This document shows, piece by piece, positions 1 to 64,000 of a DNA stretch of 64,000 nt. The stretch is from assembly GCF_002105535.1 (NCBI RefSeq), contig NZ_CP015848.1, positions 3,080,926-3,144,925 on the forward strand, written 5' to 3'. A model generated the notes under the pieces. The model saw only the letters and a program-made list of their open reading frames with translations. It was not told the DNA's origin and searched no databases. The position numbers were made by a program, and so were the translations under genes. Position 1 is the stretch's first letter; the number at the start of each line of letters is the position of its first letter. This stretch comes from Magnetospirillum sp. ME-1 (lineage in GTDB: Bacteria > Pseudomonadota > Alphaproteobacteria > Rhodospirillales > Magnetospirillaceae).

Positions 1-1298
1 TACTTCAGGCCCACTTCCATGGCGCACTGGGCGACGCCCACGGCGCGGGCCGCGGTCTGGATGCGGGCCGATTCGAAGGTTTCCATCAGCTGCTTGAAGC
101 CCTGGCCCTCGACACCGCCCAGCAGGTTGGCGGCGGGAACCTTGAAGCCGTCGAAGCCCAGCTCGTATTCCTTCATGCCGCGATAGCCCAGCACCCTGAT
201 CTCGCCGCCGGTCATGCCCTCGGCCGGGAAGGGATTGTCTTCCGTGCCGCGCGGCTTGGGCGCGATCAGCATGGACAGGCCCTTCCAATCCTTGGTGTTG
301 GGATCGGTGCGGGTGAGCAGGGTCATCACGTCGGTGCGGGCCGCGTGGGTGATCCAGGTCTTGTTGCCGGTGACCACATACTCGTCACCCTGTTTGACGG
401 CGCGGGTGCGAAGCGAGCCTAAGTCGGAGCCGGTATTGGGCTCGGTGAACACGGCGGTGGGCAGGATCTCGCCCGACGCGATCTTGGGCAGCCAGTACTG
501 CTTCTGCTCCTCGGTACCGCCGAGGCGGATCAGCTCGCCGGCGATCTCGGAGCGGGTGCCCAGGCTGCCCACGCCGATATAGCCGCGCGACAGCTCTTCC
601 GTCACCACGCACATGGACATCTTGCCCAGGCCCAGGCCGCCGTATTCCTCGGGCAGGGTCAGGCCGAACACGCCCATCTCGGCCACGTGGTCCACCACCT
701 CGATGGGGATCAGCTCGTCTTTCAGGTGCCATTCGTGGGCGTGGGGGATGACCTCGTTCTCGGCGAACGAGCGGAACTGGTCGCGGATGAGGACCAGGGT
801 CTCGTCCTCCAGGCCCGGCTCGCCGAAATGGTGGCCGTCGCGGATCAGCTCGGCGATGCGGGTGCGCACGGCCGACGTGCAGCCGGCGCGGCGGAAGGTG
901 GAGGTGGCGTCGTTGGAGAACTCGTGCACGGCCTTGGCGTCGAGGCCCAGATCGCCGGGACGCACCATCTCGCCCTGGCTCATGGGAATGCCGCCGTAGA
1001 TCTGGGCGGTGTATTCGCCGAACGCCGCCTGGAGCATCAGGGTTTCCAGTTCGCCCAGCTTGCCCTCGCCCGATAGGCGCTTGGCCCAGCCCAGCATCTG
1101 CTGCAGGGCGGCGACGTAAGTGGCCAGCCAGGCATAGCCGTGGGCGGCGGTCTGGTTGGCGTCGAACAGGGCGCCGTTGACCTTGCCGTCCTTGCTGACC
1201 ATGGCGGTGACATTGGCCTTGGCGGCCAGCCGCAGCTTGTCGAGCACCGCGACGGCGGACTCGCAGGTGGGGATCAGATCGGGAAGCAGGATGGTCAT
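1..1298 (-). CDS. mcd: (2S)-methylsuccinyl-CoA dehydrogenase, C-terminus cut by window edge
   Basis: An acyl-CoA dehydrogenase-family flavoprotein. The first 432 residues are visible and the C-terminus lies beyond position 1. After an N-terminal extension of about 130 residues come the family's central signatures: a stretch reading LPEEYGGLGLGKMSMCVVTE, then TAVFTEPNTGSDLGSLRTRA and a YVVTGNKTWITHA-type FAD/substrate segment. The long N-terminal extension and the position beside ccr and ecm point to the ethylmalonyl-CoA pathway enzyme that oxidises methylsuccinyl-CoA to mesaconyl-CoA, rather than to a fatty acid beta-oxidation enzyme. The start is the ATG at 1298 (MTILLPDLIP). A terminator separates it from ccr, so it probably has its own promoter or relies on read-through. 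The specific substrate is inferred from context. Confidence 0.85.
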   Translation of the reverse strand, partial: MTILLPDLIPTCESAVAVLDKLRLAAKANVTAMVSKDGKVNGALFDANQTAAHGYAWLATYVAALQQMLGWAKRLSGEGKLGELETLMLQAAFGEYTAQIYGGIPMSQGEMVRPGDLGLDAKAVHEFSNDATSTFRRAGCTSAVRTRIAELIRDGHHFGEPGLEDETLVLIRDQFRSFAENEVIPHAHEWHLKDELIPIEVVDHVAEMGVFGLTLPEEYGGLGLGKMSMCVVTEELSRGYIGVGSLGTRSEIAGELIRLGGTEEQKQYWLPKIASGEILPTAVFTEPNTGSDLGSLRTRAVKQGDEYVVTGNKTWITHAARTDVMTLLTRTDPNTKDWKGLSMLIAPKPRGTEDNPFPAEGMTGGEIRVLGYRGMKEYELGFDGFKVPAANLLGGVEGQGFKQLMETFESARIQTAARAVGVAQCAMEVGLK

Positions 1299-1331
1299 GG
1301 CGGCGTCCTTAAAGAACGATTGGAAATGAAA

Positions 1332-1363
1332 AAAACCCTCTCCCGGCGTGGGGAGAGGGTTTT
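1332..1363 (-). terminator. Rho-independent terminator after ccr
   Basis: A perfect 13-bp stem (AAAACCCTCTCCC with its complement) has a 6-nt loop and is followed on the minus strand by a run of T (1331-1335 and on). It sits 11 bp past the ccr stop and before mcd, so it should end the ccr transcript. Confidence 0.85.
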
Positions 1364-1373
1364 CACTCAAGGT

Positions 1374-2630
1374 TTAGCCCTCGATGCAATCCTCGACGGT
1401 GTAGCGGCCGGGCTTCAGGGCCTGGACCAGCACCGCCATGTTGCCGGGCTTGTGCTCGTTACGCAGCATCTTCATGTGGGCCAGCGGGATGTCGTCCCAC
1501 GAATAGACCTCGGACATGCAAGGATCGATGCGGCGCTCGATGACCAGCTGGTTGGCCTGGGCCGACTGCAGCAGGTTGGCGAAGTGGCTGCCCTGGATGC
1601 GCTTCTGGCGCATCCACACGAAGCGGGCGTCGAAGGTCAGGTTGTAGCCGGTGGTGCCGGCGCAGAACACGACCATGCCGCCGCGCTTCACCACGTTGCA
1701 CGATACCGGGAAGGTGGATTCGCCGGGATGCTCGAACACGAAGTCGACGTCGTTGCCCTTGCCGGTGATGTCCCAGATGGCCTTGCCGAACTCGCGGGTC
1801 TTCTTCATGTAGTCGGAGAAGGCCTTGGGGTCGCCGTCCACGTCGGGCAACTGGCCCCAGCAGTCGAAGTTCTTGCGGTTGATGACGCCCTTGGCGCCCA
1901 GGCCGAGGACGAATTCGCGCTTGTCCTCTTCCGAGATCACGCCGATGGCGTTGGCGCCCGACACGGCGATCAGCTGGATGGCCATGGAGCCCAGGCCGCC
2001 GGCGGCGCCCCACACCAGGACGTTGTGGCCGGGACGCAGCACGTGCGGACGGTGGCCGAACAGCATGCGGTAGGCGGTGGCGAGAGTGAGCGTGTAGCAG
2101 GCGCTCTCTTCCCAGGTCAGGTGGCGCGGACGCTCCATGACCTGCTGGGCCTGGACGCGGCAGAACTGGGCGAAGGAGCCGTCGGGAGTCTCGTAGCCCC
2201 AGATGCGCTGGCTGGGCGAGTTCATGGGATCGCCGCCGTTGCACTCCTCGTCGTCGCCGTCGGTCTGGTTGCAGTGAACCACCACCTCGTCGCCGACCTT
2301 CCAGCGCTTCACCTTGGAGCCGACCTTGTAGACGATGCCCGAAGCGTCGGAACCGGCGATGTGGTACTCGGCCTTGTGGTAGTCGAAGGGCGAGATGGGC
2401 TTGCCCAGGGCGGCCCAGACGCCGTTGTAGTTGACGCCGGCGGCCATCACCATGATCAGGACTTCATGGGAGTCGATCTCGGGGGTGTCCACCACCTCGA
2501 CCTGCATGGCGGTATCGGGCTTGCCGTGACGCTCCTTGCGGATGGCCCAGGCATACATCTGCTTCGGCACATGTCCGAGCGGCGGAATCTCGCCAAGCTC
2601 GTAGAGATCCTTGACCACCTGCTCGCTCAT
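1374..2630 (-). CDS. ccr: Crotonyl-CoA carboxylase/reductase
   Basis: A 418-residue medium-chain dehydrogenase/reductase, the key enzyme of the ethylmalonyl-CoA pathway. It reductively carboxylates crotonyl-CoA to ethylmalonyl-CoA with NADPH and CO2. Features seen are a GroES-like N-terminal half with AAGVNYNGVWAALG, the nucleotide-binding motif WGAAGGLGSMA, and FEHPGESTFPVS near the C-terminus, typical of Ccr. The length agrees with the family (about 420-430). The reading frame stays open 34 codons upstream, but the ATG at 2630 (MSEQVVKDLYELGEIPPLG) has AAGGAG about 7 nt before it and fits family N-termini. It is divergent from ecm across a 215-bp control region. Confidence 0.95.
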   Translation of the reverse strand: MSEQVVKDLYELGEIPPLGHVPKQMYAWAIRKERHGKPDTAMQVEVVDTPEIDSHEVLIMVMAAGVNYNGVWAALGKPISPFDYHKAEYHIAGSDASGIVYKVGSKVKRWKVGDEVVVHCNQTDGDDEECNGGDPMNSPSQRIWGYETPDGSFAQFCRVQAQQVMERPRHLTWEESACYTLTLATAYRMLFGHRPHVLRPGHNVLVWGAAGGLGSMAIQLIAVSGANAIGVISEEDKREFVLGLGAKGVINRKNFDCWGQLPDVDGDPKAFSDYMKKTREFGKAIWDITGKGNDVDFVFEHPGESTFPVSCNVVKRGGMVVFCAGTTGYNLTFDARFVWMRQKRIQGSHFANLLQSAQANQLVIERRIDPCMSEVYSWDDIPLAHMKMLRNEHKPGNMAVLVQALKPGRYTVEDCIEG

Positions 2631-2845
2631 CCTAGAACTCCTTGACCCTCTGGACGACACTTCACCGACACGGCCGGCCTCGGCGCTCGGTACACCGCCT
2701 TTTAGCGTTTTGTCGCTTTCTTCGCAATGCACAAAATGATAGTTTGTTTCGCGAAGTCGGGGGAATGAGAAATTTTAGGTCGCAAGCCGACCCTAACCCC
2801 TGGCAAAGAGACATTTTTTTGAATGGATTCAGTCTGGAGCGCCCG
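2631..2845. promoter_or_regulatory. Divergent ccr/ecm control region
   Basis: This 215-bp stretch is visibly AT-richer than its flanks and separates the starts of ccr (minus) and ecm (plus). It holds CTTCGC at 2720-2725 and GCGAAG at 2751-2756 as an inverted pair, with the 8-bp palindrome TTCGCGAA at 2748-2755. These resemble halves of an operator, but no regulator is encoded nearby and the assignment is inference. AT-rich runs around 2731-2750 and 2812-2822 could contain promoter elements. No clear sigma-70 hexamer pair was chosen. Confidence 0.4.
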
Positions 2846-4828
2846 ATGACCGAAAAGACCGCCCGCGAAGCCGCCGCCCCCGCCCGCGAGAAGCCCTGGC
2901 TGTTCCGCACCTATTCGGGCCATTCCTCGGCCGCTGAATCCAACAAGCTGTACCGCACCAATCTCGCCAAGGGGCAGACCGGGCTGTCCATCGCCTTCGA
3001 TCTGCCGACCCAGACCGGCTATGACAGCGACCACGCTTTGGCGCGGGGCGAGGTGGGCAAGGTGGGCGTGCCCGTCTGCCATATCGGCGACATGATGACG
3101 CTGTTCGAGGGCATTCCGCTCGAGAAGATGAACACCTCCATGACCATCAACGCGCCGGCCGCCTGGCTGCTGTCGCTGTACATCGCCACGGCGGAACGCC
3201 AAGGCGCGCACCGTTCGGTGCTGAACGGCACCACCCAGAACGACGTGATCAAGGAATACCTGTCGCGCGGCACCTATATCTTCGCGCCCCAGCCCTCGCT
3301 CCGGTTGACCAGCGACGTGATCGGCTTCACCTATACCGAGGTTCCCAAGTGGAACCCCATGAACGTCTGCTCGTACCACCTGCAGGAAGCGGGCGCCACG
3401 CCCGAGCAGGAGCTGGCCTATGCGCTGGCCACCGCGCAAGCCGTGCTCGACACCGTGCGTCCTACCGTGCCGGCCGCCGATTTCGAGACGGTGGTCAGCC
3501 GCATCAGCTTCTTCGTCAACGCGGGCATCCGCTTCGTCACCGAATTGTGCAAGATGCGCGCCTTCACCGAGCTGTGGGACGAGATCTGCCGTGACCGCTA
3601 TGGCGTCAAGGACGAGAAGGCGCGGCGCTTCCGCTACGGCGTCCAGGTGAATTCGCTGGGGCTGACCGAGCAGCAGCCCGAGAACAACGTCTACCGCATC
3701 GTCATGGAGATGCTGGCGGTGGTGCTGTCCAAGAACGCCCGGGCCCGTGCCGTTCAGCTGCCCGCCTGGAACGAGGCGTTGGGCCTGCCGCGCCCCTGGG
3801 ACCAGCAGTGGTCGCTGCGGCTGCAGCAGATCATGGCCTATGAGTCGGACCTCTTGGAATTCGGCGATATCTTCGACGGCTCGCACGAGATCACCCGTAA
3901 GGTCGAATCCCTGAAGGAAGGTGCCCGCGAGGAACTCCGGCGCATCGACGACATGGGCGGCGCCGTCTCGGCGGTGGAATCCAGCTACATGAAGCAGAAG
4001 CTGGTGGAATCCAACGCACGCCGCATCGGCGCCATCGAATCGGGCGAGCAGATCGTGGTCGGCGTCAATAAGTGGACCGAGACCGAGCCCAGCCCGCTCA
4101 CCACCGGCGACGGTTCCATCATGACGGTGGACCCCAAGGCCGAGGCCGAGCAGATCGAGCGTCTCAAGGCGTTCCGGGCGTCGCGCGACGCCAAGGCGGT
4201 GGATGCCGCCCTGGCCGCGTTGCGCGCCGCCGCCCAGGAAGGCCGCAACGTCATGGAGCCCTCCATCGCCGCCGCCCATGCCGGCGTCACCACCGGCGAG
4301 TGGGCCCAGACGCTGCGCGACGTGTTCGGCGAATACCGGGCGCCGACCGGCGTGGCCCGCGCCGCCGCGGAAGCCAAGGGCGAGAAGATGGGCGCCGTGC
4401 GCGCCAAGGTCGAGGCGGTCTCCGCCAAGCTGGGCCGCCGGGTCAAGATCCTGGTGGGCAAGCCCGGCCTGGACGGCCATTCCAACGGCGCCGAGCAGAT
4501 CGCCGTCCGCGCCCGCGATGCCGGCATGGAAGTGGTCTACGAGGGTATCCGCCTCACCCCCGCCCAGATCGTCAACGCCGCCCTGGAGGAAGGCGTCCAC
4601 GTGGTGGGCCTGTCCATCCTGTCGGGCAGCCACGTGCCGCTGGTGACGGAAGTGCTGGAGCGCATGAAGGCCGCCGGCCTCGCCGACATCCCGGTGGTGG
4701 CGGGTGGCATCATTCCCCCTGAGGACGAGAAGATCCTGCTGGCCGCCGGCTGTGCCCGCATCTACACCCCCAAGGATTACGACATCACCGCCATCATGGG
4801 CGACATCGTCGACCTGCTGGCGGCCTGA
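2846..4828 (+). CDS. ecm: (2R)-ethylmalonyl-CoA mutase
   Basis: A 660-residue adenosylcobalamin-dependent mutase that converts ethylmalonyl-CoA to methylsuccinyl-CoA. The N-terminal TIM-barrel substrate domain (about residues 1-510) includes RTYSGHSSAAESNKLYR. The C-terminal B12 domain starts near residue 530 and carries the base-off signature DGHSNG (about residues 545-550), where His is the lower cobalt ligand. The frame is open upstream from 2642, but the ATG at 2846 (MTEKTAREAAAPAREKPWLF) is preceded by GGAG and matches mutase N-termini. The neighbours ccr and mcd identify it as Ecm rather than methylmalonyl-CoA mutase. That choice rests on context, since the two families are close. Confidence 0.9.
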   Translation: MTEKTAREAAAPAREKPWLFRTYSGHSSAAESNKLYRTNLAKGQTGLSIAFDLPTQTGYDSDHALARGEVGKVGVPVCHIGDMMTLFEGIPLEKMNTSMTINAPAAWLLSLYIATAERQGAHRSVLNGTTQNDVIKEYLSRGTYIFAPQPSLRLTSDVIGFTYTEVPKWNPMNVCSYHLQEAGATPEQELAYALATAQAVLDTVRPTVPAADFETVVSRISFFVNAGIRFVTELCKMRAFTELWDEICRDRYGVKDEKARRFRYGVQVNSLGLTEQQPENNVYRIVMEMLAVVLSKNARARAVQLPAWNEALGLPRPWDQQWSLRLQQIMAYESDLLEFGDIFDGSHEITRKVESLKEGAREELRRIDDMGGAVSAVESSYMKQKLVESNARRIGAIESGEQIVVGVNKWTETEPSPLTTGDGSIMTVDPKAEAEQIERLKAFRASRDAKAVDAALAALRAAAQEGRNVMEPSIAAAHAGVTTGEWAQTLRDVFGEYRAPTGVARAAAEAKGEKMGAVRAKVEAVSAKLGRRVKILVGKPGLDGHSNGAEQIAVRARDAGMEVVYEGIRLTPAQIVNAALEEGVHVVGLSILSGSHVPLVTEVLERMKAAGLADIPVVAGGIIPPEDEKILLAAGCARIYTPKDYDITAIMGDIVDLLAA

Positions 4829-4850
4829 GGTTGAGGTAAGGGGAGAAGGT

Positions 4851-4872
4851 GCGAAGGGACTCGTCCCTTCGC
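4851..4872 (+). terminator. Hairpin downstream of ecm
   Basis: GCGAAGGGAC and its exact complement GTCCCTTCGC are separated by 2 nt, giving a stem of about 9 bp with a 4-nt loop, 22 bp after the ecm stop. There is no long T-run, so termination is likely but not certain. The rest of the 4829-5173 gap holds fold-back repeat copy A and no gene I can support. Confidence 0.5.
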
Positions 4873-4892
4873 GTATCCCGGTTCTTGGAGCT

Positions 4893-4998
4893 TGTCATCC
4901 CGAGCGAAGGCGAGGGATCTCCGCCCGGACCGTTGGTGTCGGTCCTGAAGAGCCGTGCCAGGACGAGATCCCTCCTCCCGATGGTCGTCGGGATGACA
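4893..4998. repeat. Fold-back intergenic repeat, copy A
   Basis: Outer inverted arms TGTCATCCCG (4893-4902) and CGGGATGACA (4989-4998) enclose inner arms GAGGGATCTC (4912-4921) and GAGATCCCTC (4965-4974). The same architecture occurs at 13293-13390 and 58392-58482. It does not code for a plausible protein. It looks like a dispersed REP/MITE-like family that can fold into a long hairpin in RNA or single-stranded DNA. Confidence 0.75.
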
Positions 4999-5173
4999 GG
5001 ATGAAGCTGTATTGGAATGTAAAGGCGAGGGGGCCATCCGGGGAAAAATGGCCGGCCCCCTCGCCAAAAGCCTGTCTTCCCTGACGAGGAGGAGACGGCC
5101 CGTCCCGGCAATCTATGCCAATTCCAACTCTCAAGCCAAGCGCCGGAGCGTTGCGTTTCGGTGAAGGCCGCCC

Positions 5174-5521
5174 TTACAGAATCGCCAGGACGCTTTCCGG
5201 CGGGCGGCCCAGGGCCGCCTTGGTGGCCGTCACCACGATGGGGCGCTCGATGACGATGGGATTGGCGACCATGGCCTGGACCAGGGCGGAATCGTCCAGT
5301 TTCGCCGGGTCGATGCCGGCTTCCGCGGCTTCCTTCTTGCGCAGGATGTCGGCCGGGCGCTTGCCCAGCAGGGACAGGATGCGGGAAAGCTCGGCGGCCG
5401 AGGGCGGCTCCTTCAGGTATTCCACGATGGTGGGGCTGATGCCCCTGTCCTCGATCAGCTTCAGCGTATCGCGCGACTTGCCGCAGCGCGGGTTGTGATA
5501 GATGGTGACGCCAGACGACAT
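5174..5521 (-). CDS. arsC: ArsC/Spx-family reductase (arsenate reductase, glutaredoxin type)
   Basis: A 115-residue cytosolic thioredoxin-fold protein of the ArsC family. The N-terminus carries HNPRCGKSR: His9, Cys13 and Arg17 fit the catalytic HX3CX3R pattern of glutaredoxin-dependent arsenate reductases. A later segment, NPIVIERPIVV, matches the conserved NPxxxxRP block. Length is normal (about 115-140). No arsR, arsB or acr3 is adjacent, so this is not a classical ars operon, and the true substrate could differ (YffB-like). It is divergent from the channel gene with only 29 bp between the starts. Confidence 0.85.
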   Translation of the reverse strand: MSSGVTIYHNPRCGKSRDTLKLIEDRGISPTIVEYLKEPPSAAELSRILSLLGKRPADILRKKEAAEAGIDPAKLDDSALVQAMVANPIVIERPIVVTATKAALGRPPESVLAIL

Positions 5522-5550
5522 GCCTTCGATCCTCGGAGCGGTTAAAGACC

Positions 5551-6816
5551 ATGAGTGCTGTTGCCCATAATGGCGTCTTCGGGCGCCTGCTCGCCACCCT
5601 GATGTTGCTGGGCGCGCTGTGCGGTCCGGCCCTGGCCCAGAGCGCGGCCCCGCCGCCGCCCGCCCCCATCCAGGAACTGCCGGGCCAGATCAACGCCATC
5701 GGCGACAAGGCCGCCGACGTCATGGTGCAGAAGCTGGCCGACCATTCGGGGCGCGACCAGTGGCGGCATACGGCGGTGATCGTCGTCGTCACCCTGGTGG
5801 TGGCCTTCGGCGCCGACCGCCTGTCGCGGGGCGCCTGGCACCGTTTCGCCGGGCGGCGGCTGTCCGACGAGCAGCGCCTGCGCATCCGGCTGCGTCTGGG
5901 CTGGCTGCGCCGCATCCTGCTGGTGGGGCTGTGCGGCGGGGTGGGCCTGATGACCATCCAGTCCCTGGGCGTCTACGACGTCATGGCGGTGGTGGGCTCG
6001 GAATGGGGGCGGCGCATCCTGTCGGGCGTCATCAACATCATCCTGGTTCTGGCCCTGGCGGTGGTGTTCTGGGAGGTGCTGCGCGCCCTGATCGAGCGCT
6101 ATCTCTCCGCCACCGATGCCGAGGGCAACCAGTTGCCGCGCTCGGGCCGCGCCCGCACCCTGCTGCCTTTGGTGCGCAACGCTGCCTTCATCCTGCTGGT
6201 GGTGACGGTGGGGCTGATCGTGCTGTCGGAGATCGGCGTCAACATCGCGCCGCTCCTGGCCGGCGCCGGCGTGCTGGGCATCGCCATCGGCTTCGGTTCG
6301 CAGAAACTGGTCCAGGACATCATCACCGGCGCCTTCATCCTGTTCGAGGACACGGTGGCGGTGGGCGATTCCGTCAAGGTGGGCGAGCATGTGGGGACGG
6401 TGGAATCGCTGTCCATCCGCGCCCTGAAGATCCGGGACGGCAACGGCTCGCTGCACACCGTGCCGTTCGGCGCGGTCTCCACCGTCATCAATTCCAGCCG
6501 GGGCTTCAACTATGCCGGCATCGACGTGCCGGTGGCCTATGAGGTGGACACCGACCGGGCGACGGAGATCATCCTGGCCCTGGGCACCGAGATGCGCGGC
6601 GAGGCCAATTGGGGTGCCATGATGATCGATCCCGTCGAGGTCCAGGGCGTCGAGCGCTTCGACGCCGCCTCGGTGATCCTGCGGGTGCGCATCAAGACCA
6701 CGCCTGGCGACCGCGTCACCCTGATCCGCGAGTTCAACCGCCGCCTGAAGCAGCGCTTCGACGCGGCCGGAGTGGCCATGAGCTCGCCCCAGGCCCAGAA
6801 GGTGGTGTCAGACTGA
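5551..6816 (+). CDS. MscS-family mechanosensitive ion channel
   Basis: A 421-residue inner-membrane channel predicted to release solutes on osmotic down-shock. It has an N-terminal signal peptide of about 30 residues (hydrophobic core, then GPALAQ), three to four hydrophobic segments between about residues 73 and 230, and the pore-lining helix typical of MscS near residues 232-262 (GAGVLGIAIGFGSQKLVQD). The beta domain contains the conserved DTVAVGDSVKVGEHVGTVE. The cytoplasmic C-terminal domain is complete. Start ATG at 5551; GGAG lies about 12 nt upstream. Its neighbours do not suggest a specific partner. Confidence 0.92.
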   Translation: MSAVAHNGVFGRLLATLMLLGALCGPALAQSAAPPPPAPIQELPGQINAIGDKAADVMVQKLADHSGRDQWRHTAVIVVVTLVVAFGADRLSRGAWHRFAGRRLSDEQRLRIRLRLGWLRRILLVGLCGGVGLMTIQSLGVYDVMAVVGSEWGRRILSGVINIILVLALAVVFWEVLRALIERYLSATDAEGNQLPRSGRARTLLPLVRNAAFILLVVTVGLIVLSEIGVNIAPLLAGAGVLGIAIGFGSQKLVQDIITGAFILFEDTVAVGDSVKVGEHVGTVESLSIRALKIRDGNGSLHTVPFGAVSTVINSSRGFNYAGIDVPVAYEVDTDRATEIILALGTEMRGEANWGAMMIDPVEVQGVERFDAASVILRVRIKTTPGDRVTLIREFNRRLKQRFDAAGVAMSSPQAQKVVSD

Positions 6817-6825
6817 GGAACAGGG

Positions 6826-7302
6826 TCAGGCCGCTTTGCCGTGGGCGTCGGCCAGCACATCGAAGCAGACGCCCAGAGTCTCCTGATTGGCGTGCCGTCG
6901 TGACATCTGATAGGCCAGTTCCAGCACCCGGTCGGCCCCGATCTTTATGCGAAGAATTCGAGCCTTTACCACGTTGAGAGCCACGATATGTTTGATTAAG
7001 TGGCTTTCTGGCAATTCATAGGCATCCCCCGCCAGATGGACGATGTCAAACCGGCTGAGGCGATAGGCGTATACACCGGCAACCTTGCCGAGAGATACCC
7101 CATGGGTTGCGCTGCGCCGCCTTAATAGGGCTTCGACATCAATCTCTGCTTCCTCAAGGGCGAGCCGAAGCTCCCTCTTGGAGAACTCAACGCAGGTCAG
7201 ATCGACTTTAAAGTGCCGAGCTACGCGTGCCAAACTGTCGGTGTAGTTCGAGGTGATCTCCTTGCGAACGCTCACAAGGGACACCGGCAAATTCTGGGTC
7301 AT
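6826..7302 (-). CDS. Hypothetical protein, downstream member of two-gene module
   Basis: 158 residues, no family recognised. It is soluble, with no signal peptide or membrane segment. A charged helical central part (KRELRLALEEAEIDVEALL) precedes a mixed region rich in Val, Leu and His. It starts (ATG 7302) four bases inside the end of the upstream small gene, so the two are translationally coupled. Base composition is clearly less GC-rich than the flanking mscS and recX genes, suggesting horizontal acquisition. The pairing of a short upstream gene with a longer overlapping one is compatible with a toxin-antitoxin or other accessory pair, but no motif proves this. Confidence 0.7.
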   Translation of the reverse strand: MTQNLPVSLVSVRKEITSNYTDSLARVARHFKVDLTCVEFSKRELRLALEEAEIDVEALLRRRSATHGVSLGKVAGVYAYRLSRFDIVHLAGDAYELPESHLIKHIVALNVVKARILRIKIGADRVLELAYQMSRRHANQETLGVCFDVLADAHGKAA

Positions 7303-7520
7303 CGTCCGGTCATGCGCCTTGCTGCTGCATAGACCTGCGCCAGTTCACGATCATCATCTTCAGTGAACGGAGGGCGGGAGACAACTTCGGCCAATTCTTC
7401 GAAATTCCGAATGCCGTCGTTCAGCACCTGCTCGGCCCGTACCGGGTCGGTGTGAGACATCTCCTCCAACAACTCGGCCATGGCCGCTGGGTTGTCGATG
7501 AGGGCTTGAAGGTTGGGCAT
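7299..7520 (-). CDS. Small hypothetical protein, upstream member of two-gene module
   Basis: 73 residues from the ATG at 7520 (MPNLQALIDNPAAMAELLEE). The frame extends upstream to 7607, but that extension overlaps an AT-rich stretch that looks like a promoter. The protein is acidic and helical (MSHTDPVRAEQVLNDGIRNF, then a region ending DDDRELAQVYAAARRMTGR). No known domain recognised. It overlaps the next gene by 4 bp. Its small size, acidic nature and position would fit an antitoxin, which is inference only. Confidence 0.6.
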   Translation of the reverse strand: MPNLQALIDNPAAMAELLEEMSHTDPVRAEQVLNDGIRNFEELAEVVSRPPFTEDDDRELAQVYAAARRMTGR

Positions 7521-7625
7521 GGAATGCTCTGCTAAGACGAAGGAACTGGCGTTCGGCAAGTATCTAGCAACTTTTTCTCGCAGAGCAAGAAAAATGTTGA
7601 AATACAATTGTATGCAAGCCCCTGT

Positions 7626-8147
7626 CTATTGATCCTCCGCCTCGATGACGGCGCGGGCGGTTTCCCAGGAAAAGCCGGCGCGGCCCAATGCGGCCAGGTC
7701 CTTGGCGCGGAATTCAGCCCGCTTGTCGGCGGCGCGGTAGGGGCCAAGGCGCCGGCGGCGCGCCAGGGTGAAGGCGGCGGCCAGTTCGGAGTCCGGCTCC
7801 TGTTCGGACAGGGCGGCGGCGACGGTTTCGGCCTCGACCCCCTTGGCCGACAGCGCGGCCTGGATCAGCCGGGTGCTGGCCCCCTTGCGCCTTAAGGTCC
7901 GCACCTTGATGTCGGCATAGGCGGCGTCGTTCAGGTATCCCAGCCCGGCCAGCTTGGCGATCACCGCCTCGACCAGCGAGGCGGCCTCGTCGCGCTCGCC
8001 GCCCCAATGGGCCAGCGACCGGTCCACCTTGCGCATGAGTATCCGCTTAAGGTTGGCCCTGGACGAGGAATAGCGTTCGAGATAATGCAGGGCTGCATTC
8101 TCGAGGTATGATGGCGTGATCTTGGATGGTGGGCGCCGAGTGGTCAT
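7626..8147 (-). CDS. recX: Regulatory protein RecX
   Basis: 173 residues from the ATG at 8147 (MTTRRPPSKITPSYLENAAL). RecX-family proteins bind RecA filaments and limit recombinase activity. The sequence shows the family pattern of three-helix repeats: ALHYLERYSSSRANLKRILM near the N-terminus, a middle block LAGLGYLNDAAYADIKVRTL and a GAS-RLIQAALSAKGV segment. recA is not adjacent, which is common in alphaproteobacteria. The chosen start leaves 16 bp to the divergent permease gene at 8164. Confidence 0.85.
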   Translation of the reverse strand: MTTRRPPSKITPSYLENAALHYLERYSSSRANLKRILMRKVDRSLAHWGGERDEAASLVEAVIAKLAGLGYLNDAAYADIKVRTLRRKGASTRLIQAALSAKGVEAETVAAALSEQEPDSELAAAFTLARRRRLGPYRAADKRAEFRAKDLAALGRAGFSWETARAVIEAEDQ

Positions 8148-8163
8148 GGAAAGCGAGTGTAGC

Positions 8164-8976
8164 ATGAGAGACGACGTGAACATCCTGCCGCCGGCGCCCC
8201 GCTCCTATGGCGCGGTCAACTGGCTGGGGACCTGGACCCTGTTGTGCAAGGAGGTGCGCCGTTTCCTCAAGGTCTATTTCCAGACCATCGTCGCCCCCGT
8301 GGTCACCACCTTGCTGTTCCTCTCGGTGTTCGCCCTGGCGCTGGGCCCGGTGGCGGCCGAGGTCAAGGGCGTGCCCTTCGTGCAGTTCCTCAGCCCCGGC
8401 CTGATCATGATGGCCATCGTCCAGAACGCCTTCGCCAACACCTCGTCGTCCATCATCATCGCCAAGGTCCAGGGCAACATCGTCGACATGCTGATGCCGC
8501 CGCTCACCGGGGCCGAGCAGACGGCGGCGGTGGCCTTGGGCGGCGTGGCGCGCGGGCTGGCGGTGGGCATCGCCGTGGGCCTCGCCATGGCCCTGTTCGT
8601 TCATCTGCCGGTCCACAATCCGCTGCTGATCGTCTATCACGCGGTGATGGGCTCGTTGATGCTGTCGCTGTTGGGCATGATGGGCGGCATATGGGCCGAC
8701 AAGTTCGACCATATGGCGGCGGTGACCAATTTCATCGTCACGCCGCTGTCCTTCCTGTCGGGCACCTTCTATTCCATCGAGCGCCTGCCCCAGGCCTTCC
8801 ACGCCGTCGCCCTGGTCAATCCGTTCTTCTACATGATCGACGGATTCCGGGCGGGATTCATCGGCGTCAGCGACGGTTCGGTGGCCGTCGGCGTCGCCGC
8901 CATGGCGGTGGCCGACCTGGTTCTGCTGCTCGCCACCTGGCGCATGCTGGACAGCGGATACAAGCTCAGAAGCTGA
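8164..8976 (+). CDS. ABC-2 type transporter permease
   Basis: 270 residues with six hydrophobic segments and the arrangement of the ABC2_membrane family: a cytoplasmic N-terminus with TLLCKEVRRFLKVYFQTIVA leading into the first membrane helix, and the family motif near PLSFLSGTFYSIERLP with NPFFYMIDGFRAGF. Such permeases pair with a separate ATPase to export drugs, polysaccharide or other cargo. No ATPase gene lies in the adjacent sequence, so the partner must be elsewhere. The frame is open from 8116. The ATG at 8164 (MRDDVNILPP) is chosen because it avoids overlap with recX, though ATG 8146 is possible. Confidence 0.85.
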   Translation: MRDDVNILPPAPRSYGAVNWLGTWTLLCKEVRRFLKVYFQTIVAPVVTTLLFLSVFALALGPVAAEVKGVPFVQFLSPGLIMMAIVQNAFANTSSSIIIAKVQGNIVDMLMPPLTGAEQTAAVALGGVARGLAVGIAVGLAMALFVHLPVHNPLLIVYHAVMGSLMLSLLGMMGGIWADKFDHMAAVTNFIVTPLSFLSGTFYSIERLPQAFHAVALVNPFFYMIDGFRAGFIGVSDGSVAVGVAAMAVADLVLLLATWRMLDSGYKLRS

Positions 8977-8991
8977 AAAGCCGCCAGCCCA

Positions 8992-9020
8992 TTGACATTT
9001 ACCGTTTTCCAACCGATATT
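8992..9020 (+). promoter_or_regulatory. Sigma-70-type promoter for the argD operon
   Basis: A consensus -35 TTGACA (8992-8997) is followed after 17 bp by GATATT (9015-9020) as a weaker -10. It lies 75 bp before the GTG start of argD, in the only non-coding gap upstream of the argD-argF-hslO run. Confidence 0.6.
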
Positions 9021-9094
9021 CTGCCGCTTTCCATGAGCGCACCGGCCTTTTCGCTCGCACTTGCGAGGCCGCCGGGCATTCTCGGGAGAGTGAC

Positions 9095-10264
9095 GTGATT
9101 CCAGTGGTGATGCCGACCTATGCGCGTGCCGACCTCGCTTTCGAGCGGGGCGAGGGTGTCTATCTGTTCACTGCGGACGGCCGACGCTTCCTCGATTTCG
9201 CCGCCGGCGTGGCCGTCAACGCGCTGGGGCATTGCCATCCGCGTCTGGTCAAGGCGCTGACCGATCAGGCCGCCAAGGTCTGGCACACCTCCAACCTCTA
9301 CCGGGTGCCGGGGCAGGAGAAGGTGGCCGCCAAGCTGGTGGAGCGCACCTTCGCCGACACGGTGTTCTTCTGCAATTCCGGCGCCGAGGCGCTGGAATGC
9401 AGCATCAAGATGGCCCGGCGCTACCACTATGCCGCCGGCAATCCCGAACGCTACCGCGTCATCTGCGCCGAGGGCGCCTTCCACGGCCGCACGCTGGCCA
9501 CGGTGGCGGCGGGCGGGCAGAAGAAGCATATGGAGGGCTTCGCCCCCACGGTCGAAGGCTTCGACCATGTGCCGTTCGGCAATCTCAACGCCATGCGCGC
9601 CGCCATCACCAAGGAGACCGCCGCCATCCTGGTGGAGCCGGTCCAGGGCGAGGGCGGCATCGTCCCCGGCGATCCCGATTACCTGCGCCGCCTGCGCGCC
9701 ACCGCCGACGAGTTCGGCATCCTGTTGATCTTCGACGAGGTGCAGACCGGCATGGGCCGCACCGGCACCCTGTTCGCCCACCAGCAGGCGGGGGTCACCC
9801 CCGACATCATGGGCGCGGCCAAGGGCCTGGGCGGCGGCTTCCCGGTGGGCGCCTGCCTGGCGACGGAAAAGGCCGCCTCGGGCATGGTGGCGGGCACCCA
9901 CGGCTCCACCTTCGGCGGCAATCCGCTGGCCATGGCGGTGGCCGACGAGGTGCTGAACGTCATGGCCGAGCCCGGCTTCCTGGACCGCGTCCAGGCCATG
10001 GGCGCCCTGCTGCGCGCCCGGGTCGAAGAGGTTTGCGCCCGTTTTCCCGGCGTGGTCACCGAGGTCCGGGGTCTCGGCCTGATGCTGGGCTTCAAGCCCG
10101 TCATGCCCAACACCGAGATGGTGGCGAGGCTGGCGGGCCACGGAATGCTGACCGTGGGGGCCGGCGACAATATCGTGCGGCTGCTGCCGCCGCTGATCAT
10201 CGATGAAAGCCATGTGGACGAAGCCGTGGGCATCCTGGCCCGCGCCTTCGATGAGGTGAAATGA
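9095..10264 (+). CDS. argD: Acetylornithine aminotransferase
   Basis: A 389-residue PLP-dependent class III aminotransferase of arginine biosynthesis, converting N-acetylglutamate semialdehyde to N-acetylornithine; many also serve in lysine synthesis as DapC. It shows [20 protein letters not shown] near the N-terminus, [10 protein letters not shown], the Asp-containing [13 protein letters not shown] and the PLP-lysine segment [14 protein letters not shown]. Full length for the family. Start is GTG 9095 with GGGAGAG just upstream. Its stop overlaps the argF start by 4 bp (ATGA), so the pair is translationally coupled. Confidence 0.95.
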
Positions 10265-11178
10265 CCCCTTCCAACGCATCGGGCGCGCCGCGCCATTTCC
10301 TTGACCTTGACCGGTTCGACACGGCGACGCTGCGCCATATCCTCGATCTCGGCCTGGCCTACAAGCAGGGCAAGGGCCCCAAGGCGCCGCTGGCCGGCAA
10401 GATCCTGGCCATGATCTTCGAGAAGCCCTCGACCCGGACCCGCGTGTCCTTCGAGGTGGGCATGAAGCAGCTGGGCGGCGACGTCGTCATGCTGGCGGCG
10501 GGCGACACCCAGCTGGGCCGGGGCGAGACCATCGCCGACACCGCCCGCGTGCTGTCGCGCTTCGTCGATGCGGTGATGATCCGCACCAACCTGCCGGAAA
10601 AGATGACCGAGCTGGCCAGCCATGCCGGCGTGCCGGTGATCAACGGCCTGACCGACGAATCCCATCCCTGCCAGGTGATGGCCGACGTGATGACCTTCGA
10701 GGAGCATCGCGGCTCGCTGGCCGGCAAGGTGGTGGCCTGGGTGGGCGACGGCAACAACGTGGCCGCCAGCTGGATTCACGCCGCCGGCCATTTCGGCTGC
10801 GAGATCCGTCTGGCCTGCCCGGAAAGCCTGATGCCGTCGCGGGCCGCCGTGGACTGGGCGCGGGCCAAGGGCGCCAGCGTGGTGCTGACCACTCACCCGG
10901 CCGAGGCGGTCTCCGGCGCCCATCTGGTGCTGACCGACACCTGGGTGTCCATGGGCTGCACCGATTCCAACCGCCACGAGCTGCTGGAGCCCTATCAGGT
11001 CAACGAGGCGCTGATGGCCAAGGCCGCGCCGGATGCCCTGTTCATGCATTGCCTGCCCGCCCACAGGGGCGAGGAAGTGACCGACCCGGTCATGGACGGC
11101 CGGCAATCGGTGGTGTGGGACGAGGCGGAAAACCGCATGCACGTCCAGAAGGGAATCCTGACCTGGTGCCTGGCTTGA
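10261..11178 (+). CDS. argF: Ornithine carbamoyltransferase
   Basis: A 305-residue anabolic carbamoyltransferase making citrulline from ornithine and carbamoyl phosphate. Conserved elements are all present: the carbamoyl-phosphate loop [23 protein letters not shown], the ornithine-binding region around TDTWVSMG, and [13 protein letters not shown] near the C-terminus. It overlaps argD by 4 bp and the hslO start by 4 bp, so three proteins are made from one tightly packed message. Confidence 0.96.
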
Positions 11179-12074
11179 CCGATACCGTCCTGCCCTTTTC
11201 CGTGATGGGCGGCGCGGTGCGCGGCCGCCTGGCCCGCCTGGGCGCCTCGCTCGACACCATTCTCGACGACCAGCATGCCTATCCGGTGCCGGTGGCCGCC
11301 CTGCTGGCCGAGACCATGGCGCTGGCCGCCGTGCTGGCCACCTCCATGAAGTTCGACGGCATCTTCACCCTGCAGGCCCAGGGCGACGGCCCGGTCTCGC
11401 TGCTGGTGGCCGACGTCACCAGCGCGGGCGACATGCGCGCCCACGCCCGCTTCGACGCCACCCGCCTGGGGCAGGTGCCGGTGTCCGACCGGGCCTCGGT
11501 GCCGGCGCTGCTGGGCAAGGGCTATCTCGCCTTCACCGTGGACCAGGGGCCGGATACCGACCGCTACCAGGGCATCGTCGAGCTGGAAGGCGCCACCCTG
11601 GAAGACTGCGCCCGGGCCTATTTCAAGCAGTCGGAACAGCTCGACACCGCCATCGAGGCCGCCGTGCGCCCGCCCGCCGGCGGACAGGGCTGGGCGGCCG
11701 CCGCGCTGATGATCCAGCGCATGCCCTCGGGAACCGGCAGCGCCCCCATCCTGGTGGCCGAGGAGGCCGAGGAAAGCTGGCGCCGCGCCGAGATTTTGCT
11801 CTCCAGCGTCACTGGCGCCGAACTGACCGACCCCGCCCTGGCGCCCGAACAGCTGCTCTACCGCCTGTATCATGCCGAGCAGCTGCAGGCCTTCGAGGCC
11901 AAGGCGATTCAGGCCCGCTGCCGCTGCTCGCGCGACAAGGTCGAGGCGACGCTGCGCTCGCTGCCCGCCGCCGAGATCGCCTCGGTGGCCGACGAGGCGG
12001 GCCGAATCGTGGTGACCTGCGAGTTCTGCCGCACCGACCATGTCTTCCGGCTGTCCGAGCTGCAGCATTCTTGA
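11175..12074 (+). CDS. hslO: Redox-regulated chaperone Hsp33
   Basis: 299 residues. Hsp33 is a cytosolic holdase activated by oxidation and unfolding of a C-terminal zinc centre. The zinc ligands are seen as CRC (C-x-C) near residue 263 and CEFC (C-x-x-C) near residue 290, and the N-terminal domain is complete. Family members usually begin TDTVLPF directly after the initiator. The matching start here is TTG at 11175, overlapping the argF stop as TTGA. GTG 11166 is an alternative. Coupling of hslO to argDF is seen in several alphaproteobacteria and does not imply a role in arginine synthesis. Confidence 0.9.
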
Positions 12075-12139
12075 CGGCTTGCCGCACCGCACCGATATTG
12101 AACCCACACGTTTCGCACGCCCAAGGGGAGTCATTTCCG

Positions 12140-12733
12140 ATGATCGCTCGGCATATCCGCCTGGTGGTGGCCGTTGTCGCCGCCCTGACCGCCAGTGCCT
12201 GCCAGAACGCCAAGCCGCCCATGCAGAAGCTGCCCGAGATCAGCTTCGCCAATCTGCGGCCGTTCCAGCTGGACGTGGGCCAGTTGGAGATCGTCTCGGA
12301 ATTCGTCGCCCCCGGCCGCTCGCCCCATATCGAGCACCTGATGCCGGTGTCGCCCGAAGGCGCCATCCAGCGCTGGGCCCAGGACCGGCTGAAGCCGGTG
12401 GGCCGCACCGGTTCGGCCCGGGTGGTGATCAAGGACGCCAAGGTGGTCGAGGTGCCGCTGTCGGTGGACAAGGGCCTGACCGGCGCCTTCAAGAAGGAGC
12501 AGGAGCTGCGCTACGACGCCGCGCTGAACGTGGCGGTGCAGATCCTCGACGCGCGCGGCATGGTCCAGGGCGAGACCGTGGCCCAGGCCACCCGCTCCAA
12601 GACCGTGGCCGAGGGCATCACGCTGAACGAGCGCGACCGGGTGCTCTACGACATCAGCGAAAGCCTGGCGCGTGATATCGACCAGCAGATGTCCCAGCTG
12701 ATTCAGAGCTATCTCGGCCGTTGGGTGAGGTAG
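12140..12733 (+). CDS. Hypothetical lipoprotein
   Basis: 197 residues from the ATG at 12140, which has a strong AAGGGGAG upstream. The N-terminus is a lipoprotein signal: charged MIARHIR, a hydrophobic core, then the lipobox LTASAC, so mature protein begins at Cys20 or so and is membrane-anchored. The mature part has no recognised domain. It is moderately charged, with repeats of Val-rich strands that suggest a beta-sandwich. The gene is monocistronic between hslO and rpmB. Function unknown. Confidence 0.8.
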   Translation: MIARHIRLVVAVVAALTASACQNAKPPMQKLPEISFANLRPFQLDVGQLEIVSEFVAPGRSPHIEHLMPVSPEGAIQRWAQDRLKPVGRTGSARVVIKDAKVVEVPLSVDKGLTGAFKKEQELRYDAALNVAVQILDARGMVQGETVAQATRSKTVAEGITLNERDRVLYDISESLARDIDQQMSQLIQSYLGRWVR

Positions 12734-12769
12734 AGTCCATAAGGATTTGTATCGAATCGGATTCCGCGC

Positions 12770-12798
12770 TTGACGGGCGGCTTCCGCCACCGTAAAAA
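12770..12798 (+). promoter_or_regulatory. Promoter of rpmB
   Basis: TTGACG (12770-12775), exactly 17 bp, then TAAAAA (12793-12798), 74 bp before the rpmB start. The surrounding 139-bp gap holds no gene. Confidence 0.6.
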
Positions 12799-12872
12799 CG
12801 CGGCTTCCTCCGGTATGCCCCGGCCAACGGGCGCTCTTCCGGGACCGAATTTTTGGATATGAGGATTTCGCT

Positions 12873-13175
12873 ATGGCTCGTCGCTGCGCCATCACCGGCA
12901 AGGGCGTTCTGACCGGAAACAACGTCAGCCACGCCAACAACAAGACCCGTCGTCGGTTCCTGCCCAACCTGCAGGAAGCTTCGCTGCTGTCCGACGCCCT
13001 GGGTCACGCCGTGCGCCTGCGCATCTCGACCAACGGTCTGAAGACCATCGAGCATAACGGCGGCATCGACTCCTACCTGCTGTCCATCGCCACCACCAAG
13101 CTCAGCGCCGAGGCCCGCCGCCTGAAGAAGCGCATCGAGCGCGCCCTGGCGACCAAGCAGGCCGCCGCCGCCTAA
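12873..13175 (+). CDS. rpmB: 50S ribosomal protein L28
   Basis: A 100-residue, strongly basic ribosomal protein of the large subunit. It begins [20 protein letters not shown] and continues with RRRFLPNLQ, which is diagnostic for the alphaproteobacterial long form of L28. It is monocistronic, with its own promoter and terminator. The Ala-rich tail (TKQAAAA) is common in GC-rich relatives. Confidence 0.97.
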
Positions 13176-13197
13176 GGTTTCGCTGGTTAAGCATCGC

Positions 13198-13229
13198 AAA
13201 AGGGTCCGTGGGCAGCCACGGGCCCTTTT
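13198..13229 (+). terminator. Terminator of rpmB
   Basis: A 14-bp stem AAAAGGGTCCGTGG / CCACGGGCCCTTTT with one G-T pair and a 4-nt loop ends in TTTT, 22 bp after the rpmB stop. Confidence 0.85.
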
Positions 13230-13292
13230 GGTGTTTCCGAGTCCATGACTCCGGCGACGGCTTTATACAAACCTTCCTTTGACCTGTCCCGT

Positions 13293-13390
13293 CCTGTCAT
13301 CCTGACGCCCAAAGGGCGGAAGGATCTTTCAGCCGCAGGCGGGACAGCTTGCACCTGAAAGATGCTTCGGCTTCGCCTCAGCATGACAGG
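13293..13390. repeat. Fold-back intergenic repeat, copy B
   Basis: Outer arms CCTGTCAT (13293-13300) and ATGACAGG (13383-13390) enclose an AAGGATCTTTCAG block (13320-13332) with a near-complementary CTGAAAGAT (13355-13363). Architecture and arm sequence match the copies at 4893 and 58392. It sits between the convergent rpmB and cheR terminators. Confidence 0.75.
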
Positions 13391-13426
13391 TCAATTCATT
13401 GGCCTGCTGGTGTTATTGACCACGAA

Positions 13427-13458
13427 AAAGCCCCTCCCGGTGTCCCGGAAGGGGCTTT
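13427..13458 (-). terminator. Terminator of the cheA-cheR operon
   Basis: A 14-bp stem (AAAGCCCCTTCCGG on the minus strand) with one mismatch and the loop GACA is followed on the minus strand by TTTTT. It lies 23 bp beyond the cheR stop. Confidence 0.85.
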
Positions 13459-13480
13459 GTATGTCCGTTAAGGGACAGAG

Positions 13481-14317
13481 CTACTTGGTGGTGCCGATGC
13501 CGGCCGGAGCGCGGGTGGTGGAGTAGACGCCGCGCTGGTCGGGGATGGGCTTGAACTTGTCCGAGATGCCCAGCACCGTCTCGGCGCCGCCCAGATAGAG
13601 GAAGCCATCGTCGGGCATCACCCGGCTGATGTTGTCCAGCACGCGGGTCTTGGTGGGCTGGTCGAAATAGATCAGCACGTTGCGGCAGAACACCACGTCG
13701 AACTGGCCCAAGGGCTTCAGGTCGTGCAGCAGGTTGTATTCGCGGTACTGGACCATGCCGCGAATGGCGGGGTCGATCTGCCACATCTCGGCGGTCTTCT
13801 TGAAGTACTTGACGAGGAGCTGGATGGGCAGGCCGCGTTGCACCTCGAACTGGGAGTAAAGGCCGGCCTTGGCCTTTTCCAGCATCTCGGTGGAGATGTC
13901 GGTGCCGACGATCTCGATCTTCCAGCCGGCCAGCTTGGCGCCTTCTTCCTTCAGCACCATGGCCAGGGTGTAGGCCTCCTGCCCGGACGACGAGGCGGCC
14001 GACCAGATGCGGAACGACTTCTTGGTGGCGCGGGTGGCCAGCAGGTGGGGCAGCACGACGTTCTTGAACTGGTCGAACGGCTTGATGTCGCGGAAGAAGA
14101 ACGACTCGTTGGTCGTCATCGCTTCGGTGACTTCGCGCAGCAGATCCTCGCCGGCGGTGCGCAGGCCGGATACCAGATCATCCAGACCCTTGAGGCCGCG
14201 CTTGCGCGCCACCGGGGTCAGACGGCTTTCCAGGAGGTAGGCCTTGTCGCGGGTGATGACCAGACCGGAACGGTCCTTCAGCAACTTGGCGACGAAATCA
14301 AAATCTTCGGGCCGCAT
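13481..14317 (-). CDS. cheR: Chemotaxis protein methyltransferase
   Basis: 278 residues. CheR methylates glutamates on chemoreceptors using S-adenosylmethionine. An N-terminal alpha-helical CheR_N domain (about 1-70) precedes the methyltransferase domain, which has TTNESFFFRD, the SAM-binding IWSAASSSGQEAYTLAM, VGTDIS and FDVVFCRNVLIYFD. Last gene of the cheA-W-Y-B-R run, only 4 bp after cheB. It adapts receptor sensitivity opposite to CheB. No receptor gene is in the window. Confidence 0.95.
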   Translation of the reverse strand: MRPEDFDFVAKLLKDRSGLVITRDKAYLLESRLTPVARKRGLKGLDDLVSGLRTAGEDLLREVTEAMTTNESFFFRDIKPFDQFKNVVLPHLLATRATKKSFRIWSAASSSGQEAYTLAMVLKEEGAKLAGWKIEIVGTDISTEMLEKAKAGLYSQFEVQRGLPIQLLVKYFKKTAEMWQIDPAIRGMVQYREYNLLHDLKPLGQFDVVFCRNVLIYFDQPTKTRVLDNISRVMPDDGFLYLGGAETVLGISDKFKPIPDQRGVYSTTRAPAGIGTTK

Positions 14318-14321
14318 GGGT

Positions 14322-15467
14322 TTAGCGCCTCGCCGCCAGTTTCATGATCCAAGGGGCAATTTCCGGCAGAGGCAGGACGGCCGAGCAAATGCCCGCCGTC
14401 GCCGCTGCCCCCGGCATGCCCCACACAACCGAGCTAGCCTCGTCCTGGGCGATCACGGTGCCGCCCGAGGCTACCACCGCCTGGCCACCCTTCATGCCGT
14501 CGGCGCCCATTCCCGTCAGGATGCAGGTCAGCACGCGCTTGCCATAGGCGGCGGCGATGGACCGCAACATGGGATCGACGGCCGGGCGGCAGAAGTTCTC
14601 AGGAGGGTTCTTGTTCAATCGCAACACTTTGTCGGTACCCTTGGTTTCCACCACCATGTGGAAATCACCCGGCGCGATATAGACGCGTCCACCGGCGATC
14701 ACCTCGCCATCGACGGCCTCGCGGGCGTTCCAGCCCGAGACGCGGCTAATGTGTTCGGCCAGGATGGTGGTGAAGGTGGCGGGCATGTGCTGGGTGATCA
14801 GGATGGGCTGGCGAACGGTGCCGGCCTTCATGGTGCCCAGCACGGTGAACAGCGCCTGCGGGCCGCCGGTGGACGATCCGATGGCGATGATGTCCGGCGG
14901 CTCGGGCGTGTTGCTGCGCAGCTGCAGCGGGCCGGGCGGATGGATGGGAACCGGGGTGCGGGGCGAGGCCGGCGAGATGGCCGGCCGGGTGGCCGGCGGA
15001 CCGCCGGGACGGGCGGGCCGCGCGCCGGCCTTGCGCGCCTGGCCCAGGGCCCGGATCTTGCCCACCAGTTCGCTCTTGAAGTCGGCGCCGCCCGCCAGGT
15101 CGCGGGTGGAGGTGGGCTTGGGGATGTAGTCGGCGGCGCCCATCTGCATGGCGCGCAACGAGACGTCGGCCCCCTTCAGCGTCAGCGTCGATTGCATGAT
15201 CACCTTGAGGCCGGGGTCGATCTGCAGCAGCTTGGGAAGGGCTGTCAGACCGTCCATGACCGGCATCTCGATATCGAGGATGACCACGTCGATCTCGTTG
15301 CGCTCCAGCGACGCCAGCGCCATCTGGCCGTTGCCGACCGAGGCGACCACCTGGATGCCGGCCTCGCCTTCCAGAATGCGGGTGACGAGACCGCGAACGA
15401 CCGCGGAGTCATCGACCAGCATGACCCGGATGGGCTCGGCTGCCGGAGAGGGGGAATCGATGGCCAT
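14322..15467 (-). CDS. cheB: Chemotaxis response regulator / protein-glutamate methylesterase
   Basis: 381 residues. A receiver domain (about 15-130, phospho-acceptor Asp in VVILDIEMPVMDG, switch Lys in YIPKP) is joined by a Pro-rich linker to a methylesterase domain. The catalytic triad is recognisable: Ser in IGSSTGGPQA, His in ITQHMPA and Asp in GMGADGMKGG. The enzyme demethylates or deamidates chemoreceptors when phosphorylated by CheA. The ATG at 15467 (MAIDSPSPAAEP) is chosen; an in-frame GTG at 15479 is possible. It is 23 bp downstream of cheY. Confidence 0.95.
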   Translation of the reverse strand: MAIDSPSPAAEPIRVMLVDDSAVVRGLVTRILEGEAGIQVVASVGNGQMALASLERNEIDVVILDIEMPVMDGLTALPKLLQIDPGLKVIMQSTLTLKGADVSLRAMQMGAADYIPKPTSTRDLAGGADFKSELVGKIRALGQARKAGARPARPGGPPATRPAISPASPRTPVPIHPPGPLQLRSNTPEPPDIIAIGSSTGGPQALFTVLGTMKAGTVRQPILITQHMPATFTTILAEHISRVSGWNAREAVDGEVIAGGRVYIAPGDFHMVVETKGTDKVLRLNKNPPENFCRPAVDPMLRSIAAAYGKRVLTCILTGMGADGMKGGQAVVASGGTVIAQDEASSVVWGMPGAAATAGICSAVLPLPEIAPWIMKLAARR

Positions 15468-15490
15468 GGGTGAAATCACCGAACCTGGGG

Positions 15491-15856
15491 CTACAGCAAT
15501 CCGACCTGCGAGAATTTCGCCTGAAGGATTTCGCTGTCAAAGGGCTTCATGATGTATTCGTTGGCGCCGGCCGTGATGGCTTCCTGAATATGCTCGATAT
15601 CGTTCTCGGTGGTGCAGAACACCACGATCGGATGATCGCCGCCGGGAAGCTGGCGCAGCGCGCGCAGGAAGTCGATGCCGTTCATCACCGGCATGTTCCA
15701 GTCGAGCAGCACGGCATCCGGCATGGAGCGCTTGCAGGCTTCGAGAGCGGCGGAGCCGTCCTCGGCCTCCTCGGTCTTGAAACTCAGCTCGTGCAGGATT
15801 TTCTTGGCCACCATGCGGATGACCTTGGAATCGTCAACGATCAGACAGGACTTCAT
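15491..15856 (-). CDS. cheY: CheY-like response regulator
   Basis: 121 residues, a single receiver domain. Conserved residues are seen: acidic pair in IVDDSK, phospho-acceptor Asp in LLDWNMPVMNG, Thr/Ser in FCTTEND and Lys in YIMKPFD. Position between cheW and cheB argues for the chemotaxis output that acts on the flagellar switch or as a phosphate sink. The ATG at 15856 is taken. GGAGG lies 11 nt before it but only 5 nt before an in-frame TTG at 15862, so the longer form by two residues is a real option. Confidence 0.92.
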   Translation of the reverse strand: MKSCLIVDDSKVIRMVAKKILHELSFKTEEAEDGSAALEACKRSMPDAVLLDWNMPVMNGIDFLRALRQLPGGDHPIVVFCTTENDIEHIQEAITAGANEYIMKPFDSEILQAKFSQVGLL

Positions 15857-15941
15857 TCCCAAGCTTGCCTCCGATGGAGGGGTGGTCTTGCTACCCCGGC
15901 GGGTTCGCCACCCCTTCGTGGTCCCTTACCCCATGCCTATA

Positions 15942-16427
15942 CTATTCGTTCCGCGTGAAATCCAGCAGCTTGCCCACGTCGAGTACCACGAGCAGCTTGT
16001 CATCCAGGCGGTAGATGCCGATGGAGAAGTCCCGCCAATGGGGGTCCAGCGTCGGCGGATTGCGTTCGAACTTGGCCGCCGGCAGCGAGAGGACCTCGCC
16101 CACCTGATCGACCATCAGGGAGTAGAGCTCGCCGCCCATGTCGACGACCACGCTCATGCCCTTCTTGTCCTCGGCCCGCTTCTTCAGGCCGAGACGCAGG
16201 CGCACGTCGATGGCGGTGACGATGCGGCCGCGCAGGTTGAGGCTGCCTGCCACCTCGCGGGGCGCCAGCGGGATGCGGGTGATCTTCTGCGGGCCCAGCA
16301 CGTCCTGGACGGTCAGCACGGGGATGCCGAACAGCTGACCCTCGATGAACATGGTCACGAAGTCCTGGGTCTCGGGAGCGGCCAGCTCCGTTCCAGGGCG
16401 CTTACCGGCGGGAACTAACTGGTTCAT
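15942..16427 (-). CDS. cheW: Chemotaxis coupling protein CheW
   Basis: 161 residues. CheW links receptors to CheA at the membrane. The CheW beta-barrel is seen from QDFVTMFIEGQLFGIPVLTV through NLRGRIVTAIDVRLRLGL to VDQVGEVLSL. A short unstructured N-terminus precedes it. Its ATG overlaps the cheA stop by 4 bp, giving coupled synthesis with the kinase it binds. Confidence 0.95.
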   Translation of the reverse strand: MNQLVPAGKRPGTELAAPETQDFVTMFIEGQLFGIPVLTVQDVLGPQKITRIPLAPREVAGSLNLRGRIVTAIDVRLRLGLKKRAEDKKGMSVVVDMGGELYSLMVDQVGEVLSLPAAKFERNPPTLDPHWRDFSIGIYRLDDKLLVVLDVGKLLDFTRNE

Positions 16428-19090
16428 GCGGCACCTTTAGAGGCTGCGATGGTCGTGGCCAGGGTCTGCAACAGGGCATCGCGGTCGAACTTGGCGATGT
16501 AGTCGTTGAAGCCCACCTGACGGCCGCGTTCGAAGTCCTTTTCGGTGGCGTGGGACGACAGCGCCACCATGGGGATGGTGCCCCAGCGGCCGTCGGCGCG
16601 CACCGCCTGGGCGAACTCGAAGCCGCTCATGCCGGGCATCTCGATGTCGCTGATGATGGCGTCGAACTCGTCGCCGCGCTCACGCAGCGCCAGGGCCTTG
16701 TCGGCTCCGTCCACCGAGATCACCTCGTAGCCGGCCACCGACAGGAGCGGCGTCAGCAGGTTGCGGAAGAACGGCGAGTCGTCCACCAGCAGCACGCGGG
16801 GCTGATGGTATTCGGAGCTGCCGAATTCCTTGTCGTTGCGGCCGAACCAGTCGCCGAACGCCTGCGGCAGGTAATAGCCGGCGTCGATGATGGTGGTGGC
16901 CTTGCCGGCGATGACGGCGGTGCCGATGACGCCGGGATTGTCGGCGGACAGTTCCACCTTCAGGGTGTCCTCGACGATGTCGACGATCTCGTCCACCACC
17001 AGGCCCATGGTGTGGTCCTTGTCCGAGAACACCAGCACCGGCTGGCGGCCCTCGTCGCGGAAATTCATGATGCCGTCGATGGCGATCAGCGGCATCAGAT
17101 GGCCACGGTACTGGACCATGGGCTTGCCGTGGCTGTGTTCGATGTCGCCCACCTCGATTTCCTCGAGGCGTGCCACCAGGGCCAGCGGCACCGCCTTGAG
17201 GTCGTCGCCGCCGGCGCGGAACACCAGCAGCGAGGTCTTGCGGTCGGCGTGGCTCTCGCGCACCGTCTGGGCCTCGGCGTCGCGGGTGCCGGCGCCCATC
17301 ATGCCGGATTCGCCGGTGGCGCCGGCGATGCCGTTGGGGTCGAGGATCATGATCACCGAACCATCGCCCAGGATGGTGTTGCCCGAGAACATGGAGATGT
17401 GGCGCAGGATGGGGGCCACCGGCTTGACCACGATTTCCTCGGTGTCGAACACCCGATCGACGATGATGCCGAAGGTGTAGGTGCCCACCTGGGTGACGAC
17501 GATGAAGGTCTCCTGCTGTTCTTCCTCGTTCTCGGCCAGCTTGAGCAGGCGCTTCAAGGAGACCAGGGGCAGAAGGCGATCACGCAGGCGCAGAACCGGC
17601 GCGTTGTTGATCATCTCGATGCCGTGCTCGGAATTGGCCGTCACGCGCACCAGCTCCAGAACGCTGATCTGCGGGATGGCGAAGCGCTCGACGGCGCATT
17701 CGACGATCAGGGCCGACACGATGGCCAGCGTCAGCGGGATCTTGATGACGAAGGAGGAGCCCTTGCCGGGCTGGCTCTTCAGTTCGACGGTGCCGCCGAT
17801 CTTCTCGATGTTGGTGCGCACCACGTCCATGCCGACGCCGCGGCCCGAGACGCTGGTGACCTTCTCGGCGGTGGAGAAGCCGGCCTTGAAGATGAACTGG
17901 TAGATCTGCTGCGGGGTGAGCGCTTCCAGTTCCGACTCGGAGGCCAGGCCGTTCTGGATGGCCTTCTGCTTGATGCGGTCCAGGTTGAGGCCGCGCCCGT
18001 CGTCGGAGATCTCGATGATGATGTGGCCGCCCTCGTGGAAGGCGTTCAGCACGATCTTGCCCACTTCGGGCTTGCCCACCCGCTTGCGCTCCTCGGTGCC
18101 TTCCAGGCCGTGGTCGGCCGAGTTGCGCACCATGTGGGTCAGCGGGTCCTTGATCAGCTCGAGGACCTGGCGGTCCAGCTCGGTCTCGGCGCCCAGCATC
18201 TGGAGGTCGATCTTCTTGTTCATTTCGACCGCGAGGTCGCGGACGATGCGCGGCAGCTTGGCCCAGGCGTTGCCGATGGGCTGCATGCGGGTCTTCATCA
18301 CACCTTCCTGAAGGTCGGTGGTGATGTGGGACAGGCGCTGCAGCGGGGTGGCGAACTCGCTGTCGTCCTTGCCGCGGACCATCTGGAGCAGCTGGTTGCG
18401 GGTCAGCACCAACTCGGACACCAGGGTCATCAGGTTTTCCAGCAGTTCCACGTTGACGCGGATGGTCTGGGCGGCGACGGCGGATTCCTTGGCCTCGCCC
18501 GCCGGAACGGGCGGAGCGGCGGCGGCCACGGCCGGCGGCTGGGCGGCCGGGGCGGGGACGCTGGCCTTGACCGGCTCGGGCTCGGGCTCGGGCTCGGGTT
18601 CCGGCTCGGGAGCCGGCGCGGCGGCGACGGGCTCGGGCGCGGCGGCCACCGGCTCGAAGGTGGGCATGGGCGGCGGCGGGGGAGGCGGCGGCGCGGCGGC
18701 GGCGCCCGAGGCGCGGCCCTCGGCCATGGCGTTGAGGCGCTCGATCAGGTCGTCGTCGCTGCCCTCGGGCTCGCACTCGTTCTGTTCGAGGTGGCCCAGG
18801 ATCAGCTTGATGCGGTCGATGGACTGCAGGATCAGGGTCACGGCGTCGGGGGTGACCTCCAACTCGCCGTCGCGGAACTTGCCCAGCACGTTCTCGCCCG
18901 CATGGGCCACATGCTCGAGGCGTGGCAGCCCCAGGAAGCCGCAGGTGCCCTTGATGGTGTGGACCAGACGGAAAATGTTACCCAGAATCTGAGGATCGTT
19001 GGGATTCTGCTCCAGATTCACCAGGGCAACGTCGAGAACGGAAAGACTTTCCGATGTCTCAGTCAGAAATTCACTGAGGAGATCATCCAT
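16424..19090 (-). CDS. cheA: Hybrid chemotaxis histidine kinase CheA with C-terminal receiver
   Basis: 888 residues. Domain order: HPt (about 1-105, phospho-His44 in LVHTIKGTCGFLG), a low-complexity linker rich in Pro, Ala and Glu-Pro repeats (about 130-205), dimerisation domain, HATPase (N-box MVRNSADHGLEG, GRGVGMDVV), a first CheW-like domain, a second CheW-like segment (about 620-755), and a receiver (about 765-885, Asp in AIISDIEMPGMSG). Classical CheA lacks the second CheW part and the receiver. This CheA-CheW-REC layout is found in many alphaproteobacterial alternative chemosensory systems. First gene of the cluster; 170 bp separate it from chpT upstream. Confidence 0.95.
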   Translation of the reverse strand: MDDLLSEFLTETSESLSVLDVALVNLEQNPNDPQILGNIFRLVHTIKGTCGFLGLPRLEHVAHAGENVLGKFRDGELEVTPDAVTLILQSIDRIKLILGHLEQNECEPEGSDDDLIERLNAMAEGRASGAAAAPPPPPPPPMPTFEPVAAAPEPVAAAPAPEPEPEPEPEPEPVKASVPAPAAQPPAVAAAAPPVPAGEAKESAVAAQTIRVNVELLENLMTLVSELVLTRNQLLQMVRGKDDSEFATPLQRLSHITTDLQEGVMKTRMQPIGNAWAKLPRIVRDLAVEMNKKIDLQMLGAETELDRQVLELIKDPLTHMVRNSADHGLEGTEERKRVGKPEVGKIVLNAFHEGGHIIIEISDDGRGLNLDRIKQKAIQNGLASESELEALTPQQIYQFIFKAGFSTAEKVTSVSGRGVGMDVVRTNIEKIGGTVELKSQPGKGSSFVIKIPLTLAIVSALIVECAVERFAIPQISVLELVRVTANSEHGIEMINNAPVLRLRDRLLPLVSLKRLLKLAENEEEQQETFIVVTQVGTYTFGIIVDRVFDTEEIVVKPVAPILRHISMFSGNTILGDGSVIMILDPNGIAGATGESGMMGAGTRDAEAQTVRESHADRKTSLLVFRAGGDDLKAVPLALVARLEEIEVGDIEHSHGKPMVQYRGHLMPLIAIDGIMNFRDEGRQPVLVFSDKDHTMGLVVDEIVDIVEDTLKVELSADNPGVIGTAVIAGKATTIIDAGYYLPQAFGDWFGRNDKEFGSSEYHQPRVLLVDDSPFFRNLLTPLLSVAGYEVISVDGADKALALRERGDEFDAIISDIEMPGMSGFEFAQAVRADGRWGTIPMVALSSHATEKDFERGRQVGFNDYIAKFDRDALLQTLATTIAASKGAA

Positions 19091-19260
19091 GATCGACTCC
19101 AGTACGGTCCTGTTTCAGCACCCGCACGCGGCACCAAAACCACCTCTCCCCCCATCCGAACTGGACAGGCCATGCCGACTAATAGCACGGCGAGGAGGTC
19201 TTTAGAAGAACCCAGACCCGGGTAAATCCGCTTGCGAAACGATTTTTTCCACAATCTTCG

Positions 19261-19875
19261 TCAGGCCATGATGGAAATCTCCCCGGGCCTGTGATCCAGC
19301 CGGATTTTCAGGCCCTTGGCCCTGGCGAGGTGAAGCGCGAACCATGCCTGGGCGCCACGGGGGCCCGAGGGCGGCGCGCCGTCGACGAGAACCAGCCGGG
19401 CCTCGGCGGACAGGCCCAGCCCTTCACCCATGGCATCGATCCGCAATCCGGCCGTTTCCGCTTGGCCGTGCCCGCACCGGGCAATAATCCGCCCGCCGCG
19501 CGGCAGGGCATCGCGGGCGATCAGCACCAGGTTCAGCAGCAGACGGGCGGTCTCGCCATCGATCTCGGGGCGGTCGCTGGCCCAGTCCAGGGTGATGCCG
19601 CCGGTCACCGCGCTGCCGAGATAGGCGCGCACCAGATCGCCCAGCGCCTTGGGCGCATGGGGCAGGTCGTTGGCGGGGCCCAGGGTGGCGCGCAGGAATT
19701 TCAGGCGGGACGTGGCCGCCCCCATGCTGGCCGAAACCAGGCCCAGGGTTTCCGGGTCGCTGCCGTCTTCCAGCAATTCCAGCCCGGCCGCCGCCGCGCC
19801 AAGGGGGCTGGCCAGATCGTGGCACAGACGGGCGCAGAGCAGTTCGGACAGCTTGGTCTCGGAAAGGTCAGTCAT
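19261..19875 (-). CDS. chpT: Histidine phosphotransferase ChpT
   Basis: 204 residues. The N-terminal pair of helices contains ELLCARLCHDLASPLGAAAA, matching ChpT, the essential alphaproteobacterial phosphotransferase that passes phosphate from CckA to CtrA and CpdR. The His in CHDLASPLGA is the phospho-acceptor. The C-terminal half resembles a degenerate HATPase fold without an N-box, as expected for this family. It lies on the same strand as cheA but 170 bp upstream, so linkage with chemotaxis is positional only; CtrA-type control of motility genes makes it sensible. Confidence 0.85.
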   Translation of the reverse strand: MTDLSETKLSELLCARLCHDLASPLGAAAAGLELLEDGSDPETLGLVSASMGAATSRLKFLRATLGPANDLPHAPKALGDLVRAYLGSAVTGGITLDWASDRPEIDGETARLLLNLVLIARDALPRGGRIIARCGHGQAETAGLRIDAMGEGLGLSAEARLVLVDGAPPSGPRGAQAWFALHLARAKGLKIRLDHRPGEISIMA

Positions 19876-19938
19876 GGGCAGGCAGCATCCGGGATTTCAC
19901 CTACAGTACATAGTCATACCATAGGCACAGTCAATACG

Positions 19939-21255
19939 TCATAACCGAAGGATCGCCACCGCTTCCAGGTGCGCCGACCACGGGAACTGGTCGATGGGGG
20001 AGATTTCCTCCACATGCCAGCCGCCATCGCAAAGGGTCTTGAGGTCGCGGGCCAGGGTCGCGGGATTGCAGGAAACCATGGCGATGGTGGCTGGTCCGCC
20101 GCCTGCGGGGCGGGCCAGTTCGGCGGCCTGGGCGGCCGCGCCGGCCCGCGGCGGGTCCAGCACCACGGCGCGGAAGGCTTTCAGCTCGTGGGCGGCCAGG
20201 GGACGGCGGGCCAGGTCGCGGACCTCGGCGCTGAGCGGCAGCTTGGCGGCCCTGGCGGCGGCGTCCAGCGCCGCCACCGGCCCCTGTTCGCCTTCCACGG
20301 CCCGCACCGGACCGCGCTGGGCCAGCGGCAGGCTGAAGCTGCCGCAGCCGGCATAGAGGTCGGCCACCGGCACGCCCCCAGGGATGGCGGCCAGGATGGC
20401 CTGGGCGATGGCCAACTCGCCGCCGCGGGTGGGCTGCAGGAAGGCGCCGGGGGCGGGCTCGACCGCGACGCCGCCGAACCGCACCAGGGCCGGACGCCGG
20501 CGGGCGATGGGCTCGACGAAGCCGCTGCCCGGCCGGCGCCAGTGCAGGCGGGCGAGGTCCAGGGACTGGGCGGCGGCGGCCAGGGCCTCGCGCTCGAACA
20601 GGTCCAGGCGGGCGGGCGCTTCCACCAGCACGTCCAGGCCGCCTTCGGTCAGGGTGACGACCATCTCGCCACCGCCTTCCACCGCTATGCCGCCCAGCAT
20701 GCGGCGCAGGCCGGGCAGGGCGGCCCCCAAGGCGGGGTCCAGCAGCGGGCAGCGTTCGATGTCGATGACGGTATGGCTGGCGCGTCCGTTGAAGCCCAGC
20801 AGGATGGCGCCCTTGGCGCGGACGAAGGTGAAGTCGGCCCGCCGGCGCGAGGCGGGCGGAACGCGCACCAGCGGTGCCACCGGCACGTCGCCCAGGCCCT
20901 GGCGGGCCAGCTGGGTGATCAGCAGGTCGCGCTTCCATTCGGCGTAAAGGGAATCGTCCATGTGCTGGAGCGAGCAGCCGCCGCAGCGGCCGTAATGGCC
21001 GCAGGGCGGAGCGACGCGCCCCGGTCCGGGTTCGCTGACCTCGATCAGGGCGGCGGTCAGGCCGTCGCCGCGCTTGCCCTCGATCCTTGCCAGCACCTTG
21101 TCGCCCGCCACGGTGAAGGGGACGAACACCGTCTCTGCGTCCAGCCGCGCGATGCCGTCGCCGCGCGCGCCGACCTGCTCGATGGTCAGTTCCACGGTGC
21201 GCGGCGCGGGGGAAATCCGGCCGGAGCGCGGCGGAGCGCGGCGGGGTTTTCTCAT
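19939..21255 (-). CDS. RNA (uracil-5-)-methyltransferase, RlmD/TrmA family
   Basis: 438 residues. It has an N-terminal TRAM-like domain (VGARGDGIARLDAETVFVPF), a four-cysteine Fe-S site (CGHYGRCGGC plus a later Cys), a Rossmann methyltransferase domain with DLYAGCGSFSLPLA, the motif LDPPRAGA and the catalytic Cys in VSCNPATLARDL. These enzymes methylate U in 23S rRNA or tRNA using SAM. The exact target is not determinable from sequence alone. Its start overlaps the upstream lipoprotein gene by 4 bp, making it the last member of the Mla-type operon, perhaps by chance of packing. Confidence 0.9.
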   Translation of the reverse strand: MRKPRRAPPRSGRISPAPRTVELTIEQVGARGDGIARLDAETVFVPFTVAGDKVLARIEGKRGDGLTAALIEVSEPGPGRVAPPCGHYGRCGGCSLQHMDDSLYAEWKRDLLITQLARQGLGDVPVAPLVRVPPASRRRADFTFVRAKGAILLGFNGRASHTVIDIERCPLLDPALGAALPGLRRMLGGIAVEGGGEMVVTLTEGGLDVLVEAPARLDLFEREALAAAAQSLDLARLHWRRPGSGFVEPIARRRPALVRFGGVAVEPAPGAFLQPTRGGELAIAQAILAAIPGGVPVADLYAGCGSFSLPLAQRGPVRAVEGEQGPVAALDAAARAAKLPLSAEVRDLARRPLAAHELKAFRAVVLDPPRAGAAAQAAELARPAGGGPATIAMVSCNPATLARDLKTLCDGGWHVEEISPIDQFPWSAHLEAVAILRL

Positions 21256-21845
21256 TTGGCCGGCCGGGCCAGATCGGCGAGGAAGCGGGCGAAAATCTCG
21301 GTCGCGCCCTTTTCCATGGCGCGGGCGGCGTCCTCGACCCGCTCGCTGGGCGTCGGCACGCGGGCTTCGTAGGTCCGGAGCAGCACGAGGCGGCCATCGC
21401 GGGCGCCGACCACCGACAGCTCCAGCTCCACCGCCACCTCGGACCGGCCGGCGATCTGCTCGAAGCGACGCACCTTGCCGCGCAGCACCCAGTCGGAGAG
21501 GATCCGCAGATCCGGCGTCACCACCCGGTCGGCCAGCCCCGCCTCGGCCAGATAATGGGCCAGGCGGTCCTGCAGCAGCATGCCCGGCGGCTCGCTCCAG
21601 AAATCGTATTTGTAATGGGCCAGCACCCCGTCGCGGGCGAAGGCCAGGGCGCGTTCGGCCACCACGCCGTCGGCGGCCAGGCGGTTGACCTCGAGCACGC
21701 CGGGCAGGGCGGGTTTGGACAGGCGCTGGGCGGGTGCCCCGGGCTCGATGCGATAGAACGCATCCGGCGGCGCGGCGGGACCGGCGCAGGCGGCGAGGGC
21801 GAGGATCAAGAGGGCGGCGGAGAGGGTCTTGCGCATGGTCATCAT
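21252..21845 (-). CDS. ABC-type transport auxiliary lipoprotein (PqiC-like)
   Basis: 197 residues with a lipoprotein signal: MMTMRKTLSA, hydrophobic core and lipobox LALAAC. The mature protein matches the ABC-transport auxiliary / PqiC type, with DAFYRIEPGAP at the N-terminus and a long YDFWSEPPGMLLQDRLAHYL block. Such lipoproteins work with MCE transporters between inner and outer membrane. The start lies within the mlaD stop (ATGATGA overlap), and its own end overlaps the methyltransferase start. Possible starts at 21845, 21842 and 21836 differ by up to three residues. Confidence 0.85.
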   Translation of the reverse strand: MMTMRKTLSAALLILALAACAGPAAPPDAFYRIEPGAPAQRLSKPALPGVLEVNRLAADGVVAERALAFARDGVLAHYKYDFWSEPPGMLLQDRLAHYLAEAGLADRVVTPDLRILSDWVLRGKVRRFEQIAGRSEVAVELELSVVGARDGRLVLLRTYEARVPTPSERVEDAARAMEKGATEIFARFLADLARPAK

Positions 21846-22804
21846 TTCCGTCCCGGGCCGTCCTCGCCCCGTTTGTTGCCGCCGATCAGCACGCCGGGAT
21901 TGTCGCGGATCTGGCGCGAGAATTCGTTCAGGTTCCGGGTGGTGCTGTCCAGGTTGTAGGTGACCGAATCGATGGAGCGCGATACCGCCTGCAGGGTATG
22001 GCGCAGATCCTTCAGGCTCTGATCGATGTTGTCCTGGTTGCCGGTGACGGATTTGTCCAGGCTGGTCAGCATGGCATCCACCTTCTTGCGGCTGTCCTGC
22101 AATCCGGCCGACAGCTTGGCGGCGTTGTCCAGGGTTTCGCGGATGCGCTCGGCGTTGGCGTCGGTGATCACCTTGCCCGACAGGGTGCCGGTCATCTTCT
22201 CCACGTCGGCGGTGATTTTGGGCGTCTTGGCGGCCAGATCCTGGGCCACCGTCAGCAGGTTGGCCATCAGCTCGGGGGCGTGGCGCTCCAGAATGGCGCC
22301 CAAGGACCCCACCTGCTGGTTCAGGCTGAACAGCAGCGGCTTCAAGGCCGTTTGGTTGAGGTCGGTGATCTGTCCGGCCATGTCGTTCATGGCGGCGAAG
22401 ATGTTGGCGGCGGGGCCCGACGGAATGTCCGAGCCGGGGGGCAGCATCTCGGACGAGGTGCCGCCCTTGATGTCGAGCGTCGCCGCCGCCAGCAGGCCCG
22501 ACGCCGCGACGCGGGCCTGGGAATCCTTGGGGATGCGCCAGTCGTTGGCCACCGAGACCTCCAGGCGGAAGGCGGTGGTGTTGCCCTCGTGCAGCGGCGA
22601 GATCTTCTCCACCTGGCCCACCGGGAAGCCTTCATAGGTGACCTTGGTGCCGTACTTGATGCCGGCCACGTTGGCCAGCCTTGTGTAATAGGCCTGGGTC
22701 GAGCCGGTCCGCCCCGTCAGCACCGCCACCACCACCACCAGCGACACCAGCATGGCCAGCACGAAGCCGCCGACCAGCACGTAGTTGATACGGGAATCCT
22801 TCAT
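21842..22804 (-). CDS. mlaD: MCE-family lipid transporter subunit (MlaD-like)
   Basis: 320 residues. One N-terminal membrane helix (about 8-30) is followed by an MCE domain (about 40-120: VAGIKYGTKVTYEGFPVGQV) and a long helical periplasmic C-terminus. MCE rings carry phospholipids across the periplasm. It is longer than E. coli MlaD (183 residues) and more like the extended alphaproteobacterial form. It overlaps mlaF by 4 bp (ATGA) and the lipoprotein gene by 4 bp. Confidence 0.92.
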   Translation of the reverse strand: MKDSRINYVLVGGFVLAMLVSLVVVVAVLTGRTGSTQAYYTRLANVAGIKYGTKVTYEGFPVGQVEKISPLHEGNTTAFRLEVSVANDWRIPKDSQARVAASGLLAAATLDIKGGTSSEMLPPGSDIPSGPAANIFAAMNDMAGQITDLNQTALKPLLFSLNQQVGSLGAILERHAPELMANLLTVAQDLAAKTPKITADVEKMTGTLSGKVITDANAERIRETLDNAAKLSAGLQDSRKKVDAMLTSLDKSVTGNQDNIDQSLKDLRHTLQAVSRSIDSVTYNLDSTTRNLNEFSRQIRDNPGVLIGGNKRGEDGPGRK

Positions 22805-23628
22805 GGGCGCGGGGTCCGGTCGGTTGGGTGGGCGGGGCCGCCGATCAGGCGGCGCAGATAGGACTCCGCATCGGGCTCTGCTTCCTCGGTGCGGCGGTTC
22901 AAGAGGTTCTGGATGCGCGGGTCGGTGCTGGCGCGGATGGCCTCCACCGTGTCGAGCGCCAGCACATGGCCCTTGTCCAGCACGCAGATGCGGTCGGCGA
23001 TCTTGAAGGTGGAGTCGAGGTCGTGGGTCACCACCACGATGCTCATGCCCATGGCGTCGCGCAGGCGCAGGATCAGGTCGTCGATACTGGACGCCACCAC
23101 CGGGTCCAGCCCGGCCGAGGGCTCGTCGCAGAACAGCAGTTCAGGGTCCATGACGATGGCCCTGGCCAGGGCGGCGCGCTTGATCATGCCGCCCGACAGC
23201 TCGGCGGGCTTCAGGTGCTCGAACCCGGCCAGGCTGACCACTTCCAGCTTGAGCCGCGTCATGATGCCGATGGTGGTCTCGTCCAACTGGGTGTGCTCGC
23301 GCAAGGGCAGCGCGATGTTGTCGCCCACGGACATGGAGCTGAACAGCGCGCCCGACTGGAACGCCACCCCGGTCCGGGTGCGCAGCCGCTGCAGCGCCAC
23401 CGGCGACAGCTTGGCGATGTCGTGGCCCAGGATGCGCACCGTGCCGGAACTGGGCTTCTTCAGCCCCAGCAGGTGGTTGAGCAGTGTGGTCTTGCCCGAG
23501 CCCGAGCCGCCCATGATCACCATGATCTCGCCCCTGGCCACGGACAGCGACACGCCGTGCAGGATCTTGCGGTCGCCGTAATGGGTGACCAGGTTGGAGA
23601 CCTCGATGCTGTTGGCGGGGCTGCCCAT
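22801..23628 (-). CDS. mlaF: ABC transporter ATP-binding protein (MlaF-like)
   Basis: 275 residues. Walker A GGSGSGKTT (about residues 39-47), Q-loop in VAFQSGALFSSM, ABC signature LSGGMIKRAALARA and Walker B LLFCDEPSAGLDP, with the H-loop THD, are all intact. The SGGM-KRAALARA signature is typical of Mla/Ttg2A lipid transporters. The reading frame continues far upstream, but that part shadows mlaE in another frame. The ATG at 23628 (MGSPANSIEVSNLV) overlaps the mlaE stop by 1 bp (TGATG). Confidence 0.93.
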   Translation of the reverse strand: MGSPANSIEVSNLVTHYGDRKILHGVSLSVARGEIMVIMGGSGSGKTTLLNHLLGLKKPSSGTVRILGHDIAKLSPVALQRLRTRTGVAFQSGALFSSMSVGDNIALPLREHTQLDETTIGIMTRLKLEVVSLAGFEHLKPAELSGGMIKRAALARAIVMDPELLFCDEPSAGLDPVVASSIDDLILRLRDAMGMSIVVVTHDLDSTFKIADRICVLDKGHVLALDTVEAIRASTDPRIQNLLNRRTEEAEPDAESYLRRLIGGPAHPTDRTPRP

Positions 23629-24443
23629 CAGCGCGTCACCATGAAGACGAAGACCATGTCGGTGATGACGATGGCCGAGATGGCGTGCACCACCGAGCGG
23701 GTGGTCATGCGTCCCACTCCTTCGGCGCCGCCGGTGACCGAGGCGCCGTTGACCACGCCCACCACGGTGATCAGCACGGCGAAGATGGCGCTTTTGCCCA
23801 GGCCGTGCCAGATGTCGTTGAGCCGCACCAGGGTGGTCATCTCGTCCACATAGGCGCCGATGGAACTGCCCAGTTGCGGCGCGATGTAGAGGCCGGCGGC
23901 GAACAAACCCACCAGATCGGACCACAGGGTGAGCGCCGGCAGCATCACCAGCATGGCCAGCAGCGGCGGCACCACCAGGAAGCGCACCGGCGAGATGCCC
24001 ATGACGGTCAGCGCGTCGATTTCCTGGTTGATGCGCATGGTGCCAAGCCTTGCGGCCAGCGCCGAGCCGGACCGTCCGGCCACCAGGATGCCGGTGATCA
24101 GGGGCGCGAATTCGCGCACCACGCTCATGGCCACGCCCAGCGAAACCCGGGATTCGGCCCCGAACAGGCGCAGCGTGTAGATGCCCTGGATGGCCAGCAT
24201 GATGCCGATGGTGGCCGACAGCACGGTGACTATGGGCAGCGCGCCGATGCCGATCTCCATGGCCTGGGCCACCACGGGGGCGAGACGCACCGGCTGGCGC
24301 CGTTTTCCCCCCATGCCCAGCCAGTAGAGGCATTCGCCCACCAGCGAGGCGCCGAAGCCGAACTCGGCGATTCCGCCCATCGTCCGGCGTCCCAGCCGGT
24401 CGAGAAATCCGATGAATCCCCTGGGTTCGGCGTCGGTGCTCAC
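23628..24443 (-). CDS. mlaE: ABC transporter permease (MlaE-like)
   Basis: 271 residues of the MlaE permease family with five to six membrane segments. The conserved loop VAGRSGSALAARLGTMRINQEIDAL (about 125-150) is the family hallmark. GTG 24443 (first residues (M)STDAEPRGF) is preferred because GGGGGAA stands 7 nt upstream and the STAS gene ends just 4 bp before. A TTG at 24470 is the longer option. An amphipathic N-terminal region (FLDRLGRRTMGGIAEFGF) precedes the first helix. Confidence 0.92.
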   Translation of the reverse strand: MSTDAEPRGFIGFLDRLGRRTMGGIAEFGFGASLVGECLYWLGMGGKRRQPVRLAPVVAQAMEIGIGALPIVTVLSATIGIMLAIQGIYTLRLFGAESRVSLGVAMSVVREFAPLITGILVAGRSGSALAARLGTMRINQEIDALTVMGISPVRFLVVPPLLAMLVMLPALTLWSDLVGLFAAGLYIAPQLGSSIGAYVDEMTTLVRLNDIWHGLGKSAIFAVLITVVGVVNGASVTGGAEGVGRMTTRSVVHAISAIVITDMVFVFMVTR

Positions 24444-24447
24444 CGCA

Positions 24448-24777
24448 TCATTCCCCCAAGGCTCCCTCAAGCGTGTCGGCGATGGCGAAGACGCGGTCCA
24501 GGCGGGCCAGTTGCAGCACCCGGCGGACGGGATCGCTGATGGCGGCCAGCACGAAGCGGGTGCCGTTCTTGCGGGCCATCTGATAGGCCTCCACCAGCCC
24601 GGCGATGCCGGAGCTGTCGATGTATTCCACCGCCGACAGGTCGGCCACCACCAGCGGGCCCTTGTCCAGCATCACCTCCATCAGCGCCTTGCGCAGCGCG
24701 GGCGAGTGGCGCAGGTCCACTTCGCCCGACAGGGCCACGATGGCGGCGGTTCCAGTGGTGCGATGTTCCAGCTTCAT
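24448..24777 (-). CDS. STAS-domain protein, anti-sigma-factor-antagonist type
   Basis: 109 residues, a single STAS domain. It carries EYIDSSGIAGLVEAYQ with Ser55/Ser56 at the site that is phosphorylated in SpoIIAA/RsbV proteins. This is the state expected for a phospho-switch protein, not merely a structural subunit. It begins within the last bases of the phosphatase-kinase gene (4-bp overlap) and ends 4 bp before mlaE. In E. coli a STAS protein (MlaB) binds MlaF, so this protein may occupy that position while also being switched by its upstream neighbour. The double role is inference. Confidence 0.9.
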   Translation of the reverse strand: MKLEHRTTGTAAIVALSGEVDLRHSPALRKALMEVMLDKGPLVVADLSAVEYIDSSGIAGLVEAYQMARKNGTRFVLAAISDPVRRVLQLARLDRVFAIADTLEGALGE

Positions 24778-26444
24778 GTCGGGTCGATCCGTTTGACCAT
24801 TTGCAACAGGTTGCCGATTCCAGGCGGCGGGGCCAGGAAATCGACGTCATCCATGATCGAGCGCATCAGATGGGTGCCCAATCCCCCCGGCCGTATCTCG
24901 TCCAGCGGCCTGGGCTGGATTTTAGCCACATCCACGGCGGGAGCGAAATCCATAAGTCGTATGACCAACCGATCGAGGTCGCGGTCCAGGTGGACGAGGA
25001 TGTCGCCTGCGCCCCCCTTATAGGCGTGGCGGATGATGTTCTGGCAGGCTTCGTCCACCGCCAGGACCACGTCGCCCACCATGGTTTCGCCGCAGCCCAT
25101 GGCGCGGGCCGCGCCGCCCACCGCGGCGCGGATGGCGGCCAGTTCCTCGGGCCGGGCGGGGTAGCGGTGCTCGAAGGCCGCCGTCCGGTGGTGGTGCCGG
25201 TCCTCGATCACCATCAGGGTGATGTCGTCCCTGAGCGAGCCGCTGTCGTCCAAGGACCGCACCACCGCATCCAGCCGCTCGGCGGCGGGCAGGGCGGCGA
25301 AGCTTTGGATCAGGGCGCGGGCGCCTTCGTTCTCCAGCATGCCGTCATGGCGGGCGCGGGCCTCGGTCAGCCCGTCGGTGAAGAGGTAGAGGCAGCCGCC
25401 GTCCAGATCGACCACGCTTTCCGGGCAGCCCCCGTCAAACAGCTCGACGGCGATGCCCAACGGCGGCATGTCGCCCTCGATGGGGGTGAAGGTGCCGTCC
25501 TTGAACAGCAGCGGCGGCTCGTGTCCGGCGATGGCCAGCACCACCCGACCCATGGCCGGATCGAACAGGCCGGCGGCCATGGTGACGAACATGCCGGGCA
25601 TGCGGGTTTCCAGCATCTCGGAATTGATGGCGGCCAGCACCGCGCCCGGGCCGGCCTCGCGCTTGACCAGGCAGCGGAACAGGCTGGCGGTCTTGGCCAT
25701 CAGGAGCGAGGCCTTCATGCCCTTGCCCGCCACGTCGCCGATGGCGAAGGCGATGCGCCCGTCGGCCAGGGGCATGATCTCGTAGAAATCGCCCGACACC
25801 CCGCTGGCGGCCAGGTTGATGCCGTGAACGGGGGAATCCGGCGGCAGATCGCCGGGCAGCATGGCCCGCTGGATCTCGGCGGCCAGGTCCAGTTCGCGCT
25901 TCAGGCTTTGCTGTTCGGCCATGTCGGCCACCAGCCGGGCGTTGATCAGGGCCAGGGCCGAACTGGCGGCCAGCGCCTGCAGCAGGCGGGAATCCGTCTG
26001 GCTGAAGGCGTCGCCGCTGGCCTTGTTGAACAGCTCGATGGCGCCGAGGCGCCGGCCCCGCGCCGACATGGGGGCGCACAGGATGGAGCGGGTCTCGAAA
26101 CCGGTGACGGCATCGATGGAGCGGGCGAAATCCGGGTCGCGCCTGGTGTCCTTCACCAGCTGCGGCACGCCGAGATCGATGGTGCGCCCCACGATGCCGG
26201 TTCCCGGCGCGAGCCGTAACCCCCTGACGTCCACCGGCCCGATATTGGCGCGGCACACCAGCTCGCCCGTGTCCTCGTCGATCAGGAACAGCGAGGCGGC
26301 CTCGGCCCCCAGCCGCCGGGAGATGCGCTCGAGGCCAAGGTGCAGAGTGGCTTCGACGTCGTGGGACTGGACGAAATCGCCGGTCATCTCAACGATCAGG
26401 TCGAGGTGGCTGGCGGAATCGGTTTCGGGTATCGGGCTCGGCAT
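24774..26444 (-). CDS. GAF - PP2C (SpoIIE) phosphatase - anti-sigma kinase fusion
   Basis: 556 residues from the ATG at 26444 (MPSPIPETDSASHLDLIVEM). Domains in order: GAF (about 15-170), a short coiled segment, a PP2C/SpoIIE serine phosphatase (about 195-405; metal-binding Asp in FAIGDVAGKGM and in RDDITLMVIED), and an RsbW/SpoIIAB-like HATPase (about 420-550; N-box VLAVDEACQNIIRHAY, later GGLGTHLM). It thus combines the opposing RsbU/RsbP phosphatase and RsbW kinase activities in one soluble protein, with the STAS substrate encoded next door. The frame stays open to 26630, but the 19-bp tandem repeat there argues for the shorter form. Confidence 0.92.
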   Translation of the reverse strand: MPSPIPETDSASHLDLIVEMTGDFVQSHDVEATLHLGLERISRRLGAEAASLFLIDEDTGELVCRANIGPVDVRGLRLAPGTGIVGRTIDLGVPQLVKDTRRDPDFARSIDAVTGFETRSILCAPMSARGRRLGAIELFNKASGDAFSQTDSRLLQALAASSALALINARLVADMAEQQSLKRELDLAAEIQRAMLPGDLPPDSPVHGINLAASGVSGDFYEIMPLADGRIAFAIGDVAGKGMKASLLMAKTASLFRCLVKREAGPGAVLAAINSEMLETRMPGMFVTMAAGLFDPAMGRVVLAIAGHEPPLLFKDGTFTPIEGDMPPLGIAVELFDGGCPESVVDLDGGCLYLFTDGLTEARARHDGMLENEGARALIQSFAALPAAERLDAVVRSLDDSGSLRDDITLMVIEDRHHHRTAAFEHRYPARPEELAAIRAAVGGAARAMGCGETMVGDVVLAVDEACQNIIRHAYKGGAGDILVHLDRDLDRLVIRLMDFAPAVDVAKIQPRPLDEIRPGGLGTHLMRSIMDDVDFLAPPPGIGNLLQMVKRIDPT

Positions 26445-26504
26445 GGCCCCATCATGCCAAGGAGTCGGGAAACGGCCAAACGGATAGATGAAACCGTCGT
26501 CTAT

Positions 26505-26542
26505 GCAAAAAAATGTACGCGGGGCAAAAAAATGTACGCGGG
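26505..26542. repeat. Two perfect tandem copies of a 19-bp unit upstream of the phosphatase-kinase operon
   Basis: The unit GCAAAAAAATGTACGCGGG occurs at 26505-26523 and again at 26524-26542 with no spacer. It lies 61 bp before the start of the phosphatase-kinase gene and 66 bp before the divergent small gene, so it is well placed to be an operator or promoter duplication. GTAC within each unit is palindromic. No regulator can be assigned. Confidence 0.8.
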
Positions 26543-26607
26543 GCTCGACTTTCCCCGTTCTGCCCGTGTAAAGGGAGGGCGGGACGGGGAAGGCCGAGTT
26601 GGGGCTG

Positions 26608-26829
26608 ATGATGTTGTTTTCGCGAGGCAAGGGCGGTCCGACGATCGAGCCCGGCGACGTTTTTCACAAGCTTGGGACGTATGGCAGCGATTGGATGGTG
26701 GAGCGGGTCTTCGACTACCCCGACATTCCCCGCCATGTCCGTCTGGTCGATCGGGGAAGCGGCCGCACCATGACGGTGGCCGCCGACGCGCTGCTCGATC
26801 CCGACAATTTCGTCAGACGCAAGGCCTGA
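26608..26829 (+). CDS. Small hypothetical protein
   Basis: 73 residues from ATG 26608 (MMLFSRGKGGPTIEPGDVFH). Composition matches the core genome and the sequence has a compact beta-rich look: GDVFHKLGTYGSDWMVERVF, then IPRHVRLVDR and TMTVAADALLDPDNFVRR. No family recognised. It is divergent from the phosphatase-kinase operon and convergent with, and adjacent to, the lipoprotein gene (stop codons 1 bp apart). A short SH3-like fold is possible but unproven. Confidence 0.65.
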   Translation: MMLFSRGKGGPTIEPGDVFHKLGTYGSDWMVERVFDYPDIPRHVRLVDRGSGRTMTVAADALLDPDNFVRRKA

Positions 26830-27240
26830 TCACGGCGGTCGGCAGTCCAGGCTGCCCGCCAGGTGTTTTTCGATCAGCGGCGGATAGTCGTAGACCAGCA
26901 CGCTGTCGCGCTGGTGGATGGTGACCTCGGTGTCGCTGCTCTTGCGCAGGAAATCGACCACCAGGAAGGTCTCGGTGCGGAACACCGCCTCCAGCTCGCC
27001 GACCAGCTCGGCGCGATTGCCGTTGGCGGCGATGTTGCAGCGGTAGTGATAGTTGGGGCCGCGCGCGCACCACGACAGCATGCGCGCCACCTTCGGGCAG
27101 GCGTTGGAGGGACTCACATTGGTGCGCAGGCTGACCTTGCGGTCGGCGTTGGCGCGCGCCTCCTCGGGGGTGCGGTCCGGCGTGACCAGGGAACAGCCCC
27201 CCAGGACCAGCGCCGAGGCAAGGATGAAAGGCAATCTCAT
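26830..27240 (-). CDS. Hypothetical lipoprotein
   Basis: 136 residues. The N-terminus MRLPFILASALVLGGC is a clear lipoprotein signal with lipobox LGGC (Cys16). The mature part holds four further cysteines (in NACPKVARMLSWCARG, YRCNIA and the C-terminal LDCRPP), enough for two disulfides in the periplasm. Family not recognised. Monocistronic on the minus strand between two unrelated genes. Confidence 0.8.
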   Translation of the reverse strand: MRLPFILASALVLGGCSLVTPDRTPEEARANADRKVSLRTNVSPSNACPKVARMLSWCARGPNYHYRCNIAANGNRAELVGELEAVFRTETFLVVDFLRKSSDTEVTIHQRDSVLVYDYPPLIEKHLAGSLDCRPP

Positions 27241-27311
27241 GGAAATTCCGATACAGCCTGAAGGAATCCTAGCCGCGATCGCATCGGAACGGAACTAAGG
27301 TTTTCACCTTA

Positions 27312-28103
27312 TTACTCCTGGATGGCTCCCAGCATGGCGGCCACCACGTTGGTCAGGCGGATCAGGTCGCCGTCGCGCGACAGCCGGTGGTCGCCGTCCT
27401 TGACCAGGATCACCTCCACCTGGTCCGAGGCCAGGCAGTCGGCCAGGCGCAGCGCGGTCTGCCAGGGCACGTCGGCATCCTTCTGTCCCTGAATCAGCCA
27501 AACCGGACAGTGCAGCTGGATCAGGTCGCGCAGCAGCAGGTGGTTGCGCCCGTCCTCGATCAGCGAGCGGTGGATGCGCCAGGGATTGTCCGGCTCGTAG
27601 CAATTGGCCAGTTCCAGCTCGCCGGTCTCCATCAGGGTGCGGCGCTGCTCGAAGGTGAAGTCCTGCCACATCAGGTCCTCGGTGAAGTCGGGGGCGGCGG
27701 CCACCCCGACAATCCCGGCCACCCGGTCGCGCAGCTCCAGCGCCGCCAGCAGGGAAATCCAGCCGCCCAGGCTGGAGCCCACCAGCACCTGCGGCCCCTC
27801 GGTCAGGTCCGAGATGACCGCCACCGCGTCGGCGGCCCAGCGCCCGATTGTGCCGTACAGGACGTCGCCCGAGCTTTGCCCGTGGCCGAAATAGTCGAAG
27901 CGCAGGAAGGCGCGGCCCTGTTGGCGGCACATCTCCTCCAGCGCCAGGGCCTTGGTCCCTTCCATGTCGGAATGGTAGCCGTGCAGGAACACCACGCCGG
28001 GAGTCTTGCCTTCCAGCCTGCGGTAAGCGATTGTCGCGCCGTCGGGGCGTGCTAGTATCCCGCCGCCTTGCGGGTTTTGCCCGGTTTTCGAGTTCACTGT
28101 CAT
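27312..28103 (-). CDS. Alpha/beta hydrolase
   Basis: 263 residues. It has the alpha/beta-hydrolase signatures: VVFLHGYHSDMEGTKA (oxyanion region), the nucleophile elbow GSSLGGW with Ser near residue 110, the acid in GQKDADVPW and His in KDGDHRLS. The sequence is close in style to the ABHD10/palmitoyl-thioesterase-like group, but the substrate is unknown. The frame reaches ATG 28121, which would overlap the start of the divergent glycosyltransferase; ATG 28103 (MTVNSKTGQN) is chosen. Only 16 bp separate the two starts. Confidence 0.88.
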   Translation of the reverse strand: MTVNSKTGQNPQGGGILARPDGATIAYRRLEGKTPGVVFLHGYHSDMEGTKALALEEMCRQQGRAFLRFDYFGHGQSSGDVLYGTIGRWAADAVAVISDLTEGPQVLVGSSLGGWISLLAALELRDRVAGIVGVAAAPDFTEDLMWQDFTFEQRRTLMETGELELANCYEPDNPWRIHRSLIEDGRNHLLLRDLIQLHCPVWLIQGQKDADVPWQTALRLADCLASDQVEVILVKDGDHRLSRDGDLIRLTNVVAAMLGAIQE

Positions 28104-28119
28104 CGCTTTCGGAAAACCC

Positions 28120-29325
28120 ATGGATCACGTTGCCCCCATCGAAGCGCCATCCCCGGCCGTTCGTCAACCGGTCGTGTTGCAGGTGCTGCCTGCTTTGGTG
28201 ACCGGCGGGGTGGAGCGCGGCACCGTGGACATGGCCGTGGCCCTGGCCGAAGCCGGATGGACGGCCCTGGTCGCCTCGGAGGGCGGCCCCATGGTGCGCG
28301 AACTGACCCGCGCCGGCGCCCAACACATCACCTTGCCGCTGGCGTCGAAGAATCCGCTGACCATCCGCGCCAACGCACTGAAGCTGGCCGACCTGATCGC
28401 CACCCATCAGGTGGACATCGTCCACGCCCGCTCGCGCGCGCCGGCCTGGAGCGCCTGGATCGCCGCCCAGGCCACCGGCGCCCACTACGTCACCACCTTC
28501 CACGGGACCTACAATCTCGGCTGGTTCGGGTTGAAGCAGAAATACAACGCCGTGATGACCCGGGGCGAGCGGGTGATCGCCATCTCGGACTTCATCGCCG
28601 AGCATGCAAGGCGCATCTACGGCCTGGAGGCGGAGCGGGTCCGCGTGGTCCATCGCGGCATCGACATGACCCGCTTCGACCCCGCCCGCGTCAGCCCCGA
28701 GCGCATCATCCAGCTGGCCCAGAAGTGGCGGCTGCCCGATGGCTATCAGGTCATCATGCTGCCCGGCCGCCTGACCCGCTGGAAGGGCCAGGCGGTGCTG
28801 ATCGAGGCTCTGGCCCTGCTGGGCCGCCACGACGTGCGCTGCCTGCTGGTGGGCTCGGACCAGGGCCGCACCGGCTATCGCGAGGAACTGGTGGAACTGG
28901 TCAGGCGCCGGAACCTCACCGACGTGGTCCATCTGGTGGACGAGTGCTCGGACATGCCCGCCGCCTACATGCTGACCGACGTGGTGGTGTCGGCCTCCAC
29001 CGACCCGGAGGCCTTCGGCCGCATCGCCGTGGAAGGCCAGGCCATGGGCCGCCCGGTGATCGCCACCGCCCACGGCGCCACCGACGAGACGGTGCTGCCC
29101 GGGCGGACCGGCTGGCTGACCGCGCCGGGCGATCCGCATGCCCTGGCCCAGGCGCTGGACCGCTTCCTGGCCCTGTCCGCCGAGGAGCGGGGACTGATGG
29201 CCCAGGACGCCATGGATTTCGTGCGGTCGCGCTTCTCCAAGGAAAGCATGTGCGCCAGCACCCTCGACGTCTATCGCGAGGTGCTGGGGATGCCGGCCGC
29301 GGCGCCTGCTGACGAGGGGTCGTGA
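28120..29325 (+). CDS. Glycosyltransferase family 4
   Basis: 401 residues with a GT-B fold of the GT4 type. The N-terminal domain has LPALVTGGVERGTVDMAVAL; the C-terminal domain has MLPGRLTRWKGQAVLIEAL and the E-x7-E motif region DPEAFGRIAVEGQAMGRPVI. It probably adds a sugar during LPS or surface glycan assembly, given its coupling to a GT9 enzyme. The stop overlaps the GTG start of the next gene (GTGA). Acceptor and donor sugars cannot be told from sequence. Confidence 0.92.
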   Translation: MDHVAPIEAPSPAVRQPVVLQVLPALVTGGVERGTVDMAVALAEAGWTALVASEGGPMVRELTRAGAQHITLPLASKNPLTIRANALKLADLIATHQVDIVHARSRAPAWSAWIAAQATGAHYVTTFHGTYNLGWFGLKQKYNAVMTRGERVIAISDFIAEHARRIYGLEAERVRVVHRGIDMTRFDPARVSPERIIQLAQKWRLPDGYQVIMLPGRLTRWKGQAVLIEALALLGRHDVRCLLVGSDQGRTGYREELVELVRRRNLTDVVHLVDECSDMPAAYMLTDVVVSASTDPEAFGRIAVEGQAMGRPVIATAHGATDETVLPGRTGWLTAPGDPHALAQALDRFLALSAEERGLMAQDAMDFVRSRFSKESMCASTLDVYREVLGMPAAAPADEGS

Positions 29326-30251
29326 CCGGTTCGGCCAACATCCTGGTCATCAAGCTGGGGGCTCTGGGCGATTTCGTCCAGGCCATGGGGCCCTTCGCCG
29401 CCATCCGTGCCCACCACCCGTCCGCCCACATTACCCTGCTCACCACCCGGCCCTTCGCCGAGCTGGCCGATGCCAGCCCGTGGTTCGACGAGGTCTGGCT
29501 GGACGACAAGCCGCCCCTGTGGCGGCTGGACAAGGTGCTGGCCCTGGCCCGCCGCCTGCGCGGCGGCCGCTTCCAGCGGGTCTACGACCTGCAGACCTCG
29601 GACCGCTCGTCCTGGTATTTCCGCCTGATGGGCAAAGAGGTGGAGTGGTCGGGCATCGCCAAGGGCTGTTCCCACCCCCACGCCAATCCCCGGCGCGACG
29701 TCATGCACACCATCGAGCGCCAGCGCGAGCAACTGGCCATGGCCGGCATCGCCAAGGTGCCTCCGCCCGACCTCGCCTGGGCCGAGGCCGCACCGGGCCG
29801 CTTCGACATCGCGGGGCGCTTCGTGCTGCTGGTGCCGGGCGGCGCGCCGCACCGTCCCGCCAAACGCTGGCCGGTGGAGCGCTTCGCCCGATCGGCCTGC
29901 TGGCTGGCGGAGCGGGGCTTCACGCCCGTCCTGCTGGGCACGGCCAAGGAGCGGGCCGAGATCGATTCCATCCGCGCCGCCTGCCCCCGGGCCCTGGATC
30001 TGTCGGGCAAGACCGGACTGCCCGACATCATCGCCCTGGCCCGGCGCGCCGAGGCGGCCTTGGGCAACGACACCGGCCCCATGCACCTGATCGCTGCCGG
30101 CGGCTGCCCCTCGGTGGTGCTGTTCTCCCACGACTCCGATCCCAGCCTGTGCGCGCCCAGGGGCAACGTCACCGTCCTGCGCCGCCCGTCGCTGGCCGAA
30201 CTGGGCGAGGCGGAGGTGGCGGCGGCCCTGGACGGGATGCTGACAGTATGA
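29322..30251 (+). CDS. Glycosyltransferase family 9 (heptosyltransferase-like)
   Basis: 309 residues, starting GTG 29322. The ADP-heptose:LPS heptosyltransferase pattern is clear: ILVIKLGALGDFVQAMGP at the N-terminus, LVPGGAPHRPAKRWP in the middle and the nucleotide-binding LGNDTGPMHLIAAGG near residue 245. It acts at the cytoplasmic face in lipopolysaccharide core synthesis. It overlaps the GT4 gene upstream by 4 bp and the metallophosphoesterase downstream by 4 bp. Confidence 0.9.
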   Translation: MTGSANILVIKLGALGDFVQAMGPFAAIRAHHPSAHITLLTTRPFAELADASPWFDEVWLDDKPPLWRLDKVLALARRLRGGRFQRVYDLQTSDRSSWYFRLMGKEVEWSGIAKGCSHPHANPRRDVMHTIERQREQLAMAGIAKVPPPDLAWAEAAPGRFDIAGRFVLLVPGGAPHRPAKRWPVERFARSACWLAERGFTPVLLGTAKERAEIDSIRAACPRALDLSGKTGLPDIIALARRAEAALGNDTGPMHLIAAGGCPSVVLFSHDSDPSLCAPRGNVTVLRRPSLAELGEAEVAAALDGMLTV

Positions 30252-31168
30252 GCGACGAGCATCGCCTAGCCTGGCGGGAGCGCCGCAAGACGCTGGAACA
30301 GCGCTACAGGGAACATGGTCGGCGAACCACATTTGGGGGCGAAAGGCGCGTGGAATCCCTGCCCGACTTGATCAGGCCGCTGCCGATGATCATGCGGCTG
30401 ATTGGACTGGAGGCCAAGGCGCGGCGCAATGCCGGGGGAGTGCGTCTCACCCGGCTGGAATTCAGTTTCCCCGACCTGCCGCCGGCCTTTGATGGCTACA
30501 CCATCTTATTCCTGTCGGATATTCATGTGGGATCTGTTCCGCAAGGGATTGAGACGGCGGCTGCCATGGCGGCCGGCGTACCTTGCGACCTGGCATTGCT
30601 GGGCGGGGACTTCCAGCTGTTTGGCAAGCCATCGGCGGACATGACGGCGAACCAAATGGCGCCGCTGCTTGCAGCCATCAAGGCCAGGGACGGCGTCGCC
30701 GCGGTGCTCGGCAATCATGATGGTTATCGGATGGTCGAGGCGCTGGAAGCTCTGGGAGTGCGCGTGCTGGTCAACGAGGTTCTGGGGGTGAGCCGGGGCA
30801 ATGAAACGATGTCCATCGTTGGCTGTGACGATATTCACAATTTCCATACCCCGGCGGCCGATGCGGCGCTCAAGCTGACCGACGGCTTTCGCATTGCCCT
30901 CATCCACAGCCCCGAGTTTGCCGGACATGCCGCTGCCGCCGGTTGTTCGCTCTATCTCGCGGGGCATACCCATGGCGGACAGATCTGCCTGCCCGGCGGA
31001 ATTCCGCTATTCACCGCCACCGATGGGTGCCGCCGGCTGTCGCGCGGTACATGGCGCCACGCCGGCATGCAAGGCTATACCTCCACAGGATTGGGGGCTG
31101 GTCATCCCCCCTATCGCTTCAACTGTCCGCCCGAGATGGCGCTTATCACTCTGCGGCGCACGCCTTGA
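30248..31168 (+). CDS. Calcineurin-like metallophosphoesterase
   Basis: 306 residues. All five metal-binding motifs of the family are present: [34 protein letters not shown] and [13 protein letters not shown]. This arrangement resembles YkuE/UDP-diacylglucosamine-hydrolase-like membrane phosphoesterases, though no membrane anchor is seen. The start ATG 30248 overlaps the GT9 stop (ATGA). The frame is open much further upstream but that part shadows the GT9 gene. The third codons are less GC-rich than in its neighbours. The role in the glycan operon is unknown. Confidence 0.88.
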
Positions 31169-31192
31169 CTTGGGTGCGTTTCTCCTTAGACT
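31165..31192 (+). promoter_or_regulatory. Candidate promoter of thrS-infC
   Basis: TTGACT (31165-31170), overlapping the stop of the phosphoesterase gene, is followed 16 bp later by TAGACT (31187-31192). This CTTGAC...TTAGA pattern is common at alphaproteobacterial housekeeping promoters. The thrS start is 41 bp downstream. Confidence 0.5.
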
Positions 31193-31232
31193 CCTTCCCC
31201 CTGATTTGTTCCCACGCGTGAAAGAGAGTGTC

Positions 31233-33149
31233 ATGGTCGCCATCACCCTGCCCGACGGCAAGGTCCGCCAGTTTGATCACCCGGTGACGGGTCTGGACGT
31301 GGCCAAGGATATCGGTCCCGGTCTGGCCAAGGCGGCGCTGGCCATCACTATCGACGGCGAGATGAAGGATCTCGCCACCCTGATCGATCGGGACGTCAAC
31401 CTTTCCATCATCACCGCAAAAAGCGGCCAGGACGCGCTGGAGCTGCTGCGCCACGACGCCGCCCACGTCATGGCCGAGGCGGTGAAGGAACTGTATCCCG
31501 AGACCCAGGTGACTATCGGTCCCTCCATCGAGAACGGCTTCTACTACGACTTCGCGCGGCCCACCCCCTTCACGCCCGATGATCTGGTGAAAATCGAGCA
31601 GAGGATGGCCGAGATCGTCGACCGCGACGAGGTCATCACCCGCGAGGAGTGGGACCGCGACGCGGCGGTGAAGTTCTTCCAAGACGCCGGAGAGACGTAC
31701 AAGGCGGAGATCATCGCCTCCATCCCCGCCGACCAGAAGATCGGTCTTTATCGCCAGGGCAACTTCATCGATCTGTGCCGCGGGCCGCACCTGCCGTCCA
31801 CCGCCAAGCTGGGCAAGGCCTTCAAGCTGATGAAGCTGGCCGGCGCCTATTGGCGCGGCGATTCCAGGAACGAGATGCTCCAGCGCATCTACGGCACCGC
31901 CTGGTTCGAGCGTAAGGACCTGGACGCCTATCTCCACATGCTGGAAGAGGCGGAAAAGCGCGATCACCGCCGTTTGGGCCGCGAGATGGAGCTGTTCCAC
32001 CAGCAGGAAGAGGCCGCCGGCTCGGTGTTCTGGCACAAGAAGGGCTGGACGCTCTACCGCGCCGTCGAGTCCTATATGCGCCGCCGGCTGGAAGCCAACG
32101 ATTACGAGGAAGTGAAGACCCCGCAGCTGGTGGACTTCTCCCTGTGGGAGGCCTCGGGCCACGCCGACAAGTTCTCGGAATCCATGTTCACCATCCGGAC
32201 CCAGGACGAGCGGCATCTGGCGGTCAAGCCCATGAACTGCCCCTGCCACGTGCAGATCTTCCGCCAGGGCATCAAGAGCTACCGCGACCTGCCGCTGCGC
32301 ATGGCCGAGTTCGGGTCGTGCCACCGCTACGAGCCCTCGGGCGCGCTGCACGGCATCATGCGGGTGCGCGCCTTCACCCAGGACGACGCCCACATCTTCT
32401 GCACCGAGGACCAGATCACCTCGGAGACCATCGCCTTCTGCCAGCTGCTGAAGGAGGTCTACACCGATTTCGGCTTCACCGATGTGCGCGTCAAGTTCTC
32501 GGACCGCCCGGCCAAGCGGGCCGGCTCGGACGAGACCTGGGACAAGGCGGAAGGTGCGCTGCTGGAAGCCTCCAAGGCCGCCGGCCTGGAAACCACCCTC
32601 AATCCGGGCGAGGGCGCCTTCTATGGGCCGAAGCTGGAATTCGTGCTGCGCGACGCCATCGGCCGCGACTGGCAGTGCGGCACGCTGCAGGTGGATTTCG
32701 TCCTGCCCGAACGTCTGGACGCGGCCTATGTGGCCGAGGACGGCACCAAGAAGCGCCCGGTCATGCTGCACCGGGCCATCCTGGGCTCGTTCGAGCGCTT
32801 CCTCGGCATCCTGATCGAGAATTTCGCCGGGCGCTTCCCCCTGTGGCTGGCTCCCACCCAGGTGGTGGTCGCCACCATCGTGTCGGAAGCCGACGAGTTC
32901 GCCCGTGAGGTCGAGGCTGGTCTCAAGGCCGCCGGCCTGCGGGTCGAACTGGACTTGCGCAACGAGAAGATCAACTACAAGGTCCGCGAACATTCCGTCG
33001 CCAAGGTGCCGGTCATGCTGGTGGTGGGCAAGCGCGAGGCCGAAAGCCGCCAGGTGGCCATCCGCCGTCTGGGCAGCCAGAACCAAGAAATTGTTGCGCT
33101 GGAGCAGGCTATCGCTACACTCGGCGCAGAGGCGACCCCGCCCGCGTGA
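31233..33149 (+). CDS. thrS: Threonine-tRNA ligase
   Basis: 638 residues, full length. TGS domain (1-62: [20 protein letters not shown]), editing domain with [16 protein letters not shown], class II catalytic core with the zinc ligands (Cys in [10 protein letters not shown] and two His), the motif 2 [19 protein letters not shown], motif 3 [18 protein letters not shown], and an anticodon-binding domain to the end. The reading frame is open back to 30894, but the ATG at 31233 gives the standard N-terminus. It lies 102 bp before infC, the usual pairing in bacteria. Confidence 0.97.
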
Positions 33150-33251
33150 CGGGGCGAACCCCCTGGAACCGACGGCCCGGCCCGCGAAATCCGCACCCGG
33201 GCCTGTCGGTGTACTCGAAACGATGGAGATTGTTCTATAGCTAGGCCCCCG

Positions 33252-33773
33252 ATGCAGACGCCGCCCAAGAACGATGGGCCCCGCGTCAACCGCGAGATCG
33301 ATGCGCGTTCCATCCGCCTGGTGGGCGCCGATGGAGAAATGATCGGAGTCGTGACCCTGCGCGAGGGTCTGCTGATGGCCGAGGATGCCGGTCTCGACCT
33401 GGTCGAGGTGTCGCCCAACGCCGAGCCGCCGGTCTGCAAGATTCTGGACTTCGGAAAGTTCAAGTACGAGGACCAGAAAAAGAAGAACGCCGCCCGCAAG
33501 AAGCAGAAGGTGATCGAGGTCAAGGAGATCAAGCTCCGCCCGAACATCGACGATCACGATTACGACGTGAAGATGCGCTCCATGCGGAAGTTCCTCGAGG
33601 AAGGCGACAAGGTGAAGGTCACCCTGCGTTTCCGTGGCCGCGAATTGGCTCACCAGGACCTGGGCATGAAGGTGCTGGAGAAGGTGCGCGACGACCTCGA
33701 GGATCTGGGCAAGGTCGAGCAGGTCCCCAAGATGGAAGGCCGCCAGATGGTCATGGTGATCTCGGCGAAGTAA
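33252..33773 (+). CDS. infC: Translation initiation factor IF-3
   Basis: 173 residues. IF3_N (about 1-80, with the family block [20 protein letters not shown]) and IF3_C (about 88-170, with [17 protein letters not shown]) are both intact. Start ATG 33252; the Shine-Dalgarno is weak and many bacteria use a rare IF3 start, but no better upstream choice is evident. rpmI and rplT, which often follow, are absent. The gene is followed by hairpins with a T-run and then tRNA-Ser. Confidence 0.96.
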
Positions 33774-33800
33774 TCTTCGCCGGGTACCCGATCATTTTTT
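33764..33800 (+). terminator. Terminator region of infC
   Basis: A 7-bp hairpin GGCGAAG-TAAT-CTTCGCC spans the stop codon, followed by the palindrome CGGGTACCCG (33781-33790) and ATCATTTTTT. Together these look like a rho-independent terminator, though the last stem is short. Confidence 0.5.
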
Positions 33801-33820
33801 CCGCACCCGCGCAAAGCGGG

Positions 33821-33849
33821 TTGCGGAGCCGAAGGCTTTACGCTATTTT
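33821..33849 (+). promoter_or_regulatory. Promoter of tRNA-Ser
   Basis: TTGCGG (33821-33826), 17 bp, TATTTT (33844-33849). The mature tRNA begins 40 bp downstream. The tRNA-Gly gene at 53208 has the closely similar pair TTGCGC / TATTTT. Confidence 0.55.
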
Positions 33850-33888
33850 CCGCGCCTCCCCACCGACCCGGGGATATGCGAACCCTGT

Positions 33889-33978
33889 GGAGGGGTGGCA
33901 GAGTGGTCGAATGCGCCGGTCTCGAAAACCGGTATGGGTGCAAGCTCATCGTGGGTTCGAATCCCACCCCCTCCGCCA
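33889..33978 (+). tRNA. tRNA-Ser (anticodon CGA)
   Basis: A 90-nt cloverleaf. The acceptor stem GGAGGGG pairs with CCCCTCC, followed by discriminator G and encoded CCA. The anticodon loop CTCGAAA gives CGA, reading UCG. The long variable arm (about TATGGGTGCAAGCTCAT) is typical of serine tRNAs, and the T arm is GTGGG-TTCGAAT-CCCAC. Its last 14 bases form the left border repeat of the genomic island, and the integration leaves the tRNA intact. Confidence 0.97.
33965..33978 (+). repeat. attL: 14-bp core at tRNA-Ser 3' end
   Basis: CACCCCCTCCGCCA at the 3' end of tRNA-Ser is repeated exactly at 52907-52920. It marks the integrase-proximal border of the island, with the integrase start 166 bp away. 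Confidence 0.85.
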
Positions 33979-34144
33979 CATCCTCATTCGTGAGCATACT
34001 TCCCCGTCCGGGGAGCCTCTAAAAATCCACAGCATCTGCGCCGTTAGGACGTGATCATCGTCTGCGGTCATTCGTCATTGTTCGTCTGCACCCGCGTTGC
34101 TATGATGGGTAGAGCGATGGGTATGTCGTGCGGGATGTGAAGCA

Positions 34145-35385
34145 ATGGCTCGGGAAATCGGCAAACTTTCGGCGGTGGCGGTGCGGAGCCAAAACACTCC
34201 CGGCCTTTATGGCGACGGGGGTGGGCTTTACCTCCAGGTCACTCCAGTTGGTGCGAAGACGTGGATCTACCGTTTCCAGATCGCTGGAAAGCGCCGGGAC
34301 ATGGGGCTCGGCGCTATTCATACCATCAGCCTTGCCGAGGCCAGGGAAGAGGCGCGGCGGTGCCGCCAGCTTGTCAGAGATGGCATCGACCCGATTGATA
34401 GCCGGAGGGCCGCCAAGCTATCTGCGCGAGCCACGGCGGCGAAAACGATGACCTTCCGTCAGTGCGCAGAGGCATACATCAAGTCCCACGAGGCGGGGTG
34501 GTCCAATGCGAAGCATGGGGCACAGTGGACCTCGACCCTGGAAACTTACGTCTACCCATCATTCGGATCGCTCCCGGTCAATGCCGTCGATACCGGCCTT
34601 GTCATGAAGGTGCTGGAACCGATCTGGTCTACGAAGACAGAAACCGCCAACCGGGTACGTGGCAGGATCGAGAGCATCCTCGACTGGGCTGCCGTTAGGA
34701 AGCACCGGATCGGTGAGAACCCTGCCAGATGGAGGGGGAATCTTGACAAACTTTTGCCTGCCCGTGCGAAGGTCGCCAAGGCGGGGCATCACGCCGCCCT
34801 AGCCTAGACGAGATGGGCGGCTTCATGGCCTCCCTGCGCCTCCAGGAAGGGGCTGGTGCCCGTGCGCTGGAGTTTGCCATCCTCACCGCCGCCAGGACCG
34901 GCGAGGTGATCGGAGCGACCTGGGGCGAGATCGACATCGAGAAGAAGATCTGGATCATCCCAGCCGAGCGGATGAAGGCTGGCCGCGAACATCGGGTGCC
35001 TTTGTCAGGGGCAGCTATGGCCGTGGTTCATTCAATGGCAGCAATCCGGCAAGGTCAGCAGCTTTTCCCTGGGGCGAAGGCAGGGAGGCCCTTGTCCAAT
35101 ATGGCGCTGCTTATGGCTCTGCGACGCATGAAACGGGCTGATGTGACCGCTCACGGCTTCCGCAGCACGTTCCGGGACTGGTGCGCTGAACGAACGGCAT
35201 ACCCTACCGAGGTTGCCGAGATGGCGCTGGCCCATGCAGTTGGGGACAAGGTTGAGGCCGCGTATCGACGCGGCGACCTTTTCGAAAAGCGGGTACGGCT
35301 GATGGAAGACTGGGCTGAGTTCTGCGGCATCGTTGCCCCGACCGTAGCTGGGACGAATGTGTTCGCGATTCAGACCCGCGCCTGA
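34145..35385 (+). pseudogene. Tyrosine-family integrase disrupted by a 1-base frameshift
   Basis: A P4-type integrase in two frames. The first 220 codons (34145-34804) give the N-terminal arm-binding domain (LSAVAVRSQNTPGLYGDGGG) and the SAM-like core-binding domain, ending HHAALA and then TAG. From 34807 the protein continues one frame over (DEMGGFMASLRLQEGAGARA). It keeps the catalytic residues: Arg in ILTAARTGEVIGA, HGFRSTFRDW, the second His in LAHAVGDKVEAAYRRGD, and Tyr in VEAAY. Only five bases stand between CTA (ends 34801) and GAC (34807) where six are needed, so one base is missing. All active-site residues lie after the break. A sequencing error is the main alternative. Confidence 0.88.
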
Positions 35386-35398
35386 GCAAAAGGAGAAA

Positions 35399-36058
35399 AT
35401 GGTGAAAAGGTTCTTCACTCTCGCTGAGGCGGCGACGTTCCTCGCAACGGGGAAACCTCGAACAGTCCAGCACCTGAGCCGATTGATGAGGCGGCATCGC
35501 GGTGGGCGCGCGCCAGCCGAACTCTGGCGCGCCATCGAGAAGGCAGCGAATGAGATACTTATTGCCGCGCAAGGGGGAGAATTTGTTCTCACCGGGCGCC
35601 AGGATGGCGATGGGCAGATGATGCGAAAACAGATACCAGAAATAGCCTTGATGGACTCATCAGCTGAACCTGCTAGGGATTCAATTTATCCAGATTATCT
35701 CGCGTGGATGAAAGAGCAGCGCAACATCGACGGCATTTCAATTTGGCGTGATGTGGCTGTTTCATGTCGCGATTTTGACAAATGGCGAAATAGAGGCAAC
35801 CCAGACTACGACGCCACAATCAAGCCATCGGGTCCTACCCGTGAAGCAACCGACGATGAGATCCATGCGGCGATCACTGCGGTGTACGATGAGGTTGATC
35901 GATTAGGCGGGAAACCGCCCAACGTCAAAGAATTGATTGCCCCTCTCAGAAAGATGTTGGGGGAGAAGCACCTCACCGCCACGCGCACCCGAATGGACAA
36001 GGCCGCAAGTGCGCAACAACACAAGGATCGCAGATTAAAGGTTGGTGCCAGAAAGTAA
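35399..36058 (+). CDS. Hypothetical protein with helix-turn-helix-like N-terminus
   Basis: 219 residues from ATG 35399, chosen for the strong AAAGGAGAA just upstream. The N-terminus (FFTLAEAATFLATGKPRTVQ) resembles the winged-helix start of excisionase/MerR-like DNA-binding proteins. The remaining sequence is mostly charged and helical, with a basic C-terminus (KDRRLKVGARK). Family unknown. It follows the integrase by 13 bp and may be an accessory recombination or regulatory factor. Codon use is less GC-biased than core genes. Confidence 0.75.
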   Translation: MVKRFFTLAEAATFLATGKPRTVQHLSRLMRRHRGGRAPAELWRAIEKAANEILIAAQGGEFVLTGRQDGDGQMMRKQIPEIALMDSSAEPARDSIYPDYLAWMKEQRNIDGISIWRDVAVSCRDFDKWRNRGNPDYDATIKPSGPTREATDDEIHAAITAVYDEVDRLGGKPPNVKELIAPLRKMLGEKHLTATRTRMDKAASAQQHKDRRLKVGARK

Positions 36059-36153
36059 TTTCCGGGTTTTCTCACTTTGGGAAATTTGGAAATCTGGAGG
36101 ACGGGAAACGTATGTGAATAATAGGGGGCTACCACAAACGAACGAGGTAGCTC

Positions 36154-36342
36154 ATGTCTCCCGAACAATCCTCCACCCCCCTGCTCGTCGCCCCCAAGGC
36201 GGCCTGCGCCCTCCTCAGTGTCGGCAATACCAAGCTCTATGAGTTGATCGGGCAGAAGAAGCTCGAAGTCATCAAATTCGGTAAGGCCACCCGCATCACC
36301 ATGGCGAGCATCCGCGCCATTGCTGGTGGGGGGGCTGCCTGA
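36154..36342 (+). CDS. AlpA/excisionase-like DNA-binding protein
   Basis: 62 residues with the small helix-turn-helix seen in AlpA and excisionase proteins: KAACALLSVGNTKLYELIGQ, then KLEVIKFGKATRITMASIRA, i.e. a recognition helix followed by a short wing. Such proteins control integrase expression or direct excision in islands of this class. Start ATG 36154 with GAGG-like sequence upstream. It lies 95 bp after the previous gene and 3 bp before the next. Confidence 0.85.
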   Translation: MSPEQSSTPLLVAPKAACALLSVGNTKLYELIGQKKLEVIKFGKATRITMASIRAIAGGGAA

Positions 36343-36345
36343 ATC

Positions 36346-36555
36346 ATGCCACAAAACAGCAGAGGCCGGGCGCTGGAGGGCGCCCGGACCTCGGGGATTG
36401 GTCATGCTGCTCAGCGCGACACCCAGAACCATACCACCGCTCGCCCCGTCGAATCCAGCATGGCCGCAGTCTGGATCATGCGCCATTTCGGCCTAACTCA
36501 GCGCCACGTCTCCCTGGTGGCTGCTCTGGCTGGCCAGGAAAGTGGTGCGCAATGA
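36346..36555 (+). CDS. Small island protein of unknown function
   Basis: 69 residues. A disordered, polar N-terminal half is followed by a helical tail (MAAVWIMRHFGLTQRHVSLV) that looks like a short HTH-type helix pair. Small proteins with this tail commonly precede primase genes in alphaproteobacterial islands, which is the basis for keeping it. It overlaps the next start by 4 bp (ATGA). No function can be assigned. Confidence 0.6.
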   Translation: MPQNSRGRALEGARTSGIGHAAQRDTQNHTTARPVESSMAAVWIMRHFGLTQRHVSLVAALAGQESGAQ

Positions 36556-36938
36556 AGCCCTCTATCACAACGACCAAGGACCAGATCACGGATGCAGTGG
36601 GCGCCTGCGTTCGCAAGCTGAGCGCCGAATTGACGCGACGAGCCGTCGCGATGACCGATGTTGGCGGATTCACTGCCTACCGACTTTATATCGCCGCGAG
36701 TGATGCGGAGACGGCGGCTCACTGGGTTCTAGTTCAACGGCGTCTCCCTGCTGTCAGCATAGCTCTTGGGGGGACTTCGACCTGCGCTCCGGACCTGTAT
36801 CCGTGGCTGTACACGTTGAACGACCTCTCCTATGAAGCGTATCGCTTCTACCAGCGGCGTCGTGCCTGCCGGCTCCCTGATGAAGAAGCCCGTCTCCATG
36901 AGCGCGTAAGGAACTTGCTCGCAGCGTGGCCGGGATGA
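36552..36938 (+). CDS. Hypothetical protein
   Basis: 128 residues. A soluble mixed alpha/beta protein with an Arg-rich C-terminal helix (RRRACRLPDEEARLHERVRN). No recognised family. It overlaps both neighbours by 4 bp (ATGA at each end), so it is translationally coupled to the primase and may act with it in replication of the element. Confidence 0.7.
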   Translation: MKPSITTTKDQITDAVGACVRKLSAELTRRAVAMTDVGGFTAYRLYIAASDAETAAHWVLVQRRLPAVSIALGGTSTCAPDLYPWLYTLNDLSYEAYRFYQRRRACRLPDEEARLHERVRNLLAAWPG

Positions 36939-39900
36939 GCGCATCCCCGACAATCGACGAAATAAGGCTCCGCCTGGACGAGAACATTGAGCCCATCGCT
37001 GTCCAATTGCTCGGCCGACCGACTTCCCGCACGGGACACCAGTGGCGCTGGGGGCGCCAAGGAAGCCTCTCTATTGTCGTCAAGGGACCGAAGCGAGGCA
37101 GATGGTACTCGCACGAGGACGCAATCGGAGGTGACACCCTTGCCCTGATCCGGCGGGAGATTGGATTCACCGGCGCATTGAATTGGGCCAAGCAATATCT
37201 CGGTATTGGTGATGCTGTCTGCGCCCCAATCCATCGCGTGGTGCCATCACCTCCGGTGACGGAGAAACCCGCGCCGGTAATTGATGAGGCTCGAGCACGG
37301 CGCCGAGCACAAAAACTGGATAGTGCGCTGGCGCTCTCTGGCCCAGTGGCGGGAACGCCAGGAGAAAAATATCTCCGCAATCGTGGTATTCATGCAGAAG
37401 ATTTCCCGGAATGCATTCGGTGGAATAAACGCACCTGGGGCAGCATGCCTGGCGGCGTCCATATTTACGGTGGCGCTCTGGTGGTGATTGCGACTGATTC
37501 AACAGGCCAACCCCAAGCTTTCCAGACGATCCACATTACCGACGATGGAAGGAAGGCAGAAGCCTCAATGTGTGGTGGTGTTGTCAAGCGTACCTCCGGG
37601 GCACTAGCTGGCGTAGCGGTCCGCCTACCGGGGCAACAGCCTCCAATTCTATGTGAAGGGCCGGAGACAGGCCTCTCAATTTGGGTGGCGACCGGCCGTG
37701 AGGTTTGGATTTGCCTGGGCGTAAGCAATTTTTCCAAGCAGAAGTTAGAGCCGGGCGATCAGGTGGTAATTGCTCGCGACCATGACAAGGCTGGCTCCGG
37801 CGCGGACAAAGCCGTAGCGAAGGCGGTGGACGCCTTGATGGCTCGCGGTGTCTTCGTATCTGTTGCCTGCCCACCCGATGCCGGTCAGGACTTCAATGAC
37901 CTGCTTCAGGAGCATGGCCCCAAGGCTGTTGCCGCATGCATTGCTTCCGCCAGCCCGGTGCAGCCGATTGCTGCACCAAAGCCCCTCCACCCGATCCTTG
38001 ACGGTGAGCGTGCTTCCAGGAGGCTGCGGCGGGTCATCAGGGCGTACTTTGATCGAGTGGAACGGATTATGGCCGCGCAAGAATGGAGGCGGTCTCGTGT
38101 GGCTGAGTTAGGCGGCGACGATGATGCCAGGCGATCCGCTGCGCGTGAAGCCCGCTGCCGATTCAATGTCCGTACCTTGACGCTACCAAAAATTCAGATC
38201 AAGGCGGCGGCCGGGCTGGGCAAGACCCACGCCGTGATCGAGGAAATCATGGCCCGTCCCGCGTTGTGGTCGCTTCATGTCTCGATCTACGTCCCGACGA
38301 AGGATTTGGCCGAGGAATTGGCCGGAAAGTTCGGGCCTGGACCGCGTGTTGTCGTCATGCAGGGCAGGAACAGCAAGAACTGTGGCAAAGCTCGTGTCCG
38401 CATGATCGAACGTGCCATGGAATTGGAAGCCACGCGCTCGGTCTACAAAGCGTTCTGCCATTCCGATTTCTCGAAATGCCCTCGGTTCAGAGAATGCGAT
38501 TATCTCAAGCAGTTTGATCCCGCACCGGCAGTTCGCATCTACTCCCACTTCTATCTCCGCGCCCCGACGCCCCCAGAGTTGAATCTGCCGCCGCCCGATG
38601 TTGTCATCATTGACGAATCCATCATCACCACCATGACCGGCCATGCCGCTGTTGAGATCGAGGCATTCCGCGATCCTCGATCCTTCAACGGTATCGATGA
38701 TGCCGAGATCATTGCTGACGCCCTCGTAACGGGAGCCAAAGTGGCTGATGCGATCACCCGCCACCCGAACGCCATGATCACCGCCCTTCGTACCGAAGGG
38801 GTCGCTCCCGGCGATTTGAGGGCGGCGGCCATGGTAGCGCGGGTGAGTGCGGATTGCGCCAAGCTTCGCCCGGACATGCCTTTGGAGCGGATGCGCAGCC
38901 TGCTGCAAGGCTGGTCGCCGAAGCAGGCCGGACGAGTGGTTCGCGTCCTTGATCAGCTTGCCCGCGACATGGCCGCCGGGAAGGAGACCTCCATTGGCGT
39001 CGAATTTGACCCGCGTTTTCCATCGAAGGCCGAGAATGGCGAGATCATGTTCTGCCCACGCATCCGGGTTCACTTTCGCCATGAATGCACGATCCCAGAT
39101 AGGACGGCCGTCGTCATGATCGATGCAGACGCGCTGATCGACGTGAATGATGTTCTGCTGGGGCGACGCCTGCGTCCATTCGTCATTCAGGCGAAGCGCC
39201 GGGGGCGTTTCATTCAGGCTGTGGATACCACACTGCCCAAGTCCACCCTTATGCATGCAAGGACCGGTGCGAATCTAAGGCAGCGGATCCAGTCCTTTGC
39301 CGCGCGCAAGGTGACCGAGGGGCAATTGGTACTGGCCGTCACCAACTTGCCTGTCAGGCTTGCCTTCACTGATGAACTCGAACCTGACGCCTACACCCGG
39401 TGGGCCGGGGGCGAAATGACGCATTACGGTCGGACGTTGGGCGTCAATCGATGGTCCAATTTCACCATGGTTGTGATCATCGGCCGCGAGCAAATGCCTG
39501 CGGCTGATGCCGAGCGCATGGCTCGGGCCGTTTGGGCAGATTCCGCTGAACCGCTGGCCCTGCCGGGAGCCTATACCAAGGCGGCACGGGCGATCACCAT
39601 GCGCGACGGGACTTCCGGCGCGATCCAGGTGGACATTCATCCCGACCCGCGCGTCCAGGCGATGGTCGAAGTGGTCCGGGAGTGCGGAATAGCGCAGGCG
39701 ATTGACCGGATTCGCCTGATTCACCACGACGAGCGAGACCCAGAGGTTGTGATCCTCACTAATATTCCTGTCCCTGGCGTCATCGTCGATGAACTTCGCC
39801 CTCTTGACGAAATCCTTGCCGGAGGCTCGGTGATCGAGCAGGCAATGGCAGAAATTGGCCTCGGCGTTCTGCCCTTACAGGCTGAATGGCTCTGCGTACG

Positions 39901-40168
39901 GATGCCGCACCTATTCCCGTCGCTTCGTACCGCCGAAAGGATCGTCGCGGAGACAAACCGCCAAATGGCCTATAGGTCGCCAAGCGGTTATAATCAGACA
40001 AACCGCCAACACGCCTATATTAATATAGGCGAAGTGGCGGAATGGGTGGTTACAAAAGGGAAGCGACCATCAACGGCTATCATTGCTCACGGCCATCCTG
40101 CCCCTCGCGAGGCGCTTGAAACCCTTGTGGGGCAACGGCTCTACCGCTTTGGCTCTCGGCCGGACTAG
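36935..40168 (+). CDS. Toprim-domain primase fused to P-loop ATPase/helicase-like region
   Basis: 1077 residues from ATG 36935 (overlapping the upstream stop as ATGA). The N-terminal part resembles DNA primase/helicase proteins of mobile elements: GRWYSHEDAIGGDTLALIRR (DUF7146-like), then a Toprim domain (about 235-320; Glu in ILCEGPETGLSIW, Asp-x-Asp in VVIARDHDKAG). A P-loop AAAGLGKTHAVIEE lies near residue 425 and Walker B VVIIDES near 555. The C-terminal third is unassigned. It likely starts replication of an excised or plasmid form of the island. An origin-like repeat cluster lies in and after its 3' end. Confidence 0.85.
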   Translation: MSASPTIDEIRLRLDENIEPIAVQLLGRPTSRTGHQWRWGRQGSLSIVVKGPKRGRWYSHEDAIGGDTLALIRREIGFTGALNWAKQYLGIGDAVCAPIHRVVPSPPVTEKPAPVIDEARARRRAQKLDSALALSGPVAGTPGEKYLRNRGIHAEDFPECIRWNKRTWGSMPGGVHIYGGALVVIATDSTGQPQAFQTIHITDDGRKAEASMCGGVVKRTSGALAGVAVRLPGQQPPILCEGPETGLSIWVATGREVWICLGVSNFSKQKLEPGDQVVIARDHDKAGSGADKAVAKAVDALMARGVFVSVACPPDAGQDFNDLLQEHGPKAVAACIASASPVQPIAAPKPLHPILDGERASRRLRRVIRAYFDRVERIMAAQEWRRSRVAELGGDDDARRSAAREARCRFNVRTLTLPKIQIKAAAGLGKTHAVIEEIMARPALWSLHVSIYVPTKDLAEELAGKFGPGPRVVVMQGRNSKNCGKARVRMIERAMELEATRSVYKAFCHSDFSKCPRFRECDYLKQFDPAPAVRIYSHFYLRAPTPPELNLPPPDVVIIDESIITTMTGHAAVEIEAFRDPRSFNGIDDAEIIADALVTGAKVADAITRHPNAMITALRTEGVAPGDLRAAAMVARVSADCAKLRPDMPLERMRSLLQGWSPKQAGRVVRVLDQLARDMAAGKETSIGVEFDPRFPSKAENGEIMFCPRIRVHFRHECTIPDRTAVVMIDADALIDVNDVLLGRRLRPFVIQAKRRGRFIQAVDTTLPKSTLMHARTGANLRQRIQSFAARKVTEGQLVLAVTNLPVRLAFTDELEPDAYTRWAGGEMTHYGRTLGVNRWSNFTMVVIIGREQMPAADAERMARAVWADSAEPLALPGAYTKAARAITMRDGTSGAIQVDIHPDPRVQAMVEVVRECGIAQAIDRIRLIHHDERDPEVVILTNIPVPGVIVDELRPLDEILAGGSVIEQAMAEIGLGVLPLQAEWLCVRMPHLFPSLRTAERIVAETNRQMAYRSPSGYNQTNRQHAYINIGEVAEWVVTKGKRPSTAIIAHGHPAPREALETLVGQRLYRFGSRPD
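39952..40019 (+). repeat. Two 23-bp direct repeats inside the primase 3' end
   Basis: GACAAACCGCCAA-NNN-GCCTATA occurs at 39952-39974 and 39997-40019, start to start 45 bp. In the protein they encode the duplicated TNRQ-x-AY. They flank a GCGGTTATAAT element at 39984-39994. Confidence 0.75.
40003..40040. repeat. 38-bp interrupted palindrome centred on a perfect 20-bp palindrome
   Basis: CGCCTATATT-AATATAGGCG (40012-40031) is a perfect 20-bp palindrome with an AT core. Three bases further out on both sides stand CCGCCA (40003-40008) and TGGCGG (40035-40040), also complementary. It lies in the coding sequence of the primase C-terminus, where such symmetry is not needed for the protein, and next to direct repeats, so it may be a replication or protein-binding site. 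Confidence 0.8.
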
Positions 40169-40222
40169 TCGCGTTAAGCGCGGTGTGTCAGGTGAGACGC
40201 GCTCTAACTGGTGGATCAGCTG

Positions 40223-40281
40223 TAACCGGTCTGGTTATGAAAAAGTATCCAGAGCGGTTAGTAATTACGATATATAACCGC
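40223..40281. repeat. Cluster of TAACCG/CGGTTA inverted repeats after the primase gene
   Basis: TAACC (40223-40227) with GGTTA (40233-40237), and GCGGTTA (40254-40260) with TAACCGC (40275-40281), form two inverted pairs in a 59-bp stretch. The same GCGGTTA stands at 39984. The 40169-40386 gap holding them has no supported gene and is AT-rich from about 40240. The arrangement resembles iterons of a plasmid-type origin, which is inference. Confidence 0.55.
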
Positions 40282-40386
40282 ACTGGTAACTTATCATCAC
40301 AGTATCGCGCTCACTTAATGAATGTTGAATTGTGCGAAAATTACTGCAATTTTTATGGCACGAATACCTATGATGGATTTTCAATC

Positions 40387-40830
40387 ATGAATGCTGAAAA
40401 TTCAGGCAGAAAGCAGCCTCATCCCGGACAGTTCAAGAAAGGCCAGTCCGGCAATCCCGCTGGCAAGCCCCTGGGGGCCCGCAACCACACAACCCGCGCT
40501 GTGCTGGAGCTCTTGGACGGCGAGGCCGAGTCGCTCACGCGCAAGGCGGTAGAAATGGCCCTGGCAGGCGATACGACGGCTCTCCGGCTCTGTCTGGAGC
40601 GGCTGGCCCCTCCGGCCAAGGACAAGGCGATCACGGTCGCCCTACCTGCCCTGGCAGGCCCAGCAGATGCATCGGCGGCGATGTCAGCGGTGGTCGGTGC
40701 CATGGCGGCAGGGGAAATCACCCCGAGTGAGGCTGCGGCGATCGCTGGCGTGGTGGAAACTTATCGACGCACGATCGAGGCCGTGGAGATAGATGCCCGT
40801 CTGGCGGCCTTGGAAGCGCGTGTACGATGA
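40387..40830 (+). CDS. DUF5681-type protein
   Basis: 147 residues from ATG 40387 (MNAENSGRKQPHPGQFKKGQ). The N-terminal GQFKKGQSGNPAGKPLGARN motif is the hallmark of the DUF5681 family, found in phage and island gene sets near replication or packaging genes. The remaining sequence is helical and Ala-rich (AVVGAMAAGEITPSEAAAIA), followed by a basic C-terminus. The reading frame extends upstream through the repeat cluster, but that part is AT-rich and unlike the protein. Stop overlaps the next start (ATGA). Confidence 0.85.
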   Translation: MNAENSGRKQPHPGQFKKGQSGNPAGKPLGARNHTTRAVLELLDGEAESLTRKAVEMALAGDTTALRLCLERLAPPAKDKAITVALPALAGPADASAAMSAVVGAMAAGEITPSEAAAIAGVVETYRRTIEAVEIDARLAALEARVR

Positions 40831-41060
40831 CCAGCGCTCTCGCCCGTCGCATCGGACGAATCGAGGCACGTGCTGGCCTGAACCGCGCCCGAAGTGCGCG
40901 GGAGATGACGGACGAGGAACTGGATGAGGCGATCAGGGCGATCATGGCTGGTGAAGGGGGATTGGGGCTACAGCGTTCGTGGGCGATGGCGGGGGTAAGC
41001 GATGACGCACTGAAAGCAAAACTAGCCCTATTGGCTGGGAAACTTGCCGGTGCAGCCTAG
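40827..41060 (+). CDS. Small hypothetical protein coupled to the DUF5681 gene
   Basis: 77 residues, helical and charged (REMTDEELDEAIRAIMAGEG). It overlaps the DUF5681 gene by 4 bp, suggesting a joint role. No family recognised. Confidence 0.65.
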   Translation: MTSALARRIGRIEARAGLNRARSAREMTDEELDEAIRAIMAGEGGLGLQRSWAMAGVSDDALKAKLALLAGKLAGAA

Positions 41061-41100
41061 TTTTCCTGTCGCCAGTTCGGAATGCACCTGGGGATCTCGC

Positions 41101-41322
41101 TCACTTGGCACTCCTCCCTGGGAGTGGGTTGTCTGGATCTTCTCCCTTAAGTCCGTGTACGTACTTTGCCCGACACGCCCTGTAAACGAGGGCGGCTCCG
41201 TTTTCCGTCGATGCAGATGCTGCGCCTTTTAGAACGCAGTCTTCCACGGTGTCTGTCATTGTGGCCCACGCCAGAAAAGACAATGCGGCAAGAGCCGCTG
41301 ACGCGAAGATCACTTTTCGCAT
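41101..41322 (-). CDS. Small exported protein
   Basis: 73 residues with an N-terminal signal peptide (MRKVIFASAALAALSFLAWA). The mature part of about 50 residues contains two Cys (EDCVLKGA and YRACRAKY) that could form a disulfide, and it ends in a polar tail. It lies 15 bp downstream of the M48 lipoprotein gene on the same strand, so the two may form an operon acting in the periplasm. Function unknown. Confidence 0.6.
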   Translation of the reverse strand: MRKVIFASAALAALSFLAWATMTDTVEDCVLKGAASASTENGAALVYRACRAKYVHGLKGEDPDNPLPGRSAK

Positions 41323-41337
41323 GGCGTTTCCTCTCCG

Positions 41338-42024
41338 CTACGGCCAATTCTCCACGATTTTGCCGCTCCCCTTCATCAGCTTGATCTCCTTCGCCGGCGC
41401 CGGCACCGGCACAGGAGCGGGGGCAACCACCCTCCTGTTCTCAGCGATGGCGCGCTCCAGGTTCCGCAGACGGTCTGCGGTATCGGGGTGCGTCCCGCCA
41501 CCCCCCTTGTCCAATCTCCTGACCACATCGAGTGCGGCCCTGGCGTCATATCCGGCCATGGTCATCCACTGCACGGCCTGCCGGTCAGCCTCCATCTCTA
41601 AACTTGGCTGAACGAAACTGCGAGCGACGTAGCTTCCGTAGTCCGGCTCCAGGATGAGCATGCCGACAAGTTGGCCGACACGATGAGCGGGAACGACATC
41701 CTTCTCATGGTTGAGGGCGATGTGGGCGGTTTCATGGGCGAAGATGAAGGCGAACTCGTCTGGGGTGCGGAGCATGTTCATCATTCCCCCGGTGATCCAT
41801 ACCTTCCTGTCGGTTCCGACCCACGCGCGGATTTCCCTGTCAGGAGTGATGAACCACTGCCGCTCACAAGATGGGCACATTGCCTGGATCTTGGTGACGA
41901 CGATTCCCGACTGATCCCTGGTCATATGTTCCTGCATGCTGGGCGCCACCATCGGCCCACCACCAGCACATCCGGCCAGCGCGGCGCAGATTGCAATCGC
42001 AGATGTATACTTCCACCATCCCAT
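41338..42024 (-). CDS. M48-family metalloprotease lipoprotein
   Basis: 228 residues from ATG 42024 (MGWWKYTSAIAICAALAGC), a lipoprotein signal with lipobox LAGC. The zinc-protease motif HETAH (HEXXH) follows FAFIFA, and the third ligand Glu is in LEMEADRQAVQWM, as in M48 peptidases (BepA/LoiP-like). Two Cys in MCPSCERQW could stabilise the fold. A Pro/Val-rich tail precedes the C-terminus. It is controlled from the same region as the divergent XRE repressor and carries the operator in its upstream sequence. Confidence 0.9.
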   Translation of the reverse strand: MGWWKYTSAIAICAALAGCAGGGPMVAPSMQEHMTRDQSGIVVTKIQAMCPSCERQWFITPDREIRAWVGTDRKVWITGGMMNMLRTPDEFAFIFAHETAHIALNHEKDVVPAHRVGQLVGMLILEPDYGSYVARSFVQPSLEMEADRQAVQWMTMAGYDARAALDVVRRLDKGGGGTHPDTADRLRNLERAIAENRRVVAPAPVPVPAPAKEIKLMKGSGKIVENWP

Positions 42025-42037
42025 GCCCAACACCTGA

Positions 42038-42076
42038 AATAGGTCAATTCGACCTATTATGCCCAAATGACCTATT
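42038..42076. promoter_or_regulatory. Operator with three AATAGGTC half-sites between XRE and M48 genes
   Basis: AATAGGTC (42038-42045) and its exact complement GACCTATT (42051-42058) are separated by 5 bp, and a second GACCTATT follows at 42069-42076. A -10-like TATTAT (42055-42060) overlaps the palindrome. The site is 14 bp from the M48 start and 28 bp from the XRE start, ideal for a repressor controlling both genes. Confidence 0.8.
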
Positions 42077-42103
42077 CCGCGTCCACCACCTGGAGGTGCT
42101 GGC

Positions 42104-42343
42104 GTGGGGACCAGAGATAAATTCGACGTGGCTTACCGTGCCGTCGTTGATGGATTGATCAAAGCAAGAAAGGTGCGCGGCCTAACTCAAGCTGAGGTTG
42201 CTGTTGCGATGCGTACAGACCAGTCTCAGGTATCCAAACTCGAGCGTAGTGAGCGGCGGCTCGACATCATTGACTTCGTCAGGTATTGCCGGGCTATAGG
42301 AGTTGAGCCTGCAGATTTTCTACGCGACATACGATTGGATTAA
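42104..42343 (+). CDS. XRE-family transcriptional regulator
   Basis: 79 residues, starting GTG 42104 with GGAGG 7 nt upstream. A Cro/CI-type helix-turn-helix fills most of the protein: GLIKARKVRGLTQAEVAVAM, RTDQSQVSKLERSERR. The C-terminus FADFLRDIRLD-like tail closes the domain. Expected to bind the AATAGGTC sites at 42038-42076 and repress its own gene and the M48 lipoprotein gene. Confidence 0.9.
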   Translation: MGTRDKFDVAYRAVVDGLIKARKVRGLTQAEVAVAMRTDQSQVSKLERSERRLDIIDFVRYCRAIGVEPADFLRDIRLD

Positions 42344-42498
42344 TTTTTTGAACCCTTTTCTCTCGCATCTTCGTCGCGCAGAGTGGCGTTGAAGGTGCCC
42401 GGCTTGTCCTTGCTCTCGGTGATGTAGACGGCCATGACGTCTGCGCCGCGAACGATCTTGGGCTTGGGCGCCGCCGACAGGTCGCCCTGGGCCTTCTA
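42340..42498 (-). pseudogene. C-terminal fragment of an unidentified gene
   Basis: About 50 codons on the minus strand read as a natural protein tail (SAAPKPKIVRGADVMAVYIT, then SKDKPGTFNATLRDEDAREK) and end at a TAA shared with the XRE stop. An in-frame TAG lies just upstream and no start or ribosome site is present, so it appears to be a remnant left by rearrangement. The parent family is not recognised. GC content is higher than in the adjacent XRE gene. Confidence 0.45.
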
Positions 42499-42574
42499 CA
42501 TCTTTAAGGGGCCGATCCGCTGATGTCCGCGCCATGCCTAATCCGCCATTCCACCCGCAGGAAAAACCGGGACC

Positions 42575-43369
42575 ATGCTTGACCTGCCTCACGGGTATGA
42601 TCCGCTTTATTCTGTGTCCGGGCTGGCCGTGGGCATCCTGGTCGGACTGACAGGCGTTGGGGGCGGATCGCTGATGACGCCCTTGCTGATCCTGGCCTTT
42701 GGCTTCCATCCCGCCACCGCCGTCGGCACCGACCTGCTGTATGCCGCCGTGACCAAAAGCGGCGGCACTGTCATGCACGGCATGCGTCACAACATTGACT
42801 GGCGAATTACCGGACGTCTGGCGGCGGGCAGCGTGCCCGCAACCATTGTGACCATGGCGACGCTTTACGCCTTGGACGTGACTGGCAAGATCGCGGGCAG
42901 CCTGATTTCCCTAGCCTTGGGCGTGGCCCTGTTGCTGACGGCGCTGATCATCCTGTTCCGCCGCCATCTGCTGCACTGGGTGGAGAACCGCCCAAGTATG
43001 CGCGGCGAGAGGAACGCTGTCGGTAACACCATCCTACTGGGCGCCATCCTGGGCTTTCTTGTGTCGATCTCATCGGTGGGGGCGGGGGCCATCGGTGTCA
43101 CCTTCCTGCTGCTGCTCTATCCCACCTTGCCCACCGCCCGCATCGTCGGCACCGACATCGCCCATGCCGTTCCCTTGGCCCTAGTGGCGGGACTGGGCCA
43201 TTGGATGTTGGGATCGGTGGACTGGCTGCTGCTGGGATCGCTGCTGCTGGGCTCATTGCCGGGCATCGCCATCGGTTCGGCCATGGCCGTCCGCATTCCC
43301 GATCACGTCCTCCGCCCCGTCCTAGCCATCGCCTTGGCGGCGGTCGGCATGAAACTGCTATTGATGTAG
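42575..43369 (+). CDS. TauE/SafE (TSUP) family membrane transporter
   Basis: 264 residues with about eight membrane segments. The duplicated TSUP motif is seen as GLTGVGGGSLMTPLLILAFG (about residues 25-45) and SISSVGAGAIGVTFLLLL (about 155-172). Members export sulfite, sulfoacetate or related anions, or act as sulfur-compound permeases. Substrate unknown. Its GC content is close to the core genome, unlike the genes just before it, so it may be a later addition to the island. Confidence 0.9.
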   Translation: MLDLPHGYDPLYSVSGLAVGILVGLTGVGGGSLMTPLLILAFGFHPATAVGTDLLYAAVTKSGGTVMHGMRHNIDWRITGRLAAGSVPATIVTMATLYALDVTGKIAGSLISLALGVALLLTALIILFRRHLLHWVENRPSMRGERNAVGNTILLGAILGFLVSISSVGAGAIGVTFLLLLYPTLPTARIVGTDIAHAVPLALVAGLGHWMLGSVDWLLLGSLLLGSLPGIAIGSAMAVRIPDHVLRPVLAIALAAVGMKLLLM

Positions 43370-43616
43370 AGTTTCTAGGCGCCTTCGGGTTACCCCCTTT
43401 GCCGTCATCGAAGCCCACATTATCCCATCGAGTGAGAAGCCACTTTCGATCAGCCCCGTGCCTACGTATGGACAGGCGGCAATTTTCCAAGGCGGCCACT
43501 CAGGGGAGGAGCGCTGGATGCGTGCTTATGACCCAATCCGGACGTCCAGACAACCACAGCGCAAACGCGCGAGACCGTTGTTGTCGCAAAATTACTTTAG
43601 TATTACCATGTGAGCT

Positions 43617-44753
43617 ATGAATAGCCCCGAGTTCAGGTTCTTTGAGCTTAAAATGGTTATGAGAAGCGAGCGTCCTGTCGTTCTTATCGTCGACGACGTT
43701 GCCGAGAACCTCCAAGTTCTTGGCGAGTTATTGCAGCCATCATATTTGGTCAAGGTGGCGACATCGGGCGATCGTGCGTTGAAAATCGCCTCTACCTATC
43801 CACAACCCGACCTCATTCTGCTCGATGTGATGATGCCGGTTATGGATGGCTATGAGTGCCTTCGGCGGCTCAGGGAAAATTCTGAGACGCGAAAGATCCC
43901 AGTGATTTTCGTGACCGCGCTAGATAGCACGGAGGATGAGCGTAAAGGGCTGGACTTGGGCGCGGTGGACTACATCACGAAGCCGATCCGTCCGGCCATC
44001 GTCGAAGCGCGGGTCCGTAATCATTTGGATATGAAGGCAACGCGCGATTGGCTGTATGACCAAAATATCGTTCTTGAGGCGGAATTAAGCCGCCTCCTGG
44101 AAATCCTTGCGCACCACTTGCAGGAGCCGGTTCGGCGCCAGTTCACCTTCGCCCAATTGCTGCAGCGCTCACTGCCGAAGCCATTGAATGAAGCCGCTGA
44201 AATGTCCCTGGCACAGATAATGGACGGGGCTGTACGGCTGCGGACCATGCTTCATGACGTCGTGCTGTATCTCGCGGCCTGCCAGGCTCCAGATCCTTCC
44301 GCGCTCTGTGATGCGGAAAATGCACTCAATATCGCCATCAGACAGGTTGGCCACCGGCTAGAAGATGCCGGGGGCAAGATCACTCGAGCTGAAATGCCGT
44401 CCGTTTGGCTGAACTCTGACCAACTGACTGCGATTTTCAGGGCGCTTATCACCAATGCCATCGATTACCGAGATCCAGAGCGCGACCTCCACATTGCCAT
44501 CATTGCAAATCTCGATGGATCCGATGTTGTCTTTTCGGTTGCCGACAACGGCATAGGAATACCATGTGAATTCCGCGATCGAGTATTCTGGTTGTTTGAA
44601 CGGCTTCATGCTGATTTTAACAGGCCCGGAACGGGCATCGGCCTTGCCCTAGTAAAGAAAATTGTCGAAGCCGCAAGGGGCCGAGTCTGGATTGAAGATG
44701 GTGATGAGGGGGGGGTGAAAATATGCTTTTCACTGCCTCGCCGAACCGAATAG
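43617..44753 (+). CDS. Receiver-histidine kinase protein
   Basis: 378 residues, soluble. A receiver domain (about 20-135; phospho-acceptor Asp70 in LILLDVMMPVMDGYE, Lys in YITKP) is followed by a kinase with an H-box of the phytochrome type, LAHHLQEPVRRQ (His166), and a HATPase (N-box ALITNAIDYRD, G1 VADNGIGIP, G2 TGIGLALVKK). Such kinases with an N-terminal receiver pass phosphate onward or take it from a partner. Its receiver is a close paralogue of the one in the next gene (shared QNL-type N-terminus, ALGAVDYITKPI). First of five signalling genes on the plus strand. Ribosome site weak. Confidence 0.9.
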   Translation: MNSPEFRFFELKMVMRSERPVVLIVDDVAENLQVLGELLQPSYLVKVATSGDRALKIASTYPQPDLILLDVMMPVMDGYECLRRLRENSETRKIPVIFVTALDSTEDERKGLDLGAVDYITKPIRPAIVEARVRNHLDMKATRDWLYDQNIVLEAELSRLLEILAHHLQEPVRRQFTFAQLLQRSLPKPLNEAAEMSLAQIMDGAVRLRTMLHDVVLYLAACQAPDPSALCDAENALNIAIRQVGHRLEDAGGKITRAEMPSVWLNSDQLTAIFRALITNAIDYRDPERDLHIAIIANLDGSDVVFSVADNGIGIPCEFRDRVFWLFERLHADFNRPGTGIGLALVKKIVEAARGRVWIEDGDEGGVKICFSLPRRTE

Positions 44754-44816
44754 ACTACCTCGAAAGTTTATGGTTAGGCGACTTGCCATGGGGATGGCTA
44801 TGACAAGGATCCACCT

Positions 44817-45968
44817 ATGGACCAGGACTCGGGCCCGCATCCGCTGACAAGCGTCCTGATCGTTGACGACACCCCACAGAATCTGACCATCTTGGGGGAG
44901 CTTCTCCAGCCGTTGTATAAAGTCCGCGTCGCCAATTCGGGCGAGCGTGCTTTAAGGATAGTCGGCTCAACTCCTCGCCCAGACATCATTTTATTGGATG
45001 TCATGATGCCCGGCATGGACGGATACGCCGTCCTTGAGCGCCTCCGCTCGGATCCCGAGACACATGACATTCCTGTGATCTTCATCACCGCCATGAATGC
45101 CACAGAGGATGAGGAGCGTGGCTTTGCTTTGGGGGCGGTCGATTACATCACCAAGCCGATCGTCCCCGCGATCGTGCTGGCGCGGGTCCGCACCCATCTC
45201 GAGCTCAAGCGCGCGCGAGACCGTCTGGCCAGCCAGAATGACTGGCTGGAGCAAGAGGTCGCCCGGCGCATGAGCGAAAATCTGCTCATCCAGGATCTCA
45301 GTGTCCGCGCCCTGGCTTGTCTTGCAGAAGCCCGAGATAACGAGACCGGCCACCATATCATTCGGACGCAGGCCTATGTCGATCTCCTGGCCCGCCGCCT
45401 TGCCAATCATGAGCGCTTCCACCAAGCCTTGGTCGGCCCCCGGCTCGGTATGGTGGTTAAGGCTGCGCCGCTGCACGACATTGGCAAGGTTGGCATTCCT
45501 GATGCAATTCTGCTCAAGCCTGGGCGGTTAACGCCTGACGAATTCGAGGTGATGAAGACGCATCCGGCTATCGGCGCTGAAGCTATTAGCCGTGCCATGG
45601 ATCAGGCATTGGCGCAGGCCGACAACAAGATGGCAGCCCAAGCCGGCGAGGCATTCTCATTCCTCAAAGTCGCGCATGAGATTTCCATCGGCCATCATGA
45701 GAAATGGGATGGCAGCGGCTATCCAACGGGCCTGAGCGGCGAGGCCATCCCAGTTTCGGCCCGACTTATGGCTCTGGCCGACGTCTTCGACGCCCTGATT
45801 TGCAGACGGGTCTATAAGGCGGCAATGAGCATCGAGGACGCCACCGCGATCATAGCCGAGGGACGCGGCCGACATTTCGACCCCGATGTGGTCGACGCTT
45901 TCCTGTCGCGCCGCGATGACTTTGTTGAAATCGCTCGCCGCCACGCGGATCCCGAGCAGGGGGAGTAA
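44817..45968 (+). CDS. Response regulator with HD-GYP domain (cyclic di-GMP phosphodiesterase)
   Basis: 383 residues. Receiver (about 10-130; Asp61 in IILLDVMMPGMDGYA, YITKP), a coiled linker (NDWLEQEVARRMSEN), then an HD-GYP domain: HD in APLHDIGKVGIPD and the GYP signature in HHEKWDGSGYPTGLSG. All catalytic residues are present, so it should hydrolyse cyclic di-GMP under phosphorylation control. AAGGAT precedes the ATG. The receiver is paralogous to that of the upstream kinase, suggesting duplication with exchanged outputs. Confidence 0.94.
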   Translation: MDQDSGPHPLTSVLIVDDTPQNLTILGELLQPLYKVRVANSGERALRIVGSTPRPDIILLDVMMPGMDGYAVLERLRSDPETHDIPVIFITAMNATEDEERGFALGAVDYITKPIVPAIVLARVRTHLELKRARDRLASQNDWLEQEVARRMSENLLIQDLSVRALACLAEARDNETGHHIIRTQAYVDLLARRLANHERFHQALVGPRLGMVVKAAPLHDIGKVGIPDAILLKPGRLTPDEFEVMKTHPAIGAEAISRAMDQALAQADNKMAAQAGEAFSFLKVAHEISIGHHEKWDGSGYPTGLSGEAIPVSARLMALADVFDALICRRVYKAAMSIEDATAIIAEGRGRHFDPDVVDAFLSRRDDFVEIARRHADPEQGE

Positions 45969-45973
45969 TAGCG

Positions 45974-46636
45974 ATGAAGATCACTGTCCACATGGCCATT
46001 GCCCTGTTTGTGGCGACAGCCGTCCTCGGCCCAGTCGCCGCCCATGCCGACGCTACCGGCGCCGCGCCGGCCGAGGCGGCTAAGTTTAAGGAGATCACCG
46101 CCACCAAGGAAACCTTGGAGCAGTTGCGCCGGGGAGGCTGGGCGCTTTACATGCGCCATGGCCGCACCGACAACACCAAGCCGGATCGATATCCCTCCGT
46201 CGATCTCAACGACTGCTCCACGCAACGGCCGCTGACCGAGGATGGGCTCAAAATGGCGGCCCAGGTCGGCGAGGAAGTTCGAAAGGCCCGCATTCCCATT
46301 GGCGAAATCCGCATCAGCCCGCTATGCCGGGTCAAGGACACAGTGGCGGCGGCTTTCCCAAACCACACGTTTACGCTCGACAATGAGCTACTTTACACGG
46401 CGAATTTGACGGATGCCGAAAAGCAGCCAATCATCGCCAATACCCGCCGCCTTCTTTCGGCGCCGGTCGCCAATGGAGTGAATCGGCTCCTGATCGCCCA
46501 TGCGCCAAACCTGATGGACCTGATCGGTTATTTCCCCAAGGAAGGAACCCTGGTGGTGTTCCGTCCCAAGGGAAATGGCGAATTCGATTACATCGCCAGC
46601 ATTCCGCCGTCTCTGTGGCCTAGCCTGCAACAATAG
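45974..46636 (+). CDS. Secreted histidine phosphatase-family protein
   Basis: 220 residues with a signal peptide (MKITVHMAIALFVATAVLGP, cleavage near AHA). The histidine-phosphatase motif MRHGRTDN (RHG) and a later HAPNLMD His are present, typical of phosphoglycerate-mutase-like enzymes. A periplasmic location and 5-bp spacing from the HD-GYP gene (ribosome site GGGGGAG) tie it to the signalling set. The substrate could be a phosphorylated small molecule sensed by the kinase downstream. That link is inference. Confidence 0.88.
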   Translation: MKITVHMAIALFVATAVLGPVAAHADATGAAPAEAAKFKEITATKETLEQLRRGGWALYMRHGRTDNTKPDRYPSVDLNDCSTQRPLTEDGLKMAAQVGEEVRKARIPIGEIRISPLCRVKDTVAAAFPNHTFTLDNELLYTANLTDAEKQPIIANTRRLLSAPVANGVNRLLIAHAPNLMDLIGYFPKEGTLVVFRPKGNGEFDYIASIPPSLWPSLQQ

Positions 46637-46652
46637 CCTTTTCGGTGACAGC

Positions 46653-49600
46653 ATGACTTTCCGTCCAGCCCGGATGTCCCCCTATCTGGTGATCTTTCTT
46701 GCCCCAGTTATTGTGGTTGCGGTATTGGCTGGAGCCCTGAATCTCAGCTCCTTTCATAGCCTTAGAGAAAGCCAGAGGGAAGTTAGCATCCTGCAGGGCC
46801 GGGAATTGGAGCGGGTTTCTTCGGCCACACATATCAATGAAGAGGTCGCCAGCATCCAGCGCATGGTCGGATCGACGCTGGAAATGGCGAGTGACGGCAA
46901 GCTCGACGAGGCTGCGACTTATCGCGTCCATAGCGAGGTGGTCAATCGCTTGGCCGAACTGGAGAAATTACTTCCAAATCTGCGGCTTGACGCCGGATCG
47001 CTGAATGAAGTCGAAGACGCCAGGATCGATTTTGACGCCTACCGAAAGTTCATCATCCAGGCGACAGACCTCGCCGCCGTCGACCCTCCGGGGGCAATGA
47101 AGTTCGCCTATCAGGCGGCCAACAGCTATCTCGCGCTGTCCGAACACACCCATGCCATCGCGCGGGCCGTCGCCGAGGAGGCGGCTCGTCAGGGAGAGGT
47201 GCAGTCAGCCAGCTTTGAGGGGCAGGCGGCGCGCATCATGGCGAATGGGGGAATCCTGATTGGGGCGCTGCTGATTCTTTGGGTTCTGGTAGGAAGCTGG
47301 GTGGCGCGGCGTGTATCCAGCCTGAGTTCGGCGCTTCACGATCTGGCGCAAGGCGATGTCGCCTCGGCCTCTTTGCCCGAAGTCCAACGGATCAGCGCGA
47401 ACCGCCACAGCATATTGCGGGACATGGCCCAAGCCATCCTTGCGTTTCGGGATGCTCTGGTGTCGCGGGAAAAGTCGCAGGCCGAACTCCGCAAGCTTTC
47501 CCTGGTTGTCGAGCAAAGCCCGAATCCAGTCGTGATCGCCGACCTCAATGCCAAGATCGAATACGTGAACGACGCCTTCATCCGAAACTCGGGTTACAGC
47601 CGGGAAGAGGTGATTGGCCGCAATCCCCGCATCCTCAAATCAAAGAGGACGCCAAATTCGACCTACAGAGCCATGTGGGGCGCATTGACGAGAGGGGAAA
47701 CTTGGTCAGGGGAATTTACCAATCTTACCCGGGACGGGCGGGAACGGATCGAGATGGCAACCATCGTTCCCCTTCGCCAGTCCGATGGGCGCGTCAGTCA
47801 CTATGTCGGAATCAAGGAGGACGTAACTGAGAAGAAAAAACAAGAGGATACTTTAAGAAAGCTTTTTCTGGCGGTTGAACAAAGTCCTGAAAGCATTGTT
47901 ATTACGGATCTTGAGCCAAAGATTGAGTATGTTAATGGCGCCTTTGTCCGCAACACAGGTTTCAGCCGCGATGAGGTGATCGGCAGCAACCCGCGTGTTC
48001 TTCAGTCTGGCCTAACTCCTCCAGAAACATTCAAGGATATGTGGGCGAAGTTGAGCCAAGGAGAGTCTTGGCACGGCGAACTTGTCAATCGCCGCAAGGA
48101 CGGCAGCGAATATGTCGAATTCGCCCATATCGCCCCGGTCCGTCAGGCGGATGGCGAAATCACCCATTACCTTGCAATCAAGGAAGACGTCACCGACAAA
48201 AAGCAGATGATGCGGGAGTTGGAGCTTCACAAGGATCACCTTGAGCTGATGGTCGCGGAGCGGACCAACGCTCTCTCCATTGCCAATCAGGAACAGAAGG
48301 CGATCTTTGACGCATCCGGGGTCGGCATTGCTCTCATCCGGGACCGGGTCGTTATTCGTTGCAATCGAAGTCTCGACAAAATGTTCGGCTACGGCCCCGG
48401 GGAGTTGGAGGGGCAACAGACCCGTGTTTGGTATCTGGATGATAACGACTGGGAGCGGCTTGGGCATGAGATCTACGAGCAGGTTGGGCAAGGCGAAACC
48501 TACGAATGCGATCAGCAGTTTCGCAAGAAGGACGGCTCGCCGTTCTGGACCCGACTTGCGGTGCAGGCCCTCAATGCCGCCGCGCCCAACGAAGGCATTG
48601 TCGCCATTTTCGAGGACATAACCGATGAGCGCAAATCCGCCGAAGCGTTGCGGTTGGCCTTTGCCGAACAGCAGGCAATCCTGGACTCGGCGACCTCCGG
48701 CATCGTCCTGATTAAAAATCGGATCCTGGAGCGCTGCAATCGCAAGCTGCACGAGATCTTCGGCTGGCCCGATGGCGAGATGGTCGGGAAGCCCAAGCGG
48801 ATCTGGTACGCCGACGAGGACAGTTGGATCGGCGGCGGCGGCGAGGCCTACGAGGAAATTTGGAAGGGCCAGACCCATCGCCGCGAGCAGCAATTGCTGC
48901 GCAAGGACGGCAGCCTATTTTGGGCGCGCTTGACAGCCCATGCCGTTGATGCCCGAGACCCGACCCAGGGATCTGTCTGGGTCATCGACGACATTACTCA
49001 AGAACATGCCCTTATAGAGGAAATGCAGAGAGCGCGCATGCTGGCCGAGGATGCGGCTCGGGCCAAATCAGACTTCCTTGCAAACATGAGTCATGAAATA
49101 CGCACGCCCATGAACGCGATCATTGGGCTCACCCATCTGCTGCAACGCGATATTGCTGACAAAACGCAAAGAACAAGGCTGGATAAGGTATCCACGGCGG
49201 CTCGCCATCTGCTCAATATCATCAACGATATTCTTGACCTCTCTAAAATCGAAGCCGGGAAGCTCCAACTCGAAAATACCGATTTCGAGATCGAGCATAT
49301 GATCGAGACCGTATGCACTCTTGTCCATGATAAGGCAGAAGCCAAAGGGCTGGAACTCGTGGTCGCCATGCATGCCCTTCCGGCAAATCTTCATGGCGAC
49401 GGCCTGCGGATTGGACAGATTCTACTCAATTTTGCCAGCAACGCCGTTAAGTTCACCGAATCGGGAAGCATTGCGCTTCGAGGCTCTGTAGTAAGCCGCG
49501 ATGACAATGGCCTCGTGGCCAGATTTGAGGTGTCCGATACCGGTATCGGCCTTACGACCGAGCAGCAATCGCGTTTGTTTCAGGCATTTGAGCAAGCTGA

Positions 49601-51290
49601 TTCATCGACGTCCCGGAAGTATGGGGGTACTGGTCTCGGTCTTGCGATCTCCAAGCGTTTGACCGAGATGATGGGGGGGCGAATCGGCGTAGACAGCGAA
49701 TTTGGCCAAGGAAGCTCCTTCTGGATCGAAGTTCCCTTATCATTTCCCCTGGGTGGTGGGAATTTTCCGTCCAAGCGGGTCGAGGCCAGCGGCCTGCGTG
49801 CTCTTGTGGTTGATGATCTCAGTGATGCCCTAGAGGCCCATGTGGGCATGCTGGAAATGCTTGGTCTGCAGGTTTCGGCTGTTGCTGATGGCGTTTCCGC
49901 TCTCGCCGCTGTGGAAGAAGCCGACGCCTCCCAAAAACCATTCGACATTCTTCTGATCGATTGGCAGATGCCTGGGATGGATGGGCTTGAATTGGGGCGG
50001 CGATTGTTCTTGCTGCCGATCTCGCGTCAGCCAGCAAGGATGCTGGTCACGGCCTATGGCGATAGCGTCTCCGCCGATGTGCTGGCCGAGACCGGGTTTC
50101 ACAATATGTTGCTCAAGCCATTGACGCCGTCCCGGCTGTTCGATGGCTTGCAGGACGCGCTTTCCGGCAAGCATACGATCATGGGCGGGCTTGCCGCGGG
50201 AGAAGCCGAGTCCGTCCTTCTGCATCGAGGCGGCGGCCGTATTCTGCTCGCCGAGGACAATCTGGTGAACCAGGAGGTCGCAGTCGAACTTCTTTGTGCC
50301 GTCGGCCTTGATGTCGATGTTGCGGAAGATGGCCAAGTCGCATTGGATAAGGCAGCCCAAGGCCAATATGACGTCATCTTGATGGATATGCAGATGCCGA
50401 ACATGGATGGATTGGCCTCGACACGCGCGATTCGAAAGCTTCCGAATCACGTGAAAACCCCCATCCTGGCTATGACGGCGAATGCGTTCGATGAAGATCG
50501 CAATGCCTGTCTCGACGCGGGCATGAACGATCACATCGCCAAGCCGGTGGACCCTGAGGCGCTTTACCTGACCTTGCTGAAATGGCTTCCGGCAACCGAT
50601 GGCCGTGGTGAACGATCTAACCCGCTGAGGTCCAGCCCGAAAAATGCCGACGAGGTGGATTACAGCCTTGCTCGCGACAAGCTGGGTCTAATCGACGGTC
50701 TTGACGTGGTTGCGGGCCTCAAGGCGGCCAATGGGCGCTTTGACCTTTATCTCAGGCTCTTGGCGAAGTTTATTGATAATCAGGACGGCAAGCATCTGCT
50801 ACAGGCCCTCTCCTCGGGTGACATTCACGCGGCGCATAGGATTGCCCATACCCTGAAGGGAATGTCGGCAACTCTGGGAATCGAGGGCCTTCGCCAGATC
50901 GCCGCCGAGATTGAAGCTGCTCTCAAGAACTCTCCGAACGAAGTATCCGCCGACATTCCACATAAGGCACGTCAGCTTGAAGCCGAATTCCAGGTCATGT
51001 GCGACCGGCTACGGCCTGTCGTGGCGGCTCCGAGAGAAGCTGAACATGGCGAGGGGCCAGTGGGCGAAGATTTTGATGAAGCCGCCGCCAAAACTCTTTT
51101 GGGTCGACTTGACGAACTTCTGTCCATGGACGACATGGCGGCGGGAAATCTCTATCGCGACAATGAGGCCATTTTTCGGGCGGCAATTGGCGGTCAAGCC
51201 GCCGCGATCGCTCAGAACATCGAAGACTTCGCTTTTGAGGAGGCATTGGCTCTGCTCAGAAGCGCCGTTCGGGGCAGATCCAAGCAATGA
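46653..51290 (+). CDS. PAS-rich hybrid sensor histidine kinase with two receivers and HPt
   Basis: 1545 residues from ATG 46653. Order: membrane helix (about 10-32), periplasmic helical sensor (about 35-190), second membrane helix (about 195-215), HAMP-like linker, four PAS/PAC units (about 275-785; first two near-duplicates containing VVEQSPNPVVIADL and AVEQSPESIVITDL), HisKA with phospho-His814 (MSHEIRTPMNAIIGLTHLL), HATPase, receiver 1 (Asp1103 in LLIDWQMPGMDG), receiver 2 (Asp1245 in ILMDMQMPNMDG) and HPt (His1399 in RIAHTLKGMSATLG). This is a complete BarA/EvgS-like internal phosphorelay. The HPt could feed the stand-alone receivers of this cluster. The start overlaps nothing; the previous gene ends 16 bp earlier. 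Confidence 0.93.
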   Translation: MTFRPARMSPYLVIFLAPVIVVAVLAGALNLSSFHSLRESQREVSILQGRELERVSSATHINEEVASIQRMVGSTLEMASDGKLDEAATYRVHSEVVNRLAELEKLLPNLRLDAGSLNEVEDARIDFDAYRKFIIQATDLAAVDPPGAMKFAYQAANSYLALSEHTHAIARAVAEEAARQGEVQSASFEGQAARIMANGGILIGALLILWVLVGSWVARRVSSLSSALHDLAQGDVASASLPEVQRISANRHSILRDMAQAILAFRDALVSREKSQAELRKLSLVVEQSPNPVVIADLNAKIEYVNDAFIRNSGYSREEVIGRNPRILKSKRTPNSTYRAMWGALTRGETWSGEFTNLTRDGRERIEMATIVPLRQSDGRVSHYVGIKEDVTEKKKQEDTLRKLFLAVEQSPESIVITDLEPKIEYVNGAFVRNTGFSRDEVIGSNPRVLQSGLTPPETFKDMWAKLSQGESWHGELVNRRKDGSEYVEFAHIAPVRQADGEITHYLAIKEDVTDKKQMMRELELHKDHLELMVAERTNALSIANQEQKAIFDASGVGIALIRDRVVIRCNRSLDKMFGYGPGELEGQQTRVWYLDDNDWERLGHEIYEQVGQGETYECDQQFRKKDGSPFWTRLAVQALNAAAPNEGIVAIFEDITDERKSAEALRLAFAEQQAILDSATSGIVLIKNRILERCNRKLHEIFGWPDGEMVGKPKRIWYADEDSWIGGGGEAYEEIWKGQTHRREQQLLRKDGSLFWARLTAHAVDARDPTQGSVWVIDDITQEHALIEEMQRARMLAEDAARAKSDFLANMSHEIRTPMNAIIGLTHLLQRDIADKTQRTRLDKVSTAARHLLNIINDILDLSKIEAGKLQLENTDFEIEHMIETVCTLVHDKAEAKGLELVVAMHALPANLHGDGLRIGQILLNFASNAVKFTESGSIALRGSVVSRDDNGLVARFEVSDTGIGLTTEQQSRLFQAFEQADSSTSRKYGGTGLGLAISKRLTEMMGGRIGVDSEFGQGSSFWIEVPLSFPLGGGNFPSKRVEASGLRALVVDDLSDALEAHVGMLEMLGLQVSAVADGVSALAAVEEADASQKPFDILLIDWQMPGMDGLELGRRLFLLPISRQPARMLVTAYGDSVSADVLAETGFHNMLLKPLTPSRLFDGLQDALSGKHTIMGGLAAGEAESVLLHRGGGRILLAEDNLVNQEVAVELLCAVGLDVDVAEDGQVALDKAAQGQYDVILMDMQMPNMDGLASTRAIRKLPNHVKTPILAMTANAFDEDRNACLDAGMNDHIAKPVDPEALYLTLLKWLPATDGRGERSNPLRSSPKNADEVDYSLARDKLGLIDGLDVVAGLKAANGRFDLYLRLLAKFIDNQDGKHLLQALSSGDIHAAHRIAHTLKGMSATLGIEGLRQIAAEIEAALKNSPNEVSADIPHKARQLEAEFQVMCDRLRPVVAAPREAEHGEGPVGEDFDEAAAKTLLGRLDELLSMDDMAAGNLYRDNEAIFRAAIGGQAAAIAQNIEDFAFEEALALLRSAVRGRSKQ

Positions 51291-51355
51291 ATGTTCAGCC
51301 TGGGTAGGCGTCCGATATTGGAGACGGGGACGTCGATTCCCGGCAAGGAGGGGGC

Positions 51356-52246
51356 ATGACCTGCATTCTCGTCGTGGATGACGACCCAATCTGTCTAGAA
51401 CTACTCTCCGAGACCTTGATCGGCGCCGGTTACAGCGTTGACCTTGCCGTCGACGGCGAGGACGCTTGGGACAAATTGAACTCCTACAAGCATGACCTAG
51501 TTCTGCTGGACCGGGTCATGCCGCGTCTGGATGGGCTTGGCCTGCTTCGCCGCATGAAGGGCGACGCCGCCTTATCCGGAATTCCGGTGATCATCCAGAC
51601 CTCCGCCTCGTCGCAGGACGAAATACTGGAAGGCTTGGAGGCCGGAGCCCACTACTATCTGTGCAAGCCCGTTTATCCGGACCTGCTTTGCCCGCTGGTG
51701 GCCGGAATTGTCGCAGACATCGCCGAACGCAAGAGCCTGAGGGACTGCAAGGCCAACGTCACCGTGGCCTTGTCGCTTATGACAAGCGGCGATTTCAAGT
51801 TTCGAACGCTGGATGATGTTCGCTCATTGGCCGCCGTTCTCGCCGAGCTCTGCGACAGGCCCGACGATGTCGGCATGGGGCTGCTGGAATTGATGATCAA
51901 CGCGGTCGAACACGGCAATCTCGGCATCAGCTATACCGAGAAATCGGAATTGCGGAAGACATGGCGTTGGGAACAAGAGATAAGCCGCCGTCTCGGCGTC
52001 GCGCCGTGGTCAAGCCGCGTGGCGCGCGTCCGCGCGTCCCACGATGGCGAGGACGTCGTTTTCGTGATTTCGGACGAGGGTGATGGGTTCTATCCCGGAC
52101 GCTTCATGCAAATGGAGCCCGCGCGCGCCTTCGACCTGCATGGTCGCGGCATCGCCATGGCGAACGCCGCCAGCTTCTCCCGCTTGGAATATCAGGGACG
52201 AGGCAACGTCGTCATGGCGAGGGCTCCCGCCCGGCGCGATTGTTAA
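51356..52246 (+). CDS. Receiver-HATPase protein (anti-sigma-kinase-like output)
   Basis: 296 residues with an excellent ribosome site (AAGGAGGGGG). Receiver (about 3-120; Asp52 in LVLLDRVMPRLDG, Lys in YLCKPV) joined to a HATPase of the RsbW type (N-box GLLELMINAVEHGNLGIS, G1 VISDEGDGF, G2-like LHGRGIAMA). There is no dimerisation/H-box, so it is probably a serine/threonine-type kinase or switch rather than a histidine kinase. It is 65 bp after the hybrid kinase, whose HPt may phosphorylate Asp52. Confidence 0.9.
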   Translation: MTCILVVDDDPICLELLSETLIGAGYSVDLAVDGEDAWDKLNSYKHDLVLLDRVMPRLDGLGLLRRMKGDAALSGIPVIIQTSASSQDEILEGLEAGAHYYLCKPVYPDLLCPLVAGIVADIAERKSLRDCKANVTVALSLMTSGDFKFRTLDDVRSLAAVLAELCDRPDDVGMGLLELMINAVEHGNLGISYTEKSELRKTWRWEQEISRRLGVAPWSSRVARVRASHDGEDVVFVISDEGDGFYPGRFMQMEPARAFDLHGRGIAMANAASFSRLEYQGRGNVVMARAPARRDC

Positions 52247-52541
52247 GAGCTTTCTATCGCCATTAAGAGACACGATCAGGCCAGTGGAATATTCTGCCAG
52301 GATGTTTGTGATGAGGAACCTGGCGAACGGACAACAATGGTGAAGGCAGTTACCATCCTCGTCGAGGCCGAGTGGCTTGGTCGTGGTGGTAACGGGTGCT
52401 GACTATGTCCGGTCATGGCACATCTGGGCCGTAGCGGACCTTCGCCCTGAATGGCGGCTGTAGGGGGTAAAGCAGCCAATTGTCTTTTGGAGAGATGCCG
52501 GCGCCCCAGATTGGGACGGCATATTGCCTGACACGCTTGGA
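52247..52541. other. Right-end island segment without a supported gene
   Basis: Nothing here reads as a protein with normal codon bias or a start with a ribosome site. Short open frames on both strands have Pro/Arg-rich nonsense composition. It may hold remnants of earlier insertions. No inverted ends of an insertion sequence were recognised. Confidence 0.5.
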
Positions 52542-52775
52542 TCAATCAGGCCGAACCCGCCACACCATGTTCATGGCGTCCCGCTCGGCAATGTCGGGCC
52601 GCACAATCCTGACAGCCTCAACCGCCTGTTGCTCCTGGCCGTGCCGATCCAGGCCAGCCTCGCGGGCAGTACGGATCGTCGTGTAGATGACCCGGACCAG
52701 GGCTGGTGGATTGTGCTGGGGCTGTTGCATGGCAGCGACCATATCATAACGTCGCCCGACCATCCCATCAGGCAT
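52542..52775 (-). CDS. Possible small hypothetical protein
   Basis: 77 residues from ATG 52775 (MPDGMVGRRYDMVAAMQQPQ); frame open to 52802. The second half (ALVRVIYTTIRTAREAGLDR, then EAVRIVRPDIAERDAMNMVW) has natural amphipathic-helix composition and could be a real conserved small protein. The ribosome site is weak. It is the only coding candidate between the last signalling gene and the island border. Confidence 0.45.
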   Translation of the reverse strand: MPDGMVGRRYDMVAAMQQPQHNPPALVRVIYTTIRTAREAGLDRHGQEQQAVEAVRIVRPDIAERDAMNMVWRVRPD

Positions 52776-52906
52776 CGGTATGACAGCGCATCCTCCATTC
52801 ATTGTTCGCTCGCATTCGCCGCCAGTCGGTAAAATATGTTGGGTAATATGATGGGTTATAGAAATGCTTCGCCTGCAGCCCTTGTCTTCCGCATGTCATA
52901 AGCGGA

Positions 52907-52920
52907 CACCCCCTCCGCCA
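52907..52920 (+). repeat. attR: 14-bp copy of the tRNA-Ser 3' end
   Basis: CACCCCCTCCGCCA, identical to 33965-33978. Immediately followed by TG and the hairpin at 52923-52960, which together look like the original downstream sequence of tRNA-Ser. Confidence 0.85.
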
Positions 52921-52922
52921 TG

Positions 52923-52960
52923 CAAAACAAAAGGCCACCCTCGGGTGGCCTTTTGTTTTG
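52923..52960 (+). terminator. Rho-independent terminator, likely the displaced tRNA-Ser terminator
   Basis: An 18-bp perfect stem CAAAACAAAAGGCCACCC / GGGTGGCCTTTTGTTTTG with a 2-nt gap (effective 4-nt loop) and T-rich 3' arm. There is no gene immediately before it on the plus strand except the attR copy of the tRNA end. The following 52961-53165 stretch contains no gene I can support. Confidence 0.9.
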
Positions 52961-53165
52961 GACCGGTGCGGGGGTGATGAAGAGGCCGCCTGGCCATATT
53001 CGTCCCCTCCACCAGCCGTCTCGAATCTGGCCCATGGAGCATCCTTCTGTTCCTGAGCATAGAGACCGCCATCAAAGTCCGGGGTCAAACGCCAGCGCCC
53101 GGCAGCAAGGGGGTTGCCTGTTGCCGGGGCATCTGTCAATTTCTGGCGACGGAAGGTCTGGGGGC

Positions 53166-53195
53166 TTGCGCAACACCCCGAACCGCCCGTATTTT
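53166..53195 (+). promoter_or_regulatory. Promoter of tRNA-Gly
   Basis: TTGCGC (53166-53171), 18 bp, TATTTT (53190-53195); the mature tRNA begins 12 bp later. It closely parallels the tRNA-Ser promoter. Confidence 0.55.
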
Positions 53196-53207
53196 CTGCG
53201 CCTCGGC

Positions 53208-53281
53208 GCGGGTGTAGCTCAATGGTAGAGCAGAAGCTTCCCAAGCTTACGACGAGGGTTCGATTCCCTTCACCCGCTCCA
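53208..53281 (+). tRNA. tRNA-Gly (anticodon CCC)
   Basis: 74 nt including encoded CCA. Acceptor GCGGGTG pairs with CACCCGC; D arm GCTCAATGGTAGAGC; anticodon loop TTCCCAA gives CCC, reading GGG; T arm GAGGG-TTCGATT-CCCTT. One mismatch stands at the top of the anticodon stem. Closely similar to the classical bacterial glycine CCC tRNA. Confidence 0.95.
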
Positions 53282-53319
53282 ACGCTTTCCCGAAAATCTG
53301 TCCGTAAGAAAATCCGACG

Positions 53320-53682
53320 TCAGCCGGCCATGCGCTGGGATGGTGGGAGGGCTTCGTGGCGGCCCATGTGGTCGATCCAGCGGCGCGCCAGGTTGACCAG
53401 GACGCGGCGTTCCAGGGCGTTGGGGGTGCCGCTGCGCCAGGATTCGAGCAGGCGGTGGGCCGAGGCGGCGATGGCGAGGTGGTCGCTGCGTGGTGGCGCG
53501 TCGTGGGCGAAGTGGGCATCGATGCTTCGCGCCAGGGATTCGAGCGCCTTTCCCACCACTTCGGGAGGGGCGCCGACCGAGCGGGCGACATCGATCTCGT
53601 TGAGAATGCTGATCACCTGCCGATGCTCGGCATCGGCCAGGGCATTTCCCACTGAAAATCGAGTGTCCCAGATCGCAATCAT
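53320..53682 (-). CDS. Hemerythrin-like protein
   Basis: 120 residues from ATG 53682 (MIAIWDTRFSVGNALADAEH). The four-helix bacteriohemerythrin pattern is visible: W-D-x-x-x-SVG start, EHRQVISILNEI, HFAHD, a His-x-His helix (DHLAIAASAHRLLESW) and a last helix WIDHMGRHEA. Several iron ligands are kept but the HFxxE Glu is Asp, the spacing of the third-helix His pair is wider than usual and the final Asp is not in place. Oxygen binding is therefore uncertain. It lies downstream of gltB on the same strand and convergent with tRNA-Gly. Confidence 0.75.
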   Translation of the reverse strand: MIAIWDTRFSVGNALADAEHRQVISILNEIDVARSVGAPPEVVGKALESLARSIDAHFAHDAPPRSDHLAIAASAHRLLESWRSGTPNALERRVLVNLARRWIDHMGRHEALPPSQRMAG

Positions 53683-53818
53683 CCCCATCGTCCCCGAAGC
53701 AACCCTCTCATAGGATGCATCGGCCGGACGCCGATGTTGAGGGGGGGAAACGGGTAGTGGGGCGGTCCGGCCGGAGGAGGGGAAACCTCTCTCCGGCTAG
53801 GCCTTTTAATGCTTCCGG

Positions 53819-56800
53819 TTATTCGGCGGCGGCGATTCGGTCGCGGCCCACCGGATGGGCGAGGTGCGACAGCATCTCCTTCGGCACCACCTGCCAGAAG
53901 CGGGGCAACTCGCGGTCCCAGTCGGCCAGCAGCGATTCCGCCCAGGCCGAGCCGGTGACGGCGGCATGTTCCTGCACCAATGCCTTCAGCACGCCTTCCC
54001 AATGGGGCGTCTCGAGGCGCTGCCAGATGACGCTTTCCGGGTTGACGCGGCGTGCGAAGCTTCCGTCGGCATCGTAGACGAAGGCCATGCCTCCGGTCAT
54101 GCCGGCGGCGAAGTTGGCGCCCACGGGTCCTAAGATCACGGCGGTGCCGCCGGTCATGTATTCGCAGCCGTTGGAGCCGCAGCCCTCGATCACCGTCTCG
54201 GCGCCCGAGTTGCGCACGGCGAAGCGCTCGCCCGCCTGGCCGGCGGCGAACAGCTTGCCGGCGGTGGCGCCGTACAGCACGGTGTTGCCGATGATGGTGT
54301 TGAGGTTGCTCTTGAGATTCGAGGCCACCGGCGGGCGCACGATGATGGTGCCGCCCGACAGGCCCTTGCCCACGTAATCGTTGGAATCGCCGAACACTTC
54401 CAGCGTCAGGCCCTGCACCGCGAAGGCGCCGAGCGATTGCCCGGCCGAGCCCCTGAGGCGCACGGTGACGTGGCCGGGTTCAAGCCCCGTCATGCCGTGG
54501 CGCTTGAAGATCTTGTGGGAAAGCTTGGTGCCGATGGCGCGCTGGACGTTCCTGACGTTGTAGTCCAGCTGCATCTTCTCGCCGTCTTCGAGGGCCGGCT
54601 TGGCGTCGATGATCATCTGGGCGTCCAGGGTCTCGGGCACCTCCTGGGTCTTGTCCTCGACGCAATAGCGCGGGAAGCCGCCGGTGTCGGCCTGGGCCAG
54701 CAGCGGGTTGAGATCCAGATCGTCCAGATGGCTGGCGCCGCGGCTGACCTGATGCAGCAGATCGGCGCGGCCGATTACCTCGGACAAACTGCGCACGCCC
54801 AGCGAGGCGAGGATTTCCCGCACTTCCTCGGCGATGAAGCTGAACAGGTTGACCACCTTCTCCGGGCTGCCGGTGAACTTCTCGCGCAAGGACAGGTCCT
54901 GGGTGCAGACCCCCACCGGGCAGGTATTGGAATGGCACTGGCGGACCATGATGCAGCCCATGGCCACCAGGGAGCTGGTGCCGATGCCGAATTCCTCGGC
55001 GCCCAGCATGGCGGCGATGACGATGTCGCGGCCGGTCTTCAGGCCGCCGTCGGTCCGGAGCTTCACGCGGTGGCGCAGGCGGTTCAGCGTCAGCACCTGA
55101 TGGGCCTCGGACAGACCCAGCTCCCAGGGCAGGCCGGCGAACTTGATGGAGGTCTGGGGCGAGGCGCCCGTGCCGCCCACATGGCCCGACACCAGGATGG
55201 TGTCGGCCTTGGCCTTGGCCACGCCGGCCGCCACCGTGCCGATGCCCGACCGCGAGACCAGCTTCACCGTGACGCGGGCCTGGGGGTTGATCTGCTTCAA
55301 ATCGTAGATCAGCTGGGCCAGGTCCTCGATGGAATAGATGTCGTGGTGGGGCGGCGGGCTGATCAGCATGACGCCGGGGGTGGCGTGGCGCAGCTTGGCG
55401 ATCTCCACCGTCACCTTGAAGCCGGGCAGCTGGCCGCCCTCGCCGGGCTTGGCCCCTTGCGCCACCTTGATCTCGATCTCGCGGCACATGTTGAGGTATT
55501 CGGCGGTGACGCCGAAGCGGCCCGAGGCGATCTGCTTGACCGCCGAATTGGCGTTGTCGCCGTTGGGGCGCGGACGATAGCGCTCGCGGTCCTCGCCGCC
55601 CTCGCCCGACACCGACTTGGCGCCGATGCGGTTCATGGCGATGTTGAGCGTGCCGTGGGCCTCGGGGCTCAGCGCGCCGAGCGACATGCCCGGGGTGAGG
55701 AAGCGCTTCCTGATCTCGGTGATGCTTTCCACCTCGTCCAGGCTGACGGGCGCACCCGCCGGCTTCAGGTCGAGGAGGTCGCGGATGGTGATGGGCGGCA
55801 GCTTGCGCATGCCGTCCGAGTACTTCTTGTAGGTGGCATAGGAATCGCTGGCCACCGCCATCTGCAGCAGGTGGATCAGGCTGCCGTCGAAGGAATGGGC
55901 CTCGGCGCCCCGGCGGTAGCGGTAGAAGCCGCCGATGGGCAAAGCGGGGACCGGGCCGCCGAAGCCAGCGGCGTGCTGCTCCACCGTCTTCTTCTGGATG
56001 CCGCCAAGGCCGATGCCGGAGATGCGGCTGGTCATGCCGGGGAAGAACTCGGCCACCAGGGTGCGCGACAGGCCCACCGCCTCGAAATTGTAGCCGCCGC
56101 GATAGGAACTGACGATGGAGATGCCCATCTTGGCCATGATCTTCAGCAGGCCCTGGTCCAGGGCGTACTTGTAGCGCCGCACGCATTCCTCCAGCGGCAT
56201 GGAGCCGAACAGGCCCCGGCGCTGGCGCTCGGCGATGGCTTCCTGGGCCAGATAGGCGTTGACCGTGGTGGCGCCGACCCCGATCAGCACGGCGAAGTAA
56301 TGCACGTCCAGGCACTCGCCCGAGCGCACGTTGAGCGAGGTCCAGGTGCGCAAGGACAGGCGGACCAGATGGGAATGCACGCCGCCAGCGGCCAGGATCA
56401 TGGGGATGGCGGCGCGGGATTCGCTCACCGCCTCGTCGGTGAGGATCAGATGGGTACAGCCGCCCCTCACCGCCTCTTCCGATTCGCGGCGCACGCGGGC
56501 CAGGGCGTCGCGCAGGGCCTCGATGCCGCCCTTGGGATCAAAGGTGCAGTCGATGGAGGCCGCCGCCTCGCCCATGTACTTGCGCATGGCGGCGAATTCG
56601 GCGTTGGACAGCACCGGGCTTTCCAGTTGCAGCAGGTCGCACTGGCTTTCATCCTCGTCGAGGATGTTGCCCAGATTGCCCAGCCGGGTGCGCAAGCTCA
56701 TCACGCGGGATTCGCGAAGTGAGTCGATGGGCGGGTTGGTCACCTGGCTGAAGTTCTGCTTGAAGAAATGGTGCAGGCCGCGATAGCCCGCCGACAGCAC

Positions 56801-58348
56801 CGCCAGCGGGGTGTCGTCGCCCATGGAGCCCACCGCCTCCTTGGCGTCCTCGACCATGGGGTGGAGGATCAGTTCCATGTCCTCCATGGTCATGCCGTAG
56901 GCGGCCTGGCGGCGCTTCAGCTCGTCCGAGGACAGCTCGGCCGGTTCGGGCGCCCCGGTACGCACCAGGGAATCCAGCTCGGTGATGCGCTTGACCCAGG
57001 CGGAATAGTTGCGGCGCGAGGACAGCAGGTCCTTGATCTCGCCGTCACGGTAGAACTTGCCGGCGTCGAGATCGATGGCGATGCTTTGCCCCGGTCCGAC
57101 GCGGCCCTTTTCCACCACGTCGCAATCCTTGACCTTCACCATGCCGGTCTCGGACCCCAGGATCAGCAGGCCTGTCCTGGTGATGGTGAAGCGCATGGGG
57201 CGAAGGCCGTTGCGGTCGACGCCCGCCACCGCCCACTGGCCGTCGGTGGCGCAGATGGCGGCCGGGCCGTCCCACGGCTCGATCACCGAGTTGCAATAGC
57301 CGAAGAAGGTGCGGTGCGCTTCCGGCATCAGGGCGTTGGAGCCCAAGCTCTCCGGGATCAGCATCTGCTTGACCAGCGGCGCCGGGCGCCCGGCGCGGCA
57401 CATCACCTCGAACACGTTGTCGAGCGCGGCGGAATCGGAACCGCCCGGCTGGACGATGGGCTTCAAATCGTCCATGGAGGCGCCGAACACCTCGTGCTCC
57501 ATGCGCGGCTCGTGGGCCTTCATCCAGTTGATGTTGCCCGTCAGCGTGTTGATCTCGCCGTTATGGGCCAGCATGCGGAAGGGCTGGGCCAGACGCCAGG
57601 TGGGGAAGGTGTTGGTGGAATAGCGCTGGTGATAGATGGCGAAGCGCGACACGAAGCGCTCGTCCAAGAGGTCGGGATAGAAGCTGGTCAGCTGCTCGGC
57701 CAGGAACATGCCCTTGTAGATGATGGAGCGGCACGACAGCGAGCAGATGTAGAAATCGGTGATGTGGCTGGCCAGCACCCGCTTCTCGATGCGCCGGCGG
57801 ATGACGAACAGATCGGCCTCGAAGCGCTCCTCGGGGGTGCCGAGCGTGTTGGCGATCATGATCTGCTCGATCTCGGGCCGCGTGGCGTTGGCCTTCTCGC
57901 CGATGATGGAGACGTCCACCGGCACCTGGCGCCAGCCGTAGATCTGGTAGCCGGCGTTGAGAATCTCGGTCTCGACGATGCAGCGGCAACTTTCCTGGGC
58001 GCCCAGATCGGTCTTGGGCAGGAACACCTGGCCCACCGCCAGCCGGCCGGCGGCCACCGCGTGGCCGGTGCGGGCCACGTGGTCCTTGAAGAAGTCCTGG
58101 GGGATCTCGACATGGATGCCGGCGCCGTCGCCGGTCTTGCCGTCGGCGTCGACCGCGCCGCGATGGAACAGCACCGACAGCGCCTGGATGCCGGCCTCCA
58201 CCACGTCGCGCCGGGGCTTGCCGTCCAGCGCCGCCACCATGCCGACGCCGCAGGCGTCGTGCGGGCTGGTGTCGATGCCGGCGGATTCCAGCTTGGCGGC
58301 GTTCTCCAGATACTCGGCAACGAATTGCTCGCCGTGATTCCGGGACAT
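53819..58348 (-). CDS. gltB: Glutamate synthase (NADPH) large chain
   Basis: 1509 residues, full length. Class II glutamine amidotransferase domain with nucleophile in DACGVGMVAALDGK (the N-terminus is processed to expose Cys), central domain, FMN-binding synthase domain (GGKTGRDI-type loop, here LRTDGGLKTGRDIVIAAMLG), the 3Fe-4S cysteines in CIMVRQCHSNTCPVGVCTQD, and a C-terminal GXGXG domain (RGSAGQSLGAF, GGTIIVRPP). It makes two glutamates from glutamine and 2-oxoglutarate. Start ATG 58348 with GGAGAG at ideal spacing; ATG 58360 is less likely. It follows gltD across a 142-bp gap holding a fold-back repeat. Confidence 0.97.
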   Translation of the reverse strand: MSRNHGEQFVAEYLENAAKLESAGIDTSPHDACGVGMVAALDGKPRRDVVEAGIQALSVLFHRGAVDADGKTGDGAGIHVEIPQDFFKDHVARTGHAVAAGRLAVGQVFLPKTDLGAQESCRCIVETEILNAGYQIYGWRQVPVDVSIIGEKANATRPEIEQIMIANTLGTPEERFEADLFVIRRRIEKRVLASHITDFYICSLSCRSIIYKGMFLAEQLTSFYPDLLDERFVSRFAIYHQRYSTNTFPTWRLAQPFRMLAHNGEINTLTGNINWMKAHEPRMEHEVFGASMDDLKPIVQPGGSDSAALDNVFEVMCRAGRPAPLVKQMLIPESLGSNALMPEAHRTFFGYCNSVIEPWDGPAAICATDGQWAVAGVDRNGLRPMRFTITRTGLLILGSETGMVKVKDCDVVEKGRVGPGQSIAIDLDAGKFYRDGEIKDLLSSRRNYSAWVKRITELDSLVRTGAPEPAELSSDELKRRQAAYGMTMEDMELILHPMVEDAKEAVGSMGDDTPLAVLSAGYRGLHHFFKQNFSQVTNPPIDSLRESRVMSLRTRLGNLGNILDEDESQCDLLQLESPVLSNAEFAAMRKYMGEAAASIDCTFDPKGGIEALRDALARVRRESEEAVRGGCTHLILTDEAVSESRAAIPMILAAGGVHSHLVRLSLRTWTSLNVRSGECLDVHYFAVLIGVGATTVNAYLAQEAIAERQRRGLFGSMPLEECVRRYKYALDQGLLKIMAKMGISIVSSYRGGYNFEAVGLSRTLVAEFFPGMTSRISGIGLGGIQKKTVEQHAAGFGGPVPALPIGGFYRYRRGAEAHSFDGSLIHLLQMAVASDSYATYKKYSDGMRKLPPITIRDLLDLKPAGAPVSLDEVESITEIRKRFLTPGMSLGALSPEAHGTLNIAMNRIGAKSVSGEGGEDRERYRPRPNGDNANSAVKQIASGRFGVTAEYLNMCREIEIKVAQGAKPGEGGQLPGFKVTVEIAKLRHATPGVMLISPPPHHDIYSIEDLAQLIYDLKQINPQARVTVKLVSRSGIGTVAAGVAKAKADTILVSGHVGGTGASPQTSIKFAGLPWELGLSEAHQVLTLNRLRHRVKLRTDGGLKTGRDIVIAAMLGAEEFGIGTSSLVAMGCIMVRQCHSNTCPVGVCTQDLSLREKFTGSPEKVVNLFSFIAEEVREILASLGVRSLSEVIGRADLLHQVSRGASHLDDLDLNPLLAQADTGGFPRYCVEDKTQEVPETLDAQMIIDAKPALEDGEKMQLDYNVRNVQRAIGTKLSHKIFKRHGMTGLEPGHVTVRLRGSAGQSLGAFAVQGLTLEVFGDSNDYVGKGLSGGTIIVRPPVASNLKSNLNTIIGNTVLYGATAGKLFAAGQAGERFAVRNSGAETVIEGCGSNGCEYMTGGTAVILGPVGANFAAGMTGGMAFVYDADGSFARRVNPESVIWQRLETPHWEGVLKALVQEHAAVTGSAWAESLLADWDRELPRFWQVVPKEMLSHLAHPVGRDRIAAAE

Positions 58349-58391
58349 GGTGCTCTCCATTCAATGCGGGCGAGGCCCGTAGCGTTTCCTT

Positions 58392-58482
58392 GCTGTCATC
58401 CTGAGCGCCGCGAAGGATCTTTCAGGGGCTGACGGCATCCGATTTCGGCTGAAAGATCCCTCACTGCGTTCGGGATGACAGC
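58392..58482. repeat. Fold-back intergenic repeat, copy C (between gltD and gltB)
   Basis: Outer arms GCTGTCATCC and GGGATGACAGC (58392-58401, 58472-58482) enclose inner arms AAGGATCTTTCAG (58412-58424) and CTGAAAGATCCCT (58449-58461). Same family as 4893-4998 and 13293-13390. Being inside the glt operon, it could form a hairpin in the message and modulate gltB relative to gltD. Confidence 0.75.
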
Positions 58483-58490
58483 CTGGGTCC

Positions 58491-59906
58491 CTATTCCGCG
58501 GCCTTCATCGCCACACCCGAGACGTAGCGGTGAATGGCCTCGGCGGCGTCGCGGCCGTCCTTGATGGCCCAGACCACCAGCGAGGCGCCGCGCACGATGT
58601 CGCCGGCGGCGAAGACGCCGGGCAGGCTGGTCATCAGGGCGGCATCGGTCTCGACGGTGCCCCATTGGGAGACCTTGAGGTCGGCGGCGCCGAACAGGGC
58701 GGGCACGTCCTCGGGGTCGAAGCCCAGCGCGGCGATCACCATGTCGGCGGGAAGGGTGAAGCCCGAGCCCTCGATGGCCACCGGGCTCTGGCGGCCCGAG
58801 GCATCGGGCATGCCCAGATGCATGCGCACGGCCTTGACGCCTTCGGCCTTGCCCTTGCCGCTGACGGCTTCGGGGGCGGCCATCCAGACGAACTCGACGC
58901 CTTCCTCCTCGGCATGGGCCACTTCGCGCTGGGAGCCGGGCATGTTGGCCCGATCGCGGCGATAGAGGCACTTCACCGACTTGGCGCCCTGGCGGATGGC
59001 GGTGCGCACGCAATCCATGGCGGTGTCGCCGCCGCCGATGACCACCACGTTCTTGGCCCTCGCGTCGAAGCCTTCGACCGTATCGCCGAGATCGCGGCGG
59101 TTCTGGGCGATGAGGTAGTCGAGCGCGGCATGGACGCCCGGCAGGTCCGCGCCGGAAATGCCCAGCGGCTTGGCCTTGTAGACGCCGGTGGCGATCAGCA
59201 CGGCGTCGTGGCGGGCGCGCAGTTCGGCGAAGGAGACGGCCTTGCCGATCTCCGCCCCGGTCTCGAATTTGACGCCGGCCTCCGCCAGCAGGCGGATGCG
59301 GCGCTCCACCACGTCCTTTTCCAGCTTGAAGCCGGGAATGCCGTAGATCAAAAGGCCGCCCATGCGGTCGTGGCGGTCGTAGACGGTGACGGCGTGGCCC
59401 TTGCGGCGCAAGGATTCCGCCGCCGCCAGCCCGGCCGGGCCGCCGCCGATGATGCCCACCGAGCGTCCCGATTCGGCGCCGGGCAGCACGGGCTTGACCC
59501 AGCCTTGGGCGAAGGCGGTCTCGGTGATGTGCTTCTCCACCGCGCCGATGGTGACGTTGCCGTGGGTGGATTGCTCCAGCACGCAATTGCCTTCGCACAG
59601 GCGGTCCTGGGGGCAGATGCGGCCGCAGATCTCGGGGAAGGTGTTGGTGGAAGACGAGACGGCATAGGCCTCCTCCATCCGGTCCTGGGCCACCAGCATC
59701 AGCCAGTCGGGGACGTTGTTGCCCAGCGGACAGTGGATGGAGCAGAAGGGGATGCCGCATTGCTCGCAGCGCGATGCCTGCTCGCCGGCCCGGTCGGGAG
59801 TGAAGGCGGTGCTGATCTCGCCGAAATCCTTACGACGTTCGGCAGGGCCGCGCTTTTCGGGCTGGCGCTGATGGAGATGGGTGAACTGCAGCATCTTGCG
59901 GGGCAT
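58491..59906 (-). CDS. gltD: Glutamate synthase (NADPH) small chain
   Basis: 471 residues. Two N-terminal four-cysteine clusters (CEQCGIPFCSIHCPLG and CGRICPQDRLCEGNC) precede an FAD-binding motif IIGGGPAGLAAAESL and an NADPH-binding motif VIGGGDTAMDCV, ending in the FAD site GVFAAGDIVRGASLVVWAI. It passes electrons from NADPH to GltB. Start ATG 59906 with GAGG 7 nt upstream; the frame is open to 59963. First gene of the gltD-gltB pair. Its upstream region contains three copies of an AAAATARGYCA element. Confidence 0.96.
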   Translation of the reverse strand: MPRKMLQFTHLHQRQPEKRGPAERRKDFGEISTAFTPDRAGEQASRCEQCGIPFCSIHCPLGNNVPDWLMLVAQDRMEEAYAVSSSTNTFPEICGRICPQDRLCEGNCVLEQSTHGNVTIGAVEKHITETAFAQGWVKPVLPGAESGRSVGIIGGGPAGLAAAESLRRKGHAVTVYDRHDRMGGLLIYGIPGFKLEKDVVERRIRLLAEAGVKFETGAEIGKAVSFAELRARHDAVLIATGVYKAKPLGISGADLPGVHAALDYLIAQNRRDLGDTVEGFDARAKNVVVIGGGDTAMDCVRTAIRQGAKSVKCLYRRDRANMPGSQREVAHAEEEGVEFVWMAAPEAVSGKGKAEGVKAVRMHLGMPDASGRQSPVAIEGSGFTLPADMVIAALGFDPEDVPALFGAADLKVSQWGTVETDAALMTSLPGVFAAGDIVRGASLVVWAIKDGRDAAEAIHRYVSGVAMKAAE

Positions 59907-59937
59907 GGCACATCCTCGAGCCCAGGGGTCGGGGTGG

Positions 59938-60018
59938 AAAAATAAGTCAGAAACCATGACCAATCAACGGAAATCGGCAAAATAGGTCAGTCATGCTGGC
60001 ATAAAACAAAATAAGCCA
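59938..60018. promoter_or_regulatory. Three repeats AAAATARGYCA upstream of gltD
   Basis: AAAAATAAGTCA (59938-59949), CAAAATAGGTCA (59978-59989) and CAAAATAAGCCA (60007-60018) stand in the AT-rich gap before gltD, with starts 40 and 29 bp apart. They could bind an activator or repressor of glutamate synthase. No sigma-54 -24/-12 pair with correct spacing was found. Confidence 0.5.
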
Positions 60019-60154
60019 CCTCTGGCGGAATTGTGGGCCAATGGAATGTGTGGAATTGCCGGGGTGCATAGTCCCATATCGGACCTTTCCGTTTCCCTTC
60101 CGAGTCGCGGGCCTCGGTGCTATAAGGGGGCAGCCGTATACGGGGGGCACCCGA

Positions 60155-60952
60155 GTGACGTTCCTGGAAGTCCTGGTCGTGGCCCTGATTCAGGGGCTGG
60201 GAGAGGTATTGCCTCTCGGCGCTGCCGGTTATCTGGCGGCGCTGCCCCACCTTGCCGGAACGCCGGAAGGGCGGGCGGCCCTGTCGGTGGCGGCCCATGC
60301 CGGCACCCTTCTGGCGCTGATGGCCTATTTCTGGCGGGACGTTTGGGCTATGAGCGTCGGGCTGTGGCGTCTGGCCAAGGGCAAGCCCGATTACGGCTCC
60401 TATCTGCTGCTGCATGTCCTGGTCGGCACCGTGCCCGCCGCCATCGCCGGCTGGCTGCTGCTGGACCGCTCGCACGGGCTGGTGGGGCCGGTCGGCGCCG
60501 CGTCGGTCCTGGTGGCCGGCGGCGTGCTGCTGTGGGTCTGCGACAAGCTGGGTGTCACCGTGCGCCGGGTCGAGCACATGAGCTGGTTCAGCGCCGCCGG
60601 CCTGGGCGCCCTGCAGATTCTGGCCCTGGTGCCCGGCGTGTCGCGCACCGGCATCACCATCACCGCCGCCCGCCTGTTGGGCTGGGAGCGGCAGTCGGCC
60701 GTCCGCTTTTCCATGCTGCTGGCCATGCCCCTGATCCTGGGGCACGGGGTCAAGACCTTCTGGGGTCTGGCCCATCAGACCCGGCTGGTGTTTTCCGGCG
60801 ACCTGCTCATGGCGTCGGCCACGGCCGGACTGGCCTCGTTCATCGGCCTTGCCGCCATGATGGCCTGGGTCGGGCGCAACACCTTCGCGCCGCTGGCCGT
60901 CATCCGCATCGGCTTCGGCCTGGCCTTCCTGGGGCTGGCCTACTGGGGCTGA
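60155..60952 (+). CDS. BacA/UppP-family membrane protein with altered active site
   Basis: 265 residues, multispanning, of the undecaprenyl-diphosphatase family. GTG 60155 is chosen (GGGGGG 8 nt upstream); the frame is open from 60041. The second family motif PGVSRTG (about 160-166) is intact. The first motif, normally GLTEFLPxSSTGH, reads GLGEVLPLGAAGY: Glu17 is kept but both serines are replaced and the His is Tyr26, and the preceding Glu of E. coli UppP is Gln13. The phosphatase reaction may be lost or changed. Its stop abuts that of gshA in a shared TGATCA. Confidence 0.8.
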   Translation: MTFLEVLVVALIQGLGEVLPLGAAGYLAALPHLAGTPEGRAALSVAAHAGTLLALMAYFWRDVWAMSVGLWRLAKGKPDYGSYLLLHVLVGTVPAAIAGWLLLDRSHGLVGPVGAASVLVAGGVLLWVCDKLGVTVRRVEHMSWFSAAGLGALQILALVPGVSRTGITITAARLLGWERQSAVRFSMLLAMPLILGHGVKTFWGLAHQTRLVFSGDLLMASATAGLASFIGLAAMMAWVGRNTFAPLAVIRIGFGLAFLGLAYWG

Positions 60953-62320
60953 TCAGTAGGCGTATTCGCGGAAGATGGGATCGACCGAGCCCTGCCAGCG
61001 GGTGGAATAGGCTTCGAGCATCTCCTCGGCGGCGGTCCGTCCGCTTCTGGCCACCGCCTCGATGGGATCGAGATAGATGCTCTCGTCGCGCCCGGAATCG
61101 TTCAGGCGGTTGCGGGCCTTCAGGCCCTTCGAGGCCAGGGCCAGCACGTCCAGCGCCACCTCGCGCACACTCCGCCCGCCGATGGTGGCGGCCAGCCCCT
61201 GGGAGGGGACGGTGGCGCGCAAGGTCTCGCGCTCCCCGGCACTCCAGCCCTTGACCAGTTCCCAGGCGCCATCCAGGGCGGCCTCGTCGTAGAGCAGGCC
61301 GGTCCACAAGGCGGGCAGGGCGCACAGCCGCCGCCACGGCCCGGCATCGGCGCCGCGCATCTCCAGGAACTTCTTCAGGCGCACGTCGGGAAAAGCGGTG
61401 GTCAGGTGGTCGGCCCAGTCGCCCATGGTGGGCAGTTCGCCGGGGAAGGCGGGCAGCTTGCCCGCCATGAAGTCGCGGAAGCTTTGGCCCGCCGCGTCGA
61501 TGTACTTGCCGTCGCGGTAGACGAAGTACATGGGCACGTCCAGCATCCAGTCCACATAGCGCTCGAAGCCCATGCCGTCCTCGAAGGCGAAGGCCAGGCC
61601 GCCGGTACGATTGCGGTCGGTGTCGGTCCACACGTCACCCCTGGCCGAGACGAAGCCCGAAGGCTTGCCGTCCATGAAGGGCGAGGCGGCGAACAGGGCG
61701 GTGGCGATGGGCTGCAGCGCCAGCGAGACGCGCAGCTTCTTCACCATGTCGGCTTCCGAGGCGAAGTCCAGGTTCACCTGCACGGTGCAGGTGCGCAGCA
61801 TCATGTCCAGGCCCTTGGTCCCCACCTCGGGCATGTAGCGGCGCATGATCACGTAGCGGCCCTTGGGCATCCAGGGAATGTCGTCCCGGCCCCACTTGGG
61901 CTGGAAGCCGACCCCCAGGAAGCCGATGCCGAGGCGGTTGGCCACGTGCTTGACCTGGGCCAGATGATGGGTGACCTCGGCGGCGGTCTGGTGGATGTTC
62001 TCCAAAAGGCCGCCCGACAGTTCCAGCTGCCCGCCCGGCTCCAGGCTGATGGCGGCGCCGCAATGGTCGAACAGGGCGATGACGTTGGGGCCTTCGAACA
62101 CCGGCTCCCAGCCCAATGCCGCAAGGCCGTCCAGCATGGCCTTGACGCCGTTGTCGCCCTCATAGGGCAGCGGCTTCAGGTCGGCGTTGGAAAAGCCGAA
62201 CTTCTCGTGCTCGGTCCCGATGCGCCAGGACGTCTTGGGCTTGCACCCGGATTCCAGGTATTCGACCAGCTGGTGCTTGCCGGCGATGGGCTCGCCGCTG
62301 GGCTTGGCGGGTGCGGACAT
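60953..62320 (-). CDS. gshA: Glutamate-cysteine ligase (plant/alphaproteobacterial type)
   Basis: 455 residues. First enzyme of glutathione synthesis, joining glutamate and cysteine with ATP. The sequence matches the class found in plants and alphaproteobacteria: [43 protein letters not shown] and [10 protein letters not shown]. Start ATG 62320 ([20 protein letters not shown]); the bases upstream on this strand are CTCCTCCC, so there is no normal ribosome site and initiation may be weak or leaderless. Convergent with the BacA-like gene with no gap. Confidence 0.94.
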
Positions 62321-62483
62321 GGGAGGAGTTATCCTACTGAGCAACTCGGAGCCACAGCAAACGACAGGGCGCATGAGGGCGTCAAGCGCCGAATCCTCGT
62401 GCCTGCATTCAATAAGATGTTGCGGAAGAGGGCCCGGTACGTTTACGTCACTGCATTATGCTGCAAGTTTGTTCCGGTGCCCC

Positions 62484-63026
62484 ATGATGAAGATCATCCG
62501 CGCGAAGCTGCATGGCATTCGCGTCACCAATGCCGACCTCAACTATCACGGCTCGATCACCCTCGATCCCGAGCAGTGCGAGATGGCCGGCATCTATCCC
62601 ATGGAATTCGTCGACATCTGGAACAAGAACTCGGCGGCGCGAATCTCCACCTACGTCATCTTCGGCGAGCCCGGTTCGCGCTGCTGCGTGCTGAACGGTG
62701 CCGCCGCGCGGACCTGCCAGAAGGGCGACGAGCTGATCATCGCGGCGTCCGCCGACATCCCGGGGCCGGAAAAGCTCTACGAGATCAAGCCGCGCATCCT
62801 GACCTTCCTGCCCGACAACCACGTGGATCAGGTGCTGTACTACGACGTCTTCCAAAGCGAGAAGCGCCCCTACGACTTCCGCATCGTCGACGCCGACAAG
62901 CACACCATCGAGAGCTGCCATACCTGGCCCAACGTGGACGTCTTCAAGGTCCGCGCCGATCTGGCCGCCAAGGGTTGGTCCGAGGCGGAGATCGATTCCT
63001 TCATCAAGTCCCACTTCTCGCTTTGA
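62484..63026 (+). CDS. panD: Aspartate 1-decarboxylase
   Basis: 180 residues. PanD makes beta-alanine for pantothenate and coenzyme A. The proenzyme self-cleaves at Gly-Ser to form the pyruvoyl cofactor; here the site is [11 protein letters not shown] with Gly23-Ser24 or so. The N-terminus [15 protein letters not shown] is typical. The protein is longer than the 126-residue E. coli form: the pyruvoyl domain is followed by a C-terminal extension (about 125-180: [20 protein letters not shown]). Starts at 62484 or 62487 differ by one Met. 4 bp before queC. Confidence 0.88.
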
Positions 63027-63030
63027 GATC

Positions 63031-63714
63031 ATGAAGCCGGCGATCGTCCTGCTGTCCGGTGGCCTCGATTCCGCCACGGTGCTGGCCATCGCCAAGGCCG
63101 AGGGCTTTGCGCCCGCCGCGCTGACCTTCCGCTACGGCCAGCGCCACGCGGTCGAGATCCGCGCCGCCCAGCGGGTGGCCGCCGCCCTGGGAGTGAATGA
63201 CCACCGCATCGCCGACATCGATCTGCGGGTGTTCGGCGGTTCGGCCCTGACGTCGGACATCGCGGTACCCAAGGGCGAGCTGGACGAGGCGATTCCGGCG
63301 GGCATTCCGGTCACCTACGTGCCGGCGCGCAACACCATCATGCTGTCCTTCGCCCTGGCCTTCGCCGAGGTGATCGGCGCCGCCGACATCTTCGTCGGCG
63401 TCAATGCCGTGGATTATTCCGGCTATCCCGATTGCCGCCCCGACTACATCAAGGCGTTCGAAGCCATGGCCAACCTCGCCACCAAGGCGGCGGTGGAAGG
63501 CACGCCCCTGCGGCTGCACACCCCGCTGATCGACCTGACCAAGGGCCAGATCATCCGGCGGGGGCTGGATCTCGGCGTGGATTATTCCATCACCTCCACC
63601 TGCTACGACCCGGACGGGCAGGGCCGCGCCTGCGGTCATTGCGATTCCTGCCGGCTGCGGCTCAAGGGCTTCGCCGAGGCCGGTCTGGCCGACCCGGCGG
63701 AGTACGCGCCATGA
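63031..63714 (+). CDS. queC: 7-cyano-7-deazaguanine synthase
   Basis: 227 residues. It converts 7-carboxy-7-deazaguanine to preQ0 with ATP and ammonia in queuosine biosynthesis. The PP-loop [10 protein letters not shown] opens the protein, YVPARNTI and [15 protein letters not shown] follow, and the zinc cysteines are in [20 protein letters not shown]. Full length. The stop overlaps the next start (ATGA). Confidence 0.97.
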
Positions 63715-64000
63715 GGTGGGCGGCGCCCGCCGTCCTCGCCCTGGCCGTCGGGCTGGCGGCGGGGCCGGGCGTCGCCGCCGATCTTCATGTCATCTCGCAG
63801 ATTCAGGGCGATCACCTCAGCAACCGGGGCTTCGAGGTGGTGCGCGAGGCCTATCGCCGCATCGGGCTGGAGGCGGCGGCCGACCTCCGCCCCAACGAGC
63901 GCGCCATCATCTCGGCCGACAGCGGCGACACCGACGGCGACACCATGCGCATGGCGGGACTGGAGAGCCGCTACCCCAATCTGGTTCGGGTTGCCGAGCC
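63711..64000 (+). CDS. Periplasmic solute-binding-like protein, C-terminus beyond window
   Basis: 96 codons are visible. A signal peptide ([20 protein letters not shown], cleavage near VAA) is followed by a start typical of family 3 extracellular solute-binding proteins, with [20 protein letters not shown]. Such proteins bind amino acids or act as periplasmic sensors. It is coupled to queC by a 4-bp overlap. The rest cannot be seen. Confidence 0.75.

Follow-up and report, generated by a model that had tools for sequence, protein, structure and literature searches.

The kinase–transporter locus

The window, a stretch of 64,000 nucleotides from Magnetospirillum sp. ME-1, carries on its minus strand, between positions 19939 and 26444, a run of genes in which an initial annotation had recognized a partner-switching module beside an Mla-type lipid transporter. 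All of the genes were found where that annotation had placed them, and they are listed here with their domains and sites.

24774..26444, minus strand: PKS, 556 aa, GAF-PP2C(SpoIIE)-HATPase_c_2, predicted STAS kinase and phosphatase (Pfam, catalytic motifs)
25947..26366, minus strand: GAF domain of PKS, residues 27-166, presumed signal input (Pfam; coordinates computed from residue numbers)
25203..25763, minus strand: PP2C/SpoIIE phosphatase domain of PKS, residues 228-414 by Pfam, with Asp219 just before the Pfam bounds
24792..25160, minus strand: RsbW-like HATPase_c_2 kinase domain of PKS, residues 429-551 (Pfam)
24448..24777, minus strand: STAS protein, 109 aa, RsbV/SpoIIAA-like fold (Pfam, fold and profile comparison)
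24613..24615, minus strand: Ser55 codon (AGC), predicted phosphoacceptor in Asp54-Ser55-Ser56-Gly57 (alignment to SpoIIAA)
23628..24443, minus strand: mlaE permease, 271 aa, GTG start assumed (Pfam)
22801..23628, minus strand: mlaF ATPase (Pfam)
22837..22896, minus strand: MlaF C-terminal extension, Tyr258-x3-Leu262-Ile263 (aligned with E. coli MlaF Tyr261/Leu265/Leu266)
21842..22804, minus strand: mlaD/mpcD-like MCE protein, 320 aa (Pfam, structure model)
21252..21845, minus strand: PqiC/MpcA-like ABC_trans_aux lipoprotein (Pfam)
19939..21255, minus strand: RlmD-like 23S rRNA uracil methyltransferase (Pfam tRNA_U5-meth_tr and TRAM)

That a single protein unites GAF, PP2C and RsbW-like kinase domains, as had been proposed, was borne out by Pfam matches of PKS to GAF (PF13185, 6.2e-16), SpoIIE/PP2C (PF07228, 1.3e-39) and HATPase_c_2 (PF13581, 7.3e-27). 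The STAS protein matches PF01740 (3.6e-21), and the transporter genes match MlaE (6.5e-68), ABC_tran (2.8e-30), MlaD (1.3e-13) and ABC_trans_aux (5.7e-13). The order STAS, mlaE, mlaF, mlaD, lipoprotein and methyltransferase, described previously as overlapping or nearly so, was read at the junctions themselves: PKS and STAS overlap by 4 bp (ATGA), STAS and mlaE are separated by 4 bp when GTG is taken as the mlaE start, mlaE and mlaF overlap by 1 bp, and the mlaF/mlaD, mlaD/lipoprotein and lipoprotein/methyltransferase junctions are overlaps of 4 bp each. A 19-bp tandem repeat upstream of PKS was considered as a conserved operator and rejected, its 12-base core being absent in L057-L093 and L253-L261.

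The 271-aa MlaE carries no fused STAS domain, and MlaD comprises a transmembrane helix, an MCE domain and long helices extending to residue 301, the helical part being modelled at a pLDDT of about 50-60. Because the operon contains no mlaC, and because of the long helical tail of MlaD and the PqiC-like lipoprotein, the transporter looks Mpc-like (Mla-Pqi chimeric) and not E. coli-like; the short MlaD of the classical Mla pathway is likewise absent from the operon. In the available text on Brucella Mpc (PMC12436622), that system similarly combines MlaE, MlaF, a long needle-like MlaD and a PqiC-like lipoprotein without MlaC, but there MlaE carries the STAS domain at its N terminus, whereas here the STAS protein is free and accompanied by a kinase/phosphatase. 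E. coli MlaFEDB resembles the locus in encoding a STAS protein with MlaE, MlaF and MlaD and in the Tyr-x3-Leu-Leu clamp at the MlaF C terminus, and differs in having Thr at the site, MlaC and a short MlaD; as described in the accessible sections of a 2020 eLife paper (PMC7367683), MlaB is also missing the fifth strand and the final helix. The E. coli genes annotated around mlaFEDCB include no kinase or phosphatase. The earlier analogy with E. coli Mla has to be amended in two respects, the transporter appearing to be of Mpc type and the STAS protein being RsbV/SpoIIAA-like. A fused STAS domain in the second MlaE of the host, suspected from a 378-aa open frame, proved on translation not to be present.

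Conservation of the gene order and its exceptions

A survey of the fused phosphatase-kinase beside STAS-mlaEFD, which the initial annotation had suggested, revealed that the gene order is not unique to this genome. In 92 of 150 genomes of the order, representing 26 of its 31 sampled families, the kinase gene neighbours mlaE on the same strand, and the arrangement was also found in other orders and classes. It is kept down to about 53% MlaE identity (L085, L090, L092 and L093, all without an RlmD match), and in G360, a distant genome, the module stands convergent beside the transporter, outside its operon. Such conservation goes far beyond what chance would give.

The survey of the taxonomic order included 102 genomes with a kinase or mlaE match, among them 10 exceptions. 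A contig end cuts the kinase in G117 and G145, leaves HATPase and STAS beside mlaE at the end of the contig in G121, and falls within STAS in G077; in G035 mlaE lies 414 bp from the contig start, and in G070 the match is to GAF only. G002 has HATPase-STAS-mlaEFD without GAF-PP2C. Four genomes keep PKS and STAS with no intact transporter alongside: G146, G018 and G019, the last of the ten exceptions, and G260, from the class survey, in which the gene following this orphan module appears CcmA-like by eye and another MlaE is encoded elsewhere in the genome. At L077 a HATPase-STAS pair is encoded on the opposite strand, some 8 kb from mlaE, with no PP2C in the stretch seen, and G606 has mlaE without an adjacent STAS. 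G568 has its mlaE 455 bp from a contig start and gave no STAS match at 1e-8 anywhere in the genome. For the kinase matches in G303 and G156, the stretch covered showed neither STAS nor MlaE; in G156 this stretch is cut by the contig start.

Phosphosite, catalytic motifs and the MlaF clamp

The Asp-Ser-Ser-Gly site noted earlier in the STAS protein is intact (Asp54-Ser55-Ser56-Gly57). Of the two serines put forward as the phosphorylation site, it is the first, Ser55, that aligns with the phosphoserine of SpoIIAA (1th8_B), which we take to be Ser58; Ser56 is not the aligned residue. Asp-Ser-Ser with Ser55 is present in all 126 aligned STAS proteins (125 distinct sequences; no two of the loci share the same MlaE). 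STAS domains fused to MlaE have Thr at this position in 17 of 21 cases (15 of the 16 passing the Pfam STAS cut-off), with no kinase match in the stretches covered, and E. coli MlaB has Thr52 at the same column. This contrast may mean that the free and fused STAS types arose separately. The nearest relatives of the STAS protein in both sequence and fold are RsbV, SpoIIAA and TM1442; it scores above the cut-off of the anti-sigma antagonist model TIGR00377 (86.6 bits) and fails the curated MlaB equivalog model NF033618 (30.9 bits against a cut-off of 90). Since it is RsbV/SpoIIAA-like by sequence and fold, it is possible that the STAS protein has another or additional target. Two tandem STAS genes, both DSSG, occur between kinase and mlaE in G207 and G499, just 2 of the 113 loci with STAS upstream of mlaE. 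Spread of the STAS gene on plasmids was considered and rejected: a tblastn search for the protein in 72,556 plasmid records gave no match at 1e-15.

Both catalytic activities predicted for PKS have their motifs. The N, G1 and G2 motifs of the kinase (Glu465, Asn469, Asp499 and Gly520-Gly521-Leu522-Gly523) are intact in 126 of 126 aligned sequences, and the domain matches RsbW. Among 123 PP2C domains, metal-ligand residues Asp219 and Asp237 are present in 121 (two gaps), Asp357 in all, and Asp406 and Asp407 in 122 (one gap). Kinase and phosphatase are fused in 105 of 141 loci and split in 31.

The Tyr-x3-Leu tail of MlaF (numbered as in P0004, which includes one residue ahead of the ATG) is kept in 122 of 125 MlaFs of this family, as in E. 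coli MlaF. None of 24 MlaFs used for comparison has it; 22 of these belong to fused-type loci, and the other two are the second MlaF of the host and L094. The three misses are L207 and L058, which are cut by contig ends, and L262, which has His. The 125 take in L077 and L262, where STAS is not directly upstream, and leave out L148 and L149, whose tails are without Tyr-x3-Leu; L149 has a free DSSG STAS and a HATPase, yet its MlaF lacks the motif. In the available text of the 2020 paper, E. coli MlaF Tyr261, Leu265 and Leu266 line a groove against MlaB, the phosphosite column lies near the centre of the MlaB-MlaF interface, and the MlaB substitution T52E weakens MlaF binding (PMC7367683). In the portion available of a 2016 eLife paper, MlaB T52A was still bound while ATPase activity was abolished (PMC5016091), so this position does more than make or break a contact.

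In a coevolution analysis of 124 rows (effective number 71, too few sequences), the top STAS-HATPase pair was Glu19-Ala440 (z 7.7), and 5 of the 14 top-ranked STAS-MlaF pairs included MlaF tail residues 251-253. These pairs are suggestive only.

Proposed partner switching and its likely output

The arrangement, recurring in many relatives of Magnetospirillum, suggests a transporter that is switched on and off by phosphorylation. Ser55 as opposed to the Thr of fused domains, the intact kinase and phosphatase motifs, and the MlaF clamp point, as sequence features, to the transporter as the target. We consider it probable that the locus encodes a partner-switching module with an ABC lipid transporter as its output, and infer the following course of phosphorylation, docking, polarity and signal. 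The free STAS protein would play the part of MlaB: unphosphorylated, it would bind the helical subdomain of MlaF, tucked beneath the C-terminal clamp of the adjacent MlaF, and so keep the ATPase attached to MlaE and active. Phosphorylation of Ser55, central to the docking face, by the RsbW-like domain of PKS would release STAS and stop transport; the PP2C domain, gated by GAF, would dephosphorylate STAS and restore transport. The earlier proposal that lipid transport is phospho-switched through STAS is partly supported: the motifs, the Ser/Thr contrast and the clamp all fit it, while its E. coli-type analogy needs mending. Against this reading count the closer likeness of STAS to RsbV than to MlaB, the four modules without an intact transporter, the deviating cases L077, G606, G568 and L149, and the loss of ATPase activity in E. 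coli T52A despite binding.

The module resembles RsbU-RsbW-RsbV of B. subtilis in its PP2C phosphatase, HATPase kinase and STAS protein with a conserved serine, and differs in carrying kinase and phosphatase on one GAF-containing chain, in having no sigma factor nearby, and in its apparent output, an ABC transporter. To our knowledge, SypE of Vibrio fischeri lacks a GAF domain, and we know of no transporter link for SypE-SypA. In the accessible text on that pair, SypE, unlike PKS, is a response regulator; it acts as a dual serine kinase/phosphatase on Ser56 of the STAS protein SypA, which is active when unphosphorylated and whose target is given as not known (PMC8256260). Phosphorylation of the MlaB STAS residue as a means of transporter control was suggested in both eLife papers, whose available sections name no kinase (PMC5016091; PMC7367683), the later one stating that experimental evidence was still lacking (PMC7367683). 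The locus is one instance of a natural, widespread arrangement that encodes a candidate kinase and phosphatase together with the transporter and has serine at the site, making the question of MlaB phosphorylation directly testable. It appears fairly likely that this is a new class of partner-switch output, in which the ATPase of a lipid ABC transporter spanning the envelope is the direct target of a dedicated serine kinase/phosphatase, by way of a detachable STAS protein, fused STAS with Thr signifying no switch and free STAS with Ser and a kinase a switchable one. If so, ABC transporters would join the outputs of partner switching, and envelope lipid traffic could be adjusted fast, without new gene expression.

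A sigma-factor partner switch, in which PKS and STAS control a distant sigma factor and the transporter is merely transcribed along with them, possibly within a shared envelope-stress response, would account for the RsbV/SpoIIAA/TM1442 affinity of STAS, the RsbW match of the HATPase and the four orphan modules. We nevertheless judge it unlikely, given that the module and mlaE go together almost one to one across 26 families, and given a clamp that accompanies free STAS and is missing in fused-type loci. Kinase and phosphatase on one chain are, moreover, unusual for an anti-sigma factor. None of the six Sigma70_r2 matches in the genome is near the locus, the nearest being about 0.8 Mb away, which leaves room for a distant target. 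The orphan modules, together with the tandem DSSG genes, would equally suit a STAS protein with two roles, serving as a constitutive MlaB-like subunit while sending a phospho-regulated signal to another target, phosphorylation then reporting the state of the transporter or driving a second output. This too has a low probability: duplicated STAS genes are confined to two loci, and the phosphosite column coincides with the MlaF interface of the E. coli complex, as described in the part of PMC7367683 available.

Compared with direct control of the transporter, an accident of gene order passed on by descent, with no functional link, is very improbable. Most cases may derive from one ancestral cluster, but the order persists whether kinase and phosphatase are fused or split, survives in the most diverged loci, which have no RlmD match, and in G360 the module has been rearranged and is still adjacent. 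The RlmD-like gene may itself be such an inherited neighbour: a match follows the operon in 28 of 37 named loci and in none of the most distant ones, and the gene is probably a passenger of the operon.

Operon structure and integrity of the switch motifs

The host genome is a single contig of 4.55 Mb. Of the species names attached to the retrieved loci, that of its nearest relative is Paramagnetospirillum caucaseum, with an MlaE identity of 96%. The locus comprises the following features.

26444 to 19939, minus strand: run of seven genes, PKS, STAS, mlaE, mlaF, mlaD, lipoprotein and methyltransferase
26444 to 24774, minus strand: PKS, first gene of the run, with GAF, PP2C/SpoIIE and HATPase_c_2 domains (predicted STAS kinase and phosphatase)
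24777 to 24448, minus strand: STAS, a free 109-residue protein
3' of mlaD, minus strand: lipoprotein gene, ABC_trans_aux (PqiC-like)
End of the run, minus strand: methyltransferase gene, RlmD-like

The tight row described in the initial annotation was borne out, with all junctions at 1–4 bp: five of the six are overlaps (1 or 4 bp) and one is a gap of 4 bp, making translational coupling of these genes likely from their spacing. A perfect 19-bp tandem repeat in two copies (26505–26542) precedes the PKS start by approximately 60–100 bp; loci L057–L093 and L253–L261 yielded no match to its core.

Motifs were aligned from 141 loci, 128 of them with distinct MlaE; kinase and phosphatase share one chain in 105 and are separate in 31. 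Kinase residues Glu465, Asn469, Asp499 and Gly-Gly-Leu-Gly 520–523 are kept in 126/126 sequences, as is STAS Asp54-Ser55-Ser56 (126/126). Phosphatase Asp357 is present in 123/123, Asp219 and Asp237 in 121/123 (two gaps), and Asp406 and Asp407 in 122/123 (one gap). With motifs this close to invariant, kinase, phosphatase and acceptor site all look constrained. The phosphoserine of SpoIIAA, which we take to be Ser58, falls in the Ser55 column. Alignment with SpoIIAA (1th8_B) places Ser55 as the first serine of Asp-Ser-Ser-Gly, and E. coli MlaB Thr52 shares its column.

Conservation of the gene order

The initial annotation had proposed surveying other genomes for the kinase-phosphatase beside STAS-mlaEFD. 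Among 150 genomes of the order Rhodospirillales, PKS was matched in 99 and MlaE in 97, and the arrangement recurs widely: the two matches share strand and contig, 331–1074 bp apart, in 92/150 genomes, representing 26 of 31 families by count of family labels. Of the 102 genomes in which PKS, MlaE or both were matched, 10 are exceptions. A contig end truncates the kinase in two of them, and another three are situated at contig ends; one has a GAF match only, one carries HATPase-STAS-mlaEFD without PP2C, and three have the switch but no intact transporter next to it.

Of the 37 loci in the named genome collection whose MlaE is at least 53% identical, 36 have PKS and STAS upstream; four other loci, with MlaE 28–34% identical, are without them. 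This set includes metagenome-assembled genomes labeled Gammaproteobacteria or Salinisphaerales (L092, L093, L085) and Deltaproteobacteria (L090), L093 being on a chromosome record of 2.4 Mb. A class sample of 385 genomes contained MlaE at 1e-60 or better in 13 besides the host; STAS and HATPase were adjacent in 11 and one locus was cut by a contig start, while in genome G360 a STAS-PP2C-HATPase set is convergent with the transporter genes. The phylum sample (398 genomes) added four MlaE-matching genomes. STAS and HATPase adjoin mlaE in G649 and G661. In G606 they are not adjacent to it, and STAS genes are found there on contigs other than that of mlaE, next to HATPase or PP2C; in G568, mlaE lies 455 bp from a contig start and the genome has no STAS match at 1e-8.

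Several variants were also observed. L140 and L141 (genomes G207 and G499) have two tandem STAS genes between kinase and mlaE, each with Asp-Ser-Ser-Gly, the kinase-proximal copy having diverged past that site. In L084, mlaD directly follows mlaE with no mlaF match in between, and L068/L253 (one genome, seen twice) has no mlaF match after mlaE; both may reflect real loss or assembly error.

Relationship of the STAS protein and MlaF to the Mla system

The AlphaFold2 model of STAS (pLDDT 85) has at its end an additional short strand and helix, elements that MlaB is described as being without (PMC7367683). Among the 50 matches listed, query TM was 0.79–0.90 against RsbV and SpoIIAA in kinase complexes, compared with 0.66 and 0.73 against MlaB of E. 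coli and P. aeruginosa, respectively. The protein passes the NCBIfam anti-sigma antagonist superfamily model and fails the MlaB equivalog model. By modeled fold and family profile, it is an RsbV-type STAS standing in place of MlaB, outside the MlaB equivalog, and in this reading it would work like MlaB.

In E. coli, Tyr261, Leu265 and Leu266, which belong to the C-terminal extension of the neighboring MlaF, occupy the groove between MlaB and MlaF (PMC7367683); host MlaF Tyr258, Leu262 and Ile263 align with them. The Tyr-x3-Leu tail is found in 122 of 125 MlaFs of the PKS-linked family (of the three without it, two are truncated at contig ends) versus 0 of 24 comparison MlaFs. The latter comprise those of 22 new loci, the second MlaF of the host, with no STAS in its neighborhood or permease, and L094, which may or may not have a STAS. 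On these counts the tail goes with a free STAS, which fits STAS docking on MlaF in this family too, and we judge this association the best evidence that the transporter is the direct target. A counter-example is L149, outside the 125, with a free STAS and HATPase yet no tail.

The 22 new loci came from a looser-threshold MlaE search (190 genomes, 89 with matches). The N-terminal domain was readable in 21, L293 being cut by a contig start; 16 exceeded the STAS or STAS_2 cut-off of Pfam, the other five being weaker STAS matches. No PKS match lay within up to approximately 1.5 kb on each side, and among these genomes one at 1e-70 occurred only in G156, on another contig. The Ser55 column holds Thr in 17, Ser in two, Val in one and Ile in one (Thr 15 and Ser one among the 16 above cut-off), followed mostly by Ala. 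As aligned, serine at the predicted phosphosite goes with an adjacent kinase and threonine mostly with no kinase, E. coli included. The residue need not have changed repeatedly: the contrast could reflect two STAS lineages.

The transporter resembles the Mpc system described in Brucella in its long-helix MlaD and PqiC-like lipoprotein (PMC12436622). In MlaD, a transmembrane helix and an MCE domain are followed by long helices, modeled at low confidence, that reach residue 301. The transporter differs from Mpc in that STAS is fused to MlaE in Brucella (PMC12436622) and is a free protein here.

A possible phosphorylation switch and its alternatives

The intact motifs suggest a switch in which binding, phosphorylation, polarity and signal are what we infer. 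Unphosphorylated STAS would bind MlaF, keep it on MlaE and allow ATP hydrolysis; phosphorylation of Ser55 by the HATPase domain would place a charge near the center of the interface and release STAS, and PP2C, governed by GAF, would reset the switch. In E. coli, MlaB T52E reduced MlaF binding (PMC7367683); however, T52A still bound but was inactive (PMC5016091), which counts against this mechanism. Four genomes keep PKS-STAS without an intact transporter alongside. In G146 (L133, L170) mlaEFD and the lipoprotein gene are gone as a block, PKS-STAS being directly followed by the RlmD-like gene; G018 and G260 carry orphan modules, with another MlaE elsewhere in G260; and in G019 the transporter is reduced to fragments of mlaE and of the lipoprotein gene. 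These genomes may have lost the transporter recently; alternatively, the switch may act on something else. Binding of the HATPase to a sigma factor is conceivable, but none of the six Sigma70_r2 genes of the host lies near the locus.

Phosphorylation of MlaB has been raised in both eLife papers (PMC5016091, PMC7367683), and the 2020 paper describes its regulation as an open question (PMC7367683). Casali and Riley (2007) noted fusions of STAS to MlaE as well as STAS genes within mce clusters of gamma-proteobacteria, with no kinase mentioned in those passages (PMC1810536). Within the open-licence PMC literature, no paper was found that joined partner switching with MlaE, or with a STAS protein, a phosphatase, an ABC transporter and phospholipid together; in a broader set covering titles and the starts of abstracts, no such module was reported among the matches listed.

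The operon is followed, on its own strand, by genes for a histidine kinase of CheA type (Hpt, HATPase_c, CheW) that carries a receiver at its C terminus (16424–19090) and, adjoining it, a ChpT-like histidine phosphotransferase (HPTransfase; 19261–19875). Elsewhere in the host genome, four more close STAS and HATPase_c_2 pairs occur at 271, 402, 1320 and 3653 kb (loci L009/L016, L005/L017, L007/L018 and L006/L022), and the host therefore has several partner-switching modules.
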